From: Hymenobacter monticola
GTDB lineage: Bacteria > Bacteroidota > Bacteroidia > Cytophagales > Hymenobacteraceae
Direction: 5' to 3'
NCBI RefSeq assembly: GCF_022811645.1
Contig: NZ_CP094534.1
Coordinates: forward strand, 1,674,001 to 1,738,000
DNA: 64,000 bases
The notes beneath the pieces were generated by a model that worked only from the letters and a program-made list of their open reading frames with translations, searched no databases and was not told the origin of the DNA. Shown in pieces: positions 1-64,000 of this stretch; position 1 is the stretch's first letter; every line of letters begins with the position of its first letter. The translations under genes and the position numbers were made by a program.

Positions 1-504
1 CGACTGTTGCCGCTGTTGGGCCTCTTTTTCTAAAGCCTTGATGGCCGCGGCGCGCGGCGCTTTCTCGATGGGCAGATACCCGTGGAAGGCAAACTGCTGC
101 CCGTTCAGCCCCGAGGCCATGAGCGCCAGCAGCAACGACGACGGCCCCACCAACGGCACTACACGCACGCCCTGCCGGTGAGCTTCGCGCGCCAGCGCCG
201 CACCTGGGTCGGCAATGCCTGGGCAGCCGGCTTCGCTGAGAATGCCCGCATCGATACCTTCTTTTTGCAAGGGCGCAAGGGCGGCGCGCACTTCAGCTTC
301 CGAGCTGTCTTTGTCGATGACGACGAAGCGGATTTCCTCAATCACGCGGTGCGGGGCCACGCTTTTTACGAAGCGGCGGGCCGTGCGAAGGTTTTCGACC
401 AGGAAATAGGGGAGGGCCGTCACGGCACTTACCACTTGCGGCGGCAGCACCTGCGGGGCCGTGTCGTCGGCCAACGGCGTGGGAATGAGGAAGAGGGTAT
501 TCAT
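1..504 (-). CDS. RsmI-like SAM-dependent methyltransferase (3' end outside window)
   Basis: An open frame of 168 codons runs off the left edge. It starts MNTLFLIPTPLADD and contains SEAGCPGIADPGA and VPLVGPSSLLLALMASGLNG, which are the signatures of the tetrapyrrole-methylase fold of RsmI, the enzyme that 2'-O-methylates 16S rRNA C1402. Bacteroidota often carry a shorter RsmI paralogue annotated only as a SAM-dependent methyltransferase, and this may be that protein, so no symbol is given. Its ATG (504-502) overlaps the TGA of the upstream hydrolase gene (506-504) by one base, which indicates translational coupling in a two-gene operon. The C-terminus is not visible. Confidence 0.85.
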   Translation of the reverse strand, partial: MNTLFLIPTPLADDTAPQVLPPQVVSAVTALPYFLVENLRTARRFVKSVAPHRVIEEIRFVVIDKDSSEAEVRAALAPLQKEGIDAGILSEAGCPGIADPGAALAREAHRQGVRVVPLVGPSSLLLALMASGLNGQQFAFHGYLPIEKAPRAAAIKALEKEAQQRQQS

Positions 505-1286
505 CAACTCAGCGCAAACGCCTTCACCAATTCGAAAACCTCCTCTGGCTTCTCAGCATGTACCCAATGGCCGGCGTCGACCACAGTGGCCACCTGCGAG
601 TTCGGAAACAGCGCCGGAATACCGGTCAGTTTGTCCTCCGCCGTAATGTAGTCCGACTTGCCGCCCCGAATAAAGAGCGCCGGCTTTAGAAACGGCGCTT
701 TGCTGATGGTTTCCTCCCCAATGGCCGCCAACTGGGCCGCCAGCACGGGCAGGTTGATGCGCCAAGCGAAAGTGTTGTCTTCCCGACGGTAAAGATTTTT
801 CAATAAAAACTGCCGCACGCCCACGCTGCGGATGTGCTTGGCCAGGGCGGCGTCGGCCTCCTGCCGGTTGGTGCAGGTGCTGAAATCGACGGCCTGCAGG
901 CCAGCCACGATGTCGTCCTGGTGCTCCATGTTGGAGAAGCGCGGCGCGATGTCGACCACAATCAGCTTGGCCAGCCGCTCGGGATTATCCAGCGCCAGGC
1001 GCATGGCCACTTTGCCGCCCATGCTGTGGCCCATCAGTACGGTGTCGGGGCCGAGCTGCAGGTAGTCGAACAACTCCAGCACGTCCTGCGCCATGAGGTC
1101 GTAGGTGTGCTCATTGGAGTGAAAAGAGCGGCCGTGGTTGCGCAAATCGACGCTGACCACGCGCATCCCGGCCTCGGTGGCCCAGCGGCGAGCCAGGCTC
1201 TGCCAATTGTCGAGGGTGCCGAATAGGCCGTGGAGGATGACCAGCGGGCGCCCCTGGCCCTGGTCGAGGTGGTGAAGCAAAGGCAT
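504..1286 (-). CDS. alpha/beta fold hydrolase (YbfF-like esterase)
   Basis: The 260-residue cytoplasmic hydrolase begins MPLLHHLDQGQGRPLVILHG. It has the oxyanion segment HGLFGTLDNW, the nucleophile elbow GHSMGGK (Ser) and a late catalytic His in DAGHWVHAEKP, which matches the YbfF/acyl-CoA esterase group; the substrate cannot be read from sequence. An ATG 54 bases further upstream is possible, but the chosen ATG at 1286 lies only four bases after a TACTTTTG -7 box, so the longer form would start outside the transcript. The gene is coupled to the RsmI-like gene downstream. Confidence 0.85.
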   Translation of the reverse strand: MPLLHHLDQGQGRPLVILHGLFGTLDNWQSLARRWATEAGMRVVSVDLRNHGRSFHSNEHTYDLMAQDVLELFDYLQLGPDTVLMGHSMGGKVAMRLALDNPERLAKLIVVDIAPRFSNMEHQDDIVAGLQAVDFSTCTNRQEADAALAKHIRSVGVRQFLLKNLYRREDNTFAWRINLPVLAAQLAAIGEETISKAPFLKPALFIRGGKSDYITAEDKLTGIPALFPNSQVATVVDAGHWVHAEKPEEVFELVKAFALS

Positions 1287-1290
1287 GGCG

Positions 1291-1298
1291 CAAAAGTA
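1291..1298 (-). promoter_or_regulatory. -7 box TACTTTTG of the hydrolase gene
   Basis: An exact match to the Bacteroidota -7 consensus TAnnTTTG on the minus strand. It ends four bases before the ATG at 1286, so the transcript would have almost no leader. Confidence 0.55.
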
Positions 1299-1392
1299 GG
1301 GCGCGGGGTGGGGAAAGCGGGGCGACCCCACAAAACGCACGTCCTGCCGGGCATAGCCGAGGCAGGACGTGCGTTTTGAAAATCAATACTCC

Positions 1393-2298
1393 TTACGCCG
1401 TCGCAGCCTTAAATGCCGGCGCAAACACCGTTTGGGCAAATTCTTCGAGCGTGGTGGGCGTGGTGCTGGCGGCGTCGCGCGGGCCATTGGCCATCGACTG
1501 GCCTTCGTTGATGTTGCGCGTCATCTCGTCGTAGAGGTCGGCCTGGTTCTCGCTGAGGCCGGCGCCCACCATGCCTTTCTTGGCGTCTTCGTAGGAGAAG
1601 GGCACGTAGGGCAGCTCCGGCCGACCAATGGCTTGGGCAATGGCAGCCGTGGCTTCGGGTAGGGTGTAGTTGCGGGGGCCCAACAGGTACTGCACGGCGC
1701 GGTGGGGCAGCGCCGGGCCGGCCAGCAGCTCGGCAGCCTTGGCGGCAATGTCGCGGGTGGCTACCATCGGGAAGGCCGCGTCGGGCCGCGTGGCCGAGCC
1801 CGTGATGCCCATGTGCTGAATCATACCAATGTTAGCCAGCAGGTTTTCCATGAAGTAAGCCGGGCGCAGGTGCACTACGCTCAGGTTTTCAACTGCGTTC
1901 AGGCGGGCTTCCTGGCGATGCAGGCCCACTACGGGGCCGGTGCCGGCGGCTTCGTCGGCCCCGATGCTGCTCAGGTGCACGGCTTGCTTCAGGCCCGCGG
2001 CCTGCACGGCCTGGGCGGTGGCTTCGCCGATTTGGTCCATAAAGCCCAGCACGTCGGGCGAGGTCACGTTCGGCGGAATCATCAGGAAGGCGGCGTCGGC
2101 CCCGCGCAGGGCCTCGGTGAGGAAGGCCGCGTCGTGAGCGTCGCCGGCTTTGGTGGTGGCGCCGGCCTGGGCCAGGGCGTCGAGGCGGGCGCTGGCACGC
2201 GACACAGCCGTGACCTGGTGGCCTTGTTGCAGCAGCGTGTGCACGAGGGCGGTACCAATGTTGCCGGTGGCGCCGAGGACGGTGATTTTCTTAGACAT
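1393..2298 (-). CDS. NmrA/QorB-like NAD(P)-binding oxidoreductase
   Basis: The 301-residue protein starts MSKKITVLGATGNIG, where GATGNIG is the Rossmann NAD(P)-binding loop of NmrA-like atypical short-chain dehydrogenases. The domain continues through AVHLSSIGAD and LRPAYFMENLL, which are typical of quinone reductase QorB/azoreductase-like members. The ATG at 2298 was chosen over the one at 2346 because the homologous part begins there. It is transcribed away from an HxlR regulator across a spacer holding a repeated operator, an arrangement that resembles quinone- or aldehyde-responsive qor genes controlled by a DUF24/HxlR repressor. The substrate is inferred, not shown. Confidence 0.85.
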   Translation of the reverse strand: MSKKITVLGATGNIGTALVHTLLQQGHQVTAVSRASARLDALAQAGATTKAGDAHDAAFLTEALRGADAAFLMIPPNVTSPDVLGFMDQIGEATAQAVQAAGLKQAVHLSSIGADEAAGTGPVVGLHRQEARLNAVENLSVVHLRPAYFMENLLANIGMIQHMGITGSATRPDAAFPMVATRDIAAKAAELLAGPALPHRAVQYLLGPRNYTLPEATAAIAQAIGRPELPYVPFSYEDAKKGMVGAGLSENQADLYDEMTRNINEGQSMANGPRDAASTTPTTLEEFAQTVFAPAFKAATA

Positions 2299-2375
2299 AG
2301 AGGCAAAAGCGTAAGCCGGGGGCATCGTTGCGCGGCGGCAATGCAAAGGTGAAGGCGTAACTTCGCTTTTCGCAA

Positions 2376-2412
2376 GTACCTACGAAAAAGTAAGGTACTT
2401 ACTGAAAAGTAA
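2376..2412. promoter_or_regulatory. candidate HxlR operator, two direct repeats
   Basis: Two 18-base direct repeats (2376-2393 and 2395-2412) match at 15 of 18 positions with a 19-base period. Each contains TAC-N6-GTA (TACGAAAAAGTA and TACTGAAAAGTA). A wider inverted repeat AAGTACC (2374-2380) / GGTACTT (2394-2400) spans the first copy. TAC-N6/7-GTA half-sites are characteristic of YodB-like DUF24/HxlR regulators. The site lies between divergent nmrA-like and hxlR genes, so it could control both. Confidence 0.6.
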
Positions 2413-2441
2413 AAATCGTTGACAATCAAATTAATAATTTT

Positions 2442-2858
2442 ATGTCGAAACTCACCAAGCAGCAAACGGCCGAAGCCTACTGGTCGTCGGCCGATGCCGA
2501 GCGCAACCTGACGTGCCCCGTGCGCACCACCCTCAACGTACTGGGCGGCAAGTGGAAGCTGCTCATCCTGTCTTACCTGCTCGACGAGCCCCGGCGCTAC
2601 GGCGAGCTGCGCCGGCTAATGCCCGAAATCACGGAGAAGATGCTGATTCAGGAGCTGCGCGAGCTGGAACTCGATGGCATCGTGGCCCGCACCGTGCACC
2701 AAACCGTGCCGCCGCGCGTCGACTACGCCCTGACCGAGCAGGGGCAGCGCGTGCAGCCGCTGTTCGGTGAGCTGGTGGGCTGGGGCAAACAGTACCTTGA
2801 CCGCACGGGCGGCTGCGGGCTGCCGGCCCGGCCCGCCTCAACGGTGAAAATGGGGTAA
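2442..2858 (+). CDS. HxlR (DUF24) family transcriptional regulator
   Basis: The 138-residue winged-helix regulator has the family core CPVRTTLNVLGGKWKLLILS followed by RRYGELRRLMPEITEKMLIQ, the recognition-helix region. Cys25 just before the core occupies the place of the redox-sensing N-terminal Cys of DUF24 regulators such as YodB and HypR. The C-terminus adds a Gly/Pro-rich tail after the winged helix. It is divergent from the NmrA-like reductase, and the repeated operator lies 30 bases upstream of its ATG. A thiol, quinone or aldehyde signal is likely by family, but the ligand is unknown. Confidence 0.92.
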   Translation: MSKLTKQQTAEAYWSSADAERNLTCPVRTTLNVLGGKWKLLILSYLLDEPRRYGELRRLMPEITEKMLIQELRELELDGIVARTVHQTVPPRVDYALTEQGQRVQPLFGELVGWGKQYLDRTGGCGLPARPASTVKMG

Positions 2859-2929
2859 GCTTCACGGTTTCAACATCTGCGCGGCGGCAGTTTTCGGGCT
2901 GATTTTATTCGCTTCTAAGCTTTTCAGTT

Positions 2930-4327
2930 CTGAAACCCTATTCCTCTCTGCTGGCCGGGGCGCTGCTGCTCGGCGCCGGTCCCGCGCTGGCCCAGATTAC
3001 TCCGGCGGGCTCCACCACGCCGCCCACGCCACCCAATGCCGCTTCCGCTCAAGAGCCATTGCGCCGGCCGGCCGAAGAGGCGCACAACTGGAGCCTGCAC
3101 TTCCAGCAAACCTTCATCGACCAGTGGCATAATGATTTGACGACGCCCTACACCGGCGACTTCAGCTTGGCCGACCGCGAATCGGCCAAGCTGTCGATGA
3201 CCAGCACCTTCTTCATTGGGCGGCGGCTGTGGAAGAACGCAGCGGTGTATTTCAACCCCGAGGTGGCCGGCGGCAGCGGCCTGAGCAGCGCCCGCGGCAT
3301 TGCGGGCTTTCCCAATGGCGAAACCTTTCGCATTGGCGTGGCCGACCCGGTGCTGTACCTGGCCCGCCTCTACGTGCGCCAGGTGTTTGCCCTGAGCCCG
3401 GAAACCGACGAGGACGTGGACGACCTCAACCAGGTGGCCGGCCCCACACCCCGCCATTACATTTCGGTGAATGTGGGCAAGCTGTGCCTGGCCGATTTCT
3501 TCGACCAAAATAGCTATTCGCACGACCCGCGCACCCAGTTCATGAACTGGAGTCTGATGAGCGCCGGCGCCTGGGACTATGCCGCCAACACCCGCGGCTA
3601 CACCGTGGGCGGCGTGCTCGAATACGTGACGCCCACCTTCAGCGCCCGCTTCGCCTCGGCGCAGCTGCCCACCTATGCCAACGGCCCCACCCTGGACGGC
3701 CGCTACGGCCAGGTGCACGCCGAAACCCTGGAACTGACGCATACCTACCACTTGGCGCACCACCAGGGCACGGTGCGCCTGCTGGGCTTCCGCAACGTGG
3801 CGCCCATGGCCACCTACCGCACGGCCACGGCGCTGGGCCAGGCCACCGGCCAGCAACCCGACCTGGAGCTGGTGCGCCGCGACGGCCACACCAAAGTGGG
3901 CTTCGGCCTGAACGCAGAGCAGGAAATCAGCAAGAATGTAGGCCTGTTTGCCCGCGTGAGCTACAACGACGGCCGCAACGAAACCTGGGCTTTCACCGAA
4001 ATCGACCACAGTGCCAGCCTGGGCGTGGTGAGCACCGGCGCCCGCTGGCGCCGGCCCGACGACCGCCTCGGCGTGGCCGTGGTGGCCAACGGCATCAGCG
4101 CCGAGCACCAGGCCTACCTAGCGGCCGGCGGCTACGGCTTCATCGTGGGCGATGGGGCACTGAACTACGGGCTGGAAAAGATTGGCGAGGCGTACTACAG
4201 CATCGACCTGCACCGCTACCACGCCGCCATCAGCCCCGATTACCAGTTCATTCTGAACCCGGCTTACAACCGCGACCGCAGCGGCCCGGTGCACGTGGTG
4301 GCCGTGCGCTTGCATGTGGAGTTTTAG
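2930..4327 (+). CDS. OprB-like carbohydrate porin, apparent CTG start
   Basis: The mature part resembles carbohydrate-selective outer-membrane porins of the OprB family: HNWSLHFQQTFIDQWH near the N-terminus, RLYVRQVFAL and SVNVGKLCLADFFDQNSY centrally, many alternating beta-strand segments, and a terminal Phe (LHVEF) as expected for a beta-barrel. The frame has no ATG, GTG or TTG between the upstream stop TGA (near 2900) and a TTG at 3059, which would lack an export signal. Reading from CTG at 2930 gives a good signal peptide (KPYSSLLAGALLLGAGPALA then Q) and 465 residues. The gene therefore either uses CTG or has lost its ATG. It would take sugars or small solutes across the outer membrane. 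Confidence 0.75.
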   Translation: MKPYSSLLAGALLLGAGPALAQITPAGSTTPPTPPNAASAQEPLRRPAEEAHNWSLHFQQTFIDQWHNDLTTPYTGDFSLADRESAKLSMTSTFFIGRRLWKNAAVYFNPEVAGGSGLSSARGIAGFPNGETFRIGVADPVLYLARLYVRQVFALSPETDEDVDDLNQVAGPTPRHYISVNVGKLCLADFFDQNSYSHDPRTQFMNWSLMSAGAWDYAANTRGYTVGGVLEYVTPTFSARFASAQLPTYANGPTLDGRYGQVHAETLELTHTYHLAHHQGTVRLLGFRNVAPMATYRTATALGQATGQQPDLELVRRDGHTKVGFGLNAEQEISKNVGLFARVSYNDGRNETWAFTEIDHSASLGVVSTGARWRRPDDRLGVAVVANGISAEHQAYLAAGGYGFIVGDGALNYGLEKIGEAYYSIDLHRYHAAISPDYQFILNPAYNRDRSGPVHVVAVRLHVEF

Positions 4328-4436
4328 CGGGGTGTAGGTAAAAAAGCAGAAAGAAATACCTTCGGGCAACCGCAGTAACCTCGGCCGCATCATGGCAGTT
4401 ACCGGCGTTAGTCACTCACCCTTTTCCTTTTTTCGC

Positions 4437-5165
4437 ATGAAAGATTTCCGGATTACCTCGATAGCTGCCAGCCTGATGCTGTTGGCCGTGGGCGCGCTGT
4501 CGTCCTTCACCGCTAGCCATGCGCTGCCCGACCGCGAAACCCGTTCGGTGGGCGCATTTACCGAAGTCAGCCTCGGCGGCTCGTCGCGGGTGGTGGTGAA
4601 GCAGGGCAGCCCCCAGAGCGTGGCGGTGGAAGGCAGCAAGGATGACCTGGCTGATTTTGAAACCGAAGTGCAGGGCGGGCAGCTGCGCCTGAAGTTCCGC
4701 AACCAGGAGGGGCGGGAGTTCAACAATAAAAAACACGGCCCCGTGACGGTGTACGTGACCGCGCCTACCCTGAAGGCCCTGCGCGTGGGCGGCTCGGGCA
4801 AGCTCGAAGTGAGCGGCCCCCTGCAAGCCGATGGCATGACGCTGAGCCTGAGCGGCTCGGGCGACTTGCTGGTGCCCCAGCTGCAGGCCAGTAAGCTGGA
4901 AACCGCCGTGTCGGGTTCGGGCTCGATAATGGTAGGCGGCACCGCCACCAGCAACGACATCCGCATCAGCGGCTCGGGCCAGGTGAAGGCCCATGACCTG
5001 AAAACCGAAACCAGCCGCGCCCGCATCAGCGGCTCGGGCGATGCCCACGTGTACGCCAGCCGCACGGCCGAAGGCTCCACCTCGGGCTCGGGCAGCATGT
5101 ACGTGGCCGGGGGAGCCCAGCTCAGCAGCAACACCCACGGCAGCGGCCGGGTGGTGAAGGAATAA
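4437..5165 (+). CDS. GIN domain (DUF2807) exported protein
   Basis: A 242-residue secreted protein with signal peptide MKDFRITSIAASLMLLAVGA and a putative auto-transporter/adhesin head GIN domain. The body is a right-handed beta-solenoid in which the motif SGSG recurs about every 20 residues (SGSGDL, SGSGSI, SGSGQV, SGSGDA, SGSGSM). The ATG at 4437 was chosen because it opens the signal peptide; an upstream in-frame ATG adds a non-signal extension. It stands alone between the porin and a strong terminator. The biological role of DUF2807 proteins is unknown. Confidence 0.9.
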   Translation: MKDFRITSIAASLMLLAVGALSSFTASHALPDRETRSVGAFTEVSLGGSSRVVVKQGSPQSVAVEGSKDDLADFETEVQGGQLRLKFRNQEGREFNNKKHGPVTVYVTAPTLKALRVGGSGKLEVSGPLQADGMTLSLSGSGDLLVPQLQASKLETAVSGSGSIMVGGTATSNDIRISGSGQVKAHDLKTETSRARISGSGDAHVYASRTAEGSTSGSGSMYVAGGAQLSSNTHGSGRVVKE

Positions 5166-5181
5166 TCATTTCATAATCCTC

Positions 5182-5219
5182 AAAAAGCCCTGGCCGCCAA
5201 GCGCCGCCGGGGCTTTTTT
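5182..5219 (+). terminator. rho-independent terminator
   Basis: AAAAAGCCC pairs with GGGCTTTTT around a GC-rich loop and is followed by a T run, starting 16 bases after the DUF2807 stop. Confidence 0.85.
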
Positions 5220-5296
5220 GTGGGCCGTCATGGGCTGTTGGGTGTAAAATTCGGGCATCTGCCTGGTGCGGGCCGACCGTCGCGGGGGCGGGGCCG

Positions 5297-5304
5297 TACC
5301 TTTG
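5297..5304 (+). promoter_or_regulatory. -7 box TACCTTTG of the KASIII gene
   Basis: Exact TAnnTTTG match 42 bases before the GTG start at 5347. It argues against longer N-terminal readings of this gene that begin before the box. Confidence 0.55.
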
Positions 5305-5346
5305 CCGCGCCGCACCGCGGCTTTGCGTTCCACCCAATACGACCTC

Positions 5347-6294
5347 GTGTACCTTCACCATGTGGCGTCCTACCTCCCGGAGGCCGTCGTTACCAATGCT
5401 CACTTCACGCGCCTCAATGGCCTGGCCAACGAGTGGATAATTGAGCGAACCGGCATTCAGGAGCGCCGCAAAGCGGGCCCCGGCGAAAATGCGAATACCA
5501 TGGCCATTGCCGCCACCCGTGCGGCGTTTGAGGCCGCCCCGGCTTTTGCGTCGGAAAGTGTTGATTTGATTGTGGTGGGCACCTACACCCCGCACGACAC
5601 CATTTTCACAGCGGCCCACGCCGTGCAGCGCGACCTGGGCGTGAACGAAATTCCGACGGTGAGCATCTCGTCGGCCTGCTCGTCGCTGCTCAACGCGGTG
5701 GAGATTGTGGAGGGCTACTTCGCCATGGGCAAAGCCCGTCGCGCCGTGGTCGTTGTCACGGAGCATAACACCGCTTACAACAACGAAGAAGACACCATGG
5801 CCGGCCACCTGTGGGGCGACGGCGCGGCGGCCCTGCTCATCAGCAAAGAGCGCCTCAGCGACGATGACCTGCACATCCGCGAAGTCGTCACGGGTGGGGC
5901 CGCGCCTGTGAGCAAGGCCGACGAGTCGGTGACGCTGAAACCGGTAGAAAAAGGCATTGTGATGCCCTTCGGCCGCGACGTGTTTCAGCAAGCCTGCATC
6001 TACATGGCCAAGGTGACGCAGCAACTGCTCACGAAGCACCACATTCCCACCGAGGAGCTGACCTACCTCATTCCGCATCAGGCCAACCTGCGCATCTCTA
6101 ACAACGTGGTGAAGCAGCTTGGCCTCGACCCGGCCCGCGCCGTGAACAACATCCAGCGCCTGGGCAACACCGGCTGCGCCGGCGCCGCCATCGGCCTGGC
6201 CGAGGTGTGGGACACGCTGAAGGCCGGCGACAAGGTCATCATCACGGTGTTCGGTGGTGGGTACTCCTATGGGGCGATGCTCTTAAATAAGTAG
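5347..6294 (+). CDS. 3-oxoacyl-ACP synthase III (KASIII/FabH-like)
   Basis: A thiolase-fold ketosynthase of 315 residues. The catalytic triad is Cys111 (SSACSS), His244 (LIPHQANLRIS) and Asn274 (RLGNTG), and the glycine-rich end VFGGGYSYGAML is present. The GTG at 5347 gives MYLHHVASYLPEAVVTN, the normal N-terminus; it follows the -7 box, whereas an earlier GTG does not. KASIII enzymes condense acetyl-CoA or another acyl-CoA with malonyl-ACP to start fatty-acid synthesis. The GNTGCAG context around Asn differs from the usual GNTS, so a secondary role (branched primer or secondary lipid) is possible and the fabH symbol is withheld. Confidence 0.88.
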   Translation: MYLHHVASYLPEAVVTNAHFTRLNGLANEWIIERTGIQERRKAGPGENANTMAIAATRAAFEAAPAFASESVDLIVVGTYTPHDTIFTAAHAVQRDLGVNEIPTVSISSACSSLLNAVEIVEGYFAMGKARRAVVVVTEHNTAYNNEEDTMAGHLWGDGAAALLISKERLSDDDLHIREVVTGGAAPVSKADESVTLKPVEKGIVMPFGRDVFQQACIYMAKVTQQLLTKHHIPTEELTYLIPHQANLRISNNVVKQLGLDPARAVNNIQRLGNTGCAGAAIGLAEVWDTLKAGDKVIITVFGGGYSYGAMLLNK

Positions 6295-6295
6295 C

Positions 6296-6373
6296 GTAGC
6301 GTGGACTCTGCGAGTCCGCGCCTGCCCGACGGAGCCAACCTGATAATACGCGGACTCGCAGAGTCCACGCTAC
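6296..6373. repeat. REPIN-like element A
   Basis: Two perfect 25-base inverted arms (6296-6320 and 6349-6373) flank 28 bases. Each arm starts with a GTAGCG head and is itself a hairpin (GGACTC TGC GAGTCC). This GTAG-plus-hairpin design is that of REP sequences mobilised by RAYT transposases. The same arm recurs at 47883-47984. It begins two bases after the KASIII stop codon and could also end that transcript. Confidence 0.85.
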
Positions 6374-6378
6374 TTTCG
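6371..6378 (+). promoter_or_regulatory. -7 box TACTTTCG, partly supplied by the REPIN end
   Basis: A near-consensus TAnnTTTG box whose first three bases are the terminal CTAC of REPIN A. It ends four bases before the arfB ATG, which implies a leaderless transcript. Confidence 0.4.
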
Positions 6379-6382
6379 CCCC

Positions 6383-6787
6383 ATGCTGCCTCCCGCCACC
6401 GCCTTCCTGCCCGAAATCACCTTCCAAACCAGCCGGGCCAGCGGGCCGGGCGGACAGAACGTGAACAAGGTGGAATCGCGCGTGGAGCTGCGCTTTCCGT
6501 TGCGGGAATCGCAGGTGCTGACCGAGGAACAGAAGACGCTGATACTGGAGAAGTTGGGCAACCAACTCACGGCTGAGGGCCTGCTGCTCATTGCCGTGCA
6601 GGACGACCGCAGCCAGCTGCGTAACAAGGAAATTGCCCTGGCCCGCTTCCACGCCCTGCTGCTGAAAAGCCTGCGCCGCCCCAAGCCCCGCAAGGCCACC
6701 AAGCCCAGCAAAGCCGCCGTGCGCAAACGCTTGGATAGCAAAAAGATTCAGGGTGAGAAGAAGGCCAGCCGGCGCAAGCTGGAATAG
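6383..6787 (+). CDS. arfB: ArfB/YaeJ ribosome-rescue peptidyl-tRNA hydrolase
   Basis: This 134-residue protein has the release-factor catalytic domain only: ITFQTSRASGPGGQNVNKVE with GGQ at residues 23-25, followed by a basic Lys/Arg-rich C-terminal tail (KPRKATKPSKAAVRKR to KKASRRKLE). That layout is diagnostic of ArfB, whose tail enters the empty mRNA channel of a stalled ribosome while GGQ hydrolyses peptidyl-tRNA. The length matches the family (about 140). The start codon lies directly after REPIN A and a -7-like box, so its expression may depend on that repeat. Confidence 0.93.
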   Translation: MLPPATAFLPEITFQTSRASGPGGQNVNKVESRVELRFPLRESQVLTEEQKTLILEKLGNQLTAEGLLLIAVQDDRSQLRNKEIALARFHALLLKSLRRPKPRKATKPSKAAVRKRLDSKKIQGEKKASRRKLE

Positions 6788-6895
6788 GATGCCAAGCAAG
6801 CCGGGCTGCTGAGTCAGATTGCTGAGCGAGTGGGGTATTAACTGGCCGCTTCTGTGCGTTTCTTTGCTAAGCGCCACGTTTCGCAACCCGCCTTC

Positions 6896-9439
6896 ATGCC
6901 TTGGTCGACCAACTTCCGCCGTTATTGGTGGCTACTGCCGGTGTGCGCCGGGCTGATAGGAATTCTGCTTTTGCTGACCAAAGGACCTGACCCGCAGCCG
7001 ACTTCGGCTCCGGCCCGGAGGACAGTGCGCGCCAAACCCACTCCGCGCGTGCCCGGCGTCGTGAGCTCGCCCCTCGGCTCGGAAGAGCACATGGTGGCCA
7101 TGGCCGACTTCAACGGCGACGGCCACCTGGACCTGGCCCATGCCAACGAGAACTACGGCGAGTTCAATTTCGACCCGCAAGGCACCGTGACCGTCTGGTA
7201 CGGCGACGGCCGCGGGGGCCTGCGCCACGGGCCGGTGCTGCGCGACGCGGACGTGGTGGTGCTGGCGGGCCTCGACGCCGACGCGGACGGCGACGCCGAC
7301 CTGCTGACGGGCGGCAGCATCTACCAGCAAGCGGGCGGCCCCTTGCTGCTGTGGCGCAACGAGGGCCGGGGCCGGCTGGTGCCGCAGCCTGTTCCTGTAC
7401 TCCCCGATTGGGGCGATGTGGACGACCTGAACGTGGGCGATGTGGACGGCGACGGCGACCCCGACGTGGTGCTGGCCGCCGGCGCCCAGCTGGCGGTGGG
7501 GCTGAACGACGGGCATGGCCGCTGGCAATTCCGGAAAGTGGCCCAAAAGCACGGTTTCTACAACGAGCCTTACAAGCGCGTGGCCCTGGCCGACGTGGAC
7601 GGCGACCACGACCTGGATATCCTCTCGCCCGGCGAGCGGGGCAACATGCTCCTCAACGACGGCCAAGGCCACTTTGGCCACGAGCAAATTCTGCCGAAAT
7701 GCAGCGGCTACAGCGTGGCTATTGGCGACCTCAACGGCGACGCGCGGCCCGACCTGGTGATGGAACTGGGCGACATTGGCGAAGGCCAGTTGGGCGTGTT
7801 TCTGAACGACGGCCGCGGGCATTTCGGCCGGCCGGACCTAACGGATACGCTGGCGCACGACGGCCAAAGCCTGGTGGCGCTGGGCGACGTAGACCACGAC
7901 GGCGACCTCGACTTGGTTATCGGTAATGGGACGGTAGGGGTGCGCCTCAACCAGGGCCGGGGCACGTTTGAACCCCTCTACCGAGTGCCTGCGCCGTCGT
8001 CGCACATCCAAGAGCTTCACCTGGCTGACATCAACCACGACGGGCAACTCGACATGCTGGTGCCGAGCGATGTGACGCGGGCCCACCCCCGGCAGCCGCG
8101 GCGCGCTACCCTGGCCACTTTGGCCCCGCCCACGGGCCAGGAGTGTTACGAAGAAGTTGACCAACTGCCCATGGCTGTGGGGGGCGGGCCGGTGCATCTC
8201 GTGGTAGAGGCCGCCATGCTGGCCCGCCTCGTGCTGCCCGCCGGGTATAGCATCGGCCTGGCCTCCTTGCCGTACCGGATGGAGCTGGTGGTGGGCCAAA
8301 GCGGGGCGGTGGAGCACGTCCGGCTGGGTGGGCAGATTGCGCCCGCCGTCGACTCGGCCATGCTGGACACGCTGCGGCAACTGCGCCTGGCGCCCGGCCG
8401 GCTGCACGGCCGGGCGGTGCGCATGCTGCTGCCCCTGCAGCCCCGGCTGGCGGCGCAGGGCCCCCCGCGCACCTTGCTTACCGCCGAGCCCGGCGAGGCC
8501 CCGGTATACGCCCACGCCGACCGCCTGCCGACCGGGCCGGGCGGCGGGCCGCTGGTGCCGTATCTGCGAGAGCAGGTGTTGAACCATTTCCTGCTGCCCG
8601 ATACCGTGCGCGTGCCCCCGCACGGCCGTGTGGTGCTGGGCGGGGTGGTGGAGAAAGACGGGACCGTGACCAGCCGCCGGGGGCTAGACGAACTGCGGTC
8701 GGATATTGCCGAAACCTTGATTCCGGGCCTGGGCAGCGAGCAGCGGGTGGTGCCCGGCCGCCAGCACGGCCGGCGCGTGCGGGTGGCCGTGCGGGTGCCC
8801 ATCGAGCTCACCGGGCCGCATGCGCCCCTGCGTTACTCCGAAGCCCAGCGCCTCGAAGACCAGACCCGGCAGCGGGGCTGGGCCCGCCGGCGCCCCGATG
8901 AAACCGACGACCAGTTTGTGCGCCGGGTGCTGCCCATCTCGCTGGCGGAGGGTGGCTACGGCCGCGTGGTAGCCCACGCGTGGCGGCCCGGCGCGTTTGG
9001 CCGGCAACTGTTCCTCAGTGTCAGCCCCGGGCAGGGTGACAACCCGCACGGCACCGACCTGCTGGTGCTCGACCCCTATCGCCCTAACCGGTATGCCCTG
9101 AGCATATTGCCGGTGCGGGAGCTGGATGATGGTATTTCCCTGGAAGACTTCTTCTTTGCCGACGTGAACCGCGACGGACGCGAGGAATTGCTGGCCCTGA
9201 AGCGGTGCGACCTGCGCGGCACCCTGCTCACGCGCCACGGCCGCTACACCTATTCCGGCTCCGAGCCGCGCTACGCCACCGACGTTTTCTTCTTGGCTGG
9301 CACCAGCCGCGCCGGTCGCCCGCGCTACCGCCCCGACACGGCCGAACGTTTCTACCTCGACGACCTGCCCACCGTGGCGGCCGTGCGCCGCGCCCTGGCC
9401 CGGCACTGGGCCGGGGCTGGCCGGCGCAAGCGGGAGTAG
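6896..9439 (+). CDS. FG-GAP/VCBS repeat protein, membrane-anchored
   Basis: An 847-residue protein. The N-terminus has one hydrophobic segment (WWLLPVCAGLIGILLLLTKG) that may be an uncleaved anchor. It is followed by at least seven calcium-binding FG-GAP blades with DxDxDG-type loops: DFNGDGHLDLA, DADADGDADLL, DVDGDGDPDVV, DVDGDHDLDIL, DLNGDARPDLV, DVDHDGDLDLV and DINHDGQLDML, with another (DVNRDGREELL) near residue 750. The blades should form a beta-propeller. The roughly 350 residues between are Arg/Pro-rich and unrecognised. The ATG at 6896 is preferred to GTG at 6854 because it opens directly before the hydrophobic segment. No T9SS tail is present. Confidence 0.85.
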   Translation: MPWSTNFRRYWWLLPVCAGLIGILLLLTKGPDPQPTSAPARRTVRAKPTPRVPGVVSSPLGSEEHMVAMADFNGDGHLDLAHANENYGEFNFDPQGTVTVWYGDGRGGLRHGPVLRDADVVVLAGLDADADGDADLLTGGSIYQQAGGPLLLWRNEGRGRLVPQPVPVLPDWGDVDDLNVGDVDGDGDPDVVLAAGAQLAVGLNDGHGRWQFRKVAQKHGFYNEPYKRVALADVDGDHDLDILSPGERGNMLLNDGQGHFGHEQILPKCSGYSVAIGDLNGDARPDLVMELGDIGEGQLGVFLNDGRGHFGRPDLTDTLAHDGQSLVALGDVDHDGDLDLVIGNGTVGVRLNQGRGTFEPLYRVPAPSSHIQELHLADINHDGQLDMLVPSDVTRAHPRQPRRATLATLAPPTGQECYEEVDQLPMAVGGGPVHLVVEAAMLARLVLPAGYSIGLASLPYRMELVVGQSGAVEHVRLGGQIAPAVDSAMLDTLRQLRLAPGRLHGRAVRMLLPLQPRLAAQGPPRTLLTAEPGEAPVYAHADRLPTGPGGGPLVPYLREQVLNHFLLPDTVRVPPHGRVVLGGVVEKDGTVTSRRGLDELRSDIAETLIPGLGSEQRVVPGRQHGRRVRVAVRVPIELTGPHAPLRYSEAQRLEDQTRQRGWARRRPDETDDQFVRRVLPISLAEGGYGRVVAHAWRPGAFGRQLFLSVSPGQGDNPHGTDLLVLDPYRPNRYALSILPVRELDDGISLEDFFFADVNRDGREELLALKRCDLRGTLLTRHGRYTYSGSEPRYATDVFFLAGTSRAGRPRYRPDTAERFYLDDLPTVAAVRRALARHWAGAGRRKRE

Positions 9440-9448
9440 CAGCGACAT

Positions 9449-9749
9449 ACTTCCCGCAACCACCGGCACCCGTGCCCACAAGGGAAAGCACAGTAGGTAG
9501 GTGGCCCGGCACTAGTGCCGGTGGCTATGGGAAGTATGCTGATGCCTGCTGGCACCGGTGCCAGTACCCTTCGGCACACCTTCCACATGGCCCGGCACCA
9601 GTGCCAATAGGCATTGGCACACTGGCTACATAGCCCGCCACATGTGGCGGCAGGCATCAACACACCTCCCGCATGGCCCGCCACGCGTGGCGGTGGGCTT
9701 CGGCACACTGCCCACATGGACCGCCACGTGTGGCGGTGGTTGTGGGCAA
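9449..9749. repeat. array of seven 43-bp palindrome-centred units
   Basis: Seven dyad centres fall at 9470/71, 9513/14, 9556/57, 9599/600, 9642/43, 9685/86 and 9728/29, an exact 43-base period. Units 0-3 have the core GGCACNNGTGCC and units 4-6 have CCGCCACNNGTGGCGG, so the fifth base of one arm switches G to C while its partner switches C to G. The linkers are also related (recurring CATGGCCC before and GGCAC after the core). The array fills almost the whole 325-base gap between two convergent genes. 43 is not a multiple of three, so it is not coding. It is not CRISPR-like because the linkers resemble each other. Confidence 0.9.
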
Positions 9750-9764
9750 TGAAACCAGCCCGTG

Positions 9765-10475
9765 CTAATTCAAATCGAGGCCGAACAGGACGCCGAACCA
9801 GGGCTTGTGCTGGTACACCCAATGCTCCGCGTCGGGGCCCAGCAACTGGTCGAGGCCGGCGGCGAGGCCGATGTTGAAAGCCCGGGCATCGTAGATGGCG
9901 GCCAGGCCGCCGTGCAACACCACGCCCTCGTAGTCGGCGGCGGTGGGGCGGGCGGCGGCCGTCACGTCGTCGGTGATGAAGGTGGAGCCTGCCCCAATGA
10001 AGGCCCCGTAGCCCAGCCCTGTGGCCCGGATGTGCGGCGTGGGCCCAAACGGGGTGGTGCGTTTGGTGCGCAAGGAGTAGAAATCGAGCCGCCGGCCCAC
10101 GTAAAGGGCGGCGTTGAAATTGGTGTTGAGCTGCACCGGCACCCCGCCCTGCGGCGGCCGCACCTTGAAGGGAATGGTGAACACGTCGAGGTCGAGCCGG
10201 CGGCGCAGCAGCCACAGCCGCTGGGTGGGCAGCAGGGCGTAGCGGTAGGTGCGGGGCCGGCCGGCGGGCGCGTCGGGCGTCAGCAGCAGGGTATCGGCCC
10301 GCTGCTGCACATAAAGCGGCTGGTTGGAGGCCAGCGCCGCCAGCGTGTCGCCCGCCGGGCGGTGCACCACGCGGTAGTAGCCGTCGTCGAGCTGCGTCAC
10401 GTTGCCCAGCACCGCGCAGCCGCCCAGTGCCAGCGCGGCCGCGGGCAGCAGCAAGGAGGAGCGGTAGCGGGGCAT
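9765..10475 (-). CDS. hypothetical lipoprotein
   Basis: A 236-residue protein with a lipobox: LALGGC with Cys20 after a short basic and hydrophobic signal (MPRYRSSLLLPAAALALGGC). After that come YYRVVHRPAGDTLAAL and alternating strands such as NTNFNAALYVGRRLDFYS and GYGAFIGAGSTFITDDV, and it ends FGVLFGLDLN. This suggests a small beta-barrel or lipocalin-like outer-membrane protein. I do not recognise the family. Its 3' end faces the 43-bp array and the FG-GAP gene convergently. Confidence 0.75.
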   Translation of the reverse strand: MPRYRSSLLLPAAALALGGCAVLGNVTQLDDGYYRVVHRPAGDTLAALASNQPLYVQQRADTLLLTPDAPAGRPRTYRYALLPTQRLWLLRRRLDLDVFTIPFKVRPPQGGVPVQLNTNFNAALYVGRRLDFYSLRTKRTTPFGPTPHIRATGLGYGAFIGAGSTFITDDVTAAARPTAADYEGVVLHGGLAAIYDARAFNIGLAAGLDQLLGPDAEHWVYQHKPWFGVLFGLDLN

Positions 10476-10503
10476 GGAGGGCGGATTTGAGGTTTCTTAA
10501 AAC

Positions 10504-10592
10504 GTCATGCAGAGCGACAGCAAAGCATCTTTACCGCGCAGCGCAATCAATTACTGCTGCAGTAAAGAGGTTTTGCTGACGTTCTGCATGAC
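10504..10592. repeat. long imperfect inverted repeat (GTCATGCAGA type)
   Basis: The left arm 10504-10542 and right arm 10556-10592 are reverse complements over about 37 bases with a few mismatches, beginning GTCATGCAGA and including CAGCAAA and TCTTTAC. A single diverged half-copy lies at 33655-33690. This looks like a dispersed non-coding repeat between the lipoprotein and mgtE, both on the minus strand, and could act as a terminator for mgtE. Confidence 0.75.
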
Positions 10593-10614
10593 ATTCAACT
10601 TACTGAAAATCCTG

Positions 10615-11991
10615 TTACAGCAGCGTGCCGCGCAAAAGCAGCAGGGCCACGGTGAAATAGATAATCAGCCCCGTTACGTCTACCAGCGTGGCTACAAAGG
10701 GCGCCGACGAAGTGGCCGGGTCCAGCCCCAGCTTCTTGAGCAGCAGCGGCAGCATGGAGCCCGCCAACGAGCCCCACAGCACAATGCCCACCAGCGCCAC
10801 GCCCACCGTGAGGGCCACCAGCACCCAATGCTCGCCGTAGATGGGCGTGATGCTTTGCCAGATGGCAATGCGCCCGAAGCCCACCAGCCCCAGAATCAAA
10901 CCCAGGGCCAGGCCCGTGATGATTTCGCGCCGCAGCACCCGCCACCACTCGCCCAGCGTGAACTCGCCCAGCGCCATGGCCCGGATGATGAGCGAGGTGG
11001 CCTGCGAGCCCGAGTTGCCCCCGGAGCTGATGATGAGCGGCACGAACTGCATGAGCACGATGGCCTTTTGCAGCTCGCCCTCGAAGAACTGCATGGCCGA
11101 AGCCGTGAGCAGTTCGCCCAGAAACAGCACCACCAGCCAGCCGGCCCGCTTCTGCACCAGCCGCATGAGCGGCATGGTGAGGTAAGGCTCGTCCAGTGCC
11201 TCGGAGCCGCCCAGCTTCTGAATGTCCTCGGTGTCTTCTTCCTCGCGAATGCTGAGGATGTCGTCCTGCGTCACGATGCCAAGCAGAATGCCCGAATCTG
11301 ACACCACGGGCAGGGCAATGCGGTCGTTGCGCCGGAAAATATCAATGGCTTCCTCCTGGTCCTGGGCGGCGTTCAGGCTCACGTAGCGGCGGTCCATGAG
11401 GTCGCGCACCCGGGCGGCGGGCGCCGAGAGCAGAAACTCCCGAATGCGGATGTCGTCGATGAGCACGCCGTGGGCATCGGTCACGTAGAGCATGCTCAGC
11501 GTTTCGGACTGCCCGCCGTGCTGGCGGATGTAGTCGAGCACCTGCTGCACCGTCCAGTTCTCGCGGATGGCGATGTAGTCGGGCGTCATCAGCCGGCCCA
11601 CCGAGTATTCGGGGTAGCCCAGCAGTTGCAGCGTCACCTTGCGTTCTTCCTCGCTCAGGCTTTGCACCAGCTCGGCCACGAAGTTGGCGGGCAGAAACTC
11701 CAGCAGGGCCGTGCGGTCGTCGGGCGACATCTCGTTGAGGATGTCGGCCATCTTGTCCTGGGCCAGGTTGGCCAGGAAGTGCCGTTGCACCTCCAAATCG
11801 AGGTATTCGAACACCTCGGTGGCCAGCTTGAGCGGCAGCAGCCGAAAGATGATGAGCTGTTCCCGGTCCTCTTCGGCCTCAATGAGCGCCACCAGCTCCG
11901 AGGGCTGGAAATCGCGAAGCAGCTGCTTTAACTTAAAAAATTCGCCCTCCTGAATCAGGGACGTGATGGTTTCCACGGTCTGCGGCTGCAT
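10615..11991 (-). CDS. mgtE: magnesium transporter MgtE
   Basis: The 458-residue protein has the full MgtE layout: an N-terminal superhelical domain (residues 1 to about 125, with LLPLKLATEVFEYLD and MSPDDRTALLEFLP), paired CBS domains (about 130-250, including VSDSGILLGIVTQDDIL) and five membrane segments from about residue 275. The pore segment FVPLIISSGGNSGSQATSLIIRAMALGE carries the conserved SGGNSGSQ signature. It is an inner-membrane Mg2+ channel that closes when its cytosolic domain binds Mg2+. A -7 box lies about 65 bases upstream of the ATG. No M-box riboswitch is visible in the short leader. Confidence 0.97.
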   Translation of the reverse strand: MQPQTVETITSLIQEGEFFKLKQLLRDFQPSELVALIEAEEDREQLIIFRLLPLKLATEVFEYLDLEVQRHFLANLAQDKMADILNEMSPDDRTALLEFLPANFVAELVQSLSEEERKVTLQLLGYPEYSVGRLMTPDYIAIRENWTVQQVLDYIRQHGGQSETLSMLYVTDAHGVLIDDIRIREFLLSAPAARVRDLMDRRYVSLNAAQDQEEAIDIFRRNDRIALPVVSDSGILLGIVTQDDILSIREEEDTEDIQKLGGSEALDEPYLTMPLMRLVQKRAGWLVVLFLGELLTASAMQFFEGELQKAIVLMQFVPLIISSGGNSGSQATSLIIRAMALGEFTLGEWWRVLRREIITGLALGLILGLVGFGRIAIWQSITPIYGEHWVLVALTVGVALVGIVLWGSLAGSMLPLLLKKLGLDPATSSAPFVATLVDVTGLIIYFTVALLLLRGTLL

Positions 11992-12054
11992 GAAAAAGAG
12001 AGGAGGGGAGATGCTTCGCTAGGCAAGCGGGGTTGATGGAGAAAATAAGCCCCA

Positions 12055-12062
12055 CAAAAGTA
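12055..12062 (-). promoter_or_regulatory. -7 box TACTTTTG of mgtE
   Basis: Exact TAnnTTTG on the minus strand, 63 bases before the mgtE ATG at 11991. Confidence 0.5.
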
Positions 12063-12117
12063 GGGCGAACTGGGCGGTAAATGGGTGTTGGGTGAGGAGA
12101 AAAGAAGTGGCTGGGCT

Positions 12118-12214
12118 GTCATCCTAGGCTCCGCGAAGGACCTTCTCCCGTCTTCGCCGTAAGAGAGGCACTGCAAATGCGTGCAGCCGCGAGAAGGTCC
12201 TCCGTGGCGCGGAC
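12118..12214. repeat. inverted repeat GGACCTTCTC type in the mgtE-cyanophycinase gap
   Basis: CCGCGAAGGACCTTCTC (12131-12147) is mirrored by 12191-12207 with two mismatches over 17 bases; a 43-base middle separates them. The left side is preceded by GTCATCCTAGG. It has the look of a dispersed intergenic repeat. Apart from the mgtE promoter, the 311-base gap 11992-12302 shows nothing else. Confidence 0.65.
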
Positions 12215-12302
12215 GGCTGATAAAGCGTGGCACCACCTTTCCATCCCCGTCCGCTGAGTGTCATTCAAGCCCCAACTTGCCGTCCCAACCGCTTCCCAAG
12301 CT

Positions 12303-13115
12303 ATGCCCACTGAAACTTCTGCCGCCGCGCCCCTCGGCACTCTCGTCATGCTGGGCGGCGGCGACGACGACCCCATGCTGGCCCTGCTGGCCCGCCTGCT
12401 GCCCGACCGCCACGCCCCCATCGAAATCCTCACCACCGCCAGCCGCCGCCAGCCCGCCCGCACCGCCGCTGCCTACGCCCACGCCCTGCACCAGCAAGGC
12501 TGCCCCCACGTGCGCCACCTGCAAGTGTGCGAAGACTATCCCGCCGACGCCCCCGAAACGCTCCAGCGCCTGCGCGACGCCGCCTTGGTGTTCATGAGCG
12601 GCGGCGACCAGGAGCGCATCACCGAATTTCTGCTGGGCACCGAGTTCCTGAACATCCTCCGCCATAAGTATGCAACCGAGCGTCAGTTCTTTGTGGCCGG
12701 CACCAGCGCCGGTGCCAGCGCCATGGCCGAGGTGATGCTGGTGCACGGCCACGGCTGGCGCAGCCTGCTCGGCGGCCAGATTGAGGTGAAGCCCGGCCTG
12801 GGCTTGCTGCCGGGCGTGCTGCTCGACCAGCACTTTGCCGAGCGCGGCCGTTACCCGCGCCTCATGCACGCCGTGCTGGCCCGGCCCGCGCTGCTCGGCA
12901 TCGGCCTGAGCGAAGAAACCGGCCTCATCGTGCGCGCCGGCCAGCCCGCCGAGGTATTTGGCGAGGAAGCCGTGGTGGTGGTGGATGCCGCCGACGCGAC
13001 CCACAACAACCTGCCCACCCTGGCCGCGGACGAGGTCATCAGCGGCCACAACCTGCGGCTGCACCTGCTGGTGGCCGGCCAACACTTGGATTTGGCCACG
13101 CGGGCGGTGAAGTAG
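12303..13115 (+). CDS. cyanophycinase, peptidase family S51
   Basis: The 270-residue cytoplasmic serine exopeptidase opens GTLVMLGGGDDDPML and carries the S51 nucleophile motif VAGTSAGASAMAE, preceded by FMSGGDQERITEFL. It also has the LLPGVLLDQHFAERGRYPRL segment of cyanophycinases. The reaction releases beta-Asp-Arg dipeptides from cyanophycin. ATG 12303 gives the normal family length, while a GTG 45 bases upstream adds unrelated residues. No cyanophycin synthetase (cphA) or isoaspartyl dipeptidase is in the window, so its substrate here could be another beta-aspartyl peptide. Confidence 0.9.
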   Translation: MPTETSAAAPLGTLVMLGGGDDDPMLALLARLLPDRHAPIEILTTASRRQPARTAAAYAHALHQQGCPHVRHLQVCEDYPADAPETLQRLRDAALVFMSGGDQERITEFLLGTEFLNILRHKYATERQFFVAGTSAGASAMAEVMLVHGHGWRSLLGGQIEVKPGLGLLPGVLLDQHFAERGRYPRLMHAVLARPALLGIGLSEETGLIVRAGQPAEVFGEEAVVVVDAADATHNNLPTLAADEVISGHNLRLHLLVAGQHLDLATRAVK

Positions 13116-13192
13116 GGCAGGAGGGTATGGGGGTAAGAGGGTAGGAGGTATTTGCGCACCTCTTACCCTCTTACCCCCATACCCTCCTGCCC
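13115..13192 (+). repeat. low-complexity 35-bp hairpin after the cyanophycinase gene
   Basis: The left arm 13115-13149 starts at the last base of the stop codon and consists of GGGTA/GAGG words. The right arm 13158-13192 is its reverse complement at 34 of 35 positions, with an 8-base loop. It will form a very stable stem in RNA and probably ends transcription, although no long T run follows. Confidence 0.85.
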
Positions 13193-13222
13193 TGGAATAA
13201 GAACCCGGGCACCAAAGCGCGC

Positions 13223-13230
13223 TACATTTG
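13223..13230 (+). promoter_or_regulatory. -7 box TACATTTG of the YwqK-like gene
   Basis: Exact TAnnTTTG, 39 bases before the ATG at 13270. Confidence 0.5.
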
Positions 13231-13269
13231 CGTTAGGGCCGCGGTATTATTGTTGGCTATTTTCAATTC

Positions 13270-14319
13270 ATGGGTATCTCTCGTTTGGGGCCACGGCCGC
13301 TGCGTTTTTTGGGGGGAATGATGCTGGCGCTATTCACGGTGCTGCCGTGGGCGTGCACCCGCAAAACGGTGTCGTTCAAAAGCACGCCCGACGAACCCTT
13401 GGCAATGGTGTCGGACACGCTGACCACGACCGGTGACACGCTCAACGGCAAGCCCTCGCTGAGCACGGCCCGCAAGGCGGTGCTCACCAAGGAGCAAGAA
13501 AAGGCCGCCAAGGACGCGGAGAAGGACGCCCAGCGAAAGTCGAAAAAGAAGAAGAAAAACGTCTTCCTGGGCGAGAAGATGAAGAAGGCCTTCGTGAAGA
13601 CCGGCCCGAAAGGCCGCAATCAGAAAATCACCATCTTCTACTACCTGAAGTACCCCAAACCGCTTAATGCCTACGCGCCGGCCTATTACTACTACGACAC
13701 CAAGAAGCGGAAGATTCTGAAGCTGGCGGCGGTGGAGGAAGACGCCGCGCAACTCAAAATCATGCACGGCCCCTACAAGGTAATGCAGAACAACAAGGTG
13801 CTAGAAACCGGTTACTACGCCCTCGGCACCCGGCACCTGCGCTGGGAAACCTTCAACCAAAACGGCGTGCTGCTCACCAAGACGCACTACGAAATGGGCT
13901 TCCCGCGCGACGCCAACGTGAGCTACTACGGCGAAGACCGGAGCAAAATCAACGAAATTGTGCCCTATGTGAACGGCAAGCTTGAGGGCGACTACGCCAA
14001 GTTCTTCCAGAACGGCCAGCCCGAATGGCGCGGCCAGTTCGAGAACGGCAAGCGCGTGGGCATCTGGACCAAGTACTGGGGCTTCCGCAGCCGCCGCCGC
14101 TACGAGTACCAGTACGGCGAGTCGGGCTACGACCCCGAGGTGGCCGAACCCGAGCTCATCCGCGAGTACAGCCGCGAGGCCAAGCTCGTCTTCGACAAAG
14201 AAAAGAGCCTCGACACGCGCAACGAGCCCCAGGCCGACCCCAACCCGGCCCGCCGCCCCGGCTACACCCCCCGCACCGTTCCCAAAGCCGCACCTAAGGT
14301 GGCGCCGAAGCGGCGGTAG
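13270..14319 (+). CDS. YwqK/MORN-variant repeat lipoprotein
   Basis: A 349-residue protein with a likely lipobox (LPWAC, Cys29). A charged, Lys-rich stretch (EKAAKDAEKDAQRKSKKKKKN) follows, then MORN-variant repeats of the YwqK family: GPYKVMQNNKVLETGYYALG, GKLEGDYAKFFQNGQPEWRG and FENGKRVGIWTKYW. The C-terminus is Pro/Ala/Lys-rich and probably disordered. It would sit on the periplasmic side of a membrane. YwqK-type domains are called toxin-antitoxin related in some databases on weak grounds, and nothing here supports that. Function unknown. Confidence 0.82.
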   Translation: MGISRLGPRPLRFLGGMMLALFTVLPWACTRKTVSFKSTPDEPLAMVSDTLTTTGDTLNGKPSLSTARKAVLTKEQEKAAKDAEKDAQRKSKKKKKNVFLGEKMKKAFVKTGPKGRNQKITIFYYLKYPKPLNAYAPAYYYYDTKKRKILKLAAVEEDAAQLKIMHGPYKVMQNNKVLETGYYALGTRHLRWETFNQNGVLLTKTHYEMGFPRDANVSYYGEDRSKINEIVPYVNGKLEGDYAKFFQNGQPEWRGQFENGKRVGIWTKYWGFRSRRRYEYQYGESGYDPEVAEPELIREYSREAKLVFDKEKSLDTRNEPQADPNPARRPGYTPRTVPKAAPKVAPKRR

Positions 14320-14330
14320 AGGGAATACAG

Positions 14331-14396
14331 GGGAGTAGGGAAGGTGGGGAAATAGGCAGGAGGCAAATATGCCTGTCTCTCATCTTCCCTTCTCCC
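14331..14396. repeat. low-complexity purine/pyrimidine hairpin
   Basis: The purine-rich arm 14331-14358 pairs imperfectly with the pyrimidine-rich arm 14370-14396 around an 11-base loop that contains GCAAATA. It lies between the convergent YwqK-like gene and yraN and resembles the hairpin at 13115-13192 in its word-repeat style. Confidence 0.65.
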
Positions 14397-14405
14397 TCTT
14401 CTCCA

Positions 14406-14765
14406 CTAATAAAACGCGTCTTCAAAGTGCTCGATGCGGAAGCCCTGGCTGAGCTGTGTCAGAGCCACGATGTCGAAGCGAATGTCGCCGCGCCAGTCCA
14501 GCTCTTCCTGCAGATGCGTGGCCGCGAGGCGAAACAGTTCTTTTTTGCGGGCCGAGACAAAGGTTTCCGGCGTGCCGTACTGGCCCGAGGAGCGGGTTTT
14601 CACTTCCGCAAAAACCAGCAGGGCCTGGCCCTGGCGCAGCACTAGGTCCACTTCGGCACGGCCATGACGGTAGCCGAGTGCCAGCACTTCGTAGCCGCGG
14701 GTTTCAAAATACGCGGCGGCGGCGGCTTCGCCGGCTTGTCCTAATTCGTGGGGCGCGTGGGCCAT
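14406..14765 (-). CDS. YraN family protein (UPF0102)
   Basis: The 119-residue protein matches YraN/UPF0102, a restriction-endonuclease-like fold: GQAGEAAAAAYFETRGYEVL at the N-terminus, RHGRAEVDLVLRQGQALLVF and FAEVKTRSSGQYG. The E-V-D and E-V-K residues correspond to the PD-(D/E)xK catalytic set. The ATG at 14765 gives the usual length of about 120; an upstream start would add a 29-residue hydrophobic extension that overlaps the lipB promoter region. Its cellular role is not established. Confidence 0.9.
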   Translation of the reverse strand: MAHAPHELGQAGEAAAAAYFETRGYEVLALGYRHGRAEVDLVLRQGQALLVFAEVKTRSSGQYGTPETFVSARKKELFRLAATHLQEELDWRGDIRFDIVALTQLSQGFRIEHFEDAFY

Positions 14766-14868
14766 GAGCAACAGTAGGGGAGGGAAAGCACGGGACAAGG
14801 CCTGCGCCAGCCGCAAAACCGTGCAAGCTAACCGCCGAAGCGCGCAAGCCAAAGCCTACGGCGGTTTG

Positions 14869-14876
14869 TACCTTTG
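14869..14876 (+). promoter_or_regulatory. -7 box TACCTTTG of lipB
   Basis: Exact TAnnTTTG, 25 bases before the lipB ATG. It excludes in-frame starts further upstream. Confidence 0.6.
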
Positions 14877-14901
14877 CACTCCGTTTCATCAACTCTCGCC
14901 C

Positions 14902-15738
14902 ATGGCTTCTTCCGTCGAACCGCTTTCAGCGCTGCCGTCCGCTGCCGTCCTGCCCGCCGGTGCTGGCCCTGGTCCCAACCGGACGCTGCAAGTCCAGCGC
15001 CTCGGCCTGGTGGAGTACGTGCCCACTTGGGAGCTGCAGGAAGAGCTGATGGCGGCCACGCTGGCCATTAAAACCCACAACCGCCAGGCCGAAGCCACCG
15101 GCGATGCCCCGTTGCCCACGCCCAACCACCTGGTGCTCTGCGAGCACCCGCACACCTACACGCTGGGCAAAAGCGGCAAGCCCGAGCATTTGCTGCTTGA
15201 CGAGGAAGCCCTGACGGCGCACCACGCCAGCTTCCACCGCATCAACCGCGGCGGCGACATCACCTATCACGGCCCCGGCCAGCTGGTGGGCTACCCCATC
15301 CTCGACCTCGACAACTTCCGCAACGACATCCACTGGTACCTGCGCACGCTGGAGGAGGCCGTCATCCGCACCCTGGCCGAATACGGCCTGCGTGCCGGCC
15401 GCATTGCTGGCCTCACCGGCGTGTGGCTCGACTGGGAAGAGGGCGCGCCCAACCCGCGCAAAATCTGCGCTCTGGGCGTGAAGTGCAGCCGCTGGGTCAC
15501 GCTGCACGGCTTGGCCCTGAACGTGAACCCCGATTTGTCGTATTTCGGCCACATCGTGCCCTGCGGCATCACCGACAAAGCCGTCACGTCTCTTGCCCAG
15601 GAGTTAGGAACCTCACCCGCCCCTACGGTGGCCGAGGTGCAGGAGCGCCTGCTGCGCCACCTGACGGAACTATTGGCGGCGGCCGAACCGTCTGCCTCAC
15701 CAAATTCACCTACATCCAGCGCCAACGCCCCCTCGTGA
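14902..15738 (+). CDS. lipB: lipoyl(octanoyl) transferase LipB
   Basis: A 278-residue octanoyltransferase that moves octanoate from octanoyl-ACP to lipoyl domains. The motifs are in order: EHPHTYTLGKSG, the RGGDITYHGPGQLVGYPI block that binds the acyl chain, KICALGVKCSRWVTLHGLAL with the catalytic Lys, and HIVPCGI with the acyl-accepting Cys. The first 30 residues and the Ser/Pro-rich last 25 residues are extensions. The stop overlaps the GTG of the next gene by four bases (GTGA at 15735), which points to translational coupling. Confidence 0.97.
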   Translation: MASSVEPLSALPSAAVLPAGAGPGPNRTLQVQRLGLVEYVPTWELQEELMAATLAIKTHNRQAEATGDAPLPTPNHLVLCEHPHTYTLGKSGKPEHLLLDEEALTAHHASFHRINRGGDITYHGPGQLVGYPILDLDNFRNDIHWYLRTLEEAVIRTLAEYGLRAGRIAGLTGVWLDWEEGAPNPRKICALGVKCSRWVTLHGLALNVNPDLSYFGHIVPCGITDKAVTSLAQELGTSPAPTVAEVQERLLRHLTELLAAAEPSASPNSPTSSANAPS

Positions 15739-16151
15739 AACAAGATATCAAGTTCGACCCCGTGGAAGGCGTCTCGGTAGCCGTCATTCCCAGCGAGCAA
15801 AGCCTGACGCCCGAAGGCCAACCATTCTGGCAAGTCTACTTGCTCAATCACAATGACTTTTCGCTCGAGAACGTCATCATAAACGCCAACGGCTACGGCC
15901 AGCAGCCCGACGGCGAAAAGGTGCGCACCACCACCTTGCGCTACCTTTTTGAGGAGGTGCCGCCCCACGCCGCCGTGCCCGTCGAGTCCATCGACCCGGC
16001 CGTGTTTCACCTCAACAACCAGTATTGGGTGAGCTACTACCGCGGCGCGCAAATCTTCGACAAGAAGTTCGTCTTCGTGCCCGATTCCATCGTGCCCGAC
16101 AACCTCATCCACATTGCCCTGCTCGACCGTCAGGGCGTATTGCACAGCTAG
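15735..16151 (+). CDS. conserved hypothetical protein coupled to lipB
   Basis: A 138-residue protein starting GTG at 15735 within the lipB stop (GTGA overlap): MKQDIKFDPVEGVSVAVIPS. It has alternating strands (WQVYLLNHNDFSLENVIINA, QYWVSYYRGAQIFDKKFVFV), no signal peptide and no membrane segment. I recognise it only as a small conserved Bacteroidota family that has sometimes been labelled phenylalanyl-tRNA synthetase subunit without any catalytic motif. It contains no aminoacyl-synthetase motifs. The tight overlap suggests a role linked to LipB or simply co-expression. Confidence 0.8.
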   Translation: MKQDIKFDPVEGVSVAVIPSEQSLTPEGQPFWQVYLLNHNDFSLENVIINANGYGQQPDGEKVRTTTLRYLFEEVPPHAAVPVESIDPAVFHLNNQYWVSYYRGAQIFDKKFVFVPDSIVPDNLIHIALLDRQGVLHS

Positions 16152-16208
16152 CCATTCGCACCGCGGCGTTGCATTCGCCGCCTTTGCTTCGGCCCTAATT
16201 CGTTGTCT

Positions 16209-17291
16209 ATGAATCAAATTAATATTCCTCTGGGCTTGTCCTGGATGTGGGCGCTGCTGGTGTCACTGTTCGCGGTGCCTTCCATCATCTACATCGCCCA
16301 CCTCAAAAACATGCTCGACACGCCCAACGGGCGCACCGTGCACCAGTCGCTCACCCCGCGGCTCGGGGGCGTGGCCGTGTTTGCCGGGTTTATGTCGGCC
16401 CTCACCATTTTCGCGCCGCTCCGCAACGGGGTGCAGGAAATGCTGGCCGGCTGCATCATCCTGTTTTTTGTGGGACTGAAAGATGACCTGGTGGGCATGT
16501 CGGTGTCCAAGAAGTTCGTGGGCCAGCTCCTGGCTACCGGCATCGTGATGATAATGGCCGATGTGCGCCTGACCAGCTTCCAGGGCATTCTGGGCATCGG
16601 CACCCTGCCGGTGGGCATCAGCTACGCCTTCACCTTCTTCGTAATCGTGGGCATCACCAACGCCATCAACCTCATCGACGGGCTCGATGGCCTGGCCGGT
16701 ACCATCGTGTCCATCATCTGCTGCACGTTTGGCTACTACTTCTACGCGTACGGCGGCTCCGGCTACGGCAACTATGTGTACGTGGCCGTGTGCCTGGTGG
16801 GCGGCCTGTTTGGCTTTTTGCGCTACAACTTTCACCGCGCCCCCATCTTCATGGGCGACACCGGTTCCTTGGTTTGCGGCTTCATTGTGTCGGTGCTGGC
16901 CATTCAGTTTATTGAGATGGGCCTGCACGTGGGCCAACCTTTCGGCTCGGCCGCACCTTCGGTAGCCGTAGGTATCTTGTTCGTGCCCTTATTCGATACG
17001 CTGCGGGTGTTCTCGTTGCGCATGCTAGCCGGCAAGTCGCCCTTCTCGCCCGACAAAAACCACATCCACCACCGCATCCTGGCCATGGGCTTCCAGCAAA
17101 TCAGCACCGTGCTGCTGCTGGGCCTGCTCAACATCTTGGTGATTCTGTTTGTCATCCGCTTCGCCTACCTCGGCAACACCGTTCTCATTGTGGCATTGGC
17201 CGTGTTCTCGGCCTTGCTCAGCATATTCTTTGGGGTTTATCAAAGCCGAATTTCCCGCCGGCAGCTTTTAGCCGCCGAAAACGGCAACTAA
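16209..17291 (+). CDS. WecA/TagO-like polyprenyl-phosphate sugar-1-phosphate transferase
   Basis: The 360-residue polytopic inner-membrane enzyme has about ten or eleven membrane segments. It carries the MraY/WecA superfamily motifs: LTPRLGGVAVF, KDDLVG (Asp92, Asp93), NAINLIDGLDGLAG (Asn154, Asp157), FMGDTGS and DKNHIHHRIL. The HIHHR motif marks the GlcNAc-1-phosphate (WecA/TagO) group rather than MraY. It starts polysaccharide or O-antigen synthesis by loading a sugar phosphate onto undecaprenyl phosphate. ATG 16209 is preferred to a TTG two codons upstream. It runs six bases ahead of the DUF4271 gene, probably in one operon. Confidence 0.93.
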   Translation: MNQINIPLGLSWMWALLVSLFAVPSIIYIAHLKNMLDTPNGRTVHQSLTPRLGGVAVFAGFMSALTIFAPLRNGVQEMLAGCIILFFVGLKDDLVGMSVSKKFVGQLLATGIVMIMADVRLTSFQGILGIGTLPVGISYAFTFFVIVGITNAINLIDGLDGLAGTIVSIICCTFGYYFYAYGGSGYGNYVYVAVCLVGGLFGFLRYNFHRAPIFMGDTGSLVCGFIVSVLAIQFIEMGLHVGQPFGSAAPSVAVGILFVPLFDTLRVFSLRMLAGKSPFSPDKNHIHHRILAMGFQQISTVLLLGLLNILVILFVIRFAYLGNTVLIVALAVFSALLSIFFGVYQSRISRRQLLAAENGN

Positions 17292-17297
17292 CACTGC

Positions 17298-18491
17298 ATG
17301 GCCACGCGCGGTGCTCTTCAATGGGGTTGGCTGCTACTGTGCAGCCTCTGGCTGGCGCTGCCCGGCAGCTGGCACCCGGCCCGGGCCAGCGAATACAAGC
17401 AATTGCCCCCCGCCTCGCCCACGTCGCTATCAACCGATTGGCTGATTCACGACGCCGCGCGCAACCGCCTCATCTTCTACCTGCCGGGCTATCACCAGCC
17501 CGCTCACGCCTACTACCAGTGGGTGCGCCTCAGCCGCGGCCAGTCGTTCCCGCTGTCCTTTGCCGCGCAGCCCGGCCTGAGCTTGTTCATCGATAACCAG
17601 CTTGTTTTCACGGCACGCACCGCCACCACCTACTCGCTCGACCTCGCGCACCTCCTGCCTGCGCAGCTACCGGCCGGCTCGCACCTGCTCGCGGTGTGGC
17701 AGCCCGACGGCTACCCGGCCTTGTCGTCCTTTTCCGGCGTCAGCACCCCTAACTCCGCCGCTGGCCCGGCCGCTTCGAAGCTTGTGCAGGCGGCGCAGCC
17801 CCGCTTGCCCGGCCCCCAGGGCCAGAACGTGTACCTGAGCTTTCTGCTAGTGCTGGGGTTGTGCTACGGCGCTGTGCGCACCACCTACCAGCCGGGCCTG
17901 GCCCGCATTTTTCAGGTAGAGGAGCTGTTCGGCAACGGCAGCGACCAGCAGGCTTTCCTGGCCAAGCCGGCCTTTTCGCTGCTCAACCTGCTGCTGGTGC
18001 TGCTGTTCGCGCTGTCGTTTGCACTGCTGCTCACCGCCATTCACACCGACCTGCAAAACCTGCCCCTGCTACGGCAGTTCTTCAACGTGCCCGAAACCGC
18101 CATCGTCGCGCGGGTGCTGCTTTACACCGCCATCATCACGGCCTTCGTATTCGGCAAGTACGTTTACGTCGGCATTCTGGGCTACACGTTTGGCTTACAG
18201 CCCTTGGTCGATGTGCAGTACCGCGAGTTTCTGCGCACCACGCTGCTCGCAGGCTTGGTGCTGCCGCTCGTGCTGCTGCTGTACCTTGGCCTCAACACGG
18301 GGCATCCGCGCACCGTGGCCTGGGCGGCCAGCGCCGCCATCGCCTTGGTTCTGGTGGGCTCGGTCATCCGGGTGGGGCACACCCTGCACCAGCACGCTTC
18401 GTTGATGAATCTACATTTGTTTGCCTACCTTTGTGCCACTGAAGTACTGCCCTTACTAGTTTTACTTAAACTTATCGTTTTTACGTACTGA
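17298..18491 (+). CDS. DUF4271 membrane protein
   Basis: A 397-residue protein: signal peptide (LLLCSLWLALPGSWHPARA), a soluble N-terminal half of about 150 residues, then about six membrane helices from residue 180 (NVYLSFLLVLGLCYGAV, LLNLLLVLLFALSFALLLTA, VARVLLYTAIITAFVFGKYV, LAGLVLPLVLLLYLGL and others). The membrane part is DUF4271, a family largely limited to Bacteroidota. The gene usually precedes hemD, as here. No reaction is known; conserved linkage to haem synthesis is the only hint. Confidence 0.85.
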   Translation: MATRGALQWGWLLLCSLWLALPGSWHPARASEYKQLPPASPTSLSTDWLIHDAARNRLIFYLPGYHQPAHAYYQWVRLSRGQSFPLSFAAQPGLSLFIDNQLVFTARTATTYSLDLAHLLPAQLPAGSHLLAVWQPDGYPALSSFSGVSTPNSAAGPAASKLVQAAQPRLPGPQGQNVYLSFLLVLGLCYGAVRTTYQPGLARIFQVEELFGNGSDQQAFLAKPAFSLLNLLLVLLFALSFALLLTAIHTDLQNLPLLRQFFNVPETAIVARVLLYTAIITAFVFGKYVYVGILGYTFGLQPLVDVQYREFLRTTLLAGLVLPLVLLLYLGLNTGHPRTVAWAASAAIALVLVGSVIRVGHTLHQHASLMNLHLFAYLCATEVLPLLVLLKLIVFTY

Positions 18492-18567
18492 TTGGCGCCG
18501 CCTTGCGGTCTGCCCTTTTTACATTTCTCTCCTCTTATTGTCCTAGTACTACTCTTTTTCTTCCTGT

Positions 18568-19398
18568 ATGGCCGAGAGTGCAGAACAGCCGGGTACCGGC
18601 CGGCATGCTAAGCGCATCAGCAGCATCCTGGTTACCCAGCCCAAACCCACCAACGACGTTTCTCCCTATTTCGCCATTGCGGAGAAGTACGGCATCAAAG
18701 TGGATTTCCGCGAGTTTATCGAGGTGCAGCCGGTGTCTTATAAAGACTTCCGGCGCGAAAAAATCAATATTCTGGAATTCACGGCCGTCATCTTCACGAG
18801 CCGCAACGCCGTCGACCATTTCTTCCGCATCTGCCAGGAGGCCAAGCTGGAAATGCCCGCAGAAATGAAATATTTCTGTATTTCCGAGCAGACAGCCAAC
18901 TACTTGCAGAAATACATCGTGTTGCGCAAACGCAAGCTGTTTGTGGGCGAGCGCACGGCGGCCGATTTGTTCGACGTCATCAAAAAGCACAAAGGCGAGA
19001 AGTTTTTATACCCCTGCTCCGACATTCGCAAGGAAGACCTGCCGGTGTTCATGCGGGCCAACAACATCAAGTTCACGGAGGCCGTTATCTACCGCACGGT
19101 GGCCAGCGACCTATCCGACCTGGCCGAGGTGAAGTACGACTGCATTGCGTTTTTCAGCCCCTCCGGCATCAGTTCGCTCTTCATCAACTTCCCCGATTTC
19201 GTGCAGGATGGCACCCGCATTGCCGCTTTTGGCCCCACCACGGCCAAAGCCGTGCTCGATGCCGGCCTCATCCTCGACATCGAGGCACCACACCCCAATG
19301 CCCCGTCCATGACAGGGGCCATCGAGGCCTACATTCGCCGCCATGCCCAGCCCGACGTGGGCAAGGCCAGCGCTAAAAATACCAAACCCGACGCCTGA
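18568..19398 (+). CDS. hemD: uroporphyrinogen-III synthase HemD
   Basis: The 276-residue protein shows the two-lobed HemD fold: SILVTQPKPTNDVSPYF at the start of lobe 1, ILEFTAVIFTSRNAVDHFF, then CSDIRKEDLPVFMR and YDCIAFFSPSGISSLF in lobe 2, and RIAAFGPTTAKAVLDAGL near the end. It closes the linear hydroxymethylbilane and inverts ring D to make uroporphyrinogen III. Divergent sequence is normal for this family. It follows DUF4271 by 76 bases and is closed by a strong terminator that separates it from the T9SS operon. Confidence 0.92.
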   Translation: MAESAEQPGTGRHAKRISSILVTQPKPTNDVSPYFAIAEKYGIKVDFREFIEVQPVSYKDFRREKINILEFTAVIFTSRNAVDHFFRICQEAKLEMPAEMKYFCISEQTANYLQKYIVLRKRKLFVGERTAADLFDVIKKHKGEKFLYPCSDIRKEDLPVFMRANNIKFTEAVIYRTVASDLSDLAEVKYDCIAFFSPSGISSLFINFPDFVQDGTRIAAFGPTTAKAVLDAGLILDIEAPHPNAPSMTGAIEAYIRRHAQPDVGKASAKNTKPDA

Positions 19399-19414
19399 TT
19401 CAGGTAAGGGGTTG

Positions 19415-19449
19415 AAAACCGGAGCAAGGCCCTTGCCCCGGTTTTTTTT
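19415..19449 (+). terminator. rho-independent terminator after hemD
   Basis: AAAACCGGAGCAAGG pairs with CTTGCCCCGGTTTT, followed by a run of T. Confidence 0.9.
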
Positions 19450-19479
19450 GGTTGAATTTTTTGGAGACGGTTTTTGCCT

Positions 19480-19487
19480 TACATTTG
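19480..19487 (+). promoter_or_regulatory. -7 box TACATTTG of the porP-gld operon
   Basis: Exact TAnnTTTG, 74 bases before the porP ATG and directly after the hemD terminator. No well-spaced -33 TTTG was found. Confidence 0.5.
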
Positions 19488-19561
19488 GAAGCTATTCTTC
19501 CAATCGCAGCCACCCACCACCCCCACCTCTCTTCTTCACCCGTTACCACCACACCTGTCCT

Positions 19562-20581
19562 ATGAAAGGAACGTTACTCGCGACCCTGCTTTTCGCGGCC
19601 GCGGCCGGTTCGGCGTATGCCCAACAGCAGCCCCAGTTCACCCACTACGGTTTTAATGGCATGGCTTTGAACCCGGCTTACGCTGGCATCAAAGGACAAG
19701 GTGAGGTGAACCTCATCGGCCGTTACCAGTATTTCAACTATGGTAACTACGGCGATGCCAACGGTTCGCCCCGCACCGGCCTCATTTCGGCCTCGCTGCC
19801 CATCTTGGCCACCGGCGGTGGTGTGGGCGCCGTGGTTTACTACGACCAGGTAGGCCAGTCGAAGATGACCAATGCGTCGCTTTCGTACTCGCAGCACATC
19901 AAGATGGGTTCGGGCAAACTGGGCATCGGCATCCAAGGCATTTACACCTACCTGAGCAAAGGCACCTACATCGCCCTCGACCCATACGACGTGAACGTGC
20001 CCAGCGGCGCTTCCGATAGCAAGTTCGACGCAGGTGTAGGCTTGTGGTACGAGTCGCCCAAATTCTACGCGGGTCTAAGCATGAACAACCTGCTCCGCTC
20101 GAAATACACGTTTCAGAGCGCCGGTATCGCAAACCCGCAAACCGGTAAGATAGAGGGCACTCCCCAGCAGTACATCGCCGAAAACCATGCTTATTTCACG
20201 GCCGGCTACAATATCGATGCCTCGTCGTCCGTTGTAGTGACGCCAACGGTGTTGGTGAAATCCGTTCTGCCGGGTGACTTCTCCAGCAGCAACAAATTCA
20301 GTAATTCTAAGAACTACTCCTTTGAGGGCGGTGTTCGCGCTACTATCGACGACAAATACTGGATTGGTGCCAACTACCGGACCGAGGAATCCGTTTCGGG
20401 CCTGTTAGGCATCAGCTTCGCCAAAGACAATGCCGTGCGCTTGGGCTATGCCTTCGACTTCATTGCCTTCAACCAAGACGCCCGTGCGTTCAGCTCGCAC
20501 GAAATTATGCTCTCCTACCGCTTGCCCAAGCCGTCGCCCAATATCCGCCCGGCTATCCGCACGCCCCGTTACAGCTTCTAA
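19562..20581 (+). CDS. porP: PorP/SprF family T9SS outer-membrane protein
   Basis: A 339-residue outer-membrane protein with signal peptide MKGTLLATLLFAAAAGSAYAQ followed by the family start QPQFTHYGFNGMALNPAYAG. The rest is antiparallel strands of a beta-barrel ending in LSYRLPKPSPNIRPAIRTPRYSF. PorP-type proteins of the T9SS help retain or attach secreted components at the outer membrane. The order porP-gldK-gldL-gldM-gldN is the same as porPKLMN in other Bacteroidota. ATG 19562 opens the signal peptide; the open frame extends upstream without meaning. Confidence 0.93.
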   Translation: MKGTLLATLLFAAAAGSAYAQQQPQFTHYGFNGMALNPAYAGIKGQGEVNLIGRYQYFNYGNYGDANGSPRTGLISASLPILATGGGVGAVVYYDQVGQSKMTNASLSYSQHIKMGSGKLGIGIQGIYTYLSKGTYIALDPYDVNVPSGASDSKFDAGVGLWYESPKFYAGLSMNNLLRSKYTFQSAGIANPQTGKIEGTPQQYIAENHAYFTAGYNIDASSSVVVTPTVLVKSVLPGDFSSSNKFSNSKNYSFEGGVRATIDDKYWIGANYRTEESVSGLLGISFAKDNAVRLGYAFDFIAFNQDARAFSSHEIMLSYRLPKPSPNIRPAIRTPRYSF

Positions 20582-20763
20582 TTTTCCTATTCCTCGTTCG
20601 ATACCCTGAATGAGCATTATCCTAATCCAGTTAGGATAAATTTTAGGCGGCTCCGCAAAATATAATAAGGATTAACCGAGTTATTTGCGCTATCCAGCGT
20701 GTTTACCCCGAATTTGGTCGTGTGCAGCGAATACTAGGTATTGCACCGCATCCTAATTTAGTG

Positions 20764-20771
20764 TAGATTTG
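20764..20771 (+). promoter_or_regulatory. internal promoter box TAGATTTG before gldK
   Basis: Exact TAnnTTTG, 60 bases before the gldK ATG, with TTG at 20741-20743 placed 20 bases upstream as a possible -33 element. The 250-base porP-gldK gap is AT-rich and otherwise empty. Confidence 0.55.
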
Positions 20772-20831
20772 CCAGCCCATCTAAATGGACTTTAGCGGTA
20801 TCAGCAATTACTAACAGAATTCTAACCCCTC

Positions 20832-21848
20832 ATGAACAAGTTTCTAGCATTATCCCTTTTTGCTATCTCCGGTACATTATTGGGTGGGTGTTTTGGCAAA
20901 GGGCCGACCGGTGACCTGGTTGGTTCCGAAGACCGGCCCTTCTTTATCCCCCAGGAAGTGCCTTACGGCATGGTACCTTGCCCCGGCGGTACATTCCACA
21001 TGGGCCAGACCGACCAAGACATCTCCGCCTCGATGGTGAACATGAACAAGCAGGTGACCATCGCCGGCTTCTACATGGACGAAACGGAGATTACCAACAA
21101 CGAGTACCGCCAGTTTATGGACAACATCAAGCAGGACTCGCTTGATGTATTGGGCGAAGAATATGTGATGACGGAGCTGTATCCCGACACCACGGTGTGG
21201 GTACGCGACTTCACCTACCACATGGGCGACCCCCTGCTCGAATACTACTACACTCACCCCGCCTTCGACGATTATCCGGTAGTGGGCGTGGATTGGTTTG
21301 CCGCCAAGTATTTCTGCAACTGGCGCACCAAGTTCCGCAACGCTGCCCGCGAGGAATCGGGCTACGCCAACGACCCCAACTTCCGCCTGCCTTCCGAGGC
21401 TGAGTGGGAATACGCCGCCCGCGGCGGCCGCGACCTCGCCACGTATCCTTGGGGTGGCCCGTACCTGCGCAACACCAAGGGCTGCATGCTGGCCAACTTC
21501 AAGCCCGGCCGTGGCGACTACGCTTCGGATGGCTTTGCTTACACTTCGGAAGTAGGCTCGTTCTTCCCCAACGACTTCGGCCTGTACGACATGGCCGGCA
21601 ACGTGTCGGAGTGGTGCGATGATGCTTACATGGAAGCCTCGGTACCGGTAGTGTGGGACTTGAACCCCACCAACCCGGATGATAACGAACCCCGCAAAGT
21701 GGTGCGCGGTGGCTCTTGGAAAGATATTGCTTACTTCCTCGAAACCGGCACGCGCAACTTCGAATACCAGGATTCGGCCCGCTCTTACATCGGCTTCCGT
21801 TGCTCGATGATTCAGATTGGCATGGGCACCAACAGCTCGCTCAACTAA
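20832..21848 (+). CDS. gldK: T9SS ring lipoprotein GldK/PorK
   Basis: The 338-residue lipoprotein has a lipobox LLGGC (Cys20) and a formylglycine-generating-enzyme-like fold: VPCPGGTFHMGQTDQD, FYMDETEITNNEYRQFMD, PVVGVDWFAAKYFCNW, FRLPSEAEWEYAARGGRD, GLYDMAGNVSEWCDD and VVRGGSWKD. In GldK the fold is structural rather than catalytic: together with GldN it forms the periplasmic ring attached to the outer membrane. The length is shorter than many GldK proteins (about 450), and it ends soon after GFRCSM. Position just before gldL supports GldK over GldJ. Confidence 0.95.
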   Translation: MNKFLALSLFAISGTLLGGCFGKGPTGDLVGSEDRPFFIPQEVPYGMVPCPGGTFHMGQTDQDISASMVNMNKQVTIAGFYMDETEITNNEYRQFMDNIKQDSLDVLGEEYVMTELYPDTTVWVRDFTYHMGDPLLEYYYTHPAFDDYPVVGVDWFAAKYFCNWRTKFRNAAREESGYANDPNFRLPSEAEWEYAARGGRDLATYPWGGPYLRNTKGCMLANFKPGRGDYASDGFAYTSEVGSFFPNDFGLYDMAGNVSEWCDDAYMEASVPVVWDLNPTNPDDNEPRKVVRGGSWKDIAYFLETGTRNFEYQDSARSYIGFRCSMIQIGMGTNSSLN

Positions 21849-21940
21849 TATTCAATACAACCCAAACCAGCGGGAAGACATTATTTTAACCACCCTCCCC
21901 TTCTTACACCTTCTTCAACCCCCTTTCAAGTTAAATCCTC

Positions 21941-22753
21941 ATGGCAGCTAAAGAAAGTTTCCTCTATGACAAGCTGATGCCCAAAATCTACGGCATCGGT
22001 GCAGCAGTTGTAATTGTTGGTGCTCTTTTCAAAATTGAACACTGGGCAGGTGCCGACTTGATGCTCATCGTAGGCCTGGGTACCGAAGCCGTTATCTTCT
22101 TCCTGAGCGCCTTTCAACCCGTTGATAAAGGCCATGACTGGTCGCTGGTGTATCCCGAACTGAGCGAAGGCTACGACCCCTCAACCGGCGACAACCGTCT
22201 CAACGCACCCGATAGCTCGTCGAAAGGCTTGACGATGAAGCTGGACGACATGCTGAAAAATGCCAACGTGACCCCCGAAGCTATTTCGAACCTGGGCCAA
22301 GGCCTGAACCGCCTCAGCACCACCACCTCGCAGCTGTCGCAGCTGGGCGAAGCTACCAACGTAACCGACGAGTACACCAAGAAAGTACGCACGGCTGCTG
22401 ACTCGCTCGAAAAAATCAACGTGGCTTACTCCAACACCGTGGACGCTATTTCGGCCATGTCGAACGCTACTTCGGACGCCAAAGAGTACCACATGCAGGT
22501 GCAGAACGTGACCAAGAACCTGGGCGCACTGAACGCCGTGTACGAGATGGAACTGCAGGATGCCAACACGCACCTCAAGTCCATGAACCAATTCTACGGC
22601 ACGCTCAGCAAGGCTATGGACAACATGACCCAGGCTGGCAAAGACACTGAGCAATTCCAGAAGCAAGTAGCCGACCTCACCGGCAACCTGACCTCGCTCA
22701 ACCGCGTGTACGGCAACATGCTGAACGCCATGCGTGCCGGCGCTCAAGCCTAA
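21941..22753 (+). CDS. gldL: T9SS/gliding motor protein GldL
   Basis: The 270-residue inner-membrane protein has two N-terminal membrane helices (residues about 15-35 and 40-60: IYGIGAAVVIVGALFKIEHW and LMLIVGLGTEAVIFFLSAFQ), the second holding the conserved Glu of the proton pathway. A long cytoplasmic coiled coil follows (GLNRLSTTTSQLSQLGEATN onward). GldL and GldM form the proton-driven rotary motor that powers T9SS and gliding. The gene sits 92 bases after gldK and 46 before gldM in one operon. Confidence 0.96.
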   Translation: MAAKESFLYDKLMPKIYGIGAAVVIVGALFKIEHWAGADLMLIVGLGTEAVIFFLSAFQPVDKGHDWSLVYPELSEGYDPSTGDNRLNAPDSSSKGLTMKLDDMLKNANVTPEAISNLGQGLNRLSTTTSQLSQLGEATNVTDEYTKKVRTAADSLEKINVAYSNTVDAISAMSNATSDAKEYHMQVQNVTKNLGALNAVYEMELQDANTHLKSMNQFYGTLSKAMDNMTQAGKDTEQFQKQVADLTGNLTSLNRVYGNMLNAMRAGAQA

Positions 22754-22799
22754 GCGCTTCTTCCCATTCCTTCCACCAAATTTTTAGCGGAACCAGATA

Positions 22800-24379
22800 A
22801 TGGCAGGCGGTAATGAAACCCCGCGGCAGAAGATGATTGGCATGATGTATCTCGTGCTAACCGCTCTTCTGGCGCTCCAAGTGAACTCAGCAATTCTGCT
22901 GAAGTTCAAGTTCATCGATGACAGCCTTTTAGGTGTCAACGATAAGACTTCGCTCGGGGCAGACGGTACTGTAAAAGGTATCCAAGCTGCCGTTCAGAAG
23001 AACAACAACCAGCCTCAGGACTTGGCCGTGCTCAAGCAAAGCGAAGAAATTCGTGCCAAGACGAAAGAACTGGTGTCTTACCTGCGCGACGTGCGTCAGA
23101 AGCTGATGGTTGCCACCGAGAACAAAAACGGTGAAATGACCAATCTCAGCGGTGAAGACAAAGTGGCCATAACGATGTTGGGTGGCAAGCGCAACGGTTT
23201 GGCTTACACTGGCCTAAAGCCTAAGCTGAACGAGTATTCGACTTATATTCAGCGGTTTGTTCCGAGCGCGCAGCCGTTGGCTATCGACGCCAAGAACGAC
23301 CCGCGCGTGACGGAAAAGGCCCAGAAGACCAAAAACTTCGAAGAGCTCAACTTCGAGAACACGCCGGTAGTAGCTGCTCTGGCTACCATCTCGCAGAAGG
23401 AAACCGAAGTGCTGAAGTACGAAGCTGATGCCCTGTCGGCTCTGGCTCAGAAAGTAGGTGCCAAAACGATTGTGTTTGACAAGATTGGTGCTTTCGCCAG
23501 CGCCGAGTCCAATACGGTAGCTGCTGGTACCAAGTACAAAGCCGACTGTTCCTGACCGCTTCGGCGTCGACCATCAGCCCGAAAATGACCTTGAACGGCT
23601 CGCCAATCTCGGTAGGTCCGGATGGCCACGGCAAAGTTGAGTTCACGGCTCGCCCGGGCGCTTTCAACTCGGAAGGTGTAGCTAAGGCTTCTTGGACGGG
23701 CACGATTCGCTTCAACCAGAACGGCCGCGACACCACTTTCGTGAAGAAAGTAGAGTACAACATCACCAAGCCGGTGATGCAGATTCAGTCGGCTTCGGTG
23801 CAGGCGCTATACTTCAAGTGCGGCAACAAGCTGAACGTATCGGTGCCGGCCCTCGGCGCTCAGTACAAGCCCAGCTTCTCGGCTTCGGGTGCTTCGGCCA
23901 TCCAAGGTGCCAAAGTGGGTGACGTGACCCTGATTCCGAACTCGAGAGAGGTGACTCTGAACGTGAGCAGCGGTGGCAACGCCATCGGCTCGCAGACTTT
24001 CCAGGTTCGTCCGATTCCCAAGCCCACCATTCAGTGCTTCGTAGGCGGCCGTGAGGCCAACGAGAAGCAAGGTACGCCTGGCACGGCTGTGCGTTCGATG
24101 ACTCTGAAAGCTGTGCCGGATGCTGGCTTCGCCACCTTCCTGCCGGATGACGCCAAGTTCCGTGTGACGCGTTACGAGGTGACGCTGGTGCGTGGCCGTC
24201 GCCCCGCTTTGGCTCCCAAAACCATTAGCGGCCCGCAGGCTGACCTGAGCGATGTGGTGAATGCCTACCGCGACGGCGACCGCCTGTACGTGGAAGTGAA
24301 GGAAGTGCAGCGCATGAACTTCCAAGGCAACACCGAGCCGGTAAGCATTCAGAAACAATTTAATATTCCCCTGCTGTAA
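22800..24379 (+). pseudogene. gldM: gldM/porM, frameshifted by one missing base
   Basis: The two open frames 22800-23555 and 23585-24379 together make one GldM. The first has the N-terminal membrane helix (MIGMMYLVLTALLALQVNSA) and the helical D1 region and ends AAGTKYKADCS-stop. The second continues MTLNGSPISVGPDGHGKVEF through the beta domains to VSIQKQFNIPLL. At 23544-23549 the sequence reads GAC TGT TCC TGA. Inserting one A after 23546 gives GAC ATG TTC CTG ACC GCT TCG and joins the frames into 526 residues, the normal GldM length. GldM is the periplasmic rotor of the T9SS motor and is essential for it. A sequencing or assembly error is the likeliest cause; real loss would disable secretion. 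Confidence 0.9.
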
Positions 24380-24438
24380 TATCCGGTGGCTTGGCCACGT
24401 TAGCGAACTATCCTACCATTAATTAGCTTTTGCCCGAT

Positions 24439-25425
24439 ATGAAATCCATTCACACCTTGGCCGCTGTGGCGGCGGGCTTGTCGCTGTCGCTGACGGCTTC
24501 GGCCCAGGAGCAAGCCACTACGGCGAGCAGCACCGGTTCGCACCGGCCCATTCCCCCGTCTGACCAAATGTTCCGCAAGAGCATCTGGCGGCAGGTGGAC
24601 CTGCGCGAGAAGCAAAACAAGCCGATGTTTTCCGAAGGCAAGGAAATCAGCCGGGTTATCCTCGAGGCCGTGAAGCGCGGCGAACTGACGGCTTATAAGA
24701 ACGACTCGCTGACGTCGACCTTCACGCCCCAGGAAGTACGCACCAACTCGTCTTATGTGGACGAGGCAGTAAAACTGAGCGACGAGGAAAAAGCAGCTGG
24801 TTTTAGCGAGAAGGACCTTGGCGGTGGCTCTGATGACGGCTGGGGCACGCCCGCGCCGAAGAAAAGCGGCGGCGGCAGCACGGCTACTACCAAGCGTCAG
24901 CCCAAGCTGGGCGCCAACGGCAAGCCGCTGAAGGATAAGAAAGGCAAAATCATTTACGAGACTGTAGCCGTAGCTCCGCCACCTCCCCCCGCGCCGGTGG
25001 GCAACGAGTACCGTCCGAAGGATTTGTATGAGATGGAAGTGAAAGAGGATATGATTTTCGACAAGAAGCGGTCGAGAATGTATCACGACATCAAATCCAT
25101 CACGCTGCTGGTTCCCTCCACGCTGCCGACCAACATCTCGGGTATCGAGAAGCCAATTGGCACATTCAAGTACAGCGACCTGGTGAAGGTGTTCCGCGCC
25201 AACCCGCAAAACGCCATCTGGTTCAATGCCGAGAACGATGCGCAACACAAGAACCTTGCTGATGCCTTCGAGCTGTGGTTGTTCAACTCCTACATCACCA
25301 AGGTGTCGAATGCCGGCGACAGCCGTCTGGATGACATCTACGGTGGTGCTCAGCAAGGTATCCTGGCTGCTCAACAGACGGCCGCTGACCTGGTAGAATA
25401 CGAGTACAACCTGTGGAGCTTCTAG
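24439..25425 (+). CDS. gldN: T9SS ring protein GldN/PorN
   Basis: A 328-residue periplasmic protein with signal peptide MKSIHTLAAVAAGLSLSLTASAQ. The conserved parts are PPSDQMFRKSIWRQVDLREK at the N-terminus and RMYHDIKSITLLVPSTLPTN to FELWLFNSYITKVSNAGD at the C-terminus. Between them is a Gly/Ser/Pro-rich, lysine-containing linker (about residues 130-195) that is longer than in many homologues. GldN binds GldK to build the periplasmic ring. ATG 24439 starts the signal peptide. It is the last gene of the porP-gldKLMN operon and is closed by a perfect hairpin. Confidence 0.95.
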   Translation: MKSIHTLAAVAAGLSLSLTASAQEQATTASSTGSHRPIPPSDQMFRKSIWRQVDLREKQNKPMFSEGKEISRVILEAVKRGELTAYKNDSLTSTFTPQEVRTNSSYVDEAVKLSDEEKAAGFSEKDLGGGSDDGWGTPAPKKSGGGSTATTKRQPKLGANGKPLKDKKGKIIYETVAVAPPPPPAPVGNEYRPKDLYEMEVKEDMIFDKKRSRMYHDIKSITLLVPSTLPTNISGIEKPIGTFKYSDLVKVFRANPQNAIWFNAENDAQHKNLADAFELWLFNSYITKVSNAGDSRLDDIYGGAQQGILAAQQTAADLVEYEYNLWSF

Positions 25426-25480
25426 ACCGCAGATTATGCAGATTTAACGGATTGGACAGATTCTGAATTTGCTTGATAAA

Positions 25481-25516
25481 CAAAAAGGCCCTCGCAGCGA
25501 TGCGAGGGCCTTTTTG
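25481..25516. terminator. bidirectional terminator between gldN and uvrC
   Basis: A perfect 16-base stem (CAAAAAGGCCCTCGCA and its complement) with a GCGA loop. A-tract and T-tract on either side suit both convergent genes. Confidence 0.92.
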
Positions 25517-25527
25517 TTTGATGGGTA

Positions 25528-27369
25528 TTAGTTGCTGGCTGGAAGCTGCTGGGGCGGCACGGGGTGGGATGGAGCTTCGTTTTCGGCAAAGTAGTTCTGC
25601 AGGACTTTGGCTTTGGCTTTGCCGACTTCAGCAATTAGCTCGGCATCGGAGAGCTCCCGGATTTTCTTAACGGACTTGAATTTGTTAAGAAGTTTCTCGG
25701 CGGTGATGGGGCCAAGGCCTTTAACGTCGGTTAGCTCGGTTTTGAGCGTCGCGGCGTCGCGGCGGGAGCGGTGGAAGGTGATGCCGAAGCGGTGCACTTC
25801 GTCGCGCATGCGCTGGAAAAGGCGCAGTGATTCGCTTTTCTTGTCGATGTAGAGGGGGAGTGGGTCGTTGGGAACGTAGATTTCTTCGAGGCGCTTGGCT
25901 ATGCCAATGACCGGAATCTGACCCCAGAGGTTGAGGTCTTTCAGGGCCTTGACGGCCATGCTGAGCTGGCCTTTCCCGCCGTCGACGATGACCAACTGCG
26001 GGAGACTGGCGCCTTCGTCCACTAGACGGCGGTAGCGGCGGGTGACGACTTCGTACATGCTGTCGAAGTCGTTTGGGCCAATGACGGTTTTAATGTGGTA
26101 GTGGCGGTAGTCCTTTTTGCTGGGTTTGGCGTTGCGAAAGCAGACCATGGCAGCCACTGGGTTGTCGCCCTGAAAGTTGGAGTTGTCGAAGCACTCGATA
26201 TGCTTGGGTAGCTCGGTGAGGCGCAGGTCCTTTTTGATGGTTTCCATGATGCGCACTTCGTTTACGTCCTTGCTGCGCTCGTTCATGCTTTCCTTCTCCT
26301 TGCGGGCGTAAAGCACGTTTTTCAGGGCCAGGTCGAGTAGCTTGCGCTTATCGCCGATTTGCGGTACCGTGAGCGTGATGCCGGGCAAAGGCAGCGCGAC
26401 AGGCACGTTGGTCAGGATTTCCTTCGACTCGCTTTCGAACTCCTGGCGCATCTGCATGACAAGCGGGGCCAGGATTTCGGCATCTTCCTCGTCCAGCTTT
26501 TTCGTGACTTCGAGCGACTGGGTAAGGATGATGCTGCCGTTCATCACTTTGAGATAGGTGATAAAACCCGACTTTTCGTTGCTGGCAATGGCAAAAACGT
26601 CGATGTTGGTGAGCGACGCGTTCACGATGGTAGACTTGGCCTGGAAAGCTTCGAGCTTGTCGAGCTTGACTTTGAAGGCGTGCGCCAACTCGTACTGCAT
26701 TTCCTGCGCCGCGGCGGTCATGCGCTCCTTGAAGTACTGCTTGGGAATGCGCAGGTCGCCGTTGAGAATCTGACGGATTTGCTGGATATAGCCGTTGTAG
26801 ATGGCCTCATCTTCTTTGGCCACACAGGGGGCGTTGCAATTGCCGATTTGCAGCTCCAGGCAGGGCTTGAACTTGCCGGCGGCCACGTTTTCGGGCGTGA
26901 GGTTGTAGTTGCAGGTGCGCAACGGGTACAGGGCCCGGATGAGCTCCAGTAGCACGTTCAGGGCAGTGCCGTTGGCGTAGGGACCGTAGTAGCGCGAGCC
27001 GTCGTTAATCTTGTTACGCGTGGGAATAAGGCGCGGGAACCGCTCGTTGGTGAGGCAGAGGTAGGGGTAGGTTTTACCGTCTTTGAGCAGGATGTTGTAT
27101 TTGGGCTGGTGCTGCTTGATGAGATTGTTTTCAAGCAAAAACGCATCGGATTCCGAATCCACAATGGTAAACTCCAGCCGCTTGATGTTGCGGACCAGCT
27201 GCTGCGTTTTCTTGTTGTGGTCTTGCTTGGTGAAGTAGCTGCTCACGCGCTTACGCAGGTCAATGGCCTTGCCCACGTAGATGATGCCCTCGTCGTCAAA
27301 GTACTTATACACGCCGGGCTTGTGGGGCAGGGCATTGATTTGGGCTTGCAGTTCAGGTTTGGCGGCCAT
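25528..27369 (-). CDS. uvrC: excinuclease ABC subunit UvrC
   Basis: A 613-residue nucleotide-excision-repair nuclease. The N-terminal GIY-YIG domain reads KPGVYKYFDDEGIIYVGKAI. The UvrB-binding UVR motif lies near residue 210. The RNase H-like C-terminal nuclease has HIECFDNSNFQGDNPVAAMV and LVIVDGGKGQLS, and a helix-hairpin-helix follows (LTDVKGLGPITAEKLLNKFK). It cuts on both sides of lesions marked by UvrB. ATG 27369 starts the conserved MAAKPELQAQINALPHKPG; the upstream extension in the same frame has no homology. Confidence 0.97.
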   Translation of the reverse strand: MAAKPELQAQINALPHKPGVYKYFDDEGIIYVGKAIDLRKRVSSYFTKQDHNKKTQQLVRNIKRLEFTIVDSESDAFLLENNLIKQHQPKYNILLKDGKTYPYLCLTNERFPRLIPTRNKINDGSRYYGPYANGTALNVLLELIRALYPLRTCNYNLTPENVAAGKFKPCLELQIGNCNAPCVAKEDEAIYNGYIQQIRQILNGDLRIPKQYFKERMTAAAQEMQYELAHAFKVKLDKLEAFQAKSTIVNASLTNIDVFAIASNEKSGFITYLKVMNGSIILTQSLEVTKKLDEEDAEILAPLVMQMRQEFESESKEILTNVPVALPLPGITLTVPQIGDKRKLLDLALKNVLYARKEKESMNERSKDVNEVRIMETIKKDLRLTELPKHIECFDNSNFQGDNPVAAMVCFRNAKPSKKDYRHYHIKTVIGPNDFDSMYEVVTRRYRRLVDEGASLPQLVIVDGGKGQLSMAVKALKDLNLWGQIPVIGIAKRLEEIYVPNDPLPLYIDKKSESLRLFQRMRDEVHRFGITFHRSRRDAATLKTELTDVKGLGPITAEKLLNKFKSVKKIRELSDAELIAEVGKAKAKVLQNYFAENEAPSHPVPPQQLPASN

Positions 27370-27506
27370 AGGGAGGGCAGAGGTAATCGAATTAATTATA
27401 ACGAAATATGGCTGACGAAAGTCGCCAGCCATATCAAAATTGTGAATGTTTCGAGCAAGGTGCAGAAATCCGTTAGGAGCTTTTCGCGTGCTCGGCAAGG
27501 GTTGTT

Positions 27507-29846
27507 CTAGATGTCCTTATCATCCAAATCTGAAGCATCGGGTGCTTGCATCTTTTGGTCGTAGGGAATGGTATCGCGCTGGCCGCCGTAGTACTTCGAG
27601 CAATCAATCTCAATGCTGAGCGGGGCGGCAGGTTTGGGGAAGGGCTGCGTGTTCAAGCCAATGTTCTTGTCCTTGTACACTTTCTGCATGAAGAGACCGT
27701 AAAGCGGCAGGGCCGCGCGGGCGCCCTGGCCATAGGCGCCGCTGCGGAAGTGAATGCTGCGGTCTTCGCCGCCCACCCACATGCCGCACACCAGGTCCGG
27801 GGTGATGCCCATGAACCAGGCGTCGGAATAGTTGGAGGTGGTGCCGGTTTTGGCCCCGATTTCAAACGGGAACTTGAAGCCCGTATGCAGGATGGTGCTG
27901 GTGCCGCCGGGCTCGGTAGTGCTGGCCTGCAGCATGTTGGTCATGATGTAGGCGGTTTCTTCGTTGAGTACCTCCTTGGTCTGAGGCACGAATTCACGCA
28001 GTACGTTGCCGTTCTTGTCCTCAATGCGCGTCACCATGATGGGCGAGGTCCAGACGCCCTTGTTTACGAAGGTGGCGTACACCCCGCACAACTCGTAAAT
28101 GCTACAATCGGAAGTGCCAAAACCCATCGATGGCACCGCATCGACCGGCGAGGTAATGCCCAGCTTTTTGGCGTATTCAGCAATGGTTTCGGGGCCTAGC
28201 TTCATCACCAGCCAAGCCGTGATGGAGTTCATGGAGCGGGCCAGGGCCTGCCGTAGCGTGAACGTGCGACCCGAGAAGTTTCCCTCGAAGTTTTTGGGCG
28301 TGTAGGGTGCGCGGCCCGCCACGGCGGGGAAGGTGGTGGCCACATCGGGGCGGGGGAAGCAGGGCGAATAGCCTTGCTCGATGGCGGCTGTGTATACGAT
28401 GGGTTTGAACGTGGAGCCGGGCTGGCGCTTGCCCTGCCGCACGTGGTCAAACTTGAAAAACTTGTAATTGGGGCCACCCACCCAGGCTTTCACCTGGCCG
28501 TTGAGCGGGTTCATGGCCATGAAGCCGGCGCGCAGGTAGCGCTTGTAGTACGCCAGCGAGTCGAGCGGCGACATCAACATTTCTTTCTCGCCCTGCCAGG
28601 TGAATACCGGCATCTTGTACTTCTTGCGCAGGTAGTAGTTCACCGAGTCGCGGTTGCCCTCAAACTGGTTCATCAGCGACTTGTAGCGCTGGGTGCGGCG
28701 CATGGCAATGTTGAGAAAGTCGGGGATGACCTTGCCGTTCTCGTCGCGCCAGGGCAGCTGGCCTTTCCATTGCGCACTAAACCACTTCTGCTGCAGGGCC
28801 AGGTGCTCGGCCAAGGACTTCTCGGCGTACTCCTGCATCCGCGAGTCGATGGTGGTGTAGATTTTCAGGCCGTCGGCGTAGAGGTCGTGGTCGGTTTCCT
28901 TGGCCCAGGCAATGAGCGACTTCACCACCTCGGCCCGGAAATAGGGGGCCAGGCCCTTGCTGGGATTTTCCACGGAGTAGTGCAGCACAATGGCCTTGGC
29001 CGTATCCTGCGCCAGTTCGGCGTCGGTGATGTAGTGCGACTTGGCCATCTGGCGCAGCACCCAGTTGCGGCGCTTGCGCGAACGGTCGGGGTGCACCACG
29101 GGGCTAAAGCGGCCGGGCGCGTTCACGATGCCCACCAGCGTGGCGGCCTCGGGCGTGGTCAGGTTTTTGGGCGACTTGTTGAAGAAGGTCTTGGCTGCCG
29201 TGTTGATGCCGAAAGAGTTCGAGCCGTACTCCACCGTGTTGAGGTACATGCGGATGATTTCGCGCTTGGTGTAGTTGCGCTCCAGCCGGATGGCCAGAAT
29301 CCACTCCTTGGTTTTGGTGATGAGCATTCCGATTTTGCCACTGCCATTGAGGGCGCCATCATTCAGGTCCTGCCGGGTTTTGAACAGCACCTTGGCCACC
29401 TGCTGGGTGAGCGTGGAGCCGCCGCCATTGTGCGAGAAGGTGAGCACGCCGGTCACGGCCCGCAACACGCTCTTGGCATCAATGCCCGAGTGCTGCTCAA
29501 AGCGCACGTCCTCCGTGGCAATGAGGGCGTCAATCAGGTTCTGCGGCAAGTCTTTGAACTCAACGGGCGTGCGGTTTTCGCGGAAGTATTTGCCCAGCAG
29601 CACCCCATCAGCCGAGTAAATCTCGGAAGCCAGCTCGGAGCGCGGGTTTTCCAGCGTTTTCAGGTTGGGCATGCGTCCGAACAGGTTCAGGAAGTTGCCG
29701 CTCACGGCCAGCACAAACAGGCCCAGGCCCACCACGCCCGCGCCAAACAGCACCCACATGGTCCGGATGAAGGCCGTGAAGCGGCCGGGGCGCGCGGGTT
29801 TCAGCGGCTGGGGCTTGGCGCGGCGGGTAGGAGGGGAAGTGGGCAT
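27507..29846 (-). CDS. penicillin-binding protein 1A, bifunctional
   Basis: The 779-residue class A PBP has one N-terminal membrane anchor (MWVLFGAGVVGLGLFVLAVS). The GT51 transglycosylase domain carries ATEDVRFEQHSGID with the catalytic Glu and GGGSTLTQQVAK. The transpeptidase domain has SxxK in PGSTFKPIVY, SxN in ARSMNSITA and KTGTT. It polymerises and cross-links peptidoglycan in the periplasm. The ATG at 29846 lies inside the transcript predicted from the TATTTTTG box, while the upstream ATG at 29930 would precede it. The C-terminus ends in an acidic DASDLDDKDI. Confidence 0.95.
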   Translation of the reverse strand: MPTSPPTRRAKPQPLKPARPGRFTAFIRTMWVLFGAGVVGLGLFVLAVSGNFLNLFGRMPNLKTLENPRSELASEIYSADGVLLGKYFRENRTPVEFKDLPQNLIDALIATEDVRFEQHSGIDAKSVLRAVTGVLTFSHNGGGSTLTQQVAKVLFKTRQDLNDGALNGSGKIGMLITKTKEWILAIRLERNYTKREIIRMYLNTVEYGSNSFGINTAAKTFFNKSPKNLTTPEAATLVGIVNAPGRFSPVVHPDRSRKRRNWVLRQMAKSHYITDAELAQDTAKAIVLHYSVENPSKGLAPYFRAEVVKSLIAWAKETDHDLYADGLKIYTTIDSRMQEYAEKSLAEHLALQQKWFSAQWKGQLPWRDENGKVIPDFLNIAMRRTQRYKSLMNQFEGNRDSVNYYLRKKYKMPVFTWQGEKEMLMSPLDSLAYYKRYLRAGFMAMNPLNGQVKAWVGGPNYKFFKFDHVRQGKRQPGSTFKPIVYTAAIEQGYSPCFPRPDVATTFPAVAGRAPYTPKNFEGNFSGRTFTLRQALARSMNSITAWLVMKLGPETIAEYAKKLGITSPVDAVPSMGFGTSDCSIYELCGVYATFVNKGVWTSPIMVTRIEDKNGNVLREFVPQTKEVLNEETAYIMTNMLQASTTEPGGTSTILHTGFKFPFEIGAKTGTTSNYSDAWFMGITPDLVCGMWVGGEDRSIHFRSGAYGQGARAALPLYGLFMQKVYKDKNIGLNTQPFPKPAAPLSIEIDCSKYYGGQRDTIPYDQKMQAPDASDLDDKDI

Positions 29847-29871
29847 AAGAAACAAAACGGGAATAAGCAGG

Positions 29872-29879
29872 CAAAAATA
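29872..29879 (-). promoter_or_regulatory. -7 box TATTTTTG of the PBP1A gene
   Basis: Exact TAnnTTTG on the minus strand, 25 bases before the ATG at 29846. The box is built from the T tract of the porW terminator. Confidence 0.5.
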
Positions 29880-29908
29880 AAGCCTCCGATGGTGGGCGGA
29901 GGCTTTAT
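29877..29908 (-). terminator. terminator of porW/sprE
   Basis: A perfect 12-base stem (ATAAAGCCTCCG and its complement) with an 8-base loop. On the minus strand it runs into TTTTTG, 54 bases after the porW stop. Confidence 0.85.
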
Positions 29909-29961
29909 ACGGTTCAGGGGCATTGGTCACCCATGCACGCGCAACAACTGACCTCGCCGGG

Positions 29962-32900
29962 TTATTTGTACACGCGCTGGAAGAAGGTTTGGTATCCGGC
30001 CAGGTCGCCCGAGGCTTGAAGCAGCGCCAAATTCTCTAGGCTGATAACCAACGTTTGGTACCCCTGGCCGCGCAGGCGGCCCAGCGGCGACTGCGGCCCG
30101 CGCAGCTTGGTGGCGTAGCTCTGGGCCACTTTGGCGCCGGGCAAGGTCCGCACCACTACCAGCATTTGGTCGGCGCCGAGGGCGGGCGTTTCCACCGTCA
30201 GGTTGTTAGCCTTGAAAAAGCGGCCGTTATAGGCACCCAGCTGCGTCGCTAAGTCGGCTGCTGGCGGCGTGGCTTTTGGGAACACCAGTACCACCGCGTG
30301 CGCGCCGCTGAGCTGGGTGGTGTAGGCCGTAGCGGGAGCGGCAGGGGCGTCGGCGGGCGCCGGGGTGGTAGCAGTGGCCGGAGCAGCGCCCGAGGCGGCA
30401 GGAACCGGCGCAGGAGTAGACGTAGCGGGCGGGGTTGGCGTGGGAGCAGCGGCTGAGGTAGCCGCTGCCTTCGTGACGGGAGTTGCTTTGCCGTTGCGGG
30501 TCTTTGCGATTGGCGACTTCGGGGAAGTGGCTTTTTCAGCTTCTGCTTTTTCTACAAGGTCTTTATCAGCCGCCTTAGCCGGCGCAGTCTTATCAGGGCT
30601 GGCTACTGGCGCGGGGCCGGCCGAACCGCTGGGGGCCGTAACGGCAGGCTTGAGGTCCGGCTTCGGCGTCGCGGGCTCAAGCGTCTTAGGCGCTTCCGGC
30701 GCGGCTCCGCTAGGATTCAGGGCCTTAGCGGGCGTCTCATTTTCACCGAAGAAAATGCGCATTCGGTTGTCCACTTCACCGGGGCGGAACAGCGACACCA
30801 CCGGCTTTTCTGTCGAAGCCAATGCCCCGGCCAACTGGCCGCTGCCTTGCTTTTTGTAAGCTTCGGCCAGCGCCCGGGCTTGGGGAACAAGCGGACTATC
30901 GGGGTAATCCTTGTAAAACTTCTCCACCGATGAGCGCGCCGTAAGCGGGGCCTGGGTGCGCACCACCAGCAGCGTCTTCAGATAAGCCACCCGGTCGCTC
31001 AGGTCGCTCTTGGGGTATAGCTTCTCGGTGCGGGCCAGCACGGTGTTTGCCTTGGCAAACTGCTGGTTTTTGTAGTATGTGAAAGCAGAATCAACGCGGC
31101 TGGCCACTGCATTGTGCAAGGCCAGCTCGTGCTCGCGGTACAGCGGGTCGGCAATCAGCTTGGCGTAGATGGACGTGGGGAATTCCTTTTGCAGCGCCGC
31201 CGCGTACTGCGCCGTCTTGGCCGCGTCGGGCTTGTCTTTATAATAGAGGTAAAGCAGATAGTAGGCATCCGGCGCGTGCTCGCCGCGAGTATAGCGGGTC
31301 ACCTGCTTTTCGTAGGTTTCAAAGCCTTTCTCCCGCTCTTTCAGCAGTTCCTTATAAATGCCGCCCAGTTCGTACATGGCCGCTTCAATTTGCTTGTCAG
31401 ATGCCTGCAACTGGGCCGGCGTGGTGGGCAGCGCGCTGCGGTACTTGGCTACCAGCGCATTCTTCTCTGCGTTGGGGTCGGCCGCGGCGGCTTTGGTGGC
31501 CGAATCGGCCTGGGCGCTGTTCACGGCCGTGGTTGAGTTGCCGGTCATGGGCAGCGGCACGCCGCCGTTGGCCACGTTGTTGGGCGAGCTGCTGGCCTGG
31601 CTCACGGTGCGCCAGTTGTCCTGCAGCTGGCGGCCCTGCCACTTCCGCACAAACTCGGCCCGTGCTGTGCCCAGCGCCGCCGGGTTGTCGAAATACCACT
31701 TTGCCCCTCCGGCCACCGCTGTGGGGTCGAATGACATCGGGTCCGCTGCAGTAGCGCCAGGTGCGCCCGGAATACTGCTCGGCGCCAGGCCGGAACCAAT
31801 GCCGCTACTACCGCTTTGCTGGCGGCTGGCGAATTCGGCTGCTTTGGCGTCGGCCTTCTGTTTGGCGGCAAGGCGGGCTTCCTCCTTCCTTTTTTCTGTG
31901 ATTTCAGCATCAGCGTACTGATTCAGCTGCTGGCCCAGCGCCTCGGGCGAGAGCTTGGCCAAAGCCTGCAGGCTGTCCTGCGTTTCGATGATGGTGTATT
32001 GCTTGGCAAAATCCCGCAGAATGTCGCTGCGCTCCTTGATGGCGGCGTAGGTCTTGGCTTCCTTGTTCAGGTTTTGCACCGTGCTGTCGTAGTAAGCCGC
32101 GGCCAGCCGATACTTCTGCAGGTTCTCGTAGTAAATGCGGCCCGCCAGCAGGTAGGTGTAGCTTTTCTGGGTCTTGTTGGTGGTCGTCGCCGCAATGGAC
32201 TGCCGCAGCAGCTTCAGCGCCTCGGGGTAGTTCTTTTCGCGGTAGTTGAGCCGCGCCATCTCGTAATAAATCTTGTCGCGGTAGTCTTTGTTCTTGGGGT
32301 CTTTCAGCAGGCCCGCAAAGTTCTTATTCAGCCGCTCCCGGTCCTGCGCACTCAGGTCCGAAACCTGCGCCAGCAGCAGCTTGGCCTGAAAATCCAGCTC
32401 ATAAGGCGGGTTCCGGCTCAAAATCTGGTCGAGCTGGTCGTAGGCCTTCTTGTTCTCGCCCTGCTCCTGGTAGAGCTGCGCCAGGATATAGCGCGTGCGC
32501 GACTGTTCGTTCTTGAATTCAATTAGCGGAATGGCTTTCTCCAACTGCGGAATGGCCTTGGCCGGCTCCTCGGTGCGGATGTAATAGTCGGCCCGCGTCA
32601 GGAACAGTTGGCGGGCATCCTGCGGCAAGCCCTGCTCCTTATCGAGCAAATCCGACACCGCCTTGGCGCTTTCCATCTCGCCCTGCGCCACGAAAGTGCG
32701 CATCAGCCCAATCAGGGCCTCGTGCTTGGCGTTGGCATCCTTGCTGGTCGAGTTGACATACTTAAACGTCAGCGCCGCGTCATCAAACTGCATCTGATAG
32801 AAGCGGGCCCAGCCCACCACGATGTAGGCATCGTCGGTCCAGTCCGAACCCGGCCGGTTCTGAATGGGCATTGAGGCTTTCTTGATAACATCGTTCAAGT

Positions 32901-33171
32901 CGGCCCGGCTGGCGCGCACCGTGCCACTGTCGAGGCTGGGGAACAGCGGCAGCGTCTGGTTGTAGTCGTTGATGCGACCGGCGTAGAGCTTGTCCTCGGT
33001 GAGCAACAGCTTCTGGCGGGCCAGAAAATAGGCGTTGTCCCGCGCCGCCACGTTGTTGAAGGCGTGGGCCACCAGGTTTTTATCCGACGCGCAGCCCGCC
33101 ACGGTCACCCCAATCAGGAAGACCAAAAGCGCCGCCCAGCGGTATGTCAGCGAATTATGTGTCAAAATCAA
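29962..33171 (-). CDS. porW: T9SS periplasmic lipoprotein PorW/SprE
   Basis: A large tetratricopeptide lipoprotein. The lipobox VTVAGC is followed by the family signature DKNLVAHAFNNVAARDNAYF and by many TPR helices to about residue 480. Further TPR repeats follow (GGIYKELLKEREKGFETYEK). Then comes a long Ala/Pro/Lys-rich disordered linker and a compact C-terminal domain ending YQTFFQRVYK. PorW/SprE links the T9SS translocon to the motor ring. No ATG lies near the signal peptide. TTG at 33171 (or at 33165) gives MILTHNSLTYRWAALLVFLIG with Cys27, 1069 residues. The upstream ATGs at 33429-33432 lie inside the divergent atpI-like gene and are unlikely. The length exceeds typical SprE (about 870) because of the linker. 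Confidence 0.88.
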   Translation of the reverse strand: MILTHNSLTYRWAALLVFLIGVTVAGCASDKNLVAHAFNNVAARDNAYFLARQKLLLTEDKLYAGRINDYNQTLPLFPSLDSGTVRASRADLNDVIKKASMPIQNRPGSDWTDDAYIVVGWARFYQMQFDDAALTFKYVNSTSKDANAKHEALIGLMRTFVAQGEMESAKAVSDLLDKEQGLPQDARQLFLTRADYYIRTEEPAKAIPQLEKAIPLIEFKNEQSRTRYILAQLYQEQGENKKAYDQLDQILSRNPPYELDFQAKLLLAQVSDLSAQDRERLNKNFAGLLKDPKNKDYRDKIYYEMARLNYREKNYPEALKLLRQSIAATTTNKTQKSYTYLLAGRIYYENLQKYRLAAAYYDSTVQNLNKEAKTYAAIKERSDILRDFAKQYTIIETQDSLQALAKLSPEALGQQLNQYADAEITEKRKEEARLAAKQKADAKAAEFASRQQSGSSGIGSGLAPSSIPGAPGATAADPMSFDPTAVAGGAKWYFDNPAALGTARAEFVRKWQGRQLQDNWRTVSQASSSPNNVANGGVPLPMTGNSTTAVNSAQADSATKAAAADPNAEKNALVAKYRSALPTTPAQLQASDKQIEAAMYELGGIYKELLKEREKGFETYEKQVTRYTRGEHAPDAYYLLYLYYKDKPDAAKTAQYAAALQKEFPTSIYAKLIADPLYREHELALHNAVASRVDSAFTYYKNQQFAKANTVLARTEKLYPKSDLSDRVAYLKTLLVVRTQAPLTARSSVEKFYKDYPDSPLVPQARALAEAYKKQGSGQLAGALASTEKPVVSLFRPGEVDNRMRIFFGENETPAKALNPSGAAPEAPKTLEPATPKPDLKPAVTAPSGSAGPAPVASPDKTAPAKAADKDLVEKAEAEKATSPKSPIAKTRNGKATPVTKAAATSAAAPTPTPPATSTPAPVPAASGAAPATATTPAPADAPAAPATAYTTQLSGAHAVVLVFPKATPPAADLATQLGAYNGRFFKANNLTVETPALGADQMLVVVRTLPGAKVAQSYATKLRGPQSPLGRLRGQGYQTLVISLENLALLQASGDLAGYQTFFQRVYK

Positions 33172-33305
33172 AGCAGTGGAAGGGACGAGCCAGAGCCGCC
33201 AAAACGCGTAAAGCTCCCGGAAATGTTCGATAACTCCGCACGTTAACGAAGCCGCACGGGTAAAATTACGTTTTTCCGCGGGCAAACGCGGCCCGGCCTG
33301 CGCCG

Positions 33306-33313
33306 TAACTTTG
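33306..33313 (+). promoter_or_regulatory. -7 box TAACTTTG of the atp operon
   Basis: Exact TAnnTTTG, 24 bases before the first gene of the ATP synthase cluster. Confidence 0.6.
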
Positions 33314-33337
33314 TTCACCGCCTTTCCATTCCCGCCC

Positions 33338-33571
33338 ATGCCCACGCCATCAGACCCCCAGCCCGCCGGCAACAGCCGCCTGCAGGCCGTGATGAAATAC
33401 TCCGGCCTCGCTTTCCAAATGCTGGCCATCATCGGCGGCAGCGCCTGGCTCGGCTACTGGCTCGATGGCAAATTCAATACCGGGCCCTGGCTCACTATCG
33501 TGTTACTCCTGCTGGGCGTGTTCGCGGCCGTGTTCCAGGTCATCCGCAGTTTGACCAAAGAGTCGCTATAA
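33338..33571 (+). CDS. AtpZ/AtpI family protein
   Basis: The 77-residue protein has two membrane helices (GLAFQMLAIIGGSAWLGYWL and GPWLTIVLLLLGVFAAVFQV) separated by the charged loop DGKFNT. This is the AtpZ/AtpI (DUF F0F1-ATPase assembly) pattern. Such proteins help assemble the c-ring and may carry Mg2+ or Ca2+. It is the first gene of the ATP synthase cluster. ATG 33338 follows the -7 box; the frame's earlier start overlaps that box. Confidence 0.88.
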   Translation: MPTPSDPQPAGNSRLQAVMKYSGLAFQMLAIIGGSAWLGYWLDGKFNTGPWLTIVLLLLGVFAAVFQVIRSLTKESL

Positions 33572-33610
33572 ATCTGCGAATACAAAATCACCATCATGCA
33601 TCGACTGGCT

Positions 33611-33632
33611 CCCCTCTCCTGTGGGAGAGGGG
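33611..33632. repeat. CCCCTCTCC hairpin repeat inside the atp operon
   Basis: CCCCTCTCC TGT GGGAGAGGGG forms a 9-base stem followed by CTGGGGGTGAGG. This type of hairpin is seen as a dispersed intergenic repeat in many bacteria. Here it sits between the AtpZ/I gene and the next membrane gene. Confidence 0.75.
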
Positions 33633-33654
33633 CTGGGGGTGAGGCCCCACGTTA

Positions 33655-33690
33655 GGGCGAGCTGCCTTGGCTGCGCTCGGCATGACGTTC
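33655..33690 (-). repeat. diverged half-copy of the GTCATGC repeat
   Basis: On the minus strand it begins GAACGTCATGCCGAGCG and aligns with the arm at 10504-10542 (GTCATGCAGAGCG). Only one arm is present. Confidence 0.5.
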
Positions 33691-33712
33691 TATTAGCGTC
33701 TATAATCAATCC

Positions 33713-34117
33713 ATGTCCCGATTCCTGCGTCAGTTCCTTGTCTTCGCCGCCGCGCTGGGCCTGCCCATCTACGTGCTGCACCGCGTGTACGGGACGGCCG
33801 TGGTGCACCCGCGCACGGGACTCCTTTTTGTGGTGATGGCGGCGCTCACTTACTTCGCCTATAGCCTCACCGCACGCCTTGTAGCCCGCGACCCGAACAG
33901 CTTAGCCATGGGCTACCTCATTGGCATGACGGTGCGTTTGTTGGTCTCGCTGGGCCTCGTGACGTGGCTGCTAGCGGGCGGAATTGCCCGCGAACCAAGA
34001 GGGGTTTGGACCTTCCTCGGAGCCTTCTTCATCCTGTACTTTTCGTGGGCCGGGTTTGAAATCTGGGCTACTTTGAGTAACTTGCGGCCGATTTCAGAAA
34101 AGCAAGTCACGCAATGA
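33713..34117 (+). CDS. hypothetical membrane protein of the atp cluster
   Basis: A 134-residue protein with four predicted membrane helices (FLVFAAALGLPIYVLHRVYG, LLFVVMAALTYFAYSLTARL, YLIGMTVRLLVSLGLVTWLL, GVWTFLGAFFILYFSWAGFE). No motif is recognised. A small tetraspan gene between atpI and atpB is common in Bacteroidota and occupies the place of the UncI-type assembly factors. A role in ATP synthase assembly is inferred from position only. Confidence 0.8.
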   Translation: MSRFLRQFLVFAAALGLPIYVLHRVYGTAVVHPRTGLLFVVMAALTYFAYSLTARLVARDPNSLAMGYLIGMTVRLLVSLGLVTWLLAGGIAREPRGVWTFLGAFFILYFSWAGFEIWATLSNLRPISEKQVTQ

Positions 34118-34156
34118 TAATGCGTTAGCCTGAAATTTGTCATTAATTAACTTTGG

Positions 34157-35224
34157 ATGAAGCGTTTACTGTCGATTCTTCTTTGTTTCGTTTCCCTGTC
34201 CGTTTTTGCTAACGAGCCCGCCAGCGAGGGCGCCAAGGCCGAAGGCTTCAATCCCGGCGAAATGATTTTGCACCACATCGGCGATTCGCACGAGTGGCAC
34301 TGGCTGGCTACCGACAACGGCAATTTCACCACCTACCTACCCATCATCGCCTACCGCCCCAATAAAGGCGTTTCGGTGTTCTCCTCTGAGAAGATTTCGA
34401 ACAGCGAAGCCGAAGGTGCCGCCAAAGAATACGATGGTCTGAAGCTGGAGCACGAACACCTCGTGAGCACCGATGGCAGCAAAGTCTACGACTTCTCTAT
34501 TACCAAGAACATTGCCGCACTCATCGGCAGCGCCGTGCTGATGCTCGTGGTGTTTACTCTGGTAGCCAGCGGCTATAAGAAGAACCACGGCCGCGCCCCC
34601 AAAGGCATCCAGTCGTTCTTCGAGCCCATCATCGTCTTCATCCGCGACGAAGTAGCCAAGAAAAACATCGGCCCGAAGTACGAGCGCTACATGCCGTACC
34701 TGCTCACGGTGTTTTTCTTCATCTGGTTCAACAACCTGCTGGGCCTCACGCCCGGCGCGGCCAACCTGAGCGGCAACATCGCCGTGACCATGGTGCTGGC
34801 CGTGCTCACCCTGATTATCACGCTGGCTTCGAGCAACAAGTACTACTGGGCCCACATCTTCGCCACCCCCGGCGTGCCCAAGCCCTTGTTGCCCATCATG
34901 ATTATCGTAGAAGTAATTGGCATCTTCACCAAGCCCTTCTCGCTCATGATTCGTCTGTTCGCCAACATCACGGCGGGCCACATCGTGGTGCTGAGCTTCA
35001 TCAGCCTGGTGTTTATCTTCAAATCGTGGGCCGTAGCACCGGTGACCTTGGCTTTCGGCCTGTTCATCAACGTGCTTGAACTGCTGGTGGCCTTGCTGCA
35101 GGCCTTCATCTTCACGCTGCTCACCTCGATGTACATCGGTGGCGCAGTAGAAGAGCACCACGACGCCGACCTGCAAATCGGCTACAACGAGGACGGCACG
35201 CCCCTGCACGCCGCCCACCACTAA
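34157..35224 (+). CDS. atpB: ATP synthase F0 subunit a
   Basis: The 355-residue protein has a cleavable-looking signal peptide (MKRLLSILLCFVSLSVFANE) and a periplasmic segment rich in His and Asp (HHIGDSHEWHWLATDNG). The membrane part starts at about residue 120 and contains FIWFNNLLGLTPGAANLSGN and the essential Arg in FSLMIRLFANITAGHIV. The long exported N-terminus is a Bacteroidota trait of subunit a. It forms the two proton half-channels against the c-ring. Confidence 0.97.
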   Translation: MKRLLSILLCFVSLSVFANEPASEGAKAEGFNPGEMILHHIGDSHEWHWLATDNGNFTTYLPIIAYRPNKGVSVFSSEKISNSEAEGAAKEYDGLKLEHEHLVSTDGSKVYDFSITKNIAALIGSAVLMLVVFTLVASGYKKNHGRAPKGIQSFFEPIIVFIRDEVAKKNIGPKYERYMPYLLTVFFFIWFNNLLGLTPGAANLSGNIAVTMVLAVLTLIITLASSNKYYWAHIFATPGVPKPLLPIMIIVEVIGIFTKPFSLMIRLFANITAGHIVVLSFISLVFIFKSWAVAPVTLAFGLFINVLELLVALLQAFIFTLLTSMYIGGAVEEHHDADLQIGYNEDGTPLHAAHH

Positions 35225-35288
35225 TCTGACTTAATCGGTCGGGCGCCCGCCGCCCGCCAACTGGCTGTTTCGGCCAGACCGTGGCAAT

Positions 35289-35299
35289 CCCCCCCCCCC
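35289..35299. repeat. poly-C tract of 11 between atpB and atpE
   Basis: Eleven consecutive C bases lie 46 bases before the atpE ATG. Such a tract is prone to slippage and to sequencing error. Confidence 0.9.
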
Positions 35300-35345
35300 G
35301 CTGCGGGACTGACGAACTTTTTCTTTTCCCCTTTTTCCATTTTTT

Positions 35346-35621
35346 ATGTTGCTCTCTTTGTTGTTGCAAGTGGCCGCTATGGCTGCTAACTACGGTCCTG
35401 GTTTGGCTGTAATGGGTGCCGGTATCGGTGCAGGTCTGGTGGCTCTGGGCGTAGGCCTGGGCATTGGCCGCATCGGCGGCAGCGCCATGGATGCTATCGG
35501 CCGTCAGCCGGAAGCTTCGGGCAAAATCCAGACGGCTATGATTATCGCCGCCGCTCTGATTGAAGGCCTGGGCCTGTTCGCAGTCGTAGTCTGCGTGCTC
35601 ATCTGGACCAAGCTCGTTTAA
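35346..35621 (+). CDS. atpE: ATP synthase F0 subunit c
   Basis: A 91-residue proteolipid with two membrane helices: GPGLAVMGAGIGAGLVALGV with the Gly-rich packing motif, the polar loop GRQPEASGKIQ, and helix 2 MIIAAALIEGLGLFAVVVCV carrying the proton-binding Glu. The helix shows no Na+-binding Gln/Ser set, so H+ is the likely ion. An N-terminal stretch (MLLSLLLQVAAMA) makes it longer than the usual 75-80. It is flanked by the poly-C tract and a strong hairpin. Confidence 0.96.
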   Translation: MLLSLLLQVAAMAANYGPGLAVMGAGIGAGLVALGVGLGIGRIGGSAMDAIGRQPEASGKIQTAMIIAAALIEGLGLFAVVVCVLIWTKLV

Positions 35622-35661
35622 GGCAGTCGGCCGGGCCTGCGAGGGCTCGGAAGTAGTAAGG

Positions 35662-35706
35662 AAGCCCGCCGCCCGCTGCTGCACATGCAGGTGGCGCGGC
35701 GGGCTT
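35662..35706 (+). repeat. stable hairpin between atpE and atpF
   Basis: AAGCCCGCCGC (35662-35672) pairs perfectly with 35696-35706, with a further small stem in the loop (CTGC ACAT GCAG). No T run follows. It could attenuate readthrough or protect the atpE mRNA 3' end. Confidence 0.75.
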
Positions 35707-35775
35707 ACCTGCTCCTACTATCAGTAATTGTTGAGGCCGGTTTTCACAGGCCAGCTTCCCATTCCAATACTCATT

Positions 35776-36273
35776 ATGCCAGCTTTCTTATCCCCCGAAC
35801 TCGGCCTGATTTTCTGGCAACTGGTTATCTTCCTGCTGGTACTGTTCCTGCTGGCGAAGTTTGCCTGGAAGCCGATTCTGCTCGCCCTCAAAGAGCGCGA
35901 AGACAGCATCGAAGGTGCCCTGCGCATGGCCGACCAGGCCAAGCTTGAAATGCAGCAGCTGAAAGCCGGCAACGAAAAGTTGCTGAGCGACGCCCGCCTC
36001 GAGCGCGACCGCATGATGCAGGAAGCCACCCAAATGGCCAACCAGCACCGCGAAGCCGAAAAGGCCCGCGCCACCGCCGAAGCCAACACCATCATCCAGC
36101 AAGCCCGCGAAGCCATCCAGACGGAGAAAAACGCAGCCCTGGCCGAAGTAAAAAACACCGCCGCCAAGCTGTCGCTCGACATTGCCGAGCGCATCTTGCG
36201 CCGCGAACTGACCGACCCCGCCGCTCAAACGCAGCTGGTCGATTCTTACCTGAAAGACGTTAAGCTTAACTAG
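35776..36273 (+). CDS. atpF: ATP synthase F0 subunit b
   Basis: A 165-residue stator protein with one N-terminal membrane helix (LGLIFWQLVIFLLVLFLLAK), the conserved FAWKPILLALKERE and a long alpha-helical coiled coil to the end. It links F0 to F1 through the delta subunit. ATG 35776 begins MPAFLSPELG, the normal family start; the upstream start at 35728 would include the spacer. Confidence 0.96.
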   Translation: MPAFLSPELGLIFWQLVIFLLVLFLLAKFAWKPILLALKEREDSIEGALRMADQAKLEMQQLKAGNEKLLSDARLERDRMMQEATQMANQHREAEKARATAEANTIIQQAREAIQTEKNAALAEVKNTAAKLSLDIAERILRRELTDPAAQTQLVDSYLKDVKLN

Positions 36274-36364
36274 TTGCTTGTTGTTCGTTGTCGGTTATTA
36301 GTTTGAGCTAATGGCTGATAACCGGCCTGACAACTAACAACCAACAACTGACAACCAAACCATT
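36274..36364. repeat. GTTGT-word low-complexity hairpin, atpF-atpH spacer
   Basis: The spacer is made of GTTGT/ACAAC words. GTTGTCGGTTATTAG (36287-36301) pairs with 36315-36334 with a 5-base bulge, and the outer flanks (TTGCTTGTTGTTC and AACAACCAACAACTG) are also complementary in style. Confidence 0.65.
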
Positions 36365-36925
36365 ATGGCTGACCAACGAGTAGCGGCCCGCTACGCCAAG
36401 TCGCTCCTCGACTTGGGCAAGGAGATGGGCACCCTGAGCGCAGTGAAAGACGACATGGACCTGCTGAGCAAGACCATGGCCGAAAGCCGCGAGCTGCGCT
36501 TGCTGCTGCGCAACCCGATTGTGAAGCACGACAAGAAGCTGGCCATCCTGAACGCCATCTTCGGCGGCAAGGTGTCGGACATGACGCTGCGCTTCTTCAC
36601 CATCCTCACCGAGAAAAACCGCGAGTCGGCCATCGAAGGCATCGGACCCGAGTTCCTGGCGCAGTACAACGCCATGCAGGGTATCCAGTCGGCGGAAGTG
36701 ACGTCGGCCGCGCCGCTCACGGCCGTTGCCCGTCTGGAAATCCGCAAGCTGGTGACCCAGCAAACCGGCCTCACCGACGTGCAACTCACCGAGAAGGTGG
36801 ACCCCGAACTCATCGGCGGCTTCGTGCTGCGGGTGGGCGACAATCAGATTGACGATTCTGTGCGCACCAGCCTCCGCCGGATGCGCACTTCGCTGCAAGA
36901 AAATTCATATCAAAGCAAACTGTAG
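36365..36925 (+). CDS. atpH: ATP synthase F1 subunit delta
   Basis: The 186-residue protein matches OSCP/delta: VAARYAKSLLDLGKEMG at the start, RNPIVKHDKKLAILNAIFGG centrally and GGFVLRVGDNQIDDSVRTSL near the end. It caps the alpha3beta3 head and binds subunit b as part of the stator. It is followed by another word-repeat hairpin spacer. Confidence 0.96.
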   Translation: MADQRVAARYAKSLLDLGKEMGTLSAVKDDMDLLSKTMAESRELRLLLRNPIVKHDKKLAILNAIFGGKVSDMTLRFFTILTEKNRESAIEGIGPEFLAQYNAMQGIQSAEVTSAAPLTAVARLEIRKLVTQQTGLTDVQLTEKVDPELIGGFVLRVGDNQIDDSVRTSLRRMRTSLQENSYQSKL

Positions 36926-37041
36926 GGTTTTAAGTATTAAGTATCAGGTAATAAGTAGTTAGCTTGCGCTACGCTTTCCTCTGGATACCAACTACTTGCT
37001 ACTAGCTACTTACTACTAACTACTACTTAATTCCCCATACA
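36926..37041. repeat. AAGTAG-word low-complexity hairpin, atpH-atpA spacer
   Basis: The left half is built of AAGTATT/AAGTAGTTAG words and the right half of their complements (CTACTTGCTACTAGCTACTT and similar), with a GC-richer centre near 36965-36990. It forms an imperfect long hairpin. Confidence 0.65.
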
Positions 37042-38625
37042 ATGGCAGAAGTACGTCCGGATGAAGTCTCCGCAATCCTGCGGCAGCAACTGTCCAATTT
37101 CAAGTCGGAAGCCGAGCTGGAAGAAGTCGGCACCGTGTTGCAGGTCGGCGACGGCGTGGCCCGCATCTACGGTCTGAGCAAAGCCCAGGCCGGCGAACTG
37201 ATTGAATTCGAGAACGGCCTGCAAGGCCTCGTGCTCAACCTGGAAGAAGACAACGTGGGTGCCGTAATGCTCGGCGACTACTCGGAAATCCGGGAAGGCG
37301 CCACGGTGAAGCGCACCAACAAAATCGCCTCCATCAAGGTGGGTGAGGGCATTGTGGGCCGCGTGGTGAACACGCTGGGCCAGCCCATCGACGGCCGCGG
37401 CCCCATCGCCGGCCAGGTATACGACATGCCGCTGGAGCGCAAAGCCCCCGGTGTAATCTACCGTCAGCCCGTGACGGAGCCCATGCAAACCGGCATCAAG
37501 TCGATTGACGCCATGATTCCGATTGGCCGGGGCCAGCGCGAACTGATTATCGGTGACCGCCAGACCGGCAAGTCGGCTGTGGCCATCGACACTATCATCA
37601 ACCAGCGCGAGTTCTTCGAAGCTGGCAACCCGGTGTTCTGCATTTACGTGGCCGTGGGCCAGAAGGCCTCGACCGTGGCCCAGGTGGTAAACGCTCTGAC
37701 CAAGGGCGGTGCCATGGACTATACGGTGGTGGTGTCGGCTTCGGCTTCGGACCCGGCTCCGCTGCAGTTCTACGCTCCCTTCACCGGGGCTGCTATCGGC
37801 GAGTACTTCCGCGACACGGGCCGTCCGGCTCTCGTGGTGTATGACGACTTGTCGAAGCAGGCTGTGGCTTACCGCGAGGTGTCGCTGCTGCTCCGTCGTC
37901 CTCCCGGACGTGAGGCTTATCCCGGCGACGTATTCTACCTGCACAGCCGCCTGTTGGAGCGTGCCGCTAAAATCAATGCCTCGGACGAAATCGCCCGCGA
38001 CATGAATGACCTGCCCGACAGCATCAAGCACCTGGTGAAAGGCGGCGGTTCGCTGACGGCTCTACCCCTGATTGAGACGCAGGCTGGTGACGTATCGGCT
38101 TACATCCCGACCAACGTGATTTCGATTACGGACGGCCAGATTTTCCTCGAGACCAACCTGTTCAACTCGGGTGTTCGCCCGGCCATTAACGTAGGTATCT
38201 CGGTATCGCGCGTGGGTGGTAACGCGCAGATTAAGTCGATGAAGAAAGTGGCAGGTACGCTGAAGCTCGACCAGGCCCAGTTCCGCGAGCTGGAAGCCTT
38301 TGCCAAATTCGGCTCCGACCTCGACGCCTCGACCAAGCTCACCATCGAGCGCGGCCGTCGCAACCTCGAAATTCTGAAGCAGCCCCAGTACTCGCCTGTG
38401 AAGGTGGAGGACCAGGTGGCCATCATCTACGCCGCCACCAACGGTCTCCTCGACAACGTGCCCGTGAACCGCGTGCGTGAGTTCGAGAAGGAGTTCGGCC
38501 AGACGATGAACTCGCGTTACCCCGACGTGCTGAAGGCCCTGAAAGCCGGCAAGCTGGAGGACGCTGGCACCAAGGCCATCCGCGAGGTAGCCAAGGACGT
38601 TTCGGCGAACTACGCGGCCAAGTAA
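37042..38625 (+). CDS. atpA: ATP synthase F1 subunit alpha
   Basis: A 527-residue protein with the P-loop [10 protein letters not shown], the alpha-type Gln in that loop, the beta-barrel N-domain ([21 protein letters not shown]), [20 protein letters not shown] and the alpha/beta signature [19 protein letters not shown]. It holds the non-catalytic nucleotide sites of F1. Its length is slightly above the usual 500-513. Confidence 0.98.
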
Positions 38626-38715
38626 GTTGTCAGTAATGGGTTGTCAGTTGTTAGCTCCTGCTAATTACTGACGGCCTTCTGATGACTGACAACCAACAAC
38701 CGATATCAAGTTTAA
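38626..38715. repeat. GTTGTCAGT-word hairpin, atpA-atpG spacer
   Basis: GTCAGTTGTTAGC (38643-38655) pairs with 38660-38672 at 11 of 13 positions around TCCT. The outer GTTGTCAGT words pair with ACTGACAAC words. Confidence 0.7.
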
Positions 38716-39600
38716 ATGGCAAGCTTAAAAGAAGTCCGCAACCGCATTCAGTCGGTGACCAGCACGCAGCAGATTACCAAAGCCATGAAAATGGTGGCGG
38801 CTGCCAAGCTACGCCGGGCCCAGGACAACATCGTGCGGATGCGTCCCTACGCGCAGCGCCTGAATGCCATCCTGAGCAACCTGACCCGCAAGGCTGACTC
38901 CGACATCGTGAGCGACTACGGCGTGGCCCGCGAGGTGCGCCGCGTGCTGGTCATTGCCATCACCTCGGACCGTGGTCTGGCGGGTGCCTTCAACACCAAC
39001 GTGTTTAAGGGCGTGAATGCGGCCATTGCTTCGCGCTACGCCAACCTGCCGGCGGCCAACATCTCGATGATGGCCATTGGCAAGAAGGCGCACGACTACT
39101 ACGGCCGCCGCGGCCAGACCGTGGGCGACTATACCCACGTCTTCGCTAAACTGTCGTTCGAAACCGTGCGCGAGGCTGCCGAGGTAGCCATGCAAGGCTT
39201 CCGCGACGGGCAGTACGACGAGGTGGTGATGGTATACAACGAGTTCCGCAACGTGGCCACGCAGATTATCCGCACCCAGCAGCTGCTGCCGCTGGTGCAG
39301 GAAGAAGCGCCCGCTACGGCTACGCCAGAGTCGAACGTGGACTACCTGTTCGAGCCCTCGAAGGAGGACATCGTGCAGACGCTGATTCCGCAGTCCATCA
39401 AAATACAGCTTTACAAGGCAGTGCTGGAAAGCAACGCTTCGGAGCACGGCGCCCGCATGACGGCCATGGACAAAGCCACCGACAACGCCGGTGAACTCCT
39501 TAAGGCCCTTAAGCTGACCTACAACCGGACGCGTCAGGCGGCCATCACGACCGAGATTCTCGAAATCGTGGGCGGTGCCGAGGCACTGGCGGCGGGGTAA
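38716..39600 (+). CDS. atpG: ATP synthase F1 subunit gamma
   Basis: The 294-residue protein has the N-terminal helix (MASLKEVRNRIQSVTSTQQI, ITKAMKMVAAAKLRRAQ) and the C-terminal helix (MDKATDNAGELLKALKLTYN, RTRQAAITTEILEIVGGAEA) that form the rotating shaft. The middle (ITSDRGLAGAFNTNV) is the conserved Rossmann-like part. It is the last gene of the cluster and is followed by a terminator. atpD and atpC must lie elsewhere, as is usual in Bacteroidota. Confidence 0.97.
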   Translation: MASLKEVRNRIQSVTSTQQITKAMKMVAAAKLRRAQDNIVRMRPYAQRLNAILSNLTRKADSDIVSDYGVAREVRRVLVIAITSDRGLAGAFNTNVFKGVNAAIASRYANLPAANISMMAIGKKAHDYYGRRGQTVGDYTHVFAKLSFETVREAAEVAMQGFRDGQYDEVVMVYNEFRNVATQIIRTQQLLPLVQEEAPATATPESNVDYLFEPSKEDIVQTLIPQSIKIQLYKAVLESNASEHGARMTAMDKATDNAGELLKALKLTYNRTRQAAITTEILEIVGGAEALAAG

Positions 39601-39626
39601 ATGCTGCAAGCAATGCACAATTTGAG

Positions 39627-39656
39627 AGGCCCGCTTCCGTTGGAAGCGGGCCTTTT
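39627..39656 (+). terminator. rho-independent terminator after atpG
   Basis: AGGCCCGCTTCC GTT GGAAGCGGGCCT followed by TTT. Confidence 0.9.
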
Positions 39657-39761
39657 CTATGTTATTGTGGCAACCTGTGCTTCGGCTATGAAGTACGGTG
39701 GAGCCTATAGAGAAGAACTATACGATGCGTTGCTATTCCACCTTATTCTTCCCGATTTGCT

Positions 39762-40118
39762 ATGCTAATGGCTGTGTTGTCGCCCCGCGTGGGCTTGCTA
39801 TTGGGTTTGCCCATTCTTTCTCTGACGTGCGCTGAGGCCCGGGGCCAAGCTTTGGCTTCGCTCGACAGCGTGAGTGTTTACCCCAACCCGGCCCACATTC
39901 GGGCCACAGTGCTGGTGCCGACTGTGCCTGGGGCCACACGAATCACCGTCACGCTGTTGGATGCGCAGGGCGCGGTGGTATTTGAGCAGCCGGTGAGCCT
40001 GCTGAGGGGCGAAGGCGGTACGGCCGAGGTGCCGCTGCTGGGGCGGCAGCCGGGCCTGTACAGGGTGCAAGTGCGAACTAGCGACCAGCGTGTAGTCCGC
40101 CCGCTGAAAGTAGAATAG
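39762..40118 (+). CDS. tail-only T9SS sorting-domain protein
   Basis: A 118-residue protein that appears to be just a signal peptide (GLLLGLPILSLTCAEARGQA) followed by a type A T9SS C-terminal domain: LDSVSVYPNPAHIRATVLV, ITVTLLDAQGAVVFE, GLYRVQVRTSDQRVVRPLKV. No cargo domain lies between. It could be a decoy or carrier for the sorting machinery, a small secreted protein, or the remains of a deleted cargo gene. ATG 39762 or 39768 both work. The gene follows the atp terminator and is independent of it. Confidence 0.8.
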   Translation: MLMAVLSPRVGLLLGLPILSLTCAEARGQALASLDSVSVYPNPAHIRATVLVPTVPGATRITVTLLDAQGAVVFEQPVSLLRGEGGTAEVPLLGRQPGLYRVQVRTSDQRVVRPLKVE

Positions 40119-40320
40119 GGGGCTAGGGTTAGGTTTGAGGCCGTGGCAGCTGCCGCTCGCATAAGCTGCTCGCCCGATAGCAGCTTTGAAGCCGCCTTCT
40201 GATAACCAATGCTAAACCTGACGCGTACTTCTGTTTATTTGAACATTGCGGGCGCGCTTCCGGCCGGTTCGGGCGGTAGCCTGATACTGTACTCCTTGCG
40301 CCACAATCCCACCCGCACCG

Positions 40321-40761
40321 ATGACCGAAACCGAAATTTTCGCTGAGTCCTACGGCCGCGTTTGGGTCGACGAAACCGTGCCGGGCGTAGTGATTCAATG
40401 GCTGGCGTTTGCCAACCGCACCGAGTTCATTGCCCTGCAGGAAACCGCCCTGCGCTACATCGAAGACCACGCCACGCCTGCCCGGCCCTGGGGCATGGTG
40501 GCCGATGTGCGCCGGATGGGCGCCATCCCCACCGAGGCCCAGCTGTGGCTGGTGCACGAGTTCAACCCTCGCGCCTACGCCGCCGGGCTGCGCGAGGTGA
40601 GCGTGGTGCCGGCCAACAACGTGTTTGGCCAGCTTGCCACCCAGCGCTACATGCGCGAAAGCGAGCAGGAAGCGGAAGCGCCCCTGCACACGGTGCTTTA
40701 CCCAACAATGGAAGAGGCTTACGCAGGGGCCCGCTCCGCTTTGCAAGCCGCCGGCCGCTAG
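40321..40761 (+). CDS. STAS/SpoIIAA-like hypothetical protein
   Basis: A 146-residue cytoplasmic protein starting MTETEIFAESYGRVWVDETV, with alternating strands and helices (VIQWLAFANRTEFIALQETA, WGMVADVRRMGAIPTEAQLW, VSVVPANNVFGQLATQRYM). The pattern resembles the STAS/SEC14-like small proteins found in Hymenobacter-type genomes. The final call is from fold pattern, not a strong motif. No operon partner is evident. The 200-base spacer before it shows no recognisable element. Confidence 0.7.
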   Translation: MTETEIFAESYGRVWVDETVPGVVIQWLAFANRTEFIALQETALRYIEDHATPARPWGMVADVRRMGAIPTEAQLWLVHEFNPRAYAAGLREVSVVPANNVFGQLATQRYMRESEQEAEAPLHTVLYPTMEEAYAGARSALQAAGR

Positions 40762-40828
40762 CCCGCCGGGTACCCGTGCCGGGGCTCCCTGCCTGGCACT
40801 GCGCACTTCGAGGCCGTGCATAACGGCT

Positions 40829-41263
40829 CATGGGAGGCAGCGGGCAGGCCAGGCCGAGGCGGCCTTCAAGGACCTGAGTGCCTACGCCGCCGGCGCTACC
40901 CCTGCCCGCCCCGACCTGTGGGCAGCGGCCAACTTCCCCCTCACCAAATCCGAAACCGCCCCGCGCCAAACCAGCCTGCTTGTGAGCGACCTCGCCCTAG
41001 CCGACGGCGCCAGCCCCCGCACCCTGCTGGCCACCGTGGATGCCCAGGCCGACATGTACGCCTACGACTGGCGCATTTTCCCGCGCGACACGCCCGCTGA
41101 GGAACTGGCCGGCGGCTACTGCTACCGCTTCTGCCTCACCCGCGAGGCCAAGGCCACCATCGATGCCCTCGACAGCGGCACGGCCTACGGCGTGGAGTGC
41201 GCCGCCTGGAACAACACCGGCCCCCTGCAATGGAGCGCGCCGGTATTCCGCATCGTGCAATAG
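40829..41263 (+). pseudogene. C-terminal remnant of a fibronectin-type protein
   Basis: The frame from about 40829 encodes credible protein (QAEAAFKDLSAYAAGATPAR onward, then GYCYRFCLTREAKATIDALD and YGVECAAWNNTGPLQWSAPV), which looks like the end of a fibronectin type III-like domain protein. No ATG, GTG or TTG with a sensible position opens it; the frame simply continues upstream into the end of the preceding gene, where it is a shadow. It is therefore probably the 3' remnant of a larger gene whose 5' part was deleted next to the STAS-like gene. Confidence 0.55.
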
Positions 41264-41304
41264 GCTCGGCCGGTGACGGTCAGGCCGTTTCGGGACCGGA
41301 TGGC

Positions 41305-41332
41305 CGCCGCCCCTCCGCCGGGAGGGGCGGCG
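41305..41332. terminator. GC-rich hairpin after the gene remnant
   Basis: CGCCGCCCCTCC (41305-41316) pairs perfectly with 41321-41332 across GCCG. It is followed by ACTTTGGTGTTT, a weak T tract. Confidence 0.6.
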
Positions 41333-41373
41333 ACTTTGGTGTTTCGAGCGGGGCCGGGCCGAGAGGAGCCCAA

Positions 41374-41393
41374 TATGACATAAACATGTCATA
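41374..41393. promoter_or_regulatory. 20-base palindrome upstream of the delta-60 gene
   Basis: TATGACAT AAAC ATGTCATA has perfect 8-base arms. It lies 21 bases before a TAGCTTTA sequence (41415-41422) that resembles a -7 box. It could be an operator for the delta-60 cargo gene. Confidence 0.5.
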
Positions 41394-41539
41394 GCGCCGC
41401 GTGGGTTTCGGGCGTAGCTTTACCAGATTATTACTTTTCAATGAATTTGTTGGCCGTCGTCCTGGAGGGGAAGGGGGTGGTTGTTGCCGTTCACCTTTTT
41501 CCCGAGTGTATGCGTCTTTTTACGAGCTGTTTCGATTAC

Positions 41540-44500
41540 ATGGCCCACGTCCTGCGCCACGCCCTGACAGGCCACGCGCTTACGTTGCTACTGCTGGCCG
41601 GGCTGCTGCCACTGGCCGCCCGCGCCCAAGCCCCCGTAGTGACTGTGACGCCCGCCGGCCCCCTCACCCTGTGCGCCGGCAGCACCCAGACCCTGACGGC
41701 CACGGCCAACGTGCCCGGCTTCAACGTGGCCGGCAGTGGCTTCAACGGCCTCGTGCAGGCGCTGGCGGTGCAGGCCGACGGCAAGGTGCTGGTGGGCGGC
41801 GACTTCACGGCCTACAACGGCAACGCCAACGCCCCGGACTACGTGCTGCGCCTCAACCCCGACGGCTTGCTCGACAACAGCTTCAACAACGGCGGGGCCG
41901 GGGCCAACGGCATCGTGCAGGCGCTGGCGGTGCAGGCCGACGGCAAGGTGCTGGTGGGGGGGGGCTTCACGGACTACAACGGCAACGCCGCCGCCCCGGA
42001 CCGGGTGTTGCGCCTCAACCCCGACGGCAGCCTCAACAACGCGGCTACGGCGCCGGCCGGGCTGACCTACACCTGGAGCAACGGGGCCACCGGCCCCAGC
42101 ATCACGGTGAGCCAGCCGGGCGACTACCAGGCCACGGCCACCACCACCGCCAACGGCACCGGCTACAGCAACGTGGTGCGCGTGAACGCCCCAGCGGCCG
42201 TCACCGTCAGCTTGAGCCCGGCCGGCCCGCTGGCCTTGCCGGCCGGCGGCAGCGCCACGCTCACGGCCACGGCCACCATGCCCGGCTTCAACGTGGCCGG
42301 CAGTGGAGTCAATGGCAATGTGAGTGTAATGGCGGTGCAGGCCGATGGCAAGGTGCTGGTAGGCGGGCAGTTCACGGCTTATAACGGCAACGCCGCTGCC
42401 CCGGATGGCCTGCTCCGCCTTAACGCCGATGGCACGTTGGACGCCAGCTTTAACCTCGGCGGCGCCGGGGTGGGCATCGGCTCCGTGTCGGCAATAGCTG
42501 TGCAGCCCGACGGCAAGGTGCTAATCGGCGGCAACTTCTTTAGCTACAATGCCGCTGCCTCCCCGCGTTTGTTTCTGCGTCTTAATGCCAACGGCACCCT
42601 CGACACCAGCTTCAACCCCGGGGGAACCGGGCCCAATAATGCCATAGTGGATGAAGTACTGCTGCTGCCCGATGGCAGGGTGCTCATTAGCGGGCAGTTT
42701 ACGTCGTATAATGGCATTGCCGCCGCCCCGGACGGAGTGTTGCGTGTCAACGCCAACGGCACGTTGGACACCAGCTTCAACCCCAGCGGCGCAGGGGTCA
42801 GCAACGGCACAGCAATAGCACTGGCGCTGCAGCCCGACGGCAAGGTACTGGTCGGGGGCAACTTTACGACCTACAACGGCAATGCTGCGGCTCCGGACTT
42901 CGTGTTGCGCCTCAACGCCGACGGTACCTTGGACACCAGCTTCAACCTCGGCGGGTCCGGGCCTAACCCCGCCAGCGTCGGCATCTCCGGCGGCTCTGTC
43001 ACCCAGTTGGCGGTGCAGCCCGACGGCAAGGTGCTGGTCGGGGGGCAGTTCACTTCCTACAACGGCAACGCCGCGGCCCCAGACAATCTGCTGCGCCTCA
43101 ACGCCGACGGCCGCCTCAACGACGCGGACGTGCCGCTGGCCGGGGCCACCTTCGTCTTCACACCCGGCAACACCGCCGGCTCCGCCCGCACCGTGAGCAC
43201 GGCCGGCACCTACACCGCTACCGCCACCGCCCCGGCCACCGGCTGCACCTACACCTCCAACGCCGTGGTGGTGACCGTGGCCCCCGCCGACCTGACCATC
43301 AGCAACGCGCAAACCGTGCCCGCCGGCACCTACCACGACATCCTCGTGACCGGCCCCACCACGGGCGGCGCGGGCGTGGGCACCCTGGGCGGGGCCGTGA
43401 CCGTGACCGGTACCGTGACGGTGCAGGCCGGCGGCGCGCTACTCACCAACTGCCAGCCCCTGACCGGCGGCGCGGGCACCAGCTTCGTGCTGGCGGCCGG
43501 CGGTACGCTCGGCATCTGCGACCCGGCGGGCATCGCGGCCACCGGCGCCACCGGCGCCGTGCAAACGGCCACTCGCAGCTTTGCGGCCGATGCTATTTAT
43601 CTGTACAACGGCACCGTGGCGCAGGTCACGGGCACGGGCCTGCCTGGCACCGTGCGCGAGCTGGCTCTGAGCAACGCCGCCGGCGTCACGCTGAGCCAGC
43701 CCGTGCAGCTCACCCAGCGCGTGCTGCTGAGCAGCGGCAACCTCACCCTGGCGGGCCAGGCCCTGACCTTGCTGAGCGACGCCAACGGCACGGCCCTGGT
43801 GGCCAACTTGGGCGGCCTGGTGCTGGGCAACACGGCCACGCTGCAGCGTCACATCGAGACGAACACCGCCGCCAGCGGCTACCGCCACTACGCTAGCCCC
43901 ATGCAGGCCGGCGCGGGCGCCGAAACCCTGGCTACGCTGGCCACCGCCGGCTACACGCCCGACTTCAGCGGGGCCGCCGCCTACAACAGCTCGGCCACGC
44001 CCAGCCTGGTGACGCCTTTCCCCTCGGTGTACCTGTACAACCAGGACCGCATTGCCGGCCTCACCAGCGACTACGGCACGTTTGACAAAGGCTGGTAGGC
44101 CGCCGTGGGCACCGAGGTGCCGCAGGCCGGGCGCGGCTACGCGGTGCAGGCCCCCGGCGCGGCGCTGGTCGACTTCACCGGCACCTTCACGTCGGGCAGC
44201 GTGAGCCGCGCCAACCTGCAGCGCGCCAGCACCGACCCGGCCACCGGCTGGCACCTGCTGGGCAACCCCTTCCCCAGCCCCCTCGACTGGAGCACCATGA
44301 CCGTGGGCACCGCCGCCGCCGACAACCTGCAGAACGTGGACGGCGCCGTGTACGTGTACCAGAGCAGCGGCCCCTACGTGGGCAGCTACCGAACCTACCT
44401 AGCCGGCGCCCCCGGCAACGCATCGCCGCTTATCCCGGCCGGCAGCGGCTTCTTCGTGCACACCACCTCGCTGGCCACGCCCGGTACGGTGCGCTTCGCC

Positions 44501-45244
44501 GATGCCAACCGGGTGACGACTTTCGGCGCCCAGCCCGCCTTCGGGCGCGGCAACGACCCGCGCGCCCGCCTCACGCTCACCCTGCGCGGGGCCGCCGGCC
44601 CGGCCGACGCCCTGACCGTGTACGCCGACCCGGCCGCCACGCCGGGCTTCGACGCCGCGCTGGACGCCCTGAAGCTGCCCAACCCCACGGGCCTGAACCT
44701 CTCGGCCCAGGCCGGGGCCACCCCGCTAGCCCTTGATGCGCTGCCCGCCTTCGCGCCGGGCACCACCGTGCCGCTGGCCGTGGGCGTGCCCGCCGCCGGC
44801 GCCTACGTCCTGCAAGTGAGCGAGCTGGCGAACCTGCCCACCGGTACCGCTGCCGTGCTGGTCGACACCCAGCTGAACACCCGCACCGACCTGGCCGCGC
44901 TGCCCGCCGCCGGCTACGCCTTTGGCGTGACGGCCGCCCAGGCGGCCACACTCCTCACCGGCCGCTTTTACCTGAAGCTGGCTGCCGCTGGCCCCCTGGC
45001 CACGGCGGGCGGGCGCACCGCGGTCGGCTTGGCTCTCTTCCCCAACCCCACGCACGGCGCGGCCACCCTCACGGGTGCGCAGCCGGGCACGCGGGTGACG
45101 GTGTATGACGCGCTGGGCCGCTCGGTGACCTCGGCCACAGCCAACGCGGCGGGCACGGCCGCGCTGGTCCTGCCCACCGGCCTGGCCACGGGCGTGTACG
45201 TGATGCGCGCCGGTGGTGTGGCCCTGCGCCTCACGGTGGAGTAG
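41540..45244 (+). pseudogene. delta-60 repeat T9SS cargo gene split by in-frame TAG
   Basis: One reading frame runs from the signal peptide (MAHVLRHALTGHALTLLLLA to RAQ) to a T9SS type A tail (LALFPNPTHGAATLTGAQPG to LRLTVE) but is interrupted once by TAG at 44096-44098. The code there is GGC TGG TAG GCC GCC; CAG in place of TAG would give GWQAA and restore about 1230 residues. Seven delta-60 blades (QADGKVLVGGDFTAYNGNA type) lie in residues about 50-530, followed by beta-rich domains and the sorting tail. As written, the truncated product lacks its sorting tail. Earlier ATGs at 41441 and 41510 are possible but put extra residues before the signal peptide. Two blades share near-identical DNA 162 bases apart (41751 and 41913). 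Confidence 0.85.
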
Positions 45245-45253
45245 TCCACAACC

Positions 45254-45302
45254 CGAAACGAAGAAGGCCCCGACGCTGAGCGCCGGGGCCTTCTTCGTTT
45301 CG
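45254..45302. terminator. strong bidirectional terminator
   Basis: CGAAACGAAGAAGGCCCCG and its complement form a 19-base stem, extended inward by CGCT/AGCG-type pairs. It serves the convergent delta-60 and HAD genes. Confidence 0.92.
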
Positions 45303-45314
45303 GCCGGTGCGGGG

Positions 45315-46007
45315 TTAGTTGCGCCGCTTTTGTGGCTTGGGCGCTTCGGGCTGCGTCGCGAGTAACTCCAGCAAGCGAGCCGGGCTTATTTCGGTGAAGT
45401 CCTTGATGACAGCGAGGGGGGCTTGGAATGCTTTGGCCGGCAGGGTGGTGGCCACGGCCACACAGCGCATGCCAGCGCGGTAGGCGGCTTGCTCGCCCAA
45501 TACGGCATCTTCAAACACGATGCAGTTTTCGGGCTTCACGTGCAGCTTAGCGGCAGTGGTGGTGTAGGTATCGGGGTGGGGCTTGCCCTTGGGCACGTCG
45601 TCTTTGCCAACGATGACGTCGAAGTACTGGCGCAGGTCGAGGTGGTCGAGCAGGTAGCTGAGGGTGGGACCGCCCGAACCGGTGCCAAGGCCGATTTTGA
45701 AGCCCTCGGCCCGGGCCGCTTTTAGAAATTCGACCAGGCCGGGCAGGGCGCGGCGCTTGCTCCAGTACAGCGTGCGGTAGAGGAACTCGCGCTGCTCAGC
45801 GTAGATTTCGAGCTGCTCTTCGGCAATGGGATGGCGGAAAACGCTTTGGATAATTTCGCCGGCCGGCATGCCGTTGAGGCGCTTGAGGAGCTGGCGGGCG
45901 TTGGTGGTCAGGCCGAGGTCGCGGAAGAGGAGCTGAAAGGCGCGGGCCTGCACGGGCGTGTTGTCGACAAGGACGCCGTCCATGTCGAAGATGAGGGCTG
46001 GTTTCAT
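45315..46007 (-). CDS. HAD family hydrolase, beta-phosphoglucomutase-like
   Basis: The 230-residue HAD phosphatase begins MKPALIFDMDGVLVDNTPVQ (motif I DxDG) with an alpha-helical cap, GLGTGSGGPTLSYLLDHLDL (motif II region), GKPHPDTYTTTAAKL with the motif III Lys, and CIVFEDAVLGEQAAYRAGMR (motif IV). This is the beta-phosphoglucomutase/phosphatase subgroup, acting on small phosphorylated metabolites in the cytoplasm. The ATG at 46007 begins right at the family N-terminus. A basic tail (KPQKRRN) ends it. Confidence 0.9.
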   Translation of the reverse strand: MKPALIFDMDGVLVDNTPVQARAFQLLFRDLGLTTNARQLLKRLNGMPAGEIIQSVFRHPIAEEQLEIYAEQREFLYRTLYWSKRRALPGLVEFLKAARAEGFKIGLGTGSGGPTLSYLLDHLDLRQYFDVIVGKDDVPKGKPHPDTYTTTAAKLHVKPENCIVFEDAVLGEQAAYRAGMRCVAVATTLPAKAFQAPLAVIKDFTEISPARLLELLATQPEAPKPQKRRN

Positions 46008-46019
46008 AGGGGGAGGGAA

Positions 46020-46084
46020 GTAGCGCGGGCTTTTAGGCCGCAAGTCAGTCAGCTAGATATTCGCGGACTAGAAGCCCGCGCTAC
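46020..46084. repeat. REPIN-like element B
   Basis: Arms 46020-46041 and 46063-46084 match at 20 of 22 positions. They carry the GTAGCG head but a different stem (GCGGGCT loop AGGCCGC). It lies between the divergent HAD and phosphatase genes. Confidence 0.8.
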
Positions 46085-46139
46085 GGTGCCCGGACGGGTT
46101 TGGTAACCTTGCGTACGCATGATGGGGGAGGGGCGGCGG

Positions 46140-46147
46140 TATCTTTG
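46140..46147 (+). promoter_or_regulatory. -7 box TATCTTTG of the phosphatase gene
   Basis: Exact TAnnTTTG, 25 bases before the ATG at 46173. Confidence 0.55.
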
Positions 46148-46172
46148 CCGAGCTTTTGCTTTTAGCTATTTC

Positions 46173-47879
46173 ATGAAGAAGACCATGTTGCTGGCCTTGT
46201 TGGCGTTGCCAACGCTAGCCGCCAAGCCCGAAAAACCCGTGCCGCGCCCCAAGCTGGTGGTGGGCATTGTGGTGGACCAGATGCGCTACGACTACATTTA
46301 CCGCTACTGGAGCAAGTACCCGGCCGGCGGCTTCCGGCGCCTGCTGGGCGAGGGTTTCAGCTACGAGAGCTGCCACTACAACTACGTGCCCACCTACACC
46401 GGTCCGGGCCACGCCAGCGTGTACACGGGCACCACGCCGGCCGTGCACGGCATTGTGGGCAACAACTGGTTTGAGCGCGAAACCGGCAAGGGCACCTACG
46501 TGACCGAAGATAAAACCGTGCACGCCGTTGGGGGCACCGAAGCCGCGGGCCAGATGTCGCCGCGCCACCTGCTCAGCACTACTATCACCGACGAGCTGCG
46601 GCTGGCCACGAACTTCCAGGCCAAAACCATTGGCGTGAGCATGAAGGACCGGGGCAGCATCCTGCCCGCCGGCCATGCCGCCACCGCTGCCTACTGGTAC
46701 GACGGCACCAATGGCGCCTTCATCAGCAGCACCTTCTACCAGCCGGCTTTGCCCGATTGGGTGCAGAAATTTAATGCGTCGGGCCACGCGGCCGAGTACC
46801 TGAACAAGCCCTGGAACACGCTGCTGCCCATCGCCGACTACACCGAAAGCTCGCCCGACGATGTGGCCTGGGAGGCCGCCTTCAAGGGCGAAACCAAGCC
46901 CGTGTTTCCGCACGACTTGCCGGTGCTTTCGGCCGGAGCGCCCGCCTCGGTAGCGCCCGCCCTCAAGAACTCAGGCGACACCAAGAACCCCCAGACGCCC
47001 AACCAGAACCTCGACCTCATCCGCAGCACGCCCTTCGGCAACTCGCTCACCACCGATTTTGCCCTCGAAACCCTGCGCCAGGAGCAGATGGGCCAGCGCG
47101 GCATCACCGATTTCCTGGCTGTGAGCTACAGCAGCACCGACTACGTAGGCCACCAGTTCGGCCCCAACTCCATCGAGGCCGAAGACACCTACCTGCGCCT
47201 CGACCGCGAACTGGCCCGCCTGTTTGCGGCGCTGGATAAGCAAGTGGGGAAGGGCCAGGCCCTCGTCTTCCTAACAGCCGACCACGCCGCGGCCCACGCC
47301 GTGGGCTTCAACAACGCCCACCGGCTGCCGGGAAGCGGCGTGGGCCCCAGCGTCATCCGCGACTCAGTGCAGCGCGCCCTCACGCGCCAGTACGGCGCCG
47401 GCCAGTGGGTGCTCAGCTACGAAAACCAGCAGGTGTACCTCAACCGCCCGCTGCTGAAAAATAAGAATATCGACCTCAGCAAGGCCCAGGCGGCCGTGGC
47501 CGCCGCCCTGCTCACACTGCCCGGCGTCACGCAGTCGCTCACGGCCCTGGATTTGCAGCGCGCCCACTGGAGCGAGGGCCTGGGCATGTACCAGGAGAAC
47601 GGCTTCTACGCCCCGCGCTCGGGTGATGTGCTCACCGTGCTGGCCCCCGGCTGGCTCGAAGCCTACGCCTACCCCGTGGTGAAGGGCACCACCCACGGCT
47701 CGGCCGGTGCTTACGATACGCACGTGCCGCTGCTGTTCTGGGGCTGGGGCGTGAAGCACGGGGCGTCATCGGCCGCCGTGCACATCACCGACATTGCGCC
47801 CACCATTGCGCAGTTTCTGCACATTCAGGAGCCCAGCGGCTGCTCGGGTGTGCCCCTGCGTGACGTGCTGGGGCGGTAG
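46173..47879 (+). CDS. PafA-like alkaline phosphatase
   Basis: The 568-residue exported enzyme has a short signal peptide (MKKTMLLALLALPTLA) and the metal and catalytic motifs of PafA: LVVGIVVDQMRYDYIYRYW (first Asp), YVPTYTGPGHASVYTGTTPA with the nucleophilic Thr, SSTDYVGHQFGPNS, FLTADHAAAHAVG and GTTHGSAGAYDTHVPLLF with the last His. PafA phosphatases in Bacteroidota are calcium/zinc-dependent, broad-specificity periplasmic phosphomonoesterases that release phosphate. ATG 46173 follows the -7 box. The next genes, ppa and a membrane gene, are on the same strand beyond a REPIN. Confidence 0.93.
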   Translation: MKKTMLLALLALPTLAAKPEKPVPRPKLVVGIVVDQMRYDYIYRYWSKYPAGGFRRLLGEGFSYESCHYNYVPTYTGPGHASVYTGTTPAVHGIVGNNWFERETGKGTYVTEDKTVHAVGGTEAAGQMSPRHLLSTTITDELRLATNFQAKTIGVSMKDRGSILPAGHAATAAYWYDGTNGAFISSTFYQPALPDWVQKFNASGHAAEYLNKPWNTLLPIADYTESSPDDVAWEAAFKGETKPVFPHDLPVLSAGAPASVAPALKNSGDTKNPQTPNQNLDLIRSTPFGNSLTTDFALETLRQEQMGQRGITDFLAVSYSSTDYVGHQFGPNSIEAEDTYLRLDRELARLFAALDKQVGKGQALVFLTADHAAAHAVGFNNAHRLPGSGVGPSVIRDSVQRALTRQYGAGQWVLSYENQQVYLNRPLLKNKNIDLSKAQAAVAAALLTLPGVTQSLTALDLQRAHWSEGLGMYQENGFYAPRSGDVLTVLAPGWLEAYAYPVVKGTTHGSAGAYDTHVPLLFWGWGVKHGASSAAVHITDIAPTIAQFLHIQEPSGCSGVPLRDVLGR

Positions 47880-47882
47880 GTT

Positions 47883-47984
47883 GTAGCGTGGACTCTGCGA
47901 GTCCGCGAGCGAGCGGAGCGAGCAAACGGGCCTGGGCTTGCCTATTCGCTGCGCCCACGTGCGGACTCGCAGAGTCCACGCTAC
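47883..47984. repeat. REPIN-like element D, same family as A
   Basis: Arm 47883-47907 is identical to the arm of element A over 25 bases, and its inverted partner 47961-47984 matches over 24. The central 53 bases differ from A. It starts three bases after the phosphatase stop. Confidence 0.85.
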
Positions 47985-48016
47985 ATTTTTTATAACCAAA
48001 CTCCCTTTCCCGCTTG

Positions 48017-48024
48017 TAATTTTG
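48017..48024 (+). promoter_or_regulatory. -7 box TAATTTTG of ppa
   Basis: Exact TAnnTTTG, 40 bases before the ATG at 48065. Confidence 0.55.
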
Positions 48025-48064
48025 ACCACCCCAACCGCCAAGTAGACGGTTGTTTACCCTTCAT

Positions 48065-48619
48065 ATGACCCATTTCAACCCCTGGCACGACGTGTCGCGC
48101 GGCGACGAGACGCCCACCATCGTGCAATCCATCATTGAAATCCCCAAAGGCAGCAAAGGCAAGTACGAGCTCGACAAAGAAAGCGGCCTGCTGAAACTCG
48201 ACCGCGTGCTCTTCTCGGCCGTGCACTACCCGGCCGCCTACGGCTTCATCCCCCAGACGTATTGCGACGACAAAGACCCGCTTGATATTCTGGTGCTGTG
48301 CTCGGTTGATATCGTGCCCATGTGCCTCGTGGAGGCCAAGGTCATCGGCGTGATGCAGATGGTGGACCAGGATGAGGAAGATGACAAAATCATCGCCGTG
48401 GCCGCCCACGACATTTCGGTGAATCACTACAACGACATTTCGGACTTGCCCCCCCACACGCTGCTCGAAATGCAGCGCTTCTTTGAGGACTATAAGGCCC
48501 TAGAACACAACAAGCACGTGGTGGTGGAGCGCTTCATGGGCAAGGAAGACGCCTACCGCATCATCAACGACAGCATCAAGCTCTACGAAGAGACGTTTGG
48601 CAACCGCGAAGCTAAATAG
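48065..48619 (+). CDS. ppa: inorganic pyrophosphatase, family I
   Basis: The 184-residue enzyme has the family I active site: [40 protein letters not shown] and the [11 protein letters not shown] triad of metal-binding Asp residues, then [20 protein letters not shown]. It hydrolyses pyrophosphate in the cytoplasm and pulls biosynthetic reactions forward. ATG 48065 gives the normal length; a TTG five codons upstream is less likely. It is followed closely by an unrelated membrane gene. Confidence 0.97.
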
Positions 48620-48664
48620 CTACGGTTGACCTTCTTTTTTGTAAGTCGTCCGTAAAGGCGAAGC

Positions 48665-49348
48665 ATGGCCATAACCCGTCCTGCTTCGCCTTTTTGGCGT
48701 TTTTTATACGAGAATAGTCTCATTATCGTCATTTTGCTGCTCACGCTGGGCACGCTGAGCGGCCAGTTCGTGACGGGCTGGCATGATTACAACGACGAGC
48801 TCAAGGACATGGGCTTGGCCCAGCTCTCGGCCGGGCAGTATTTCCATTCCGGCCATTTCCTCGAAGCTACGTTCGAAAACTGGGAAAGCGAGTTCCTGCA
48901 AATGGGGCTCTATGTGGTGCTTACCATATGGCTGCGCCAGCGGGGCTCATCGGAGTCGAAAAAGCTGTACGAGGAAGAGGAAGTCGATGCCGAGCCCGAC
49001 CAGTCCAAGAAGGACGCGCCTTGGCCCGTGCGACAAGGCGGCCTCGTTCTTACGCTCTATAAAAATTCGCTGAGCATCGCGTTTTTCCTGCTGTTTGCCA
49101 TGTCGTTCTACCTGCACGCCCGCGGCGGGGCCGAAGTCTACAGCATCGAGCAGGTGCACGACGGCAAGCCGGCCGTGGGCGTGGCAGAGTATATGGGCAC
49201 TTCGCGCTTCTGGTTCGAGTCGCTGCAGAACTGGCAGAGCGAGTTTCTCAGCATCCTGAGCATCGTGGCGCTCAGCATCTTCTTGCGCCAGCACGGCTCG
49301 CCCCAGAGCAAGCCCGTTGACGCTTCCTATAGCGAAACCGGCGGGTAG
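48665..49348 (+). CDS. DUF6766-like membrane protein with internal duplication
   Basis: The 227-residue protein consists of two similar halves. Half 1 (residues about 12-97): FLYENSLIIVILLLTLGTLS, a loop, FENWESEFLQMGLYVVLTIW and LRQRGSSESK. Half 2 (about 130-215): LYKNSLSIAFFLLFAMSFYL, a loop, QNWQSEFLSILSIVALSIFL and RQHGSPQSK. Each half has two membrane helices around an extracytoplasmic loop with a NWxSEF motif. I believe this is the DUF6766 family; the function is unknown. An acidic linker (EEEEVDAEPDQS) joins the halves. Confidence 0.78.
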   Translation: MAITRPASPFWRFLYENSLIIVILLLTLGTLSGQFVTGWHDYNDELKDMGLAQLSAGQYFHSGHFLEATFENWESEFLQMGLYVVLTIWLRQRGSSESKKLYEEEEVDAEPDQSKKDAPWPVRQGGLVLTLYKNSLSIAFFLLFAMSFYLHARGGAEVYSIEQVHDGKPAVGVAEYMGTSRFWFESLQNWQSEFLSILSIVALSIFLRQHGSPQSKPVDASYSETGG

Positions 49349-49364
49349 CCGCGTTTGAGCATGC

Positions 49365-51923
49365 TCACCGCTTGGCGGGCTCCCCGGGTTTCGGCCCGCT
49401 CGTGGGCAGTAGGACCTGATAGGTGTTCCAGAACTCCTCCCGGTAGGGCACGTTCGCGTTGGCTTCCATCAGCGAGGTTTGCAGCACGACCGGCTTGGCC
49501 AGCTCCACGCTGTTGGTGAGGAGTTCCTTCACGTCCTGCCGACGGTGCTGCGTGCTGTCGCGCAGCACAAAGCGCGCGGTGGTTTCGCGCCGGGCGTACT
49601 GCCGGAAATAAGTGCCTTTCGCTTCTTCGTACTGGTACACGTCGTGGTGCTGCCAGAACCTGGTGGCCGGCTGCGCAAACCCGTAGCGGCCGTACTCCCG
49701 GGGCTTCGTGAGCTCGGTGGGGCTGCGCGTGGTGAAGGCTTCGTACTTGACGACGGCAAAATTTTCGGTGTCCACAAACACGCTACCCGTGTACGCCTCG
49801 GGGGCCGGGTAGCCGTAGGGCGTCGTAAATGCGCTGGGCCGGTTGCACACGAATCCTACTTCATACACCGTTCGGCCGTTGTATTGGGTTTCGCCTTTCA
49901 GCGTGAAGGTGTACTTGTCGGCGGTGGCGGCCTCCAGCGGGTTGCGGGTGGTAAGCACCGGGTCGTCGCTCCACAGCAGCCAGAAATCGGGCGACTCCTG
50001 GTATTCCGGCAGGCGGGCATCGCCGGTTTTGCGCTGCTGCCGCACTTGCAGAAAGCGTTGCTTGCGGGCGTGCTCCCAGCTGCCCCGGCGGTAGCCCTCC
50101 TGGTCGTAGCCATCGAGGGCGGCTTCCCGCTGCACGCGCAGCGAGTCGTCGCGCCAGTGTTGGGCCCGCGAATACAGCTGCATGCTGTGCGCCTGCTGCG
50201 GGTAATTGGTGGTGATGTGTTCGCGGGCTTTGGCCAGAATGGCCGTTGCGCTCAGCGGGGCCCGCACCACCACCTCGCCCAACAGCTGCCCCTGCGGCAC
50301 CAGCTGCAGGCGCAGGGGGGCGCCCGCGGGGTGCCGGGCCAGGCTCAGGCGCACCGAGGCATAGCCCAGGCAAGATACCTGCACGGTATCGCGGGTGTGC
50401 GCGGCGGGCACAAACAGCGCAAAGTCGCCCTCCAGGTTGGTGACCGTGCCCACCGCCGTGCCCCGAATGCCCACGCTGGCAAACGAAACGGCCGCTCCGC
50501 TCTTGGAGTCGCGCACCTGGCCCAGCAGCCGTAGCCCCGCCACCGGCGCGGCCGGTGCGCTAGTCACCGCCAGCAGCGTGGTGGGATGCATGGTGCGCGT
50601 AAAAAACAGCCCGTCGAACACCGCTTCCCAGGGGCCGCGCAAGGGCAGGTAGCCCAGGGGCGAGGCGTAGTAGCTGTCCAGCGGGCCGTTCTGCAGGTTC
50701 ACGAAGCCCCGGGCGCACCCGCGCTGGCCGAACGCGGCCTCGATGCTGCCGGGCGGCGGCACGGGCACCGGGTGCAGGCTGGTGGTGTCGCCCGCCCGGC
50801 CGTAGGTACCGTCGTAGGCCACAAAGCCCACCGCGTAGGCTTGCGCGCCCAGGGCCTGCTTCACCAGCCGGCCCATGGGCACGGCCCCGGCCAGCATTTG
50901 GCGCGCCGACATGGCCTCGTCGTCGGCCGCGTGTTGCTGCCGCCGTAGTTGTTGCACGTAAGCCGCCGTCACGGCATCGTCGGTTTCCAGCCGTTCGATG
51001 CGGTTGGCAACGTGGTAGGAGGCGGCCCACACGATGATTTTGGCGTGCTCGGGCTGCCGGGCCAGGAAGAGCAGGTTGTCGGCCATCAGCGCGTCGCGGG
51101 AGTTTTGGACCACTTCCTTGCGGCCGCGGGCTTCGCTTTTGGCATCCTGTGCGTAGCGGGCCGTGGTGTGCAGCCACTGCTGCCAGAAGGCGGCCCGGTG
51201 GGCCTGCGCGGGCTGCTGCGCCGCGATGTAGCCGAGCGACTGCCGTACCCGCCGAAACCAGCGGTCCAGCCGCACGGTGTCGGCCGGGTGCTGCAGCTGC
51301 TGTTTGAAGTCGCCACCAGCCAGCTCGGCCAGCAGCTCCTGGGCGGGGTAAAAATCCGCCTCCGTCCACTTCGTGCGCCGGTCCTGGGCCACGAAGCCGC
51401 GCAACTCCGGCAGCAGCTGCTCGGCCGAATACTCGCCGCTGAGCTGGCAGTCGAACCCGGCCAGGCGCAGCTTGGGGTGCGTGCTCAGGTAGGCCGCCAG
51501 CGCCTGAAACTCCGCCGTGCCCGACCAGATGCCTTCGTACACCGACTTCTGCAGCACGGGCAGCACCGGTTGGCCCGCCGCTATTTCGCGGCGCGCCTTG
51601 TCCAGCGCGTACATGTCGCTCTCAAAAGCCAGGGTGTTGAAGCCCAGCGAGTCGTGCAGGTAGCGAATCAGGTCGATTTTGGCCTCAAACGTTGCCCCAT
51701 CGAAATGCGACTGCTCGCCCAGCATGACCACGCGGACCGCCCCCAGCGCCTTGCGAACCGGCGCGTAGTGGTCGGGTGCTTCGGGCGTCAGGCACTGCAA
51801 GGGCAGCGTGGGCATCGGCGGTCCCGCCGGCCGTGCCTGGCCAACCGCGGCCAGGTGGCCGATTACACTCAACAGCCCCACCAACAAGAAATGAAGCAGC
51901 GGGAAATACCTGGTTTTTCTCAT
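49365..51923 (-). CDS. erythromycin-esterase-like and CarboxypepD_reg-like fusion protein
   Basis: An 852-residue exported protein with signal peptide (YFPLLHFLLVGLLSVIGHLA). Residues about 30-420 resemble the erythromycin esterase family: VVMLGEQSHFDGATFEAKID (the GExxH motif), NTLAFESDMYALDKARR and IIVWAASYHVANRIE. Residues about 480-570 are a carboxypeptidase regulatory-like domain (LLGQVRDSKSGAAVSFASVG onward), and the last 280 residues resemble the beta-rich C-terminal part of Bacteroidota CarboxypepD_reg proteins. Many members of this superfamily are not macrolide esterases, so resistance is not implied. ATG 51923 opens the signal peptide. Confidence 0.82.
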   Translation of the reverse strand: MRKTRYFPLLHFLLVGLLSVIGHLAAVGQARPAGPPMPTLPLQCLTPEAPDHYAPVRKALGAVRVVMLGEQSHFDGATFEAKIDLIRYLHDSLGFNTLAFESDMYALDKARREIAAGQPVLPVLQKSVYEGIWSGTAEFQALAAYLSTHPKLRLAGFDCQLSGEYSAEQLLPELRGFVAQDRRTKWTEADFYPAQELLAELAGGDFKQQLQHPADTVRLDRWFRRVRQSLGYIAAQQPAQAHRAAFWQQWLHTTARYAQDAKSEARGRKEVVQNSRDALMADNLLFLARQPEHAKIIVWAASYHVANRIERLETDDAVTAAYVQQLRRQQHAADDEAMSARQMLAGAVPMGRLVKQALGAQAYAVGFVAYDGTYGRAGDTTSLHPVPVPPPGSIEAAFGQRGCARGFVNLQNGPLDSYYASPLGYLPLRGPWEAVFDGLFFTRTMHPTTLLAVTSAPAAPVAGLRLLGQVRDSKSGAAVSFASVGIRGTAVGTVTNLEGDFALFVPAAHTRDTVQVSCLGYASVRLSLARHPAGAPLRLQLVPQGQLLGEVVVRAPLSATAILAKAREHITTNYPQQAHSMQLYSRAQHWRDDSLRVQREAALDGYDQEGYRRGSWEHARKQRFLQVRQQRKTGDARLPEYQESPDFWLLWSDDPVLTTRNPLEAATADKYTFTLKGETQYNGRTVYEVGFVCNRPSAFTTPYGYPAPEAYTGSVFVDTENFAVVKYEAFTTRSPTELTKPREYGRYGFAQPATRFWQHHDVYQYEEAKGTYFRQYARRETTARFVLRDSTQHRRQDVKELLTNSVELAKPVVLQTSLMEANANVPYREEFWNTYQVLLPTSGPKPGEPAKR

Positions 51924-52123
51924 CGGGTTATTAGTGGGGCAAGTCAACAGGTTGCTCATATATAAATGCATCACAATCAATGGCGTGGGTCTGCCTATCG
52001 CTGCTGTAAAAATAGAGCAAGTTTGGGCTGATAACGCAAGCCGGGCAAAGCATCGTGTTTCAGCAATGCCGCTTGCTGCGCTTCAAATACCAGCCCCGCA
52101 TCGGCCCTGCCCCGGCGCCGTTT

Positions 52124-52131
52124 TACCTTCG
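52124..52131 (+). promoter_or_regulatory. -7 box TACCTTCG of the UbiA-like gene
   Basis: Near-consensus TAnnTTTG, four bases before the GTG at 52136, implying a leaderless mRNA. Confidence 0.4.
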
Positions 52132-52135
52132 CTCC

Positions 52136-53020
52136 GTGGATTCTCCAGCTTCCTTCGCCGCCCCCGGGGCCGGCCGCGGCATTGCGCGGCGGGTGCTCGA
52201 TGCCGTGCTGTTCAGCAGCGTGTGGCTGGCCGGCGCGGCGGCGGCCCAAACGGCGGCTTCGTTCCACCGCTGGCCCACGGCGGCGGGCGGCGTAAACGGC
52301 CGGGTGGTGGCGCTGGTGTTTGCCGCTACGCTGCTCGTGTACAACCTCGACGCCGTGCTGCCCTTCAAGCACCGGCAGCCGGCAGCGGGCTCGGGGCGCA
52401 AGGCCTGGCAGCAGCGACACCGCCGGGCGCTGGCGGTGCTGGCTGGCGCAGCTGCCCTGGCCGCCGCATACCTTTTTCTGGCCGATGGCTGGTGGCACTA
52501 CTTGCCGGCGCTGCTGCCCCTCACGGTGCTGGCGCTGGTGTACTCGTGGCCCTTGGTACGCTGGCAGGGCCAGCGCAGGGCCGTGCGCGAGGTACCCTTG
52601 CTTAAAGGCTTTCTGATTGCGGGCGTGTGGTCGGCCATCACCGTGGGCTTGCCCGCGTTGGCCCTGCACCGCCCGCTGGCCGAGGCGCTGGGCCTGCTCA
52701 CGCAACGCTTCGCCCTGGTGCTGGCCCTCACTATTGTGTTCGACATCCGCGACCTGACCCGCGACCGGGCGGCCGGCACCCGCACCTTCCCGGTGGTGCT
52801 GGGCGTGGCCGGCGCCAAAGCCGCCGCGCTGGCCTTCCTGGCCGCCGCCATGACGCTGGGCTACGAGCGGGGCGTGCCACCGCTGGGGCTGGGCCTCACG
52901 GCACTGGCCGCGGCGGCCGTTATTCTGCTGGCCGAGGAGCGGCGGAGCGACTACTTCTTTGCCCTGTGGGCCGATGGCGTGCTGCTGGTGCCGGCGGTAT
53001 TGTATTTGGTAGGAAGTTAA
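52136..53020 (+). CDS. UbiA-like membrane protein
   Basis: A 294-residue polytopic protein with about eight membrane helices (VVALVFAATLLVYNLDAVLP, ALAVLAGAAALAAAYLFLAD and others). The segment FALVLALTIVFDIRDLTRDR followed by AAGTRTFPVVLG resembles the second Asp-rich motif of UbiA prenyltransferases, and VYNLDAV may correspond to the first. The usual NDxxDxxxD motif is not intact, so catalysis is uncertain. GTG 52136 is chosen by the -7 box four bases upstream; a longer GTG frame at 52055 would start before that box. Confidence 0.68.
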   Translation: MDSPASFAAPGAGRGIARRVLDAVLFSSVWLAGAAAAQTAASFHRWPTAAGGVNGRVVALVFAATLLVYNLDAVLPFKHRQPAAGSGRKAWQQRHRRALAVLAGAAALAAAYLFLADGWWHYLPALLPLTVLALVYSWPLVRWQGQRRAVREVPLLKGFLIAGVWSAITVGLPALALHRPLAEALGLLTQRFALVLALTIVFDIRDLTRDRAAGTRTFPVVLGVAGAKAAALAFLAAAMTLGYERGVPPLGLGLTALAAAAVILLAEERRSDYFFALWADGVLLVPAVLYLVGS

Positions 53021-53077
53021 AGCCGAGTAGCGGCCGCCCGCTAATTTCCGGGCCTATTCACTTCTTGTTCACTGTTT

Positions 53078-53710
53078 ATGCCCGTTGTCGACCCTTCCAC
53101 TGTGTTTCCGCTGGCTGGCTATGAACGGCTATGCTTCTTGAAAAACGTAGTTGACCACCCGCAGATAACCGTGGGCGAATACACGTACTACGACGATTTC
53201 GAGGACGTTGCCAATTTTCAGCGGCGCGTGCGCTACCTGTTCGATTTCACCGGCGACCATCTGCGCATCGGTAAATTCTGCATGCTGGCCTCGGGCGTCG
53301 AGTTCATCATGAATGGGGCCAACCACTTGGCCGATGCCATCAGCGCCTATCCCTTTGCTGTGTTTGGCGGCGACTGGGCGGGGGCAATGGCCGGCAAAGC
53401 TTACCCCAGCAAGGGCGATACTGTGGTAGGAAACGACGTGTGGATAGGTTACCGCGCCACCATCATGCCGGGCGTGACCATCGGCCACGGGGCCATCATC
53501 GGCGCCTGTGCGGTGGTCACACGCGACGTGCCGCCCTACGCCATTGTCGGCGGCAACCCGGCCCGCGTCATCCGCATGCGCTTCGATGCGGACACGGTGG
53601 CTCGCTTGCTAACCTTGGCGTGGTGGGACTGGCCCATGGAAAAGATTACCCGCTTCGCTCCGCTGCTGACAGGCGATGTGGCCGCATTTCTGGCGGCTGC
53701 GGAGTTGTAG
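53078..53710 (+). CDS. Vat/CatB-like xenobiotic acetyltransferase
   Basis: The 210-residue enzyme has the left-handed beta-helix of hexapeptide acyltransferases: [20 protein letters not shown] with the active-site His83 in [46 protein letters not shown] and [18 protein letters not shown], ending in the helical WWDWPMEKI. This matches the Vat (streptogramin A O-acetyltransferase)/CatB type closely, as a cytoplasmic trimer using acetyl-CoA. Chromosomal homologues often have other substrates, so resistance is unproven. It sits about 1.2 kb from the erythromycin-esterase-like gene. Confidence 0.9.
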
Positions 53711-53751
53711 CGCCGGTTTCAGCTTGTGCGGGCCGTGCAACAATGCACCAA

Positions 53752-55290
53752 CTAAATCTGCGCCTGCACCTCCGCCAGCGCCGGGCCAATGTGCCGCACA
53801 ATGTCTCCAGCCACCAAGCCAGCTTGCCCGGTATGCACGGCGGCCAGGTCGCCGGCCCGGCCATGGGCGTACACGCTTAGCCGCACGGCTTCGAAGGCCG
53901 GCAGTTGGGCGTGGGCGCGCAAAGCCAGGAGCACGCCCGTGAGCACGTCGCCGCTGCCGCCGGTGGCCATGCCGGCGTTGCCGGTGCTGTTGAAGTGCAG
54001 CTCGCCGGTGGGCGTGGCCAGGCATGTGTAGGCGCCCTTCAGCACCACCAAGCAGCGGTGTGCGGTGGCAAAGTCGCGCAGCAGCTCCAGGCGGTGGTAG
54101 TCGTCGCGGGCGGGCTCGGTGAGGCGCTCAAATTCCTTGGGGTGGGGCGTTAAAATGGTGTTTTCGGGCAGCAGCTTGAGCAGCGCACGGTGGCTGCCGA
54201 GCAGGTTCAGTGCGTCGGCGTCGATGACGAGGGGGAGCGGGGTGGGGCGCTTTTCGGTGGATTTGGCAGCGTTTTTCAGCAGCTTGCGCAGCACGGTGTA
54301 GGTGGCTTCCGCCTGCCCCAGGCCGGGGCCAATGCCCACGGCCTGGTAGGCGTCGAGCTTGGGCAGCTTGCTGAGGTAGGCCACCTGCGGGTCGGGCAGG
54401 CACATGGCTTCGGGCTGACTGATTTGGAAGATGTCGTAGCCGCAGCCCGGCACATGTGCCGTGAGCAAGCCCACGCCGCCGCGCAGGCAGGCCCCGGCCG
54501 CCAGCACGGCCGCGCCCATCTTGCCCCGGCTGCCAGCCAGCAGCAGCGCGTGCCCAAAGGTGCCTTTGTGGCTGAACTTGGGGCGCGGCGGGAGCGCGCC
54601 GGCCACCGCAGCGGCATCGGTATAGTGCCAGGGCGTGGCCGTTTCATTGATAAAACGCTTGCTCAGGCCGATGTCCTCGACGTGCCACGCGCCCACAAAG
54701 TCGGCATTCTGCGGCAGCAGAAAAGCCAGCTTGGGCAGGCCGAAGCTGACGGTGTGCTGCGCTCGTACCACCGCGCTATCAGCCGGCTGGGGAGCTTCGG
54801 CGAAGAGGCCACTGGGCAGGTCGATGGCCACCACGCGGGCTTGGGCCTTATTCAGGTGCCGCACAACGGCAGCGGCCAGCCCTTCCAGCGGCCGGCTAAG
54901 GCCGGTGCCAAACAGCGCGTCAACGACCAGCGTGCCGGACGCGATTTCCGGCAGCTTCTCCGCTTCCATTTCAGCCACGGGCACGGCGGCGGGCAGCTGC
55001 TGGCGGTTGTGCTGCCAGTCGGCCGACTGCTTTTCGGCGGGCAGCAGGGCCACGCGCACTGCATAGCCGGCCTGGTGCAGCAGCCGGGCTGCTGCGAGGC
55101 CGTCGCCGCCGTTGTTGCCGGGGCCGCACAGCAGCAGGATTTCGCCGGCTTCGTTGGAGTCGAACTGGTGGGAAAGCCATTCGACGAAAGCGCTGGCGGC
55201 GCGCTCCATCAGCTGGGCCGAAGTGATGCCCTGTTCCTGAATGGTGGCTTGGTCGAGGGCGCGGGTTTGGGCGGCAGTTAGGATTTTCAT
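53752..55290 (-). CDS. nnr: bifunctional NAD(P)H-hydrate epimerase/dehydratase
   Basis: The 512-residue cytoplasmic repair enzyme has two domains. The N-terminal epimerase (residues 1 to about 220) starts MKILTAAQTRALDQATIQEQ and has LLCGPGNNGGDGLAAARLL and VVDALFGTGLSRPL. The C-terminal ADP-dependent dehydratase (about 235-512) has LLLAGSRGKMGAAVLAAGAC, TPHPKEFERLT and the NSTGNAGMATGGSGDVLTGV signature. Together they convert damaged R/S-NAD(P)H hydrates back to NAD(P)H. It converges with the Vat-like gene without a visible terminator. Confidence 0.97.
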   Translation of the reverse strand: MKILTAAQTRALDQATIQEQGITSAQLMERAASAFVEWLSHQFDSNEAGEILLLCGPGNNGGDGLAAARLLHQAGYAVRVALLPAEKQSADWQHNRQQLPAAVPVAEMEAEKLPEIASGTLVVDALFGTGLSRPLEGLAAAVVRHLNKAQARVVAIDLPSGLFAEAPQPADSAVVRAQHTVSFGLPKLAFLLPQNADFVGAWHVEDIGLSKRFINETATPWHYTDAAAVAGALPPRPKFSHKGTFGHALLLAGSRGKMGAAVLAAGACLRGGVGLLTAHVPGCGYDIFQISQPEAMCLPDPQVAYLSKLPKLDAYQAVGIGPGLGQAEATYTVLRKLLKNAAKSTEKRPTPLPLVIDADALNLLGSHRALLKLLPENTILTPHPKEFERLTEPARDDYHRLELLRDFATAHRCLVVLKGAYTCLATPTGELHFNSTGNAGMATGGSGDVLTGVLLALRAHAQLPAFEAVRLSVYAHGRAGDLAAVHTGQAGLVAGDIVRHIGPALAEVQAQI

Positions 55291-55308
55291 GGGGAAGACG
55301 AGAGGTCA

Positions 55309-55391
55309 GTAGCGCGAACTTTATAGTTCGCGTAGCAGAACGGCAATGGTTGCAACGGCGCAGGGTACGCGAACTACAAAGTTCGCGCTAC
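55309..55391. repeat. REPIN-like element C
   Basis: Arms 55309-55334 and 55366-55391 match at 25 of 26 positions and each forms its own hairpin (CGCGAACT TTAT AGTTCGCG) behind a GTAG head. It lies between the divergent nnr and alpha/beta hydrolase genes. Confidence 0.85.
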
Positions 55392-55399
55392 TTTAAACC

Positions 55400-55407
55400 T
55401 ACTTTTG
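55400..55407 (+). promoter_or_regulatory. -7 box TACTTTTG of the RBBP9-like gene
   Basis: Exact TAnnTTTG, three bases before the ATG at 55411. The mRNA would start at or near the start codon. Confidence 0.55.
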
Positions 55408-55410
55408 AGC

Positions 55411-55950
55411 ATGCAAGAAACCACCCGCGTCTTCATCGTGCCCGGCCTCGGCAGCTCCGGCCCCGAGCATTGGCAAACCTACTTCGAGCGCGAGCTGCCC
55501 GAGTGTACGCGCATTGAGCAGCGCGAGTGGGACGTGCCCGACCGCGCCGAGTGGGTGGCCCGCCTCGAAGACACCCTCGACGGCGAAGACCTGAGCCAGG
55601 TGGTGCTGGTGGGCCACAGCCTGGGCTGCGTCACCATCGCACACTGGGCCGGGCTGCACGGCCACCGCATCAAGGGCGCGCTGCTGGTTGCGCCCAGCGA
55701 CGTGGACACGGCCCATTACGCCGCCTTTCCCACCACCGGCTTCGGGCCCATGCCGCTGGCCCGGCTGCCGTTCCCGAGCAAGGTCGTGTTCAGCCAGAAC
55801 GATGAGTGGGTGACGCCCGCCCGCGCCCACCAGTTTGCCGAAGCCTGGGGCGGCGAGCTGGTCGATATCGGTGAGGCCGGCCACATCAACGCGGCCAGCG
55901 GCTACGGGCCGTGGCCGGCGGGGCTGGCGTTGCTGCAGGAGTGGCTGTAA
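55411..55950 (+). CDS. RBBP9/YdeN-like serine hydrolase
   Basis: The 179-residue alpha/beta hydrolase begins TRVFIVPGLGSSGPEHWQTY, the N-terminal signature of the RBBP9/YdeN family. It has the nucleophile elbow LVGHSLGCVTIAHW, the Asp in FSQNDEWVTPA and the His in AGHINAASGYG, completing the triad. These are small cytoplasmic serine hydrolases without a defined bacterial substrate. ATG 55411 lies three bases after a -7 box; the TTG two codons upstream overlaps that box. Confidence 0.88.
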   Translation: MQETTRVFIVPGLGSSGPEHWQTYFERELPECTRIEQREWDVPDRAEWVARLEDTLDGEDLSQVVLVGHSLGCVTIAHWAGLHGHRIKGALLVAPSDVDTAHYAAFPTTGFGPMPLARLPFPSKVVFSQNDEWVTPARAHQFAEAWGGELVDIGEAGHINAASGYGPWPAGLALLQEWL

Positions 55951-56040
55951 GGAAAAGCGCGGCGATGCGTCTATCCGGGGCGGCCAAAAACCTCCGGGAG
56001 CTGGCCGCGTTTACCATATTCCTACCTCAAATTCGCTGAT

Positions 56041-56508
56041 ATGCAAACCTGGAACGACGTCATCCGCCTCGCCAACCACCCCATTCCTTCGCCGCGCCGC
56101 GTGGAGAAAACGCCCGCCGAGTGGCGCGCCCAGCTCACGCCCGAGCAGTTCCACGTCACCCGCGAGCACGGCACCGAGCGCGCCTTCACCGGCGAATACT
56201 GCGAGGCCCATGAAGCCGGCCTCTACGCCTGCGTGTGCTGCGGCACTCCGCTCTACGACTCGCGCACCAAGTTCGAGTCGGGCACCGGCTGGCCGAGCTT
56301 CACGCAGCCCGTCGATGAAAGTGCCATCCGCTACAAGAAAGACACCAGCTACGGCATGGTGCGCGTGGAAGTGCTCTGCAACGTGTGCGACGCCCACCAG
56401 GGCCACGTCTTCCCCGACGGCCCGGCGCCCAGTGGCCTGCGCCTGTGCATCAACTCGGCCAGCATCAAGCTGGTGACGGAGGGCCAAGGCGCGGCCGTAG
56501 CGCAATAG
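56041..56508 (+). CDS. msrB: peptide-methionine (R)-S-oxide reductase MsrB
   Basis: The 155-residue enzyme reduces methionine-R-sulfoxide in proteins. It has the zinc-binding pairs Cys64/Cys67 (YACVCCG) and Cys113/Cys116 (CNVCDAH), the core [14 protein letters not shown] and the catalytic Cys136 in RLCINSAS. No signal peptide is present, so it acts in the cytoplasm. It has its own terminator and no partner msrA in the window. Confidence 0.96.
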
Positions 56509-56545
56509 CTGTTGGCTGAGTTATAATTCAGTATAGCGTAATTTT

Positions 56546-56587
56546 AAGCCGAGCTCACACTGCTTACGCAGTGGGCTCGGCTTTCTT
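56546..56587 (+). terminator. terminator after msrB
   Basis: AAGCCGAGC pairs with GCTCGGCTT, with an inner CACTGC/GCAGTG stem, followed by TCTT. Confidence 0.8.
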
Positions 56588-56609
56588 ATTCCCACCATTT
56601 TCTGTTTTA

Positions 56610-57863
56610 ATGAAGAAAGAATTACTCCCTGTTTTGTTGTTGACGAGCCTATTAGCCCAGCCTGCGGCTGCGCAATTGCGCCAGCACCGCGAGCCACAGG
56701 CTGCTACCCTGCCGGCCCCGGCCCAGCGCCTCGCGTCTAACACCAACTTTCGCCAGCTCACGGCCCTCAAGCAGCAGTACCGCGGCGGCACCTGGCTCGA
56801 TACCCTGCGCTACACCTATTCCCGCTTCACGGCCCTGAACAAGCCCCTGCGCGAGCTGCGCGAAAACGCGCCAACCCGCGGGGCGGCCCTGCGCGCCCTG
56901 CGCCAGGAAAGCTACCAGTACAACGCCGCCGGTAAGCTCACGTCGGACTCGACCTTTGCCTACACCAACGGCATGCTCAACACCACCGCTACCCAAGCCT
57001 ACAACTATACCTACGACGCCCAGGGCAACCTGCTGCAGGAACTACACAGCTTGCGACTGAACGGCACCTGGCGCCCCTACGGCCGCACCACCTACACTTA
57101 CAACGCGCAGGGCCAGAACATACGCATTCTTGATGAGTCGTACTTCGGCTCGTCGTTTCTGGCCGATGACCAGGAACTGTTCACCTACAACGCCCAGGGG
57201 CAGGTGACGGTAGACGAGTTCCAACTGGCCGATATTTCGGGTACCAACTTTAGCCCCTTTCAGCGCAACCTGTTCACTTACAACGCGGCTGGCCTGCGCC
57301 TGACCGACACGCAGCAGGGGTACACCAACGGCACGTACGTCAACGCCTACCGCGTCACGAATACCTATACGGCTACGCCCATTGGCGTGCCCGCCGCCAC
57401 GCAACTGGCCAGCTACGTTGTGGAGCGGGCCAGCGGGGCCACGGCCTGGGCGCCCTATTCGCAGGGCATCGAAACGTACGATGCCGATGGCAACCTGACC
57501 ACTGACCTGTACCAGGTGTACAGCAACGGCGCTTACGCGAACGACTACCGCTACGTGTACACCTACCAGCGCGTGCTGGCCACCACCCCGGCCAAATCGC
57601 TGCAGGCCGGCCTGGTCGTCTCACCCAACCCCAGCCCCGCTGCCCAGCCGATGCGGCTACACTACACGCTGCCCGCTACGGCAGCCATATCGGTGACCGT
57701 GTTCGATGGCCTGGGGCGGGTGTTGCTCAATCAAACGGCTGGTGTGCAGACTGCAGGCGAGCACACGCTGCAGTTGGCGCAATTGCCCCAGGCGCCGGGC
57801 ATCTACACCGTACGCCTCACAGCCGGAACGCAAAGCCAGAGCGTGAAGCTGGTGGTGAAATAG
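56610..57863 (+). CDS. T9SS cargo protein with YD-like repeats
   Basis: A 417-residue secreted protein: signal peptide (MKKELLPVLLLTSLLAQPAA), a Gln/Arg-rich start, then YD/RHS-like repeats of about 20-40 residues (YTYDAQGNLLQEL, YTYNAQGQNIRILDES, FTYNAQGQVTVDE, FTYNAAGLRLTDT). It ends in a T9SS type A sorting tail: LVVSPNPSPAAQPMRLHYTL, ISVTVFDGLGRVLLN, GIYTVRLTAGTQSQSVKLVV. The sorting tail directs export through the outer membrane. No enzymatic motif is seen. ATG 56610 opens the signal peptide. Confidence 0.88.
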   Translation: MKKELLPVLLLTSLLAQPAAAQLRQHREPQAATLPAPAQRLASNTNFRQLTALKQQYRGGTWLDTLRYTYSRFTALNKPLRELRENAPTRGAALRALRQESYQYNAAGKLTSDSTFAYTNGMLNTTATQAYNYTYDAQGNLLQELHSLRLNGTWRPYGRTTYTYNAQGQNIRILDESYFGSSFLADDQELFTYNAQGQVTVDEFQLADISGTNFSPFQRNLFTYNAAGLRLTDTQQGYTNGTYVNAYRVTNTYTATPIGVPAATQLASYVVERASGATAWAPYSQGIETYDADGNLTTDLYQVYSNGAYANDYRYVYTYQRVLATTPAKSLQAGLVVSPNPSPAAQPMRLHYTLPATAAISVTVFDGLGRVLLNQTAGVQTAGEHTLQLAQLPQAPGIYTVRLTAGTQSQSVKLVVK

Positions 57864-57882
57864 CAAACGACTGCCCGGTTGG

Positions 57883-57917
57883 AAAGCCGCTCCTGTATTT
57901 CAGGAGCGGCTTTTTTG
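57883..57917 (+). terminator. terminator after the YD-repeat gene
   Basis: AAAGCCGCTCCTG TATTT CAGGAGCGGCTTT followed by TTT. Confidence 0.9.
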
Positions 57918-58111
57918 TGCTTTAACTGTGAAAAAGCGGGGCTGTTCGACCCAGCGAGTGCTTGGCGGTGCCGATTTAGCGGCGGGAAACGTACACCTTT
58001 GCACCCCGCCGGCTGGCAGGGTCGCCGTTTCCGAAACGAACCTGCTGCCACCTGTTGTTGCAGGTATTCAGCCGGGGAGCTATCTGTTCGCTTCTTCCAA
58101 TCCCACCCACT

Positions 58112-59017
58112 ATGTCTTTGCTCTTCACCGATTTTGCTTCCTGGCAAGCCCACTGCGCCGAAACCGGCGAGCCACTTTACCAACCCGTTCTGACCTATGA
58201 AATTGAGCAGAAGGGCCGCACCGAAGACGAAATCTGGGCCGGCCTGCAGCGGGCATACGACGTGATGCGCGATGCCGTGCACGAGGGCCTCACCGGCAAC
58301 ATGACTTCCCGCTCGGGCATGATAAACAACGGGGCCAAGAAAATTGCCGCCTCGCCCGTCACCGTCCTTTCCCCCGAGTTCAAGCAGCTCGTTACCCGCG
58401 CCCTGGGCGCGAAGGAGGTGAACTCCTGCATGGGCCGCGTGGTGGCCGCGCCCACGGCCGGGGCTTCGGGCATCCTGCCCGGCGTGCTGGTCACGCTGCA
58501 GGATTTGCACAAGCTTGAAGACCGGCGCATTCTGGAAGGCTTGCTGGTGGCGGCCGGCATTGCCCTCATCATCGAGCAGAATGCTTCGCTGGCCGGCGCC
58601 GTGGGCGGCTGCCAGGCCGAAACCGGCTCGGCCGCGGCCATGGGCAGCGGGGCCATTGTGTACTGCCTGGGCGGGCCCGTCGAGCAGGTGTTTGCGGCCG
58701 TAGCCGTCACCATTCAGTGCATGCTCGGGCTGGTGTGCGACCCCGTGGCCGGCCTCGTGGAAGTGCCCTGCGTGGTGCGCAACGCCTCGGCCGCGGCCAT
58801 CGCCTTCAGCTCGGCCCAGATTGCCATCGCCGGCATCGACCCGGTCATTCCCGTTGACCAGTGCGTGGCGGCCCTCGGCGAAGTGGGCCAGGCCATGGAA
58901 ACCCGCTACAAAGAAACGGCCCTCGGCGGCCTGGCCGCCACCAAGCGCGGCAAGGAAATCGAGAAAATGGTGCTGGTGCAGGACGTCAACATCCTGCCCG
59001 ACAGCAACGAGCTTTAA
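58112..59017 (+). CDS. sdaAA: L-serine ammonia-lyase, Fe-S type, alpha subunit
   Basis: The 301-residue protein is the alpha (catalytic) part of iron-sulfur serine dehydratase: TGNMTSRSGMINNGAKKIA, NSCMGRVVAAPTAGASGILP, and Cys residues in GAVGGCQAETGSAAAMG and in LVCDPVAGLVEVPC that can hold the 4Fe-4S cluster. It converts L-serine to pyruvate and ammonia. The N-terminal beta domain of single-chain enzymes is absent, so a separate beta subunit gene is expected elsewhere. ATG 58112 begins MSLLFTDFASWQ. About 190 bases upstream hold a possible promoter but no clear -7 consensus. Confidence 0.93.
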   Translation: MSLLFTDFASWQAHCAETGEPLYQPVLTYEIEQKGRTEDEIWAGLQRAYDVMRDAVHEGLTGNMTSRSGMINNGAKKIAASPVTVLSPEFKQLVTRALGAKEVNSCMGRVVAAPTAGASGILPGVLVTLQDLHKLEDRRILEGLLVAAGIALIIEQNASLAGAVGGCQAETGSAAAMGSGAIVYCLGGPVEQVFAAVAVTIQCMLGLVCDPVAGLVEVPCVVRNASAAAIAFSSAQIAIAGIDPVIPVDQCVAALGEVGQAMETRYKETALGGLAATKRGKEIEKMVLVQDVNILPDSNEL

Positions 59018-59032
59018 TCAATACTTATTAAC

Positions 59033-59068
59033 AAAAAAGCCCCGCTGGCACTGCCAGCGGGGCTTTTT
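59033..59068. terminator. bidirectional terminator, sdaAA and T9SS giant gene
   Basis: AAAAAGCCCCGCTGGCA CTG and its complement form a 17-base stem with T and A tracts on both sides. Nearly the same sequence recurs at 63909-63942. Confidence 0.92.
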
Positions 59069-59085
59069 GATGCGCCTGCAAAAAG

Positions 59086-62000
59086 CTATTCGCGCACAAT
59101 GCGGCGCAGGTCGGTGCCGCCTTCGGTGGTCACGCGCAGCGTGTACACGCCCGCGGCCGCGGCCGACAGGTTCAGCTGCGTTTGCGATTGACCAGCGGCT
59201 ACCTGCTGGGTGAGCACCACGCGGCCCACGGCGTCATACACGCTCAGCTGCACGGCTTTGGAGTAGCCCTGGAGCTGCAGCGTGAGCATACCGGTAGCGG
59301 TGGGGTTCGGGAACAGGTGCAGGGCCGAGCCGGCCAGCGGCTGCGTCGTGGCCGTGATGGTCACCGGCGTGGACGGGGCCGACTGGCAATTGCCCGTGGT
59401 GCTGATGAAACGCACCGAGTAGCCCGTGGGCGTGGTGGTGCCCGTAGCGGTGTAGGTCTGGCTGGTGGCGCCGGCGATGGGGTTGCTGCCCTGGTACCAC
59501 TGGTAGGTGGTGCCGGCCGGTGCCGCGCTGCTGGTGAACAGTGCCGTGCTACGCGTGGGGTAGCTCACCGTGACGGTAGGCGTAGCCGGGAGCGGAATTG
59601 CCGTCACCTGGATGGGGGTGCGGGTAGCGCCCACGCAGGCCGTGCTCAGCGAAATGTTGTAGAAGTAGTAGTAAGCGGCCAGCGGGGTGCTGTTGATGCC
59701 GTTCGTGATGCTGAAATTGCCGCTGGGCGAGGTGATGGGGAACGACACACCGGTGGGCAGCGGGTTCTCACGCAACAGGTCGGTAAGGCCGGTGTAGGCT
59801 TTCACCACCAGCTGGTAGCCCGTGCCGGCGCCGGGCACGGTCAGGTTCAGCTGCACCGTGACGGGGGTACTGGCACCCGAGCCGGTCATGTTCAGAGCCG
59901 GCGTGGCCGCGATTTCGGTGCCAGTGCCGTCGCGCAACGCGAAGGTGATGGTGCCCGTGCCCACGGGATAAATAACGGCCGACTGAATGGTCAGGCCGGT
60001 GGTGGTGCTGAAAATCAGGCCGGTATCGACGGCGAGGAAGCCGCTGGTCACGGTGGGGGCCGTGCGGCCGCCAATCTCCGACGAGCCCGTAGATGCCTCA
60101 GCGTAGAAGGTGGTGTTCGTGGTGACGGCCGGGGTTACCACCGAAGTGGCCGTGCCCGTCGTGGTGGCGCCGGTCAGGGCCGTGCCGCCGGTGGCCGCGG
60201 TGAAGAACTGCACCGTGGTGCCGGCCGGGGCGTTGGCCGTGAGCGTGGCCGTGCTACCGGCGCACACCGATACCGGCGACGGGGTGCCCGTCAGCTGCGG
60301 GTTGCTCACCGTCACGGCCACCACGTTCGAGGTCACCACCGTGGTGCCGCAGGTCACCTGGGCGCGGTAGTAGGTGGTGCTGTTGATAACCGGCGTGGTG
60401 TAGCTGGCCGACGTAGCGCCCGCAATGTTGGTGAAAGTACCCGTGGCGCTCGTGCTGCTCTGCAGCTGGATGGCGCCGTTGAGGGCGCCGGCCAGGCTGA
60501 GGGCCGTGGTGCCCGAGTTGCACAGCGACGGCGAAGCGGCCGTCAGCGTGCCGGCCACCGGGGCTGAAACCGTGATGGTAGGGCTGGGCGTCAGGGTGTT
60601 GTTGGCGGTGTTGGCGTCGCCGGCCACGCTGGCTGTGATGGCAAACGAATAAGAGCCCACCGTCGAGAGGTTTACCGTGGTGCCCGTGCCGGTCAGCGGC
60701 ACGTTCAGGGTGGCGCCCCCGGCCAGCGTGCCGGTGTTCAGCGTGAACGTCAGCGTTTGGGTGGCCACGCCGGTGGGGCCGGTCACTACCACCGTGATGG
60801 TGGCGGGCGTTGTAGCGAAGTTGAGCGCCGACGTGCCCGCGTTGCGGATGCTCACCGTCACGGCCTCAGCCGAGCCGTAGCAGGCGCCCGAAGCGCCGGC
60901 CGCCGCCGGGGCCACTAGGCCCGCGGCTGCAATGTCGACGGCCACCACCGTGAATTCATAGGCGCCAATGTCGGGCGTGGTGCCGCGCGTGGCGCCGGTG
61001 TAGTCTACCGTGACGCCCGTGATGGGCGTGCCCACGTTGTTGAGGGCCACGTTGGTGGGCGTCAGGTTGTAGGGCACCGCGGTGGTTTGCACAAACTGCG
61101 GGTCCACGCTCACCGAGTTGGCTTCCTGGCCGGTAGCGGTTTGCCAGGCGGCCAGCGTAGCGGCGTCCACCGCATTGAGACGGCCGATGCGGGCGGCGCC
61201 GGTGGCACCCACCGTCACGTACAGGTCGTTGTAGTTCAGGGTGCTGCCGGTCACGTTCGCACCCTGCTCGTAGTGCGCGTACAGCGGCGTGGTAGCTGTG
61301 CCGCCCGTGCCGCCGATGATGCTGAAGATGTTGTTGCGCACGTCGATGTTGGTGGCCGTGGCCGTCACGCTGGGGTTGCCGTTGGCAAAGGCAGCCGAGC
61401 CGGCTGTGCCGCCAGCGGCGCTGAGCTGGCCGGTCAGGTACACCGTGTTGTACACAATCTGCTCGCCGTAGCCGCCGCCCAGGTTGATGCCCACCGTGTT
61501 CCAGGTGGCGCTGGCAGCGGTCGAGTTGATGTTGTACACTAGGTTGTTGTCGAGGCGGTTGGCGCTGGCGTTGGCAGCGGTGCTCAGGGCAGCGCCAATG
61601 CTCGTGTTGATGGCCCACACCTTGGTCGTGCTCGTACCGGTGTAGGAAATGTTGTGCACCGAGTTGCGGCTAATAACCGCGCCCTTGCTGTCGGCCAGGA
61701 AAATGCCGTAGAGGTTGGACGTGGCGGTGCCGCTGGTCAGGTTCTGAATTTCGTTGCTGCGCACCGTCAGGCCCTGCTGGTACACCGCCCGCAGGCCTTC
61801 CTGCCCAAAGCCATTGCCCGTGCCGCTCTGGCCAATCTGGTTGCCAATGAATGAGTTGTTCTGGTCCAGCGTTGTGGCCGACACGCCAAACACGAATACG
61901 CCGTAGTAGCCTTTCGCAATGAGGTTGTTGGTGAACGTGTTGTTCGAGTTGGACGCCGGGGTGCTGGTGGTGGGCGAAGTCACGCCTGTGCCGCCGCCGC

Positions 62001-63555
62001 CCAGGAATACCGTGAACTGCGGAAAGCCCGTGCCCGAGTTGCCCCGGATGATGGTGTTGCGCACGTTGTTAAACGTGGCGCCGTCGCCGGCCGCCGCTGC
62101 GGCCACCCACAGCACCGCATTGCCCGAACCCGTAGCGCTGGTGTTCTCAATGGTCAGGTTTTGGCTGGTGGTGCCGTTGTTCGAGCCGTCGATGGTCACG
62201 TAGTCGGCCCCGTTCAGCATCAGCACCGCGCCCGTGGCCACACTGCCCGAGATGGACGTGGTTACGCCTGTATTGGGCTTGATGGTGAGCGTGTTGGTGG
62301 CCGAAGCCGTGCTCACCGACCCAAAGCGGATGGGGAAGGTTTCGGCCGTGCCGTAGGAGTTGTCCAGCAGCACAAACGTGACCGCGCCCGCCAGCGTGGC
62401 CGTGTTGTAGGCGGCTGCCGCAGCGGTTAGGGTGGCGTAGGTGCGCGTGGGTTGGGGCGACGTGCTGGTGCCCACGTAGTAGGTGCCGCTGAGCGTGGCC
62501 CCAGCCTGCGTCGTGAACGTGCCCGTGCCGGCGGTGCTGCCCTGGCCCTGGCCCAGCGCCACCACCTGCACGGTGTAGCCGGTGTTGGCCGACAAATTGC
62601 TGAAGTTGGCCGTGTAAATCGTGCCCGAGCCGGTGGTCGTCGTCGACGGCACAATGGTGGTGGTGGGCGTGCCGCCCGCCGTCGGCGTGATGGTCACGGC
62701 AAATCCGTACTCGTTGGTCGAGTTGTCGGTGAACGTGACCGTGCCACCCGTAGTGGTAATGGCACTGAAGGTGAGGCCCGAAGGCGCCAGCACAGCTCCA
62801 CCGGCCGGGGTAAAGGTGTACGTGAGGCCCGCCGTCGGCTTGGTGGTGATGGCAGTCGTTTCGGTAGTAGAGCTGGCCGTGGGGGTCGCCACCAAGTCAT
62901 TCAGCGACAAAAAGTTGCCGGAGCCTGTGCCCACGCCGCTGATACCCACCGAGGCACCGCCCGTAGAGCCGGCGTTGTAGGTGCCGGCTTCCGGCCGGTA
63001 CACAAACTCGATGCGCCCGTCGGCCTCGTAGAGCTTGGCCTGAAACGAAACCACGGCCGCCGTGGCCTGGTAGTTCCACTTCTCGTTAATCCATTCCACG
63101 GTCAGCACCCGGCTGCCGGCCGTGCCGGTGGTGGCGTAGGAAATGTCGCTGGTGGTGGTCAGCTGCAAGTCGTCCCAGAGCGGGGCGATGAAGGGCCGCA
63201 CGCCGGTGCCAGTGCTTAGGTTGTTAGTGGCATTGCTGCTCACCGCGCCGCCCAAGCCCAAGAACCCGTTGGTGCTGGCCGAAAACGAGGTGTAAGCCAC
63301 ACCGTTGTAAATAAAGGTGAAGCCAATGGGCAACACAGCCGTCACGCCGTCATCGGTCGACGATGCCGTGGCCACCGTGCCCCCGCTCAACGGCGTGAAC
63401 GTGCCCGAACTGGCCGCAAACGTGTAATTGGCCACGCTCTGCGCCTGGGCGCCCAGCGTGCCCATCAGGGGCAACGCCAAAGCCAACACCGCGCGGGCCC
63501 AGTTGCGCCGGAACCCGGTCCGGCCAGCGCCGGAAGAATGTAAAAGTGTGTGCAT
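59086..63555 (-). CDS. giant T9SS adhesin-like protein, fibronectin/Ig and beta-helix
   Basis: A 1489-residue secreted protein. It begins with a basic signal peptide (FRRNWARAVLALALPLMGTL to AQAQ). The N-terminal domain (residues about 40-250) has YTFAASSGTFTPLSGG and IGFTFIYNGVAYTSFSASTN, a pattern common in Hymenobacter cargo. A fibronectin type III-like domain comes next, then a parallel beta-helix near residues 380-840 (NTLTIKPNTGVTTSISGSVA, DYVTIDGSNNGTTSQNLTIE, NTFTNNLIAKGYYGVFVFG). Several CARDB/Ig-like domains and the T9SS type A tail (LHLFPNPTATGMLTLQLQGY, GVYTLRVTTEGGTDLRRIVR) follow. No catalytic residues are recognised; a role in adhesion or polysaccharide binding is inferred. Confidence 0.88.
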   Translation of the reverse strand: MHTLLHSSGAGRTGFRRNWARAVLALALPLMGTLGAQAQSVANYTFAASSGTFTPLSGGTVATASSTDDGVTAVLPIGFTFIYNGVAYTSFSASTNGFLGLGGAVSSNATNNLSTGTGVRPFIAPLWDDLQLTTTSDISYATTGTAGSRVLTVEWINEKWNYQATAAVVSFQAKLYEADGRIEFVYRPEAGTYNAGSTGGASVGISGVGTGSGNFLSLNDLVATPTASSTTETTAITTKPTAGLTYTFTPAGGAVLAPSGLTFSAITTTGGTVTFTDNSTNEYGFAVTITPTAGGTPTTTIVPSTTTTGSGTIYTANFSNLSANTGYTVQVVALGQGQGSTAGTGTFTTQAGATLSGTYYVGTSTSPQPTRTYATLTAAAAAYNTATLAGAVTFVLLDNSYGTAETFPIRFGSVSTASATNTLTIKPNTGVTTSISGSVATGAVLMLNGADYVTIDGSNNGTTSQNLTIENTSATGSGNAVLWVAAAAAGDGATFNNVRNTIIRGNSGTGFPQFTVFLGGGGTGVTSPTTSTPASNSNNTFTNNLIAKGYYGVFVFGVSATTLDQNNSFIGNQIGQSGTGNGFGQEGLRAVYQQGLTVRSNEIQNLTSGTATSNLYGIFLADSKGAVISRNSVHNISYTGTSTTKVWAINTSIGAALSTAANASANRLDNNLVYNINSTAASATWNTVGINLGGGYGEQIVYNTVYLTGQLSAAGGTAGSAAFANGNPSVTATATNIDVRNNIFSIIGGTGGTATTPLYAHYEQGANVTGSTLNYNDLYVTVGATGAARIGRLNAVDAATLAAWQTATGQEANSVSVDPQFVQTTAVPYNLTPTNVALNNVGTPITGVTVDYTGATRGTTPDIGAYEFTVVAVDIAAAGLVAPAAAGASGACYGSAEAVTVSIRNAGTSALNFATTPATITVVVTGPTGVATQTLTFTLNTGTLAGGATLNVPLTGTGTTVNLSTVGSYSFAITASVAGDANTANNTLTPSPTITVSAPVAGTLTAASPSLCNSGTTALSLAGALNGAIQLQSSTSATGTFTNIAGATSASYTTPVINSTTYYRAQVTCGTTVVTSNVVAVTVSNPQLTGTPSPVSVCAGSTATLTANAPAGTTVQFFTAATGGTALTGATTTGTATSVVTPAVTTNTTFYAEASTGSSEIGGRTAPTVTSGFLAVDTGLIFSTTTGLTIQSAVIYPVGTGTITFALRDGTGTEIAATPALNMTGSGASTPVTVQLNLTVPGAGTGYQLVVKAYTGLTDLLRENPLPTGVSFPITSPSGNFSITNGINSTPLAAYYYFYNISLSTACVGATRTPIQVTAIPLPATPTVTVSYPTRSTALFTSSAAPAGTTYQWYQGSNPIAGATSQTYTATGTTTPTGYSVRFISTTGNCQSAPSTPVTITATTQPLAGSALHLFPNPTATGMLTLQLQGYSKAVQLSVYDAVGRVVLTQQVAAGQSQTQLNLSAAAAGVYTLRVTTEGGTDLRRIVRE

Positions 63556-63908
63556 AAAAGAAAAAAGTGAGGTGAGAAAAGGGTACTGAAAGCGGTAGAA
63601 GTCAGCGCATGGGCTTGCGGGCCCGTATGGAGCGTAAATTATGAATTATTATGATACCATATAAATTATTTCTGTCTACATCAAAAAGTTAAGGCCTGAT
63701 TTTTTGCCCAAATGGTTCGGTTTGCAGCAAGCAGCGCCCGGCCAGGCACCATAACCCACTCCGTCTGGCTTTTATCGCCGGTGCGTTTTGAATTAATATT
63801 TAAAAATCAGCAGGTTGAATCGGGCGGCACCATTGCGTAGCGCGAAGGGAGCTTTGCCGGCTTGCTCCGGGCCCGCCAACGGCCTGGGTAGATGGAGCGC
63901 CAAAACGC
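63556..63908. other. 353-base non-coding gap upstream of the giant T9SS gene
   Basis: An AT-rich patch at about 63640-63690 probably carries the promoter of the minus-strand giant gene, although no exact TAnnTTTG box was found. The rest is GC-rich and shows no gene, repeat or palindrome I can support. Confidence 0.5.
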
Positions 63909-63942
63909 AAAAAGCCCCGCCGGCAGTGCCAGCGGGGCTTTT
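63909..63942 (-). terminator. terminator of the next T9SS gene
   Basis: AAAAAGCCCCGCCGGCA GTG and CCAGCGGGGCTTTT form a hairpin nearly identical to that at 59033-59068, about 20 bases after the partial gene's stop. Confidence 0.88.
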
Positions 63943-63962
63943 CACTTTGCAAACCCAGGCGC

Positions 63963-64000
63963 TTATTCGCGCACCAGGCGGCGGGTTTCCACGCCGTCGG
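63963..64000 (-). CDS. C-terminal end of another T9SS sorting-tail protein (partial)
   Basis: The last 38 bases read on the minus strand DGVETRRLVRE-stop, matching the end of the giant protein (GGTDLRRIVRE-stop). Most of the gene lies beyond the right edge. Confidence 0.7.
   Translation of the reverse strand, partial: DGVETRRLVRE

Follow-up and report, generated by a model that had tools for sequence, protein, structure and literature searches.

A 43-bp palindrome array between convergent genes of Hymenobacter monticola and its relation to a family of gene-linked arrays

The array and its surroundings

Why should seven palindromes stand at equal distances between two convergent genes of Hymenobacter monticola, and do they have relatives or a partner? 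We analysed a stretch of 64,000 nucleotides of this genome (contig NZ_CP094534.1, positions 1,674,001 to 1,738,000), here called the window. Genomes and loci carry the prefixes G and L where they must be told apart, G000 being the H. monticola genome. The features concerned are:

6383..6787, plus strand: gene which we take to be arfB-like, marker of the syntenic arfB-mgtE locus
6854..9439, plus strand: FG-GAP repeat protein gene (Pfam), stop codon 10 nt from the array
9449..9491, no strand assigned: array unit 0, dyad 9470/9471, arms 5/7 (decayed)
9492..9534, no strand assigned: array unit 1, dyad 9513/9514, arms 7/7
9535..9577, no strand assigned: array unit 2, dyad 9556/9557, arms 7/7
9578..9620, no strand assigned: array unit 3, dyad 9599/9600, arms 5/7 (decayed)
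9621..9663, no strand assigned: array unit 4, dyad 9642/9643, arms 7/7
9664..9706, no strand assigned: array unit 5, dyad 9685/9686, arms 7/7
9707..9749, no strand assigned: array unit 6, dyad 9728/9729, arms 7/7
9765..10475, minus strand: convergent lipoprotein-like gene, 236 aa, stop codon 16 nt from the array
10615..11991, minus strand: presumably an mgtE-like gene, the other marker of the arfB-mgtE locus

The initial annotation, made from the letters of the DNA alone, described seven dyads exactly 43 bp apart that occupy the gap between the FG-GAP gene and the lipoprotein-like gene. Both points were borne out, the centres lying at 9470+43k (k=0..6) within 9449-9749. The 236-aa product displays a lipobox (by eye) and gave no match in a Pfam search. 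With 7-bp arms and the central dinucleotide omitted, units 0 to 6 match at 5, 7, 7, 5, 7, 7 and 7 of 7 positions, while over the whole window 5/7 is reached at 1.9% of positions and 7/7 at 0.016%. As had been claimed, the pair at arm position 5 is G-C in units 0-3 and C-G in units 4-6, and units 1, 2, 4 and 5 have a self-complementary central dinucleotide. At arm position 7 the T-A pair of unit 2 is indeed present, but the C-G pair ascribed to all the others is absent from unit 0 (C-C) and unit 3 (C-A). The outer arms of unit 6 are TGCCCACA/TGTGGGCA (by eye). Rfam models at gathering thresholds gave no match in the window, which also contains two short 14-bp tandem repeats at 36330-36358 and 36986-37024.

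The orthologous gap of one relative, G039, holds one clear unit and a decayed second (by eye), versus seven in the window. The array-less arfB-mgtE gaps of L134 (G067), L135 (G089), L146 (G072), L151 (G009) and L147 (G011) each possess one long inverted repeat (by eye); these differ in sequence between most of the species, which amounts to a turnover of hairpins at one locus.

Relatives of the array

A scan for equal-pitch dyads (at least three dyads, pitch 15-90) covered 617 kb from 45 Hymenobacter sources. Of these, 40 were arfB regions, and in two of the latter arrays were known beforehand. Runs of more than three were found only in these two relatives, both at pitch 43; the window array appeared as a run of three at the strict threshold, again at pitch 43, and the other, chance runs were one of three each at pitches 20, 58 and 81. 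The same scan of 80 non-Hymenobacter loci (1.23 Mb) returned four runs of three at four pitches, and five shuffles yielded one run.

A pattern search of the H. monticola genome revealed no second array of the window's type. Among 120 genomes of the genus a DNA search matched five others, the match in G023 being short and without an array, and 17 of the 120 had matches to a covariance model built on double units. A pattern search allowing pitches from 30 to 60 matched 31 of 204 family genomes; among the matches listed, which leave G103, G108 and others outside, the arrays of the window's kind are spaced 42 or 43 bp, and the remainder are isolated hits, one simple repeat and a different repeat family (G003, G035, G058). 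The latter, at L172, L180 and L185, is a dispersed palindrome family with GGCACTTGTGCC/GGCACAAGTGCC and spacings of 33-34 and 59. Hairpins with CCCCCTCTCCC/GGGAGAGGGGG are repeated 3' of the array in L014, L037 and L023, and apparently constitute another palindromic repeat family (G008, G091). All searches for orphan arrays, that is, arrays with no adjoining partner gene of the kind described below, were seeded by the core type of the window, and their scope is orphans with such cores.

Pairing of the arms was also compared with controls in an alignment of 42 units taken from eight loci, one of which has a phase change of 1 nt: 65.8% of cells were paired versus 62.3% in shuffles (0/500 reached the observed value) and 32-46% in slid registers. 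Loss of the spacing in relatives had been named as an outcome that would speak against the proposal; the pitch is kept, with rare slips of 1 nt, as in the register of two pitch-43 arrays (L201, L202). Automatic phasing gave L203 a pitch of 36 and missed L206, L211 and L225, and these were phased at a pitch chosen by the analyst. In literature searches we recognised no publication on these arrays, from which absence from print does not follow. The window array very probably belongs to a gene-linked, so far unnamed family of palindrome arrays.

Protein X

In 11 loci the gene adjoining arrays of both pitches is homologous, and we call its product protein X. It is a diverse family of approximately 235 aa, predicted to be all-helical, which one query detected in 34 of the 120 genomes of the genus. 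X is a multi-copy gene, with six matches at five places in the H. monticola genome; four of these places are followed by dyads:

C1:1306526-1307227: X gene, then a pitch-42 array
C1:1954266-1954969: X gene split into two frames, then a pitch-42 array
C1:4912610-4913305: X gene, then a pitch-42 array
C1:489370-490050: X gene, then two dyads 41 apart

Of the subfamily A gene, about the first half is kept in H. monticola, the remainder and the array having been replaced by other sequence; relatives carry a subfamily A X gene with its array at the locus of this truncated copy. Broken copies comprise an internal stop at L234 (G039), a fragment at L293 (G009) and the truncation at L257 (G000), and these suggest that X is often lost.

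When an alignment search was extended to the order, X turned up in 23 of 390 genomes and 5 of 129 genera. When X was checked beyond the genus, at least three dyads at pitch 42 were present in 4 of 12 loci (G196, G064, G037, G000), with L279 mis-framed, L293 a fragment, and a second X match in each of G293 and G251 outside the count. The pitch-42 array of G196 lies in a sister genus. No array was seen at the one X locus examined in each of G293, G207, G255 and G251, and two of these four loci have a single terminator-like hairpin (by eye).

A family search of X gave no usable match, 22 members at E values up to 1 returning only unspecific single hits. The structure model is helical (pLDDT 85, pTM 0.53), and a fold search with this model (pTM 0.53) was without significant match to solved folds, DNA-binding ones included. 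K and R are often abundant in the C-terminal tail (by eye).

Linkage between X and the arrays

The survey of X comprised 49 locus rows, duplicates and broken or mis-framed copies among them. Within 450 nt downstream of the X stop, pitches of 25-70 being allowed, at least three dyads at pitch 42 (29 rows) or 43 (4 rows) were found in 33 of the 49; two further rows had runs of three at pitches 63 and 69. The upstream controls yielded a single run of three, at pitch 60, and none at 42 or 43. Removal of the near-duplicates L227, L240 and L249, and addition of L231 and L232 with two units each, gave the set of 32 X-linked arrays used below, in 27 of which 10-52 nt separate the X stop from the first dyad.

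X occurs in 17 of 18 genomes of the genus with recognised arrays of the window's core type versus 17 of 102 others (Fisher p 2e-10), and with orphan arrays alone in 11 of 12 versus 23 of 108 (p 2e-6); relatedness is uncorrected in both tables, and since the searches were seeded by the window core, genomes with other core types alone count as array-free in them. Identity among X proteins correlates with identity among their cores (Mantel r 0.462, p 0.0005, 32 arrays), which would be expected if X reads the core, and also if gene and array are simply inherited together. At the same pitch, cores are more alike within a genome (0.738) than between genomes (0.673; p 0.03), clearly so in G037, G044, G039 and G016, not so in G066. 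The unit in the arfB-mgtE gap of G039 has the core GCCGC, matching that of the X-linked array of the same genome.

In a tree of 40 genomes (G006, G037 and G099 not among them) its seven pitch-42 genomes fall into one clade with a support of 1.000. A pitch specific to the genome or clade was considered and rejected: in H. monticola, other X genes (L258-L260) adjoin arrays of pitch 42, so that pitch tracks subfamily A of X rather than the genome.

Anatomy of the arrays

The 32 X-linked arrays contain 154 units, and five units is the number in 15 of them. Within each unit, outer arms enclose a core of about 16 bp that varies and is characteristic of the X subfamily. The cores differ among subfamilies (TTGCCAC, TGCACC, GGTACGC, TTCCGGAG, CTTCTT and CCGGAC are examples), while the outer arms partly share a motif, the 14th position being A in 58% and its mirrored position T in 52%. 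In the 136 units of pitch 42, complementarity amounts to 60% at the axis and 93-99% over the next four positions; farther out it is 32-40% and then up to 71% in the outer arms, 27% being expected by composition.

The unit borders form a second, weaker dyad, whose symmetry is even in pitch-42 arrays and odd in those of pitch 43; in the latter the extra base at the border is A or T in 40 of 44 cases. Core and border dyads thus alternate every ~21 bp, or two helical turns, and face the same side of the DNA. The spacings number 140 of 42 and 44 of 43, figures which describe the arrays as found, since the runs are equal-pitch by construction and slips are uncounted; the independent test is the scan at pitches 25-70. 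Dyads 41 apart occur at two X loci (L261, L266).

A near-perfect palindrome unit, with at least 11 of 13 outer pairs matched, is present in 15 of 30 arrays, for example at position 1747 of L137, 5120 of L205, 5154 of L217 and 5095 of L226. In some arrays the units flanking such a palindrome seem, by eye, to point in opposite directions.

DNA or RNA

Beside the axis a complementary pair is present in all 32 X-linked arrays (11.8 expected from shuffling), the types being C-G (17), G-C (8), A-T (4) and T-A (3). At the axis, 21 of the 32 have a complementary dinucleotide (10.2 expected); arrays within one subfamily are not independent, so that the effective number behind both counts is below 32. 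A pair beside the axis would close a loop of 2 nt and cannot form in an RNA hairpin. On the sense strand of X, G.T mismatches number 57 versus 42 for A.C among 1085 cells, two chance runs included, which is no clear excess. Together these two observations favour double-stranded DNA with two-fold symmetry, and DNA read in this way fits best as an explanation of the complementarity beside the axis. The initial annotation had hinted at a DNA palindrome bound by a dimer, and this hint gains support from the pair beside the axis in all 32 arrays; binding by a dimer we infer. Gene conversion, which the annotation had named as an alternative, may have contributed.

The main rival reading is that the arrays act as RNA, at the 3' end of the mRNAs of X and other genes, as a row of hairpins which would be bound by X or would provide protection or termination of mRNA from either side. 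We consider this rather unlikely, although a role in the transcript is possible. It agrees with the position of the arrays, 28 of 30 loci lying within 80 nt behind a stop codon (the remaining two are L207 and L215, where the gene picker skipped an X gene or X fragment just before the array) and 17 of 30 between convergent genes. It agrees also with the folding of the window array, which on either strand is better than in 100 shuffles (z -4.9 and -5.4), and with some first units that resemble terminators of A-run, GC stem and T-run (L260, L273, L285). Bidirectional intrinsic terminators are likewise hairpin-forming sequences that fill convergent gaps; the X arrays differ in that T-runs accompany few units and several units follow one another at near-exact pitch, which hairpins do not require. 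Between 9400 and 9800 of the window there is no terminator-like site (GC stem with T-run), and of the 154 X-linked units, 6 have TTTT in the first 13 nt after the core. The complementary pair beside the axis and the lack of a clear G.T excess speak against RNA in the same sense.

Comparison with other explanations and known systems

The arrays might be selfish or neutral tandem repeats, functionless, their units copied by slippage and their arms matched by template switching, with X a hitch-hiking neighbour. The different unit numbers at the orthologous gaps of the window and G039 would follow from this, as would the near-perfect palindromes, which are such as template switching leaves, and the register slips of L201 and L202. 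Drift would not, however, predict that strongly diverged units keep their register apart from such slips, nor that one pitch goes with unrelated cores and with a single protein family, and we regard this explanation as improbable.

In a type III-like toxin-antitoxin pair the array would be the RNA antitoxin and X the toxin. CptIN and TenpIN, like ToxIN, are type III systems, and the length of the type III repeat unit is similar to that of the arrays here. According to PMC8860590, the repeat type of ToxIN tracks the protein cluster, and the repeat array precedes the toxin gene, from which a terminator separates it. The likeness is thus a single gene beside a short tandem array, with the repeat type following the protein type. 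The X arrays, by contrast, are downstream of their gene, the region upstream of X showing at most one run of three; their units are symmetric as DNA through the axis; X is predicted to be helical and, apart from unspecific single hits, matches no known endoribonuclease toxin family (22 members, E up to 1); and there are orphan arrays with no adjoining X. A toxin-antitoxin pair is, in our judgement, very improbable.

We give equally little credit to REP or BIME elements spread by a Y1 (RAYT) transposase, even though these too are extragenic palindromes behind genes, with regular spacing in BIMEs and a cognate protein to which the repeat type corresponds. Four Y1_Tnp hits were found in the H. 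monticola genome, one of them 0.4 kb behind another X array. This match (G000:C1:1955577-1955825, L259) follows the X-linked array whose X gene is split. No cognate Y1 transposase gene flanks the window array, the nearest of the four being ~272 kb away, and X was not recognised as a Y1 transposase. According to PMC2817692, REPs are usually present in more than 100 copies per genome. The arrays here are few per genome, at pitch 42 or 43. Single cores (at most one mismatch) number 48 in the H. monticola genome, array units included, and 18-29 in G056, G010, G002 and G001, genomes without recognised arrays; the reversed control pattern gives 56-319, so that single cores are not abundant. A GTAG or GTGG head is not consistent beside the cores, being present in 18 of 88 pitch-43 and 13 of 136 pitch-42 units.

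Tandem operator or centromere arrays (parS/parC-like) are phased dyad sites near the gene of a presumed binding protein, and the X arrays resemble them in this; they differ in their position at the 3' end and in the several different pairs per genome, and no DNA-binding fold was recognised in the model of X (pTM 0.53). CRISPR arrays have unique spacers between near-identical repeats, whereas here the units are divergent and the stretches separating the cores show partial conservation and dyad symmetry.

A proposed module

The window array is an orphan of subfamily A, with no X adjoining. On balance we favour the view that it is an orphan member of a two-part module of X and array, present in Hymenobacter and at least one sister genus, in which X recognises the core. 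That X binds the arrays as DNA is our best reading, and we lean towards it to a similar degree. The first part of the module would be protein X and the second a tandem array, most often of five palindromes, starting at the X stop or shortly behind it. As homodimers or larger multimers, X molecules would recognise their cognate core in double-stranded DNA and line up cooperatively along the array, a fixed contact between neighbours setting the pitch at 42 bp (43 bp in subfamily A). An orphan array that follows some other gene would offer the X of its genome additional sites to dock on, or would be a relic left after the loss of X. Since the subfamily A X of H. monticola is truncated and its array gone, the window array may have lost its partner; perhaps such a loss is what its two decayed units reflect.

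More tentatively, X and its array could be a self-contained nucleoprotein module of a new kind. Several orthogonal pairs would then exist per genome, protein and core would co-evolve, X would set the pitch of 42 or 43 and would govern and homogenise the orphan arrays, and the 3' ends so marked would form a small regulon or an array-spreading system. We offer this wider proposal as a possibility that is rather doubtful at present.

The array suggests a likely ligand of X, which makes an orphan protein family directly testable. The many palindrome cores, each repeated beside its own gene, are a data set for the evolution of protein-DNA specificity and, if the proposal is true, a previously unknown layer of gene-end biology would exist in Hymenobacter.
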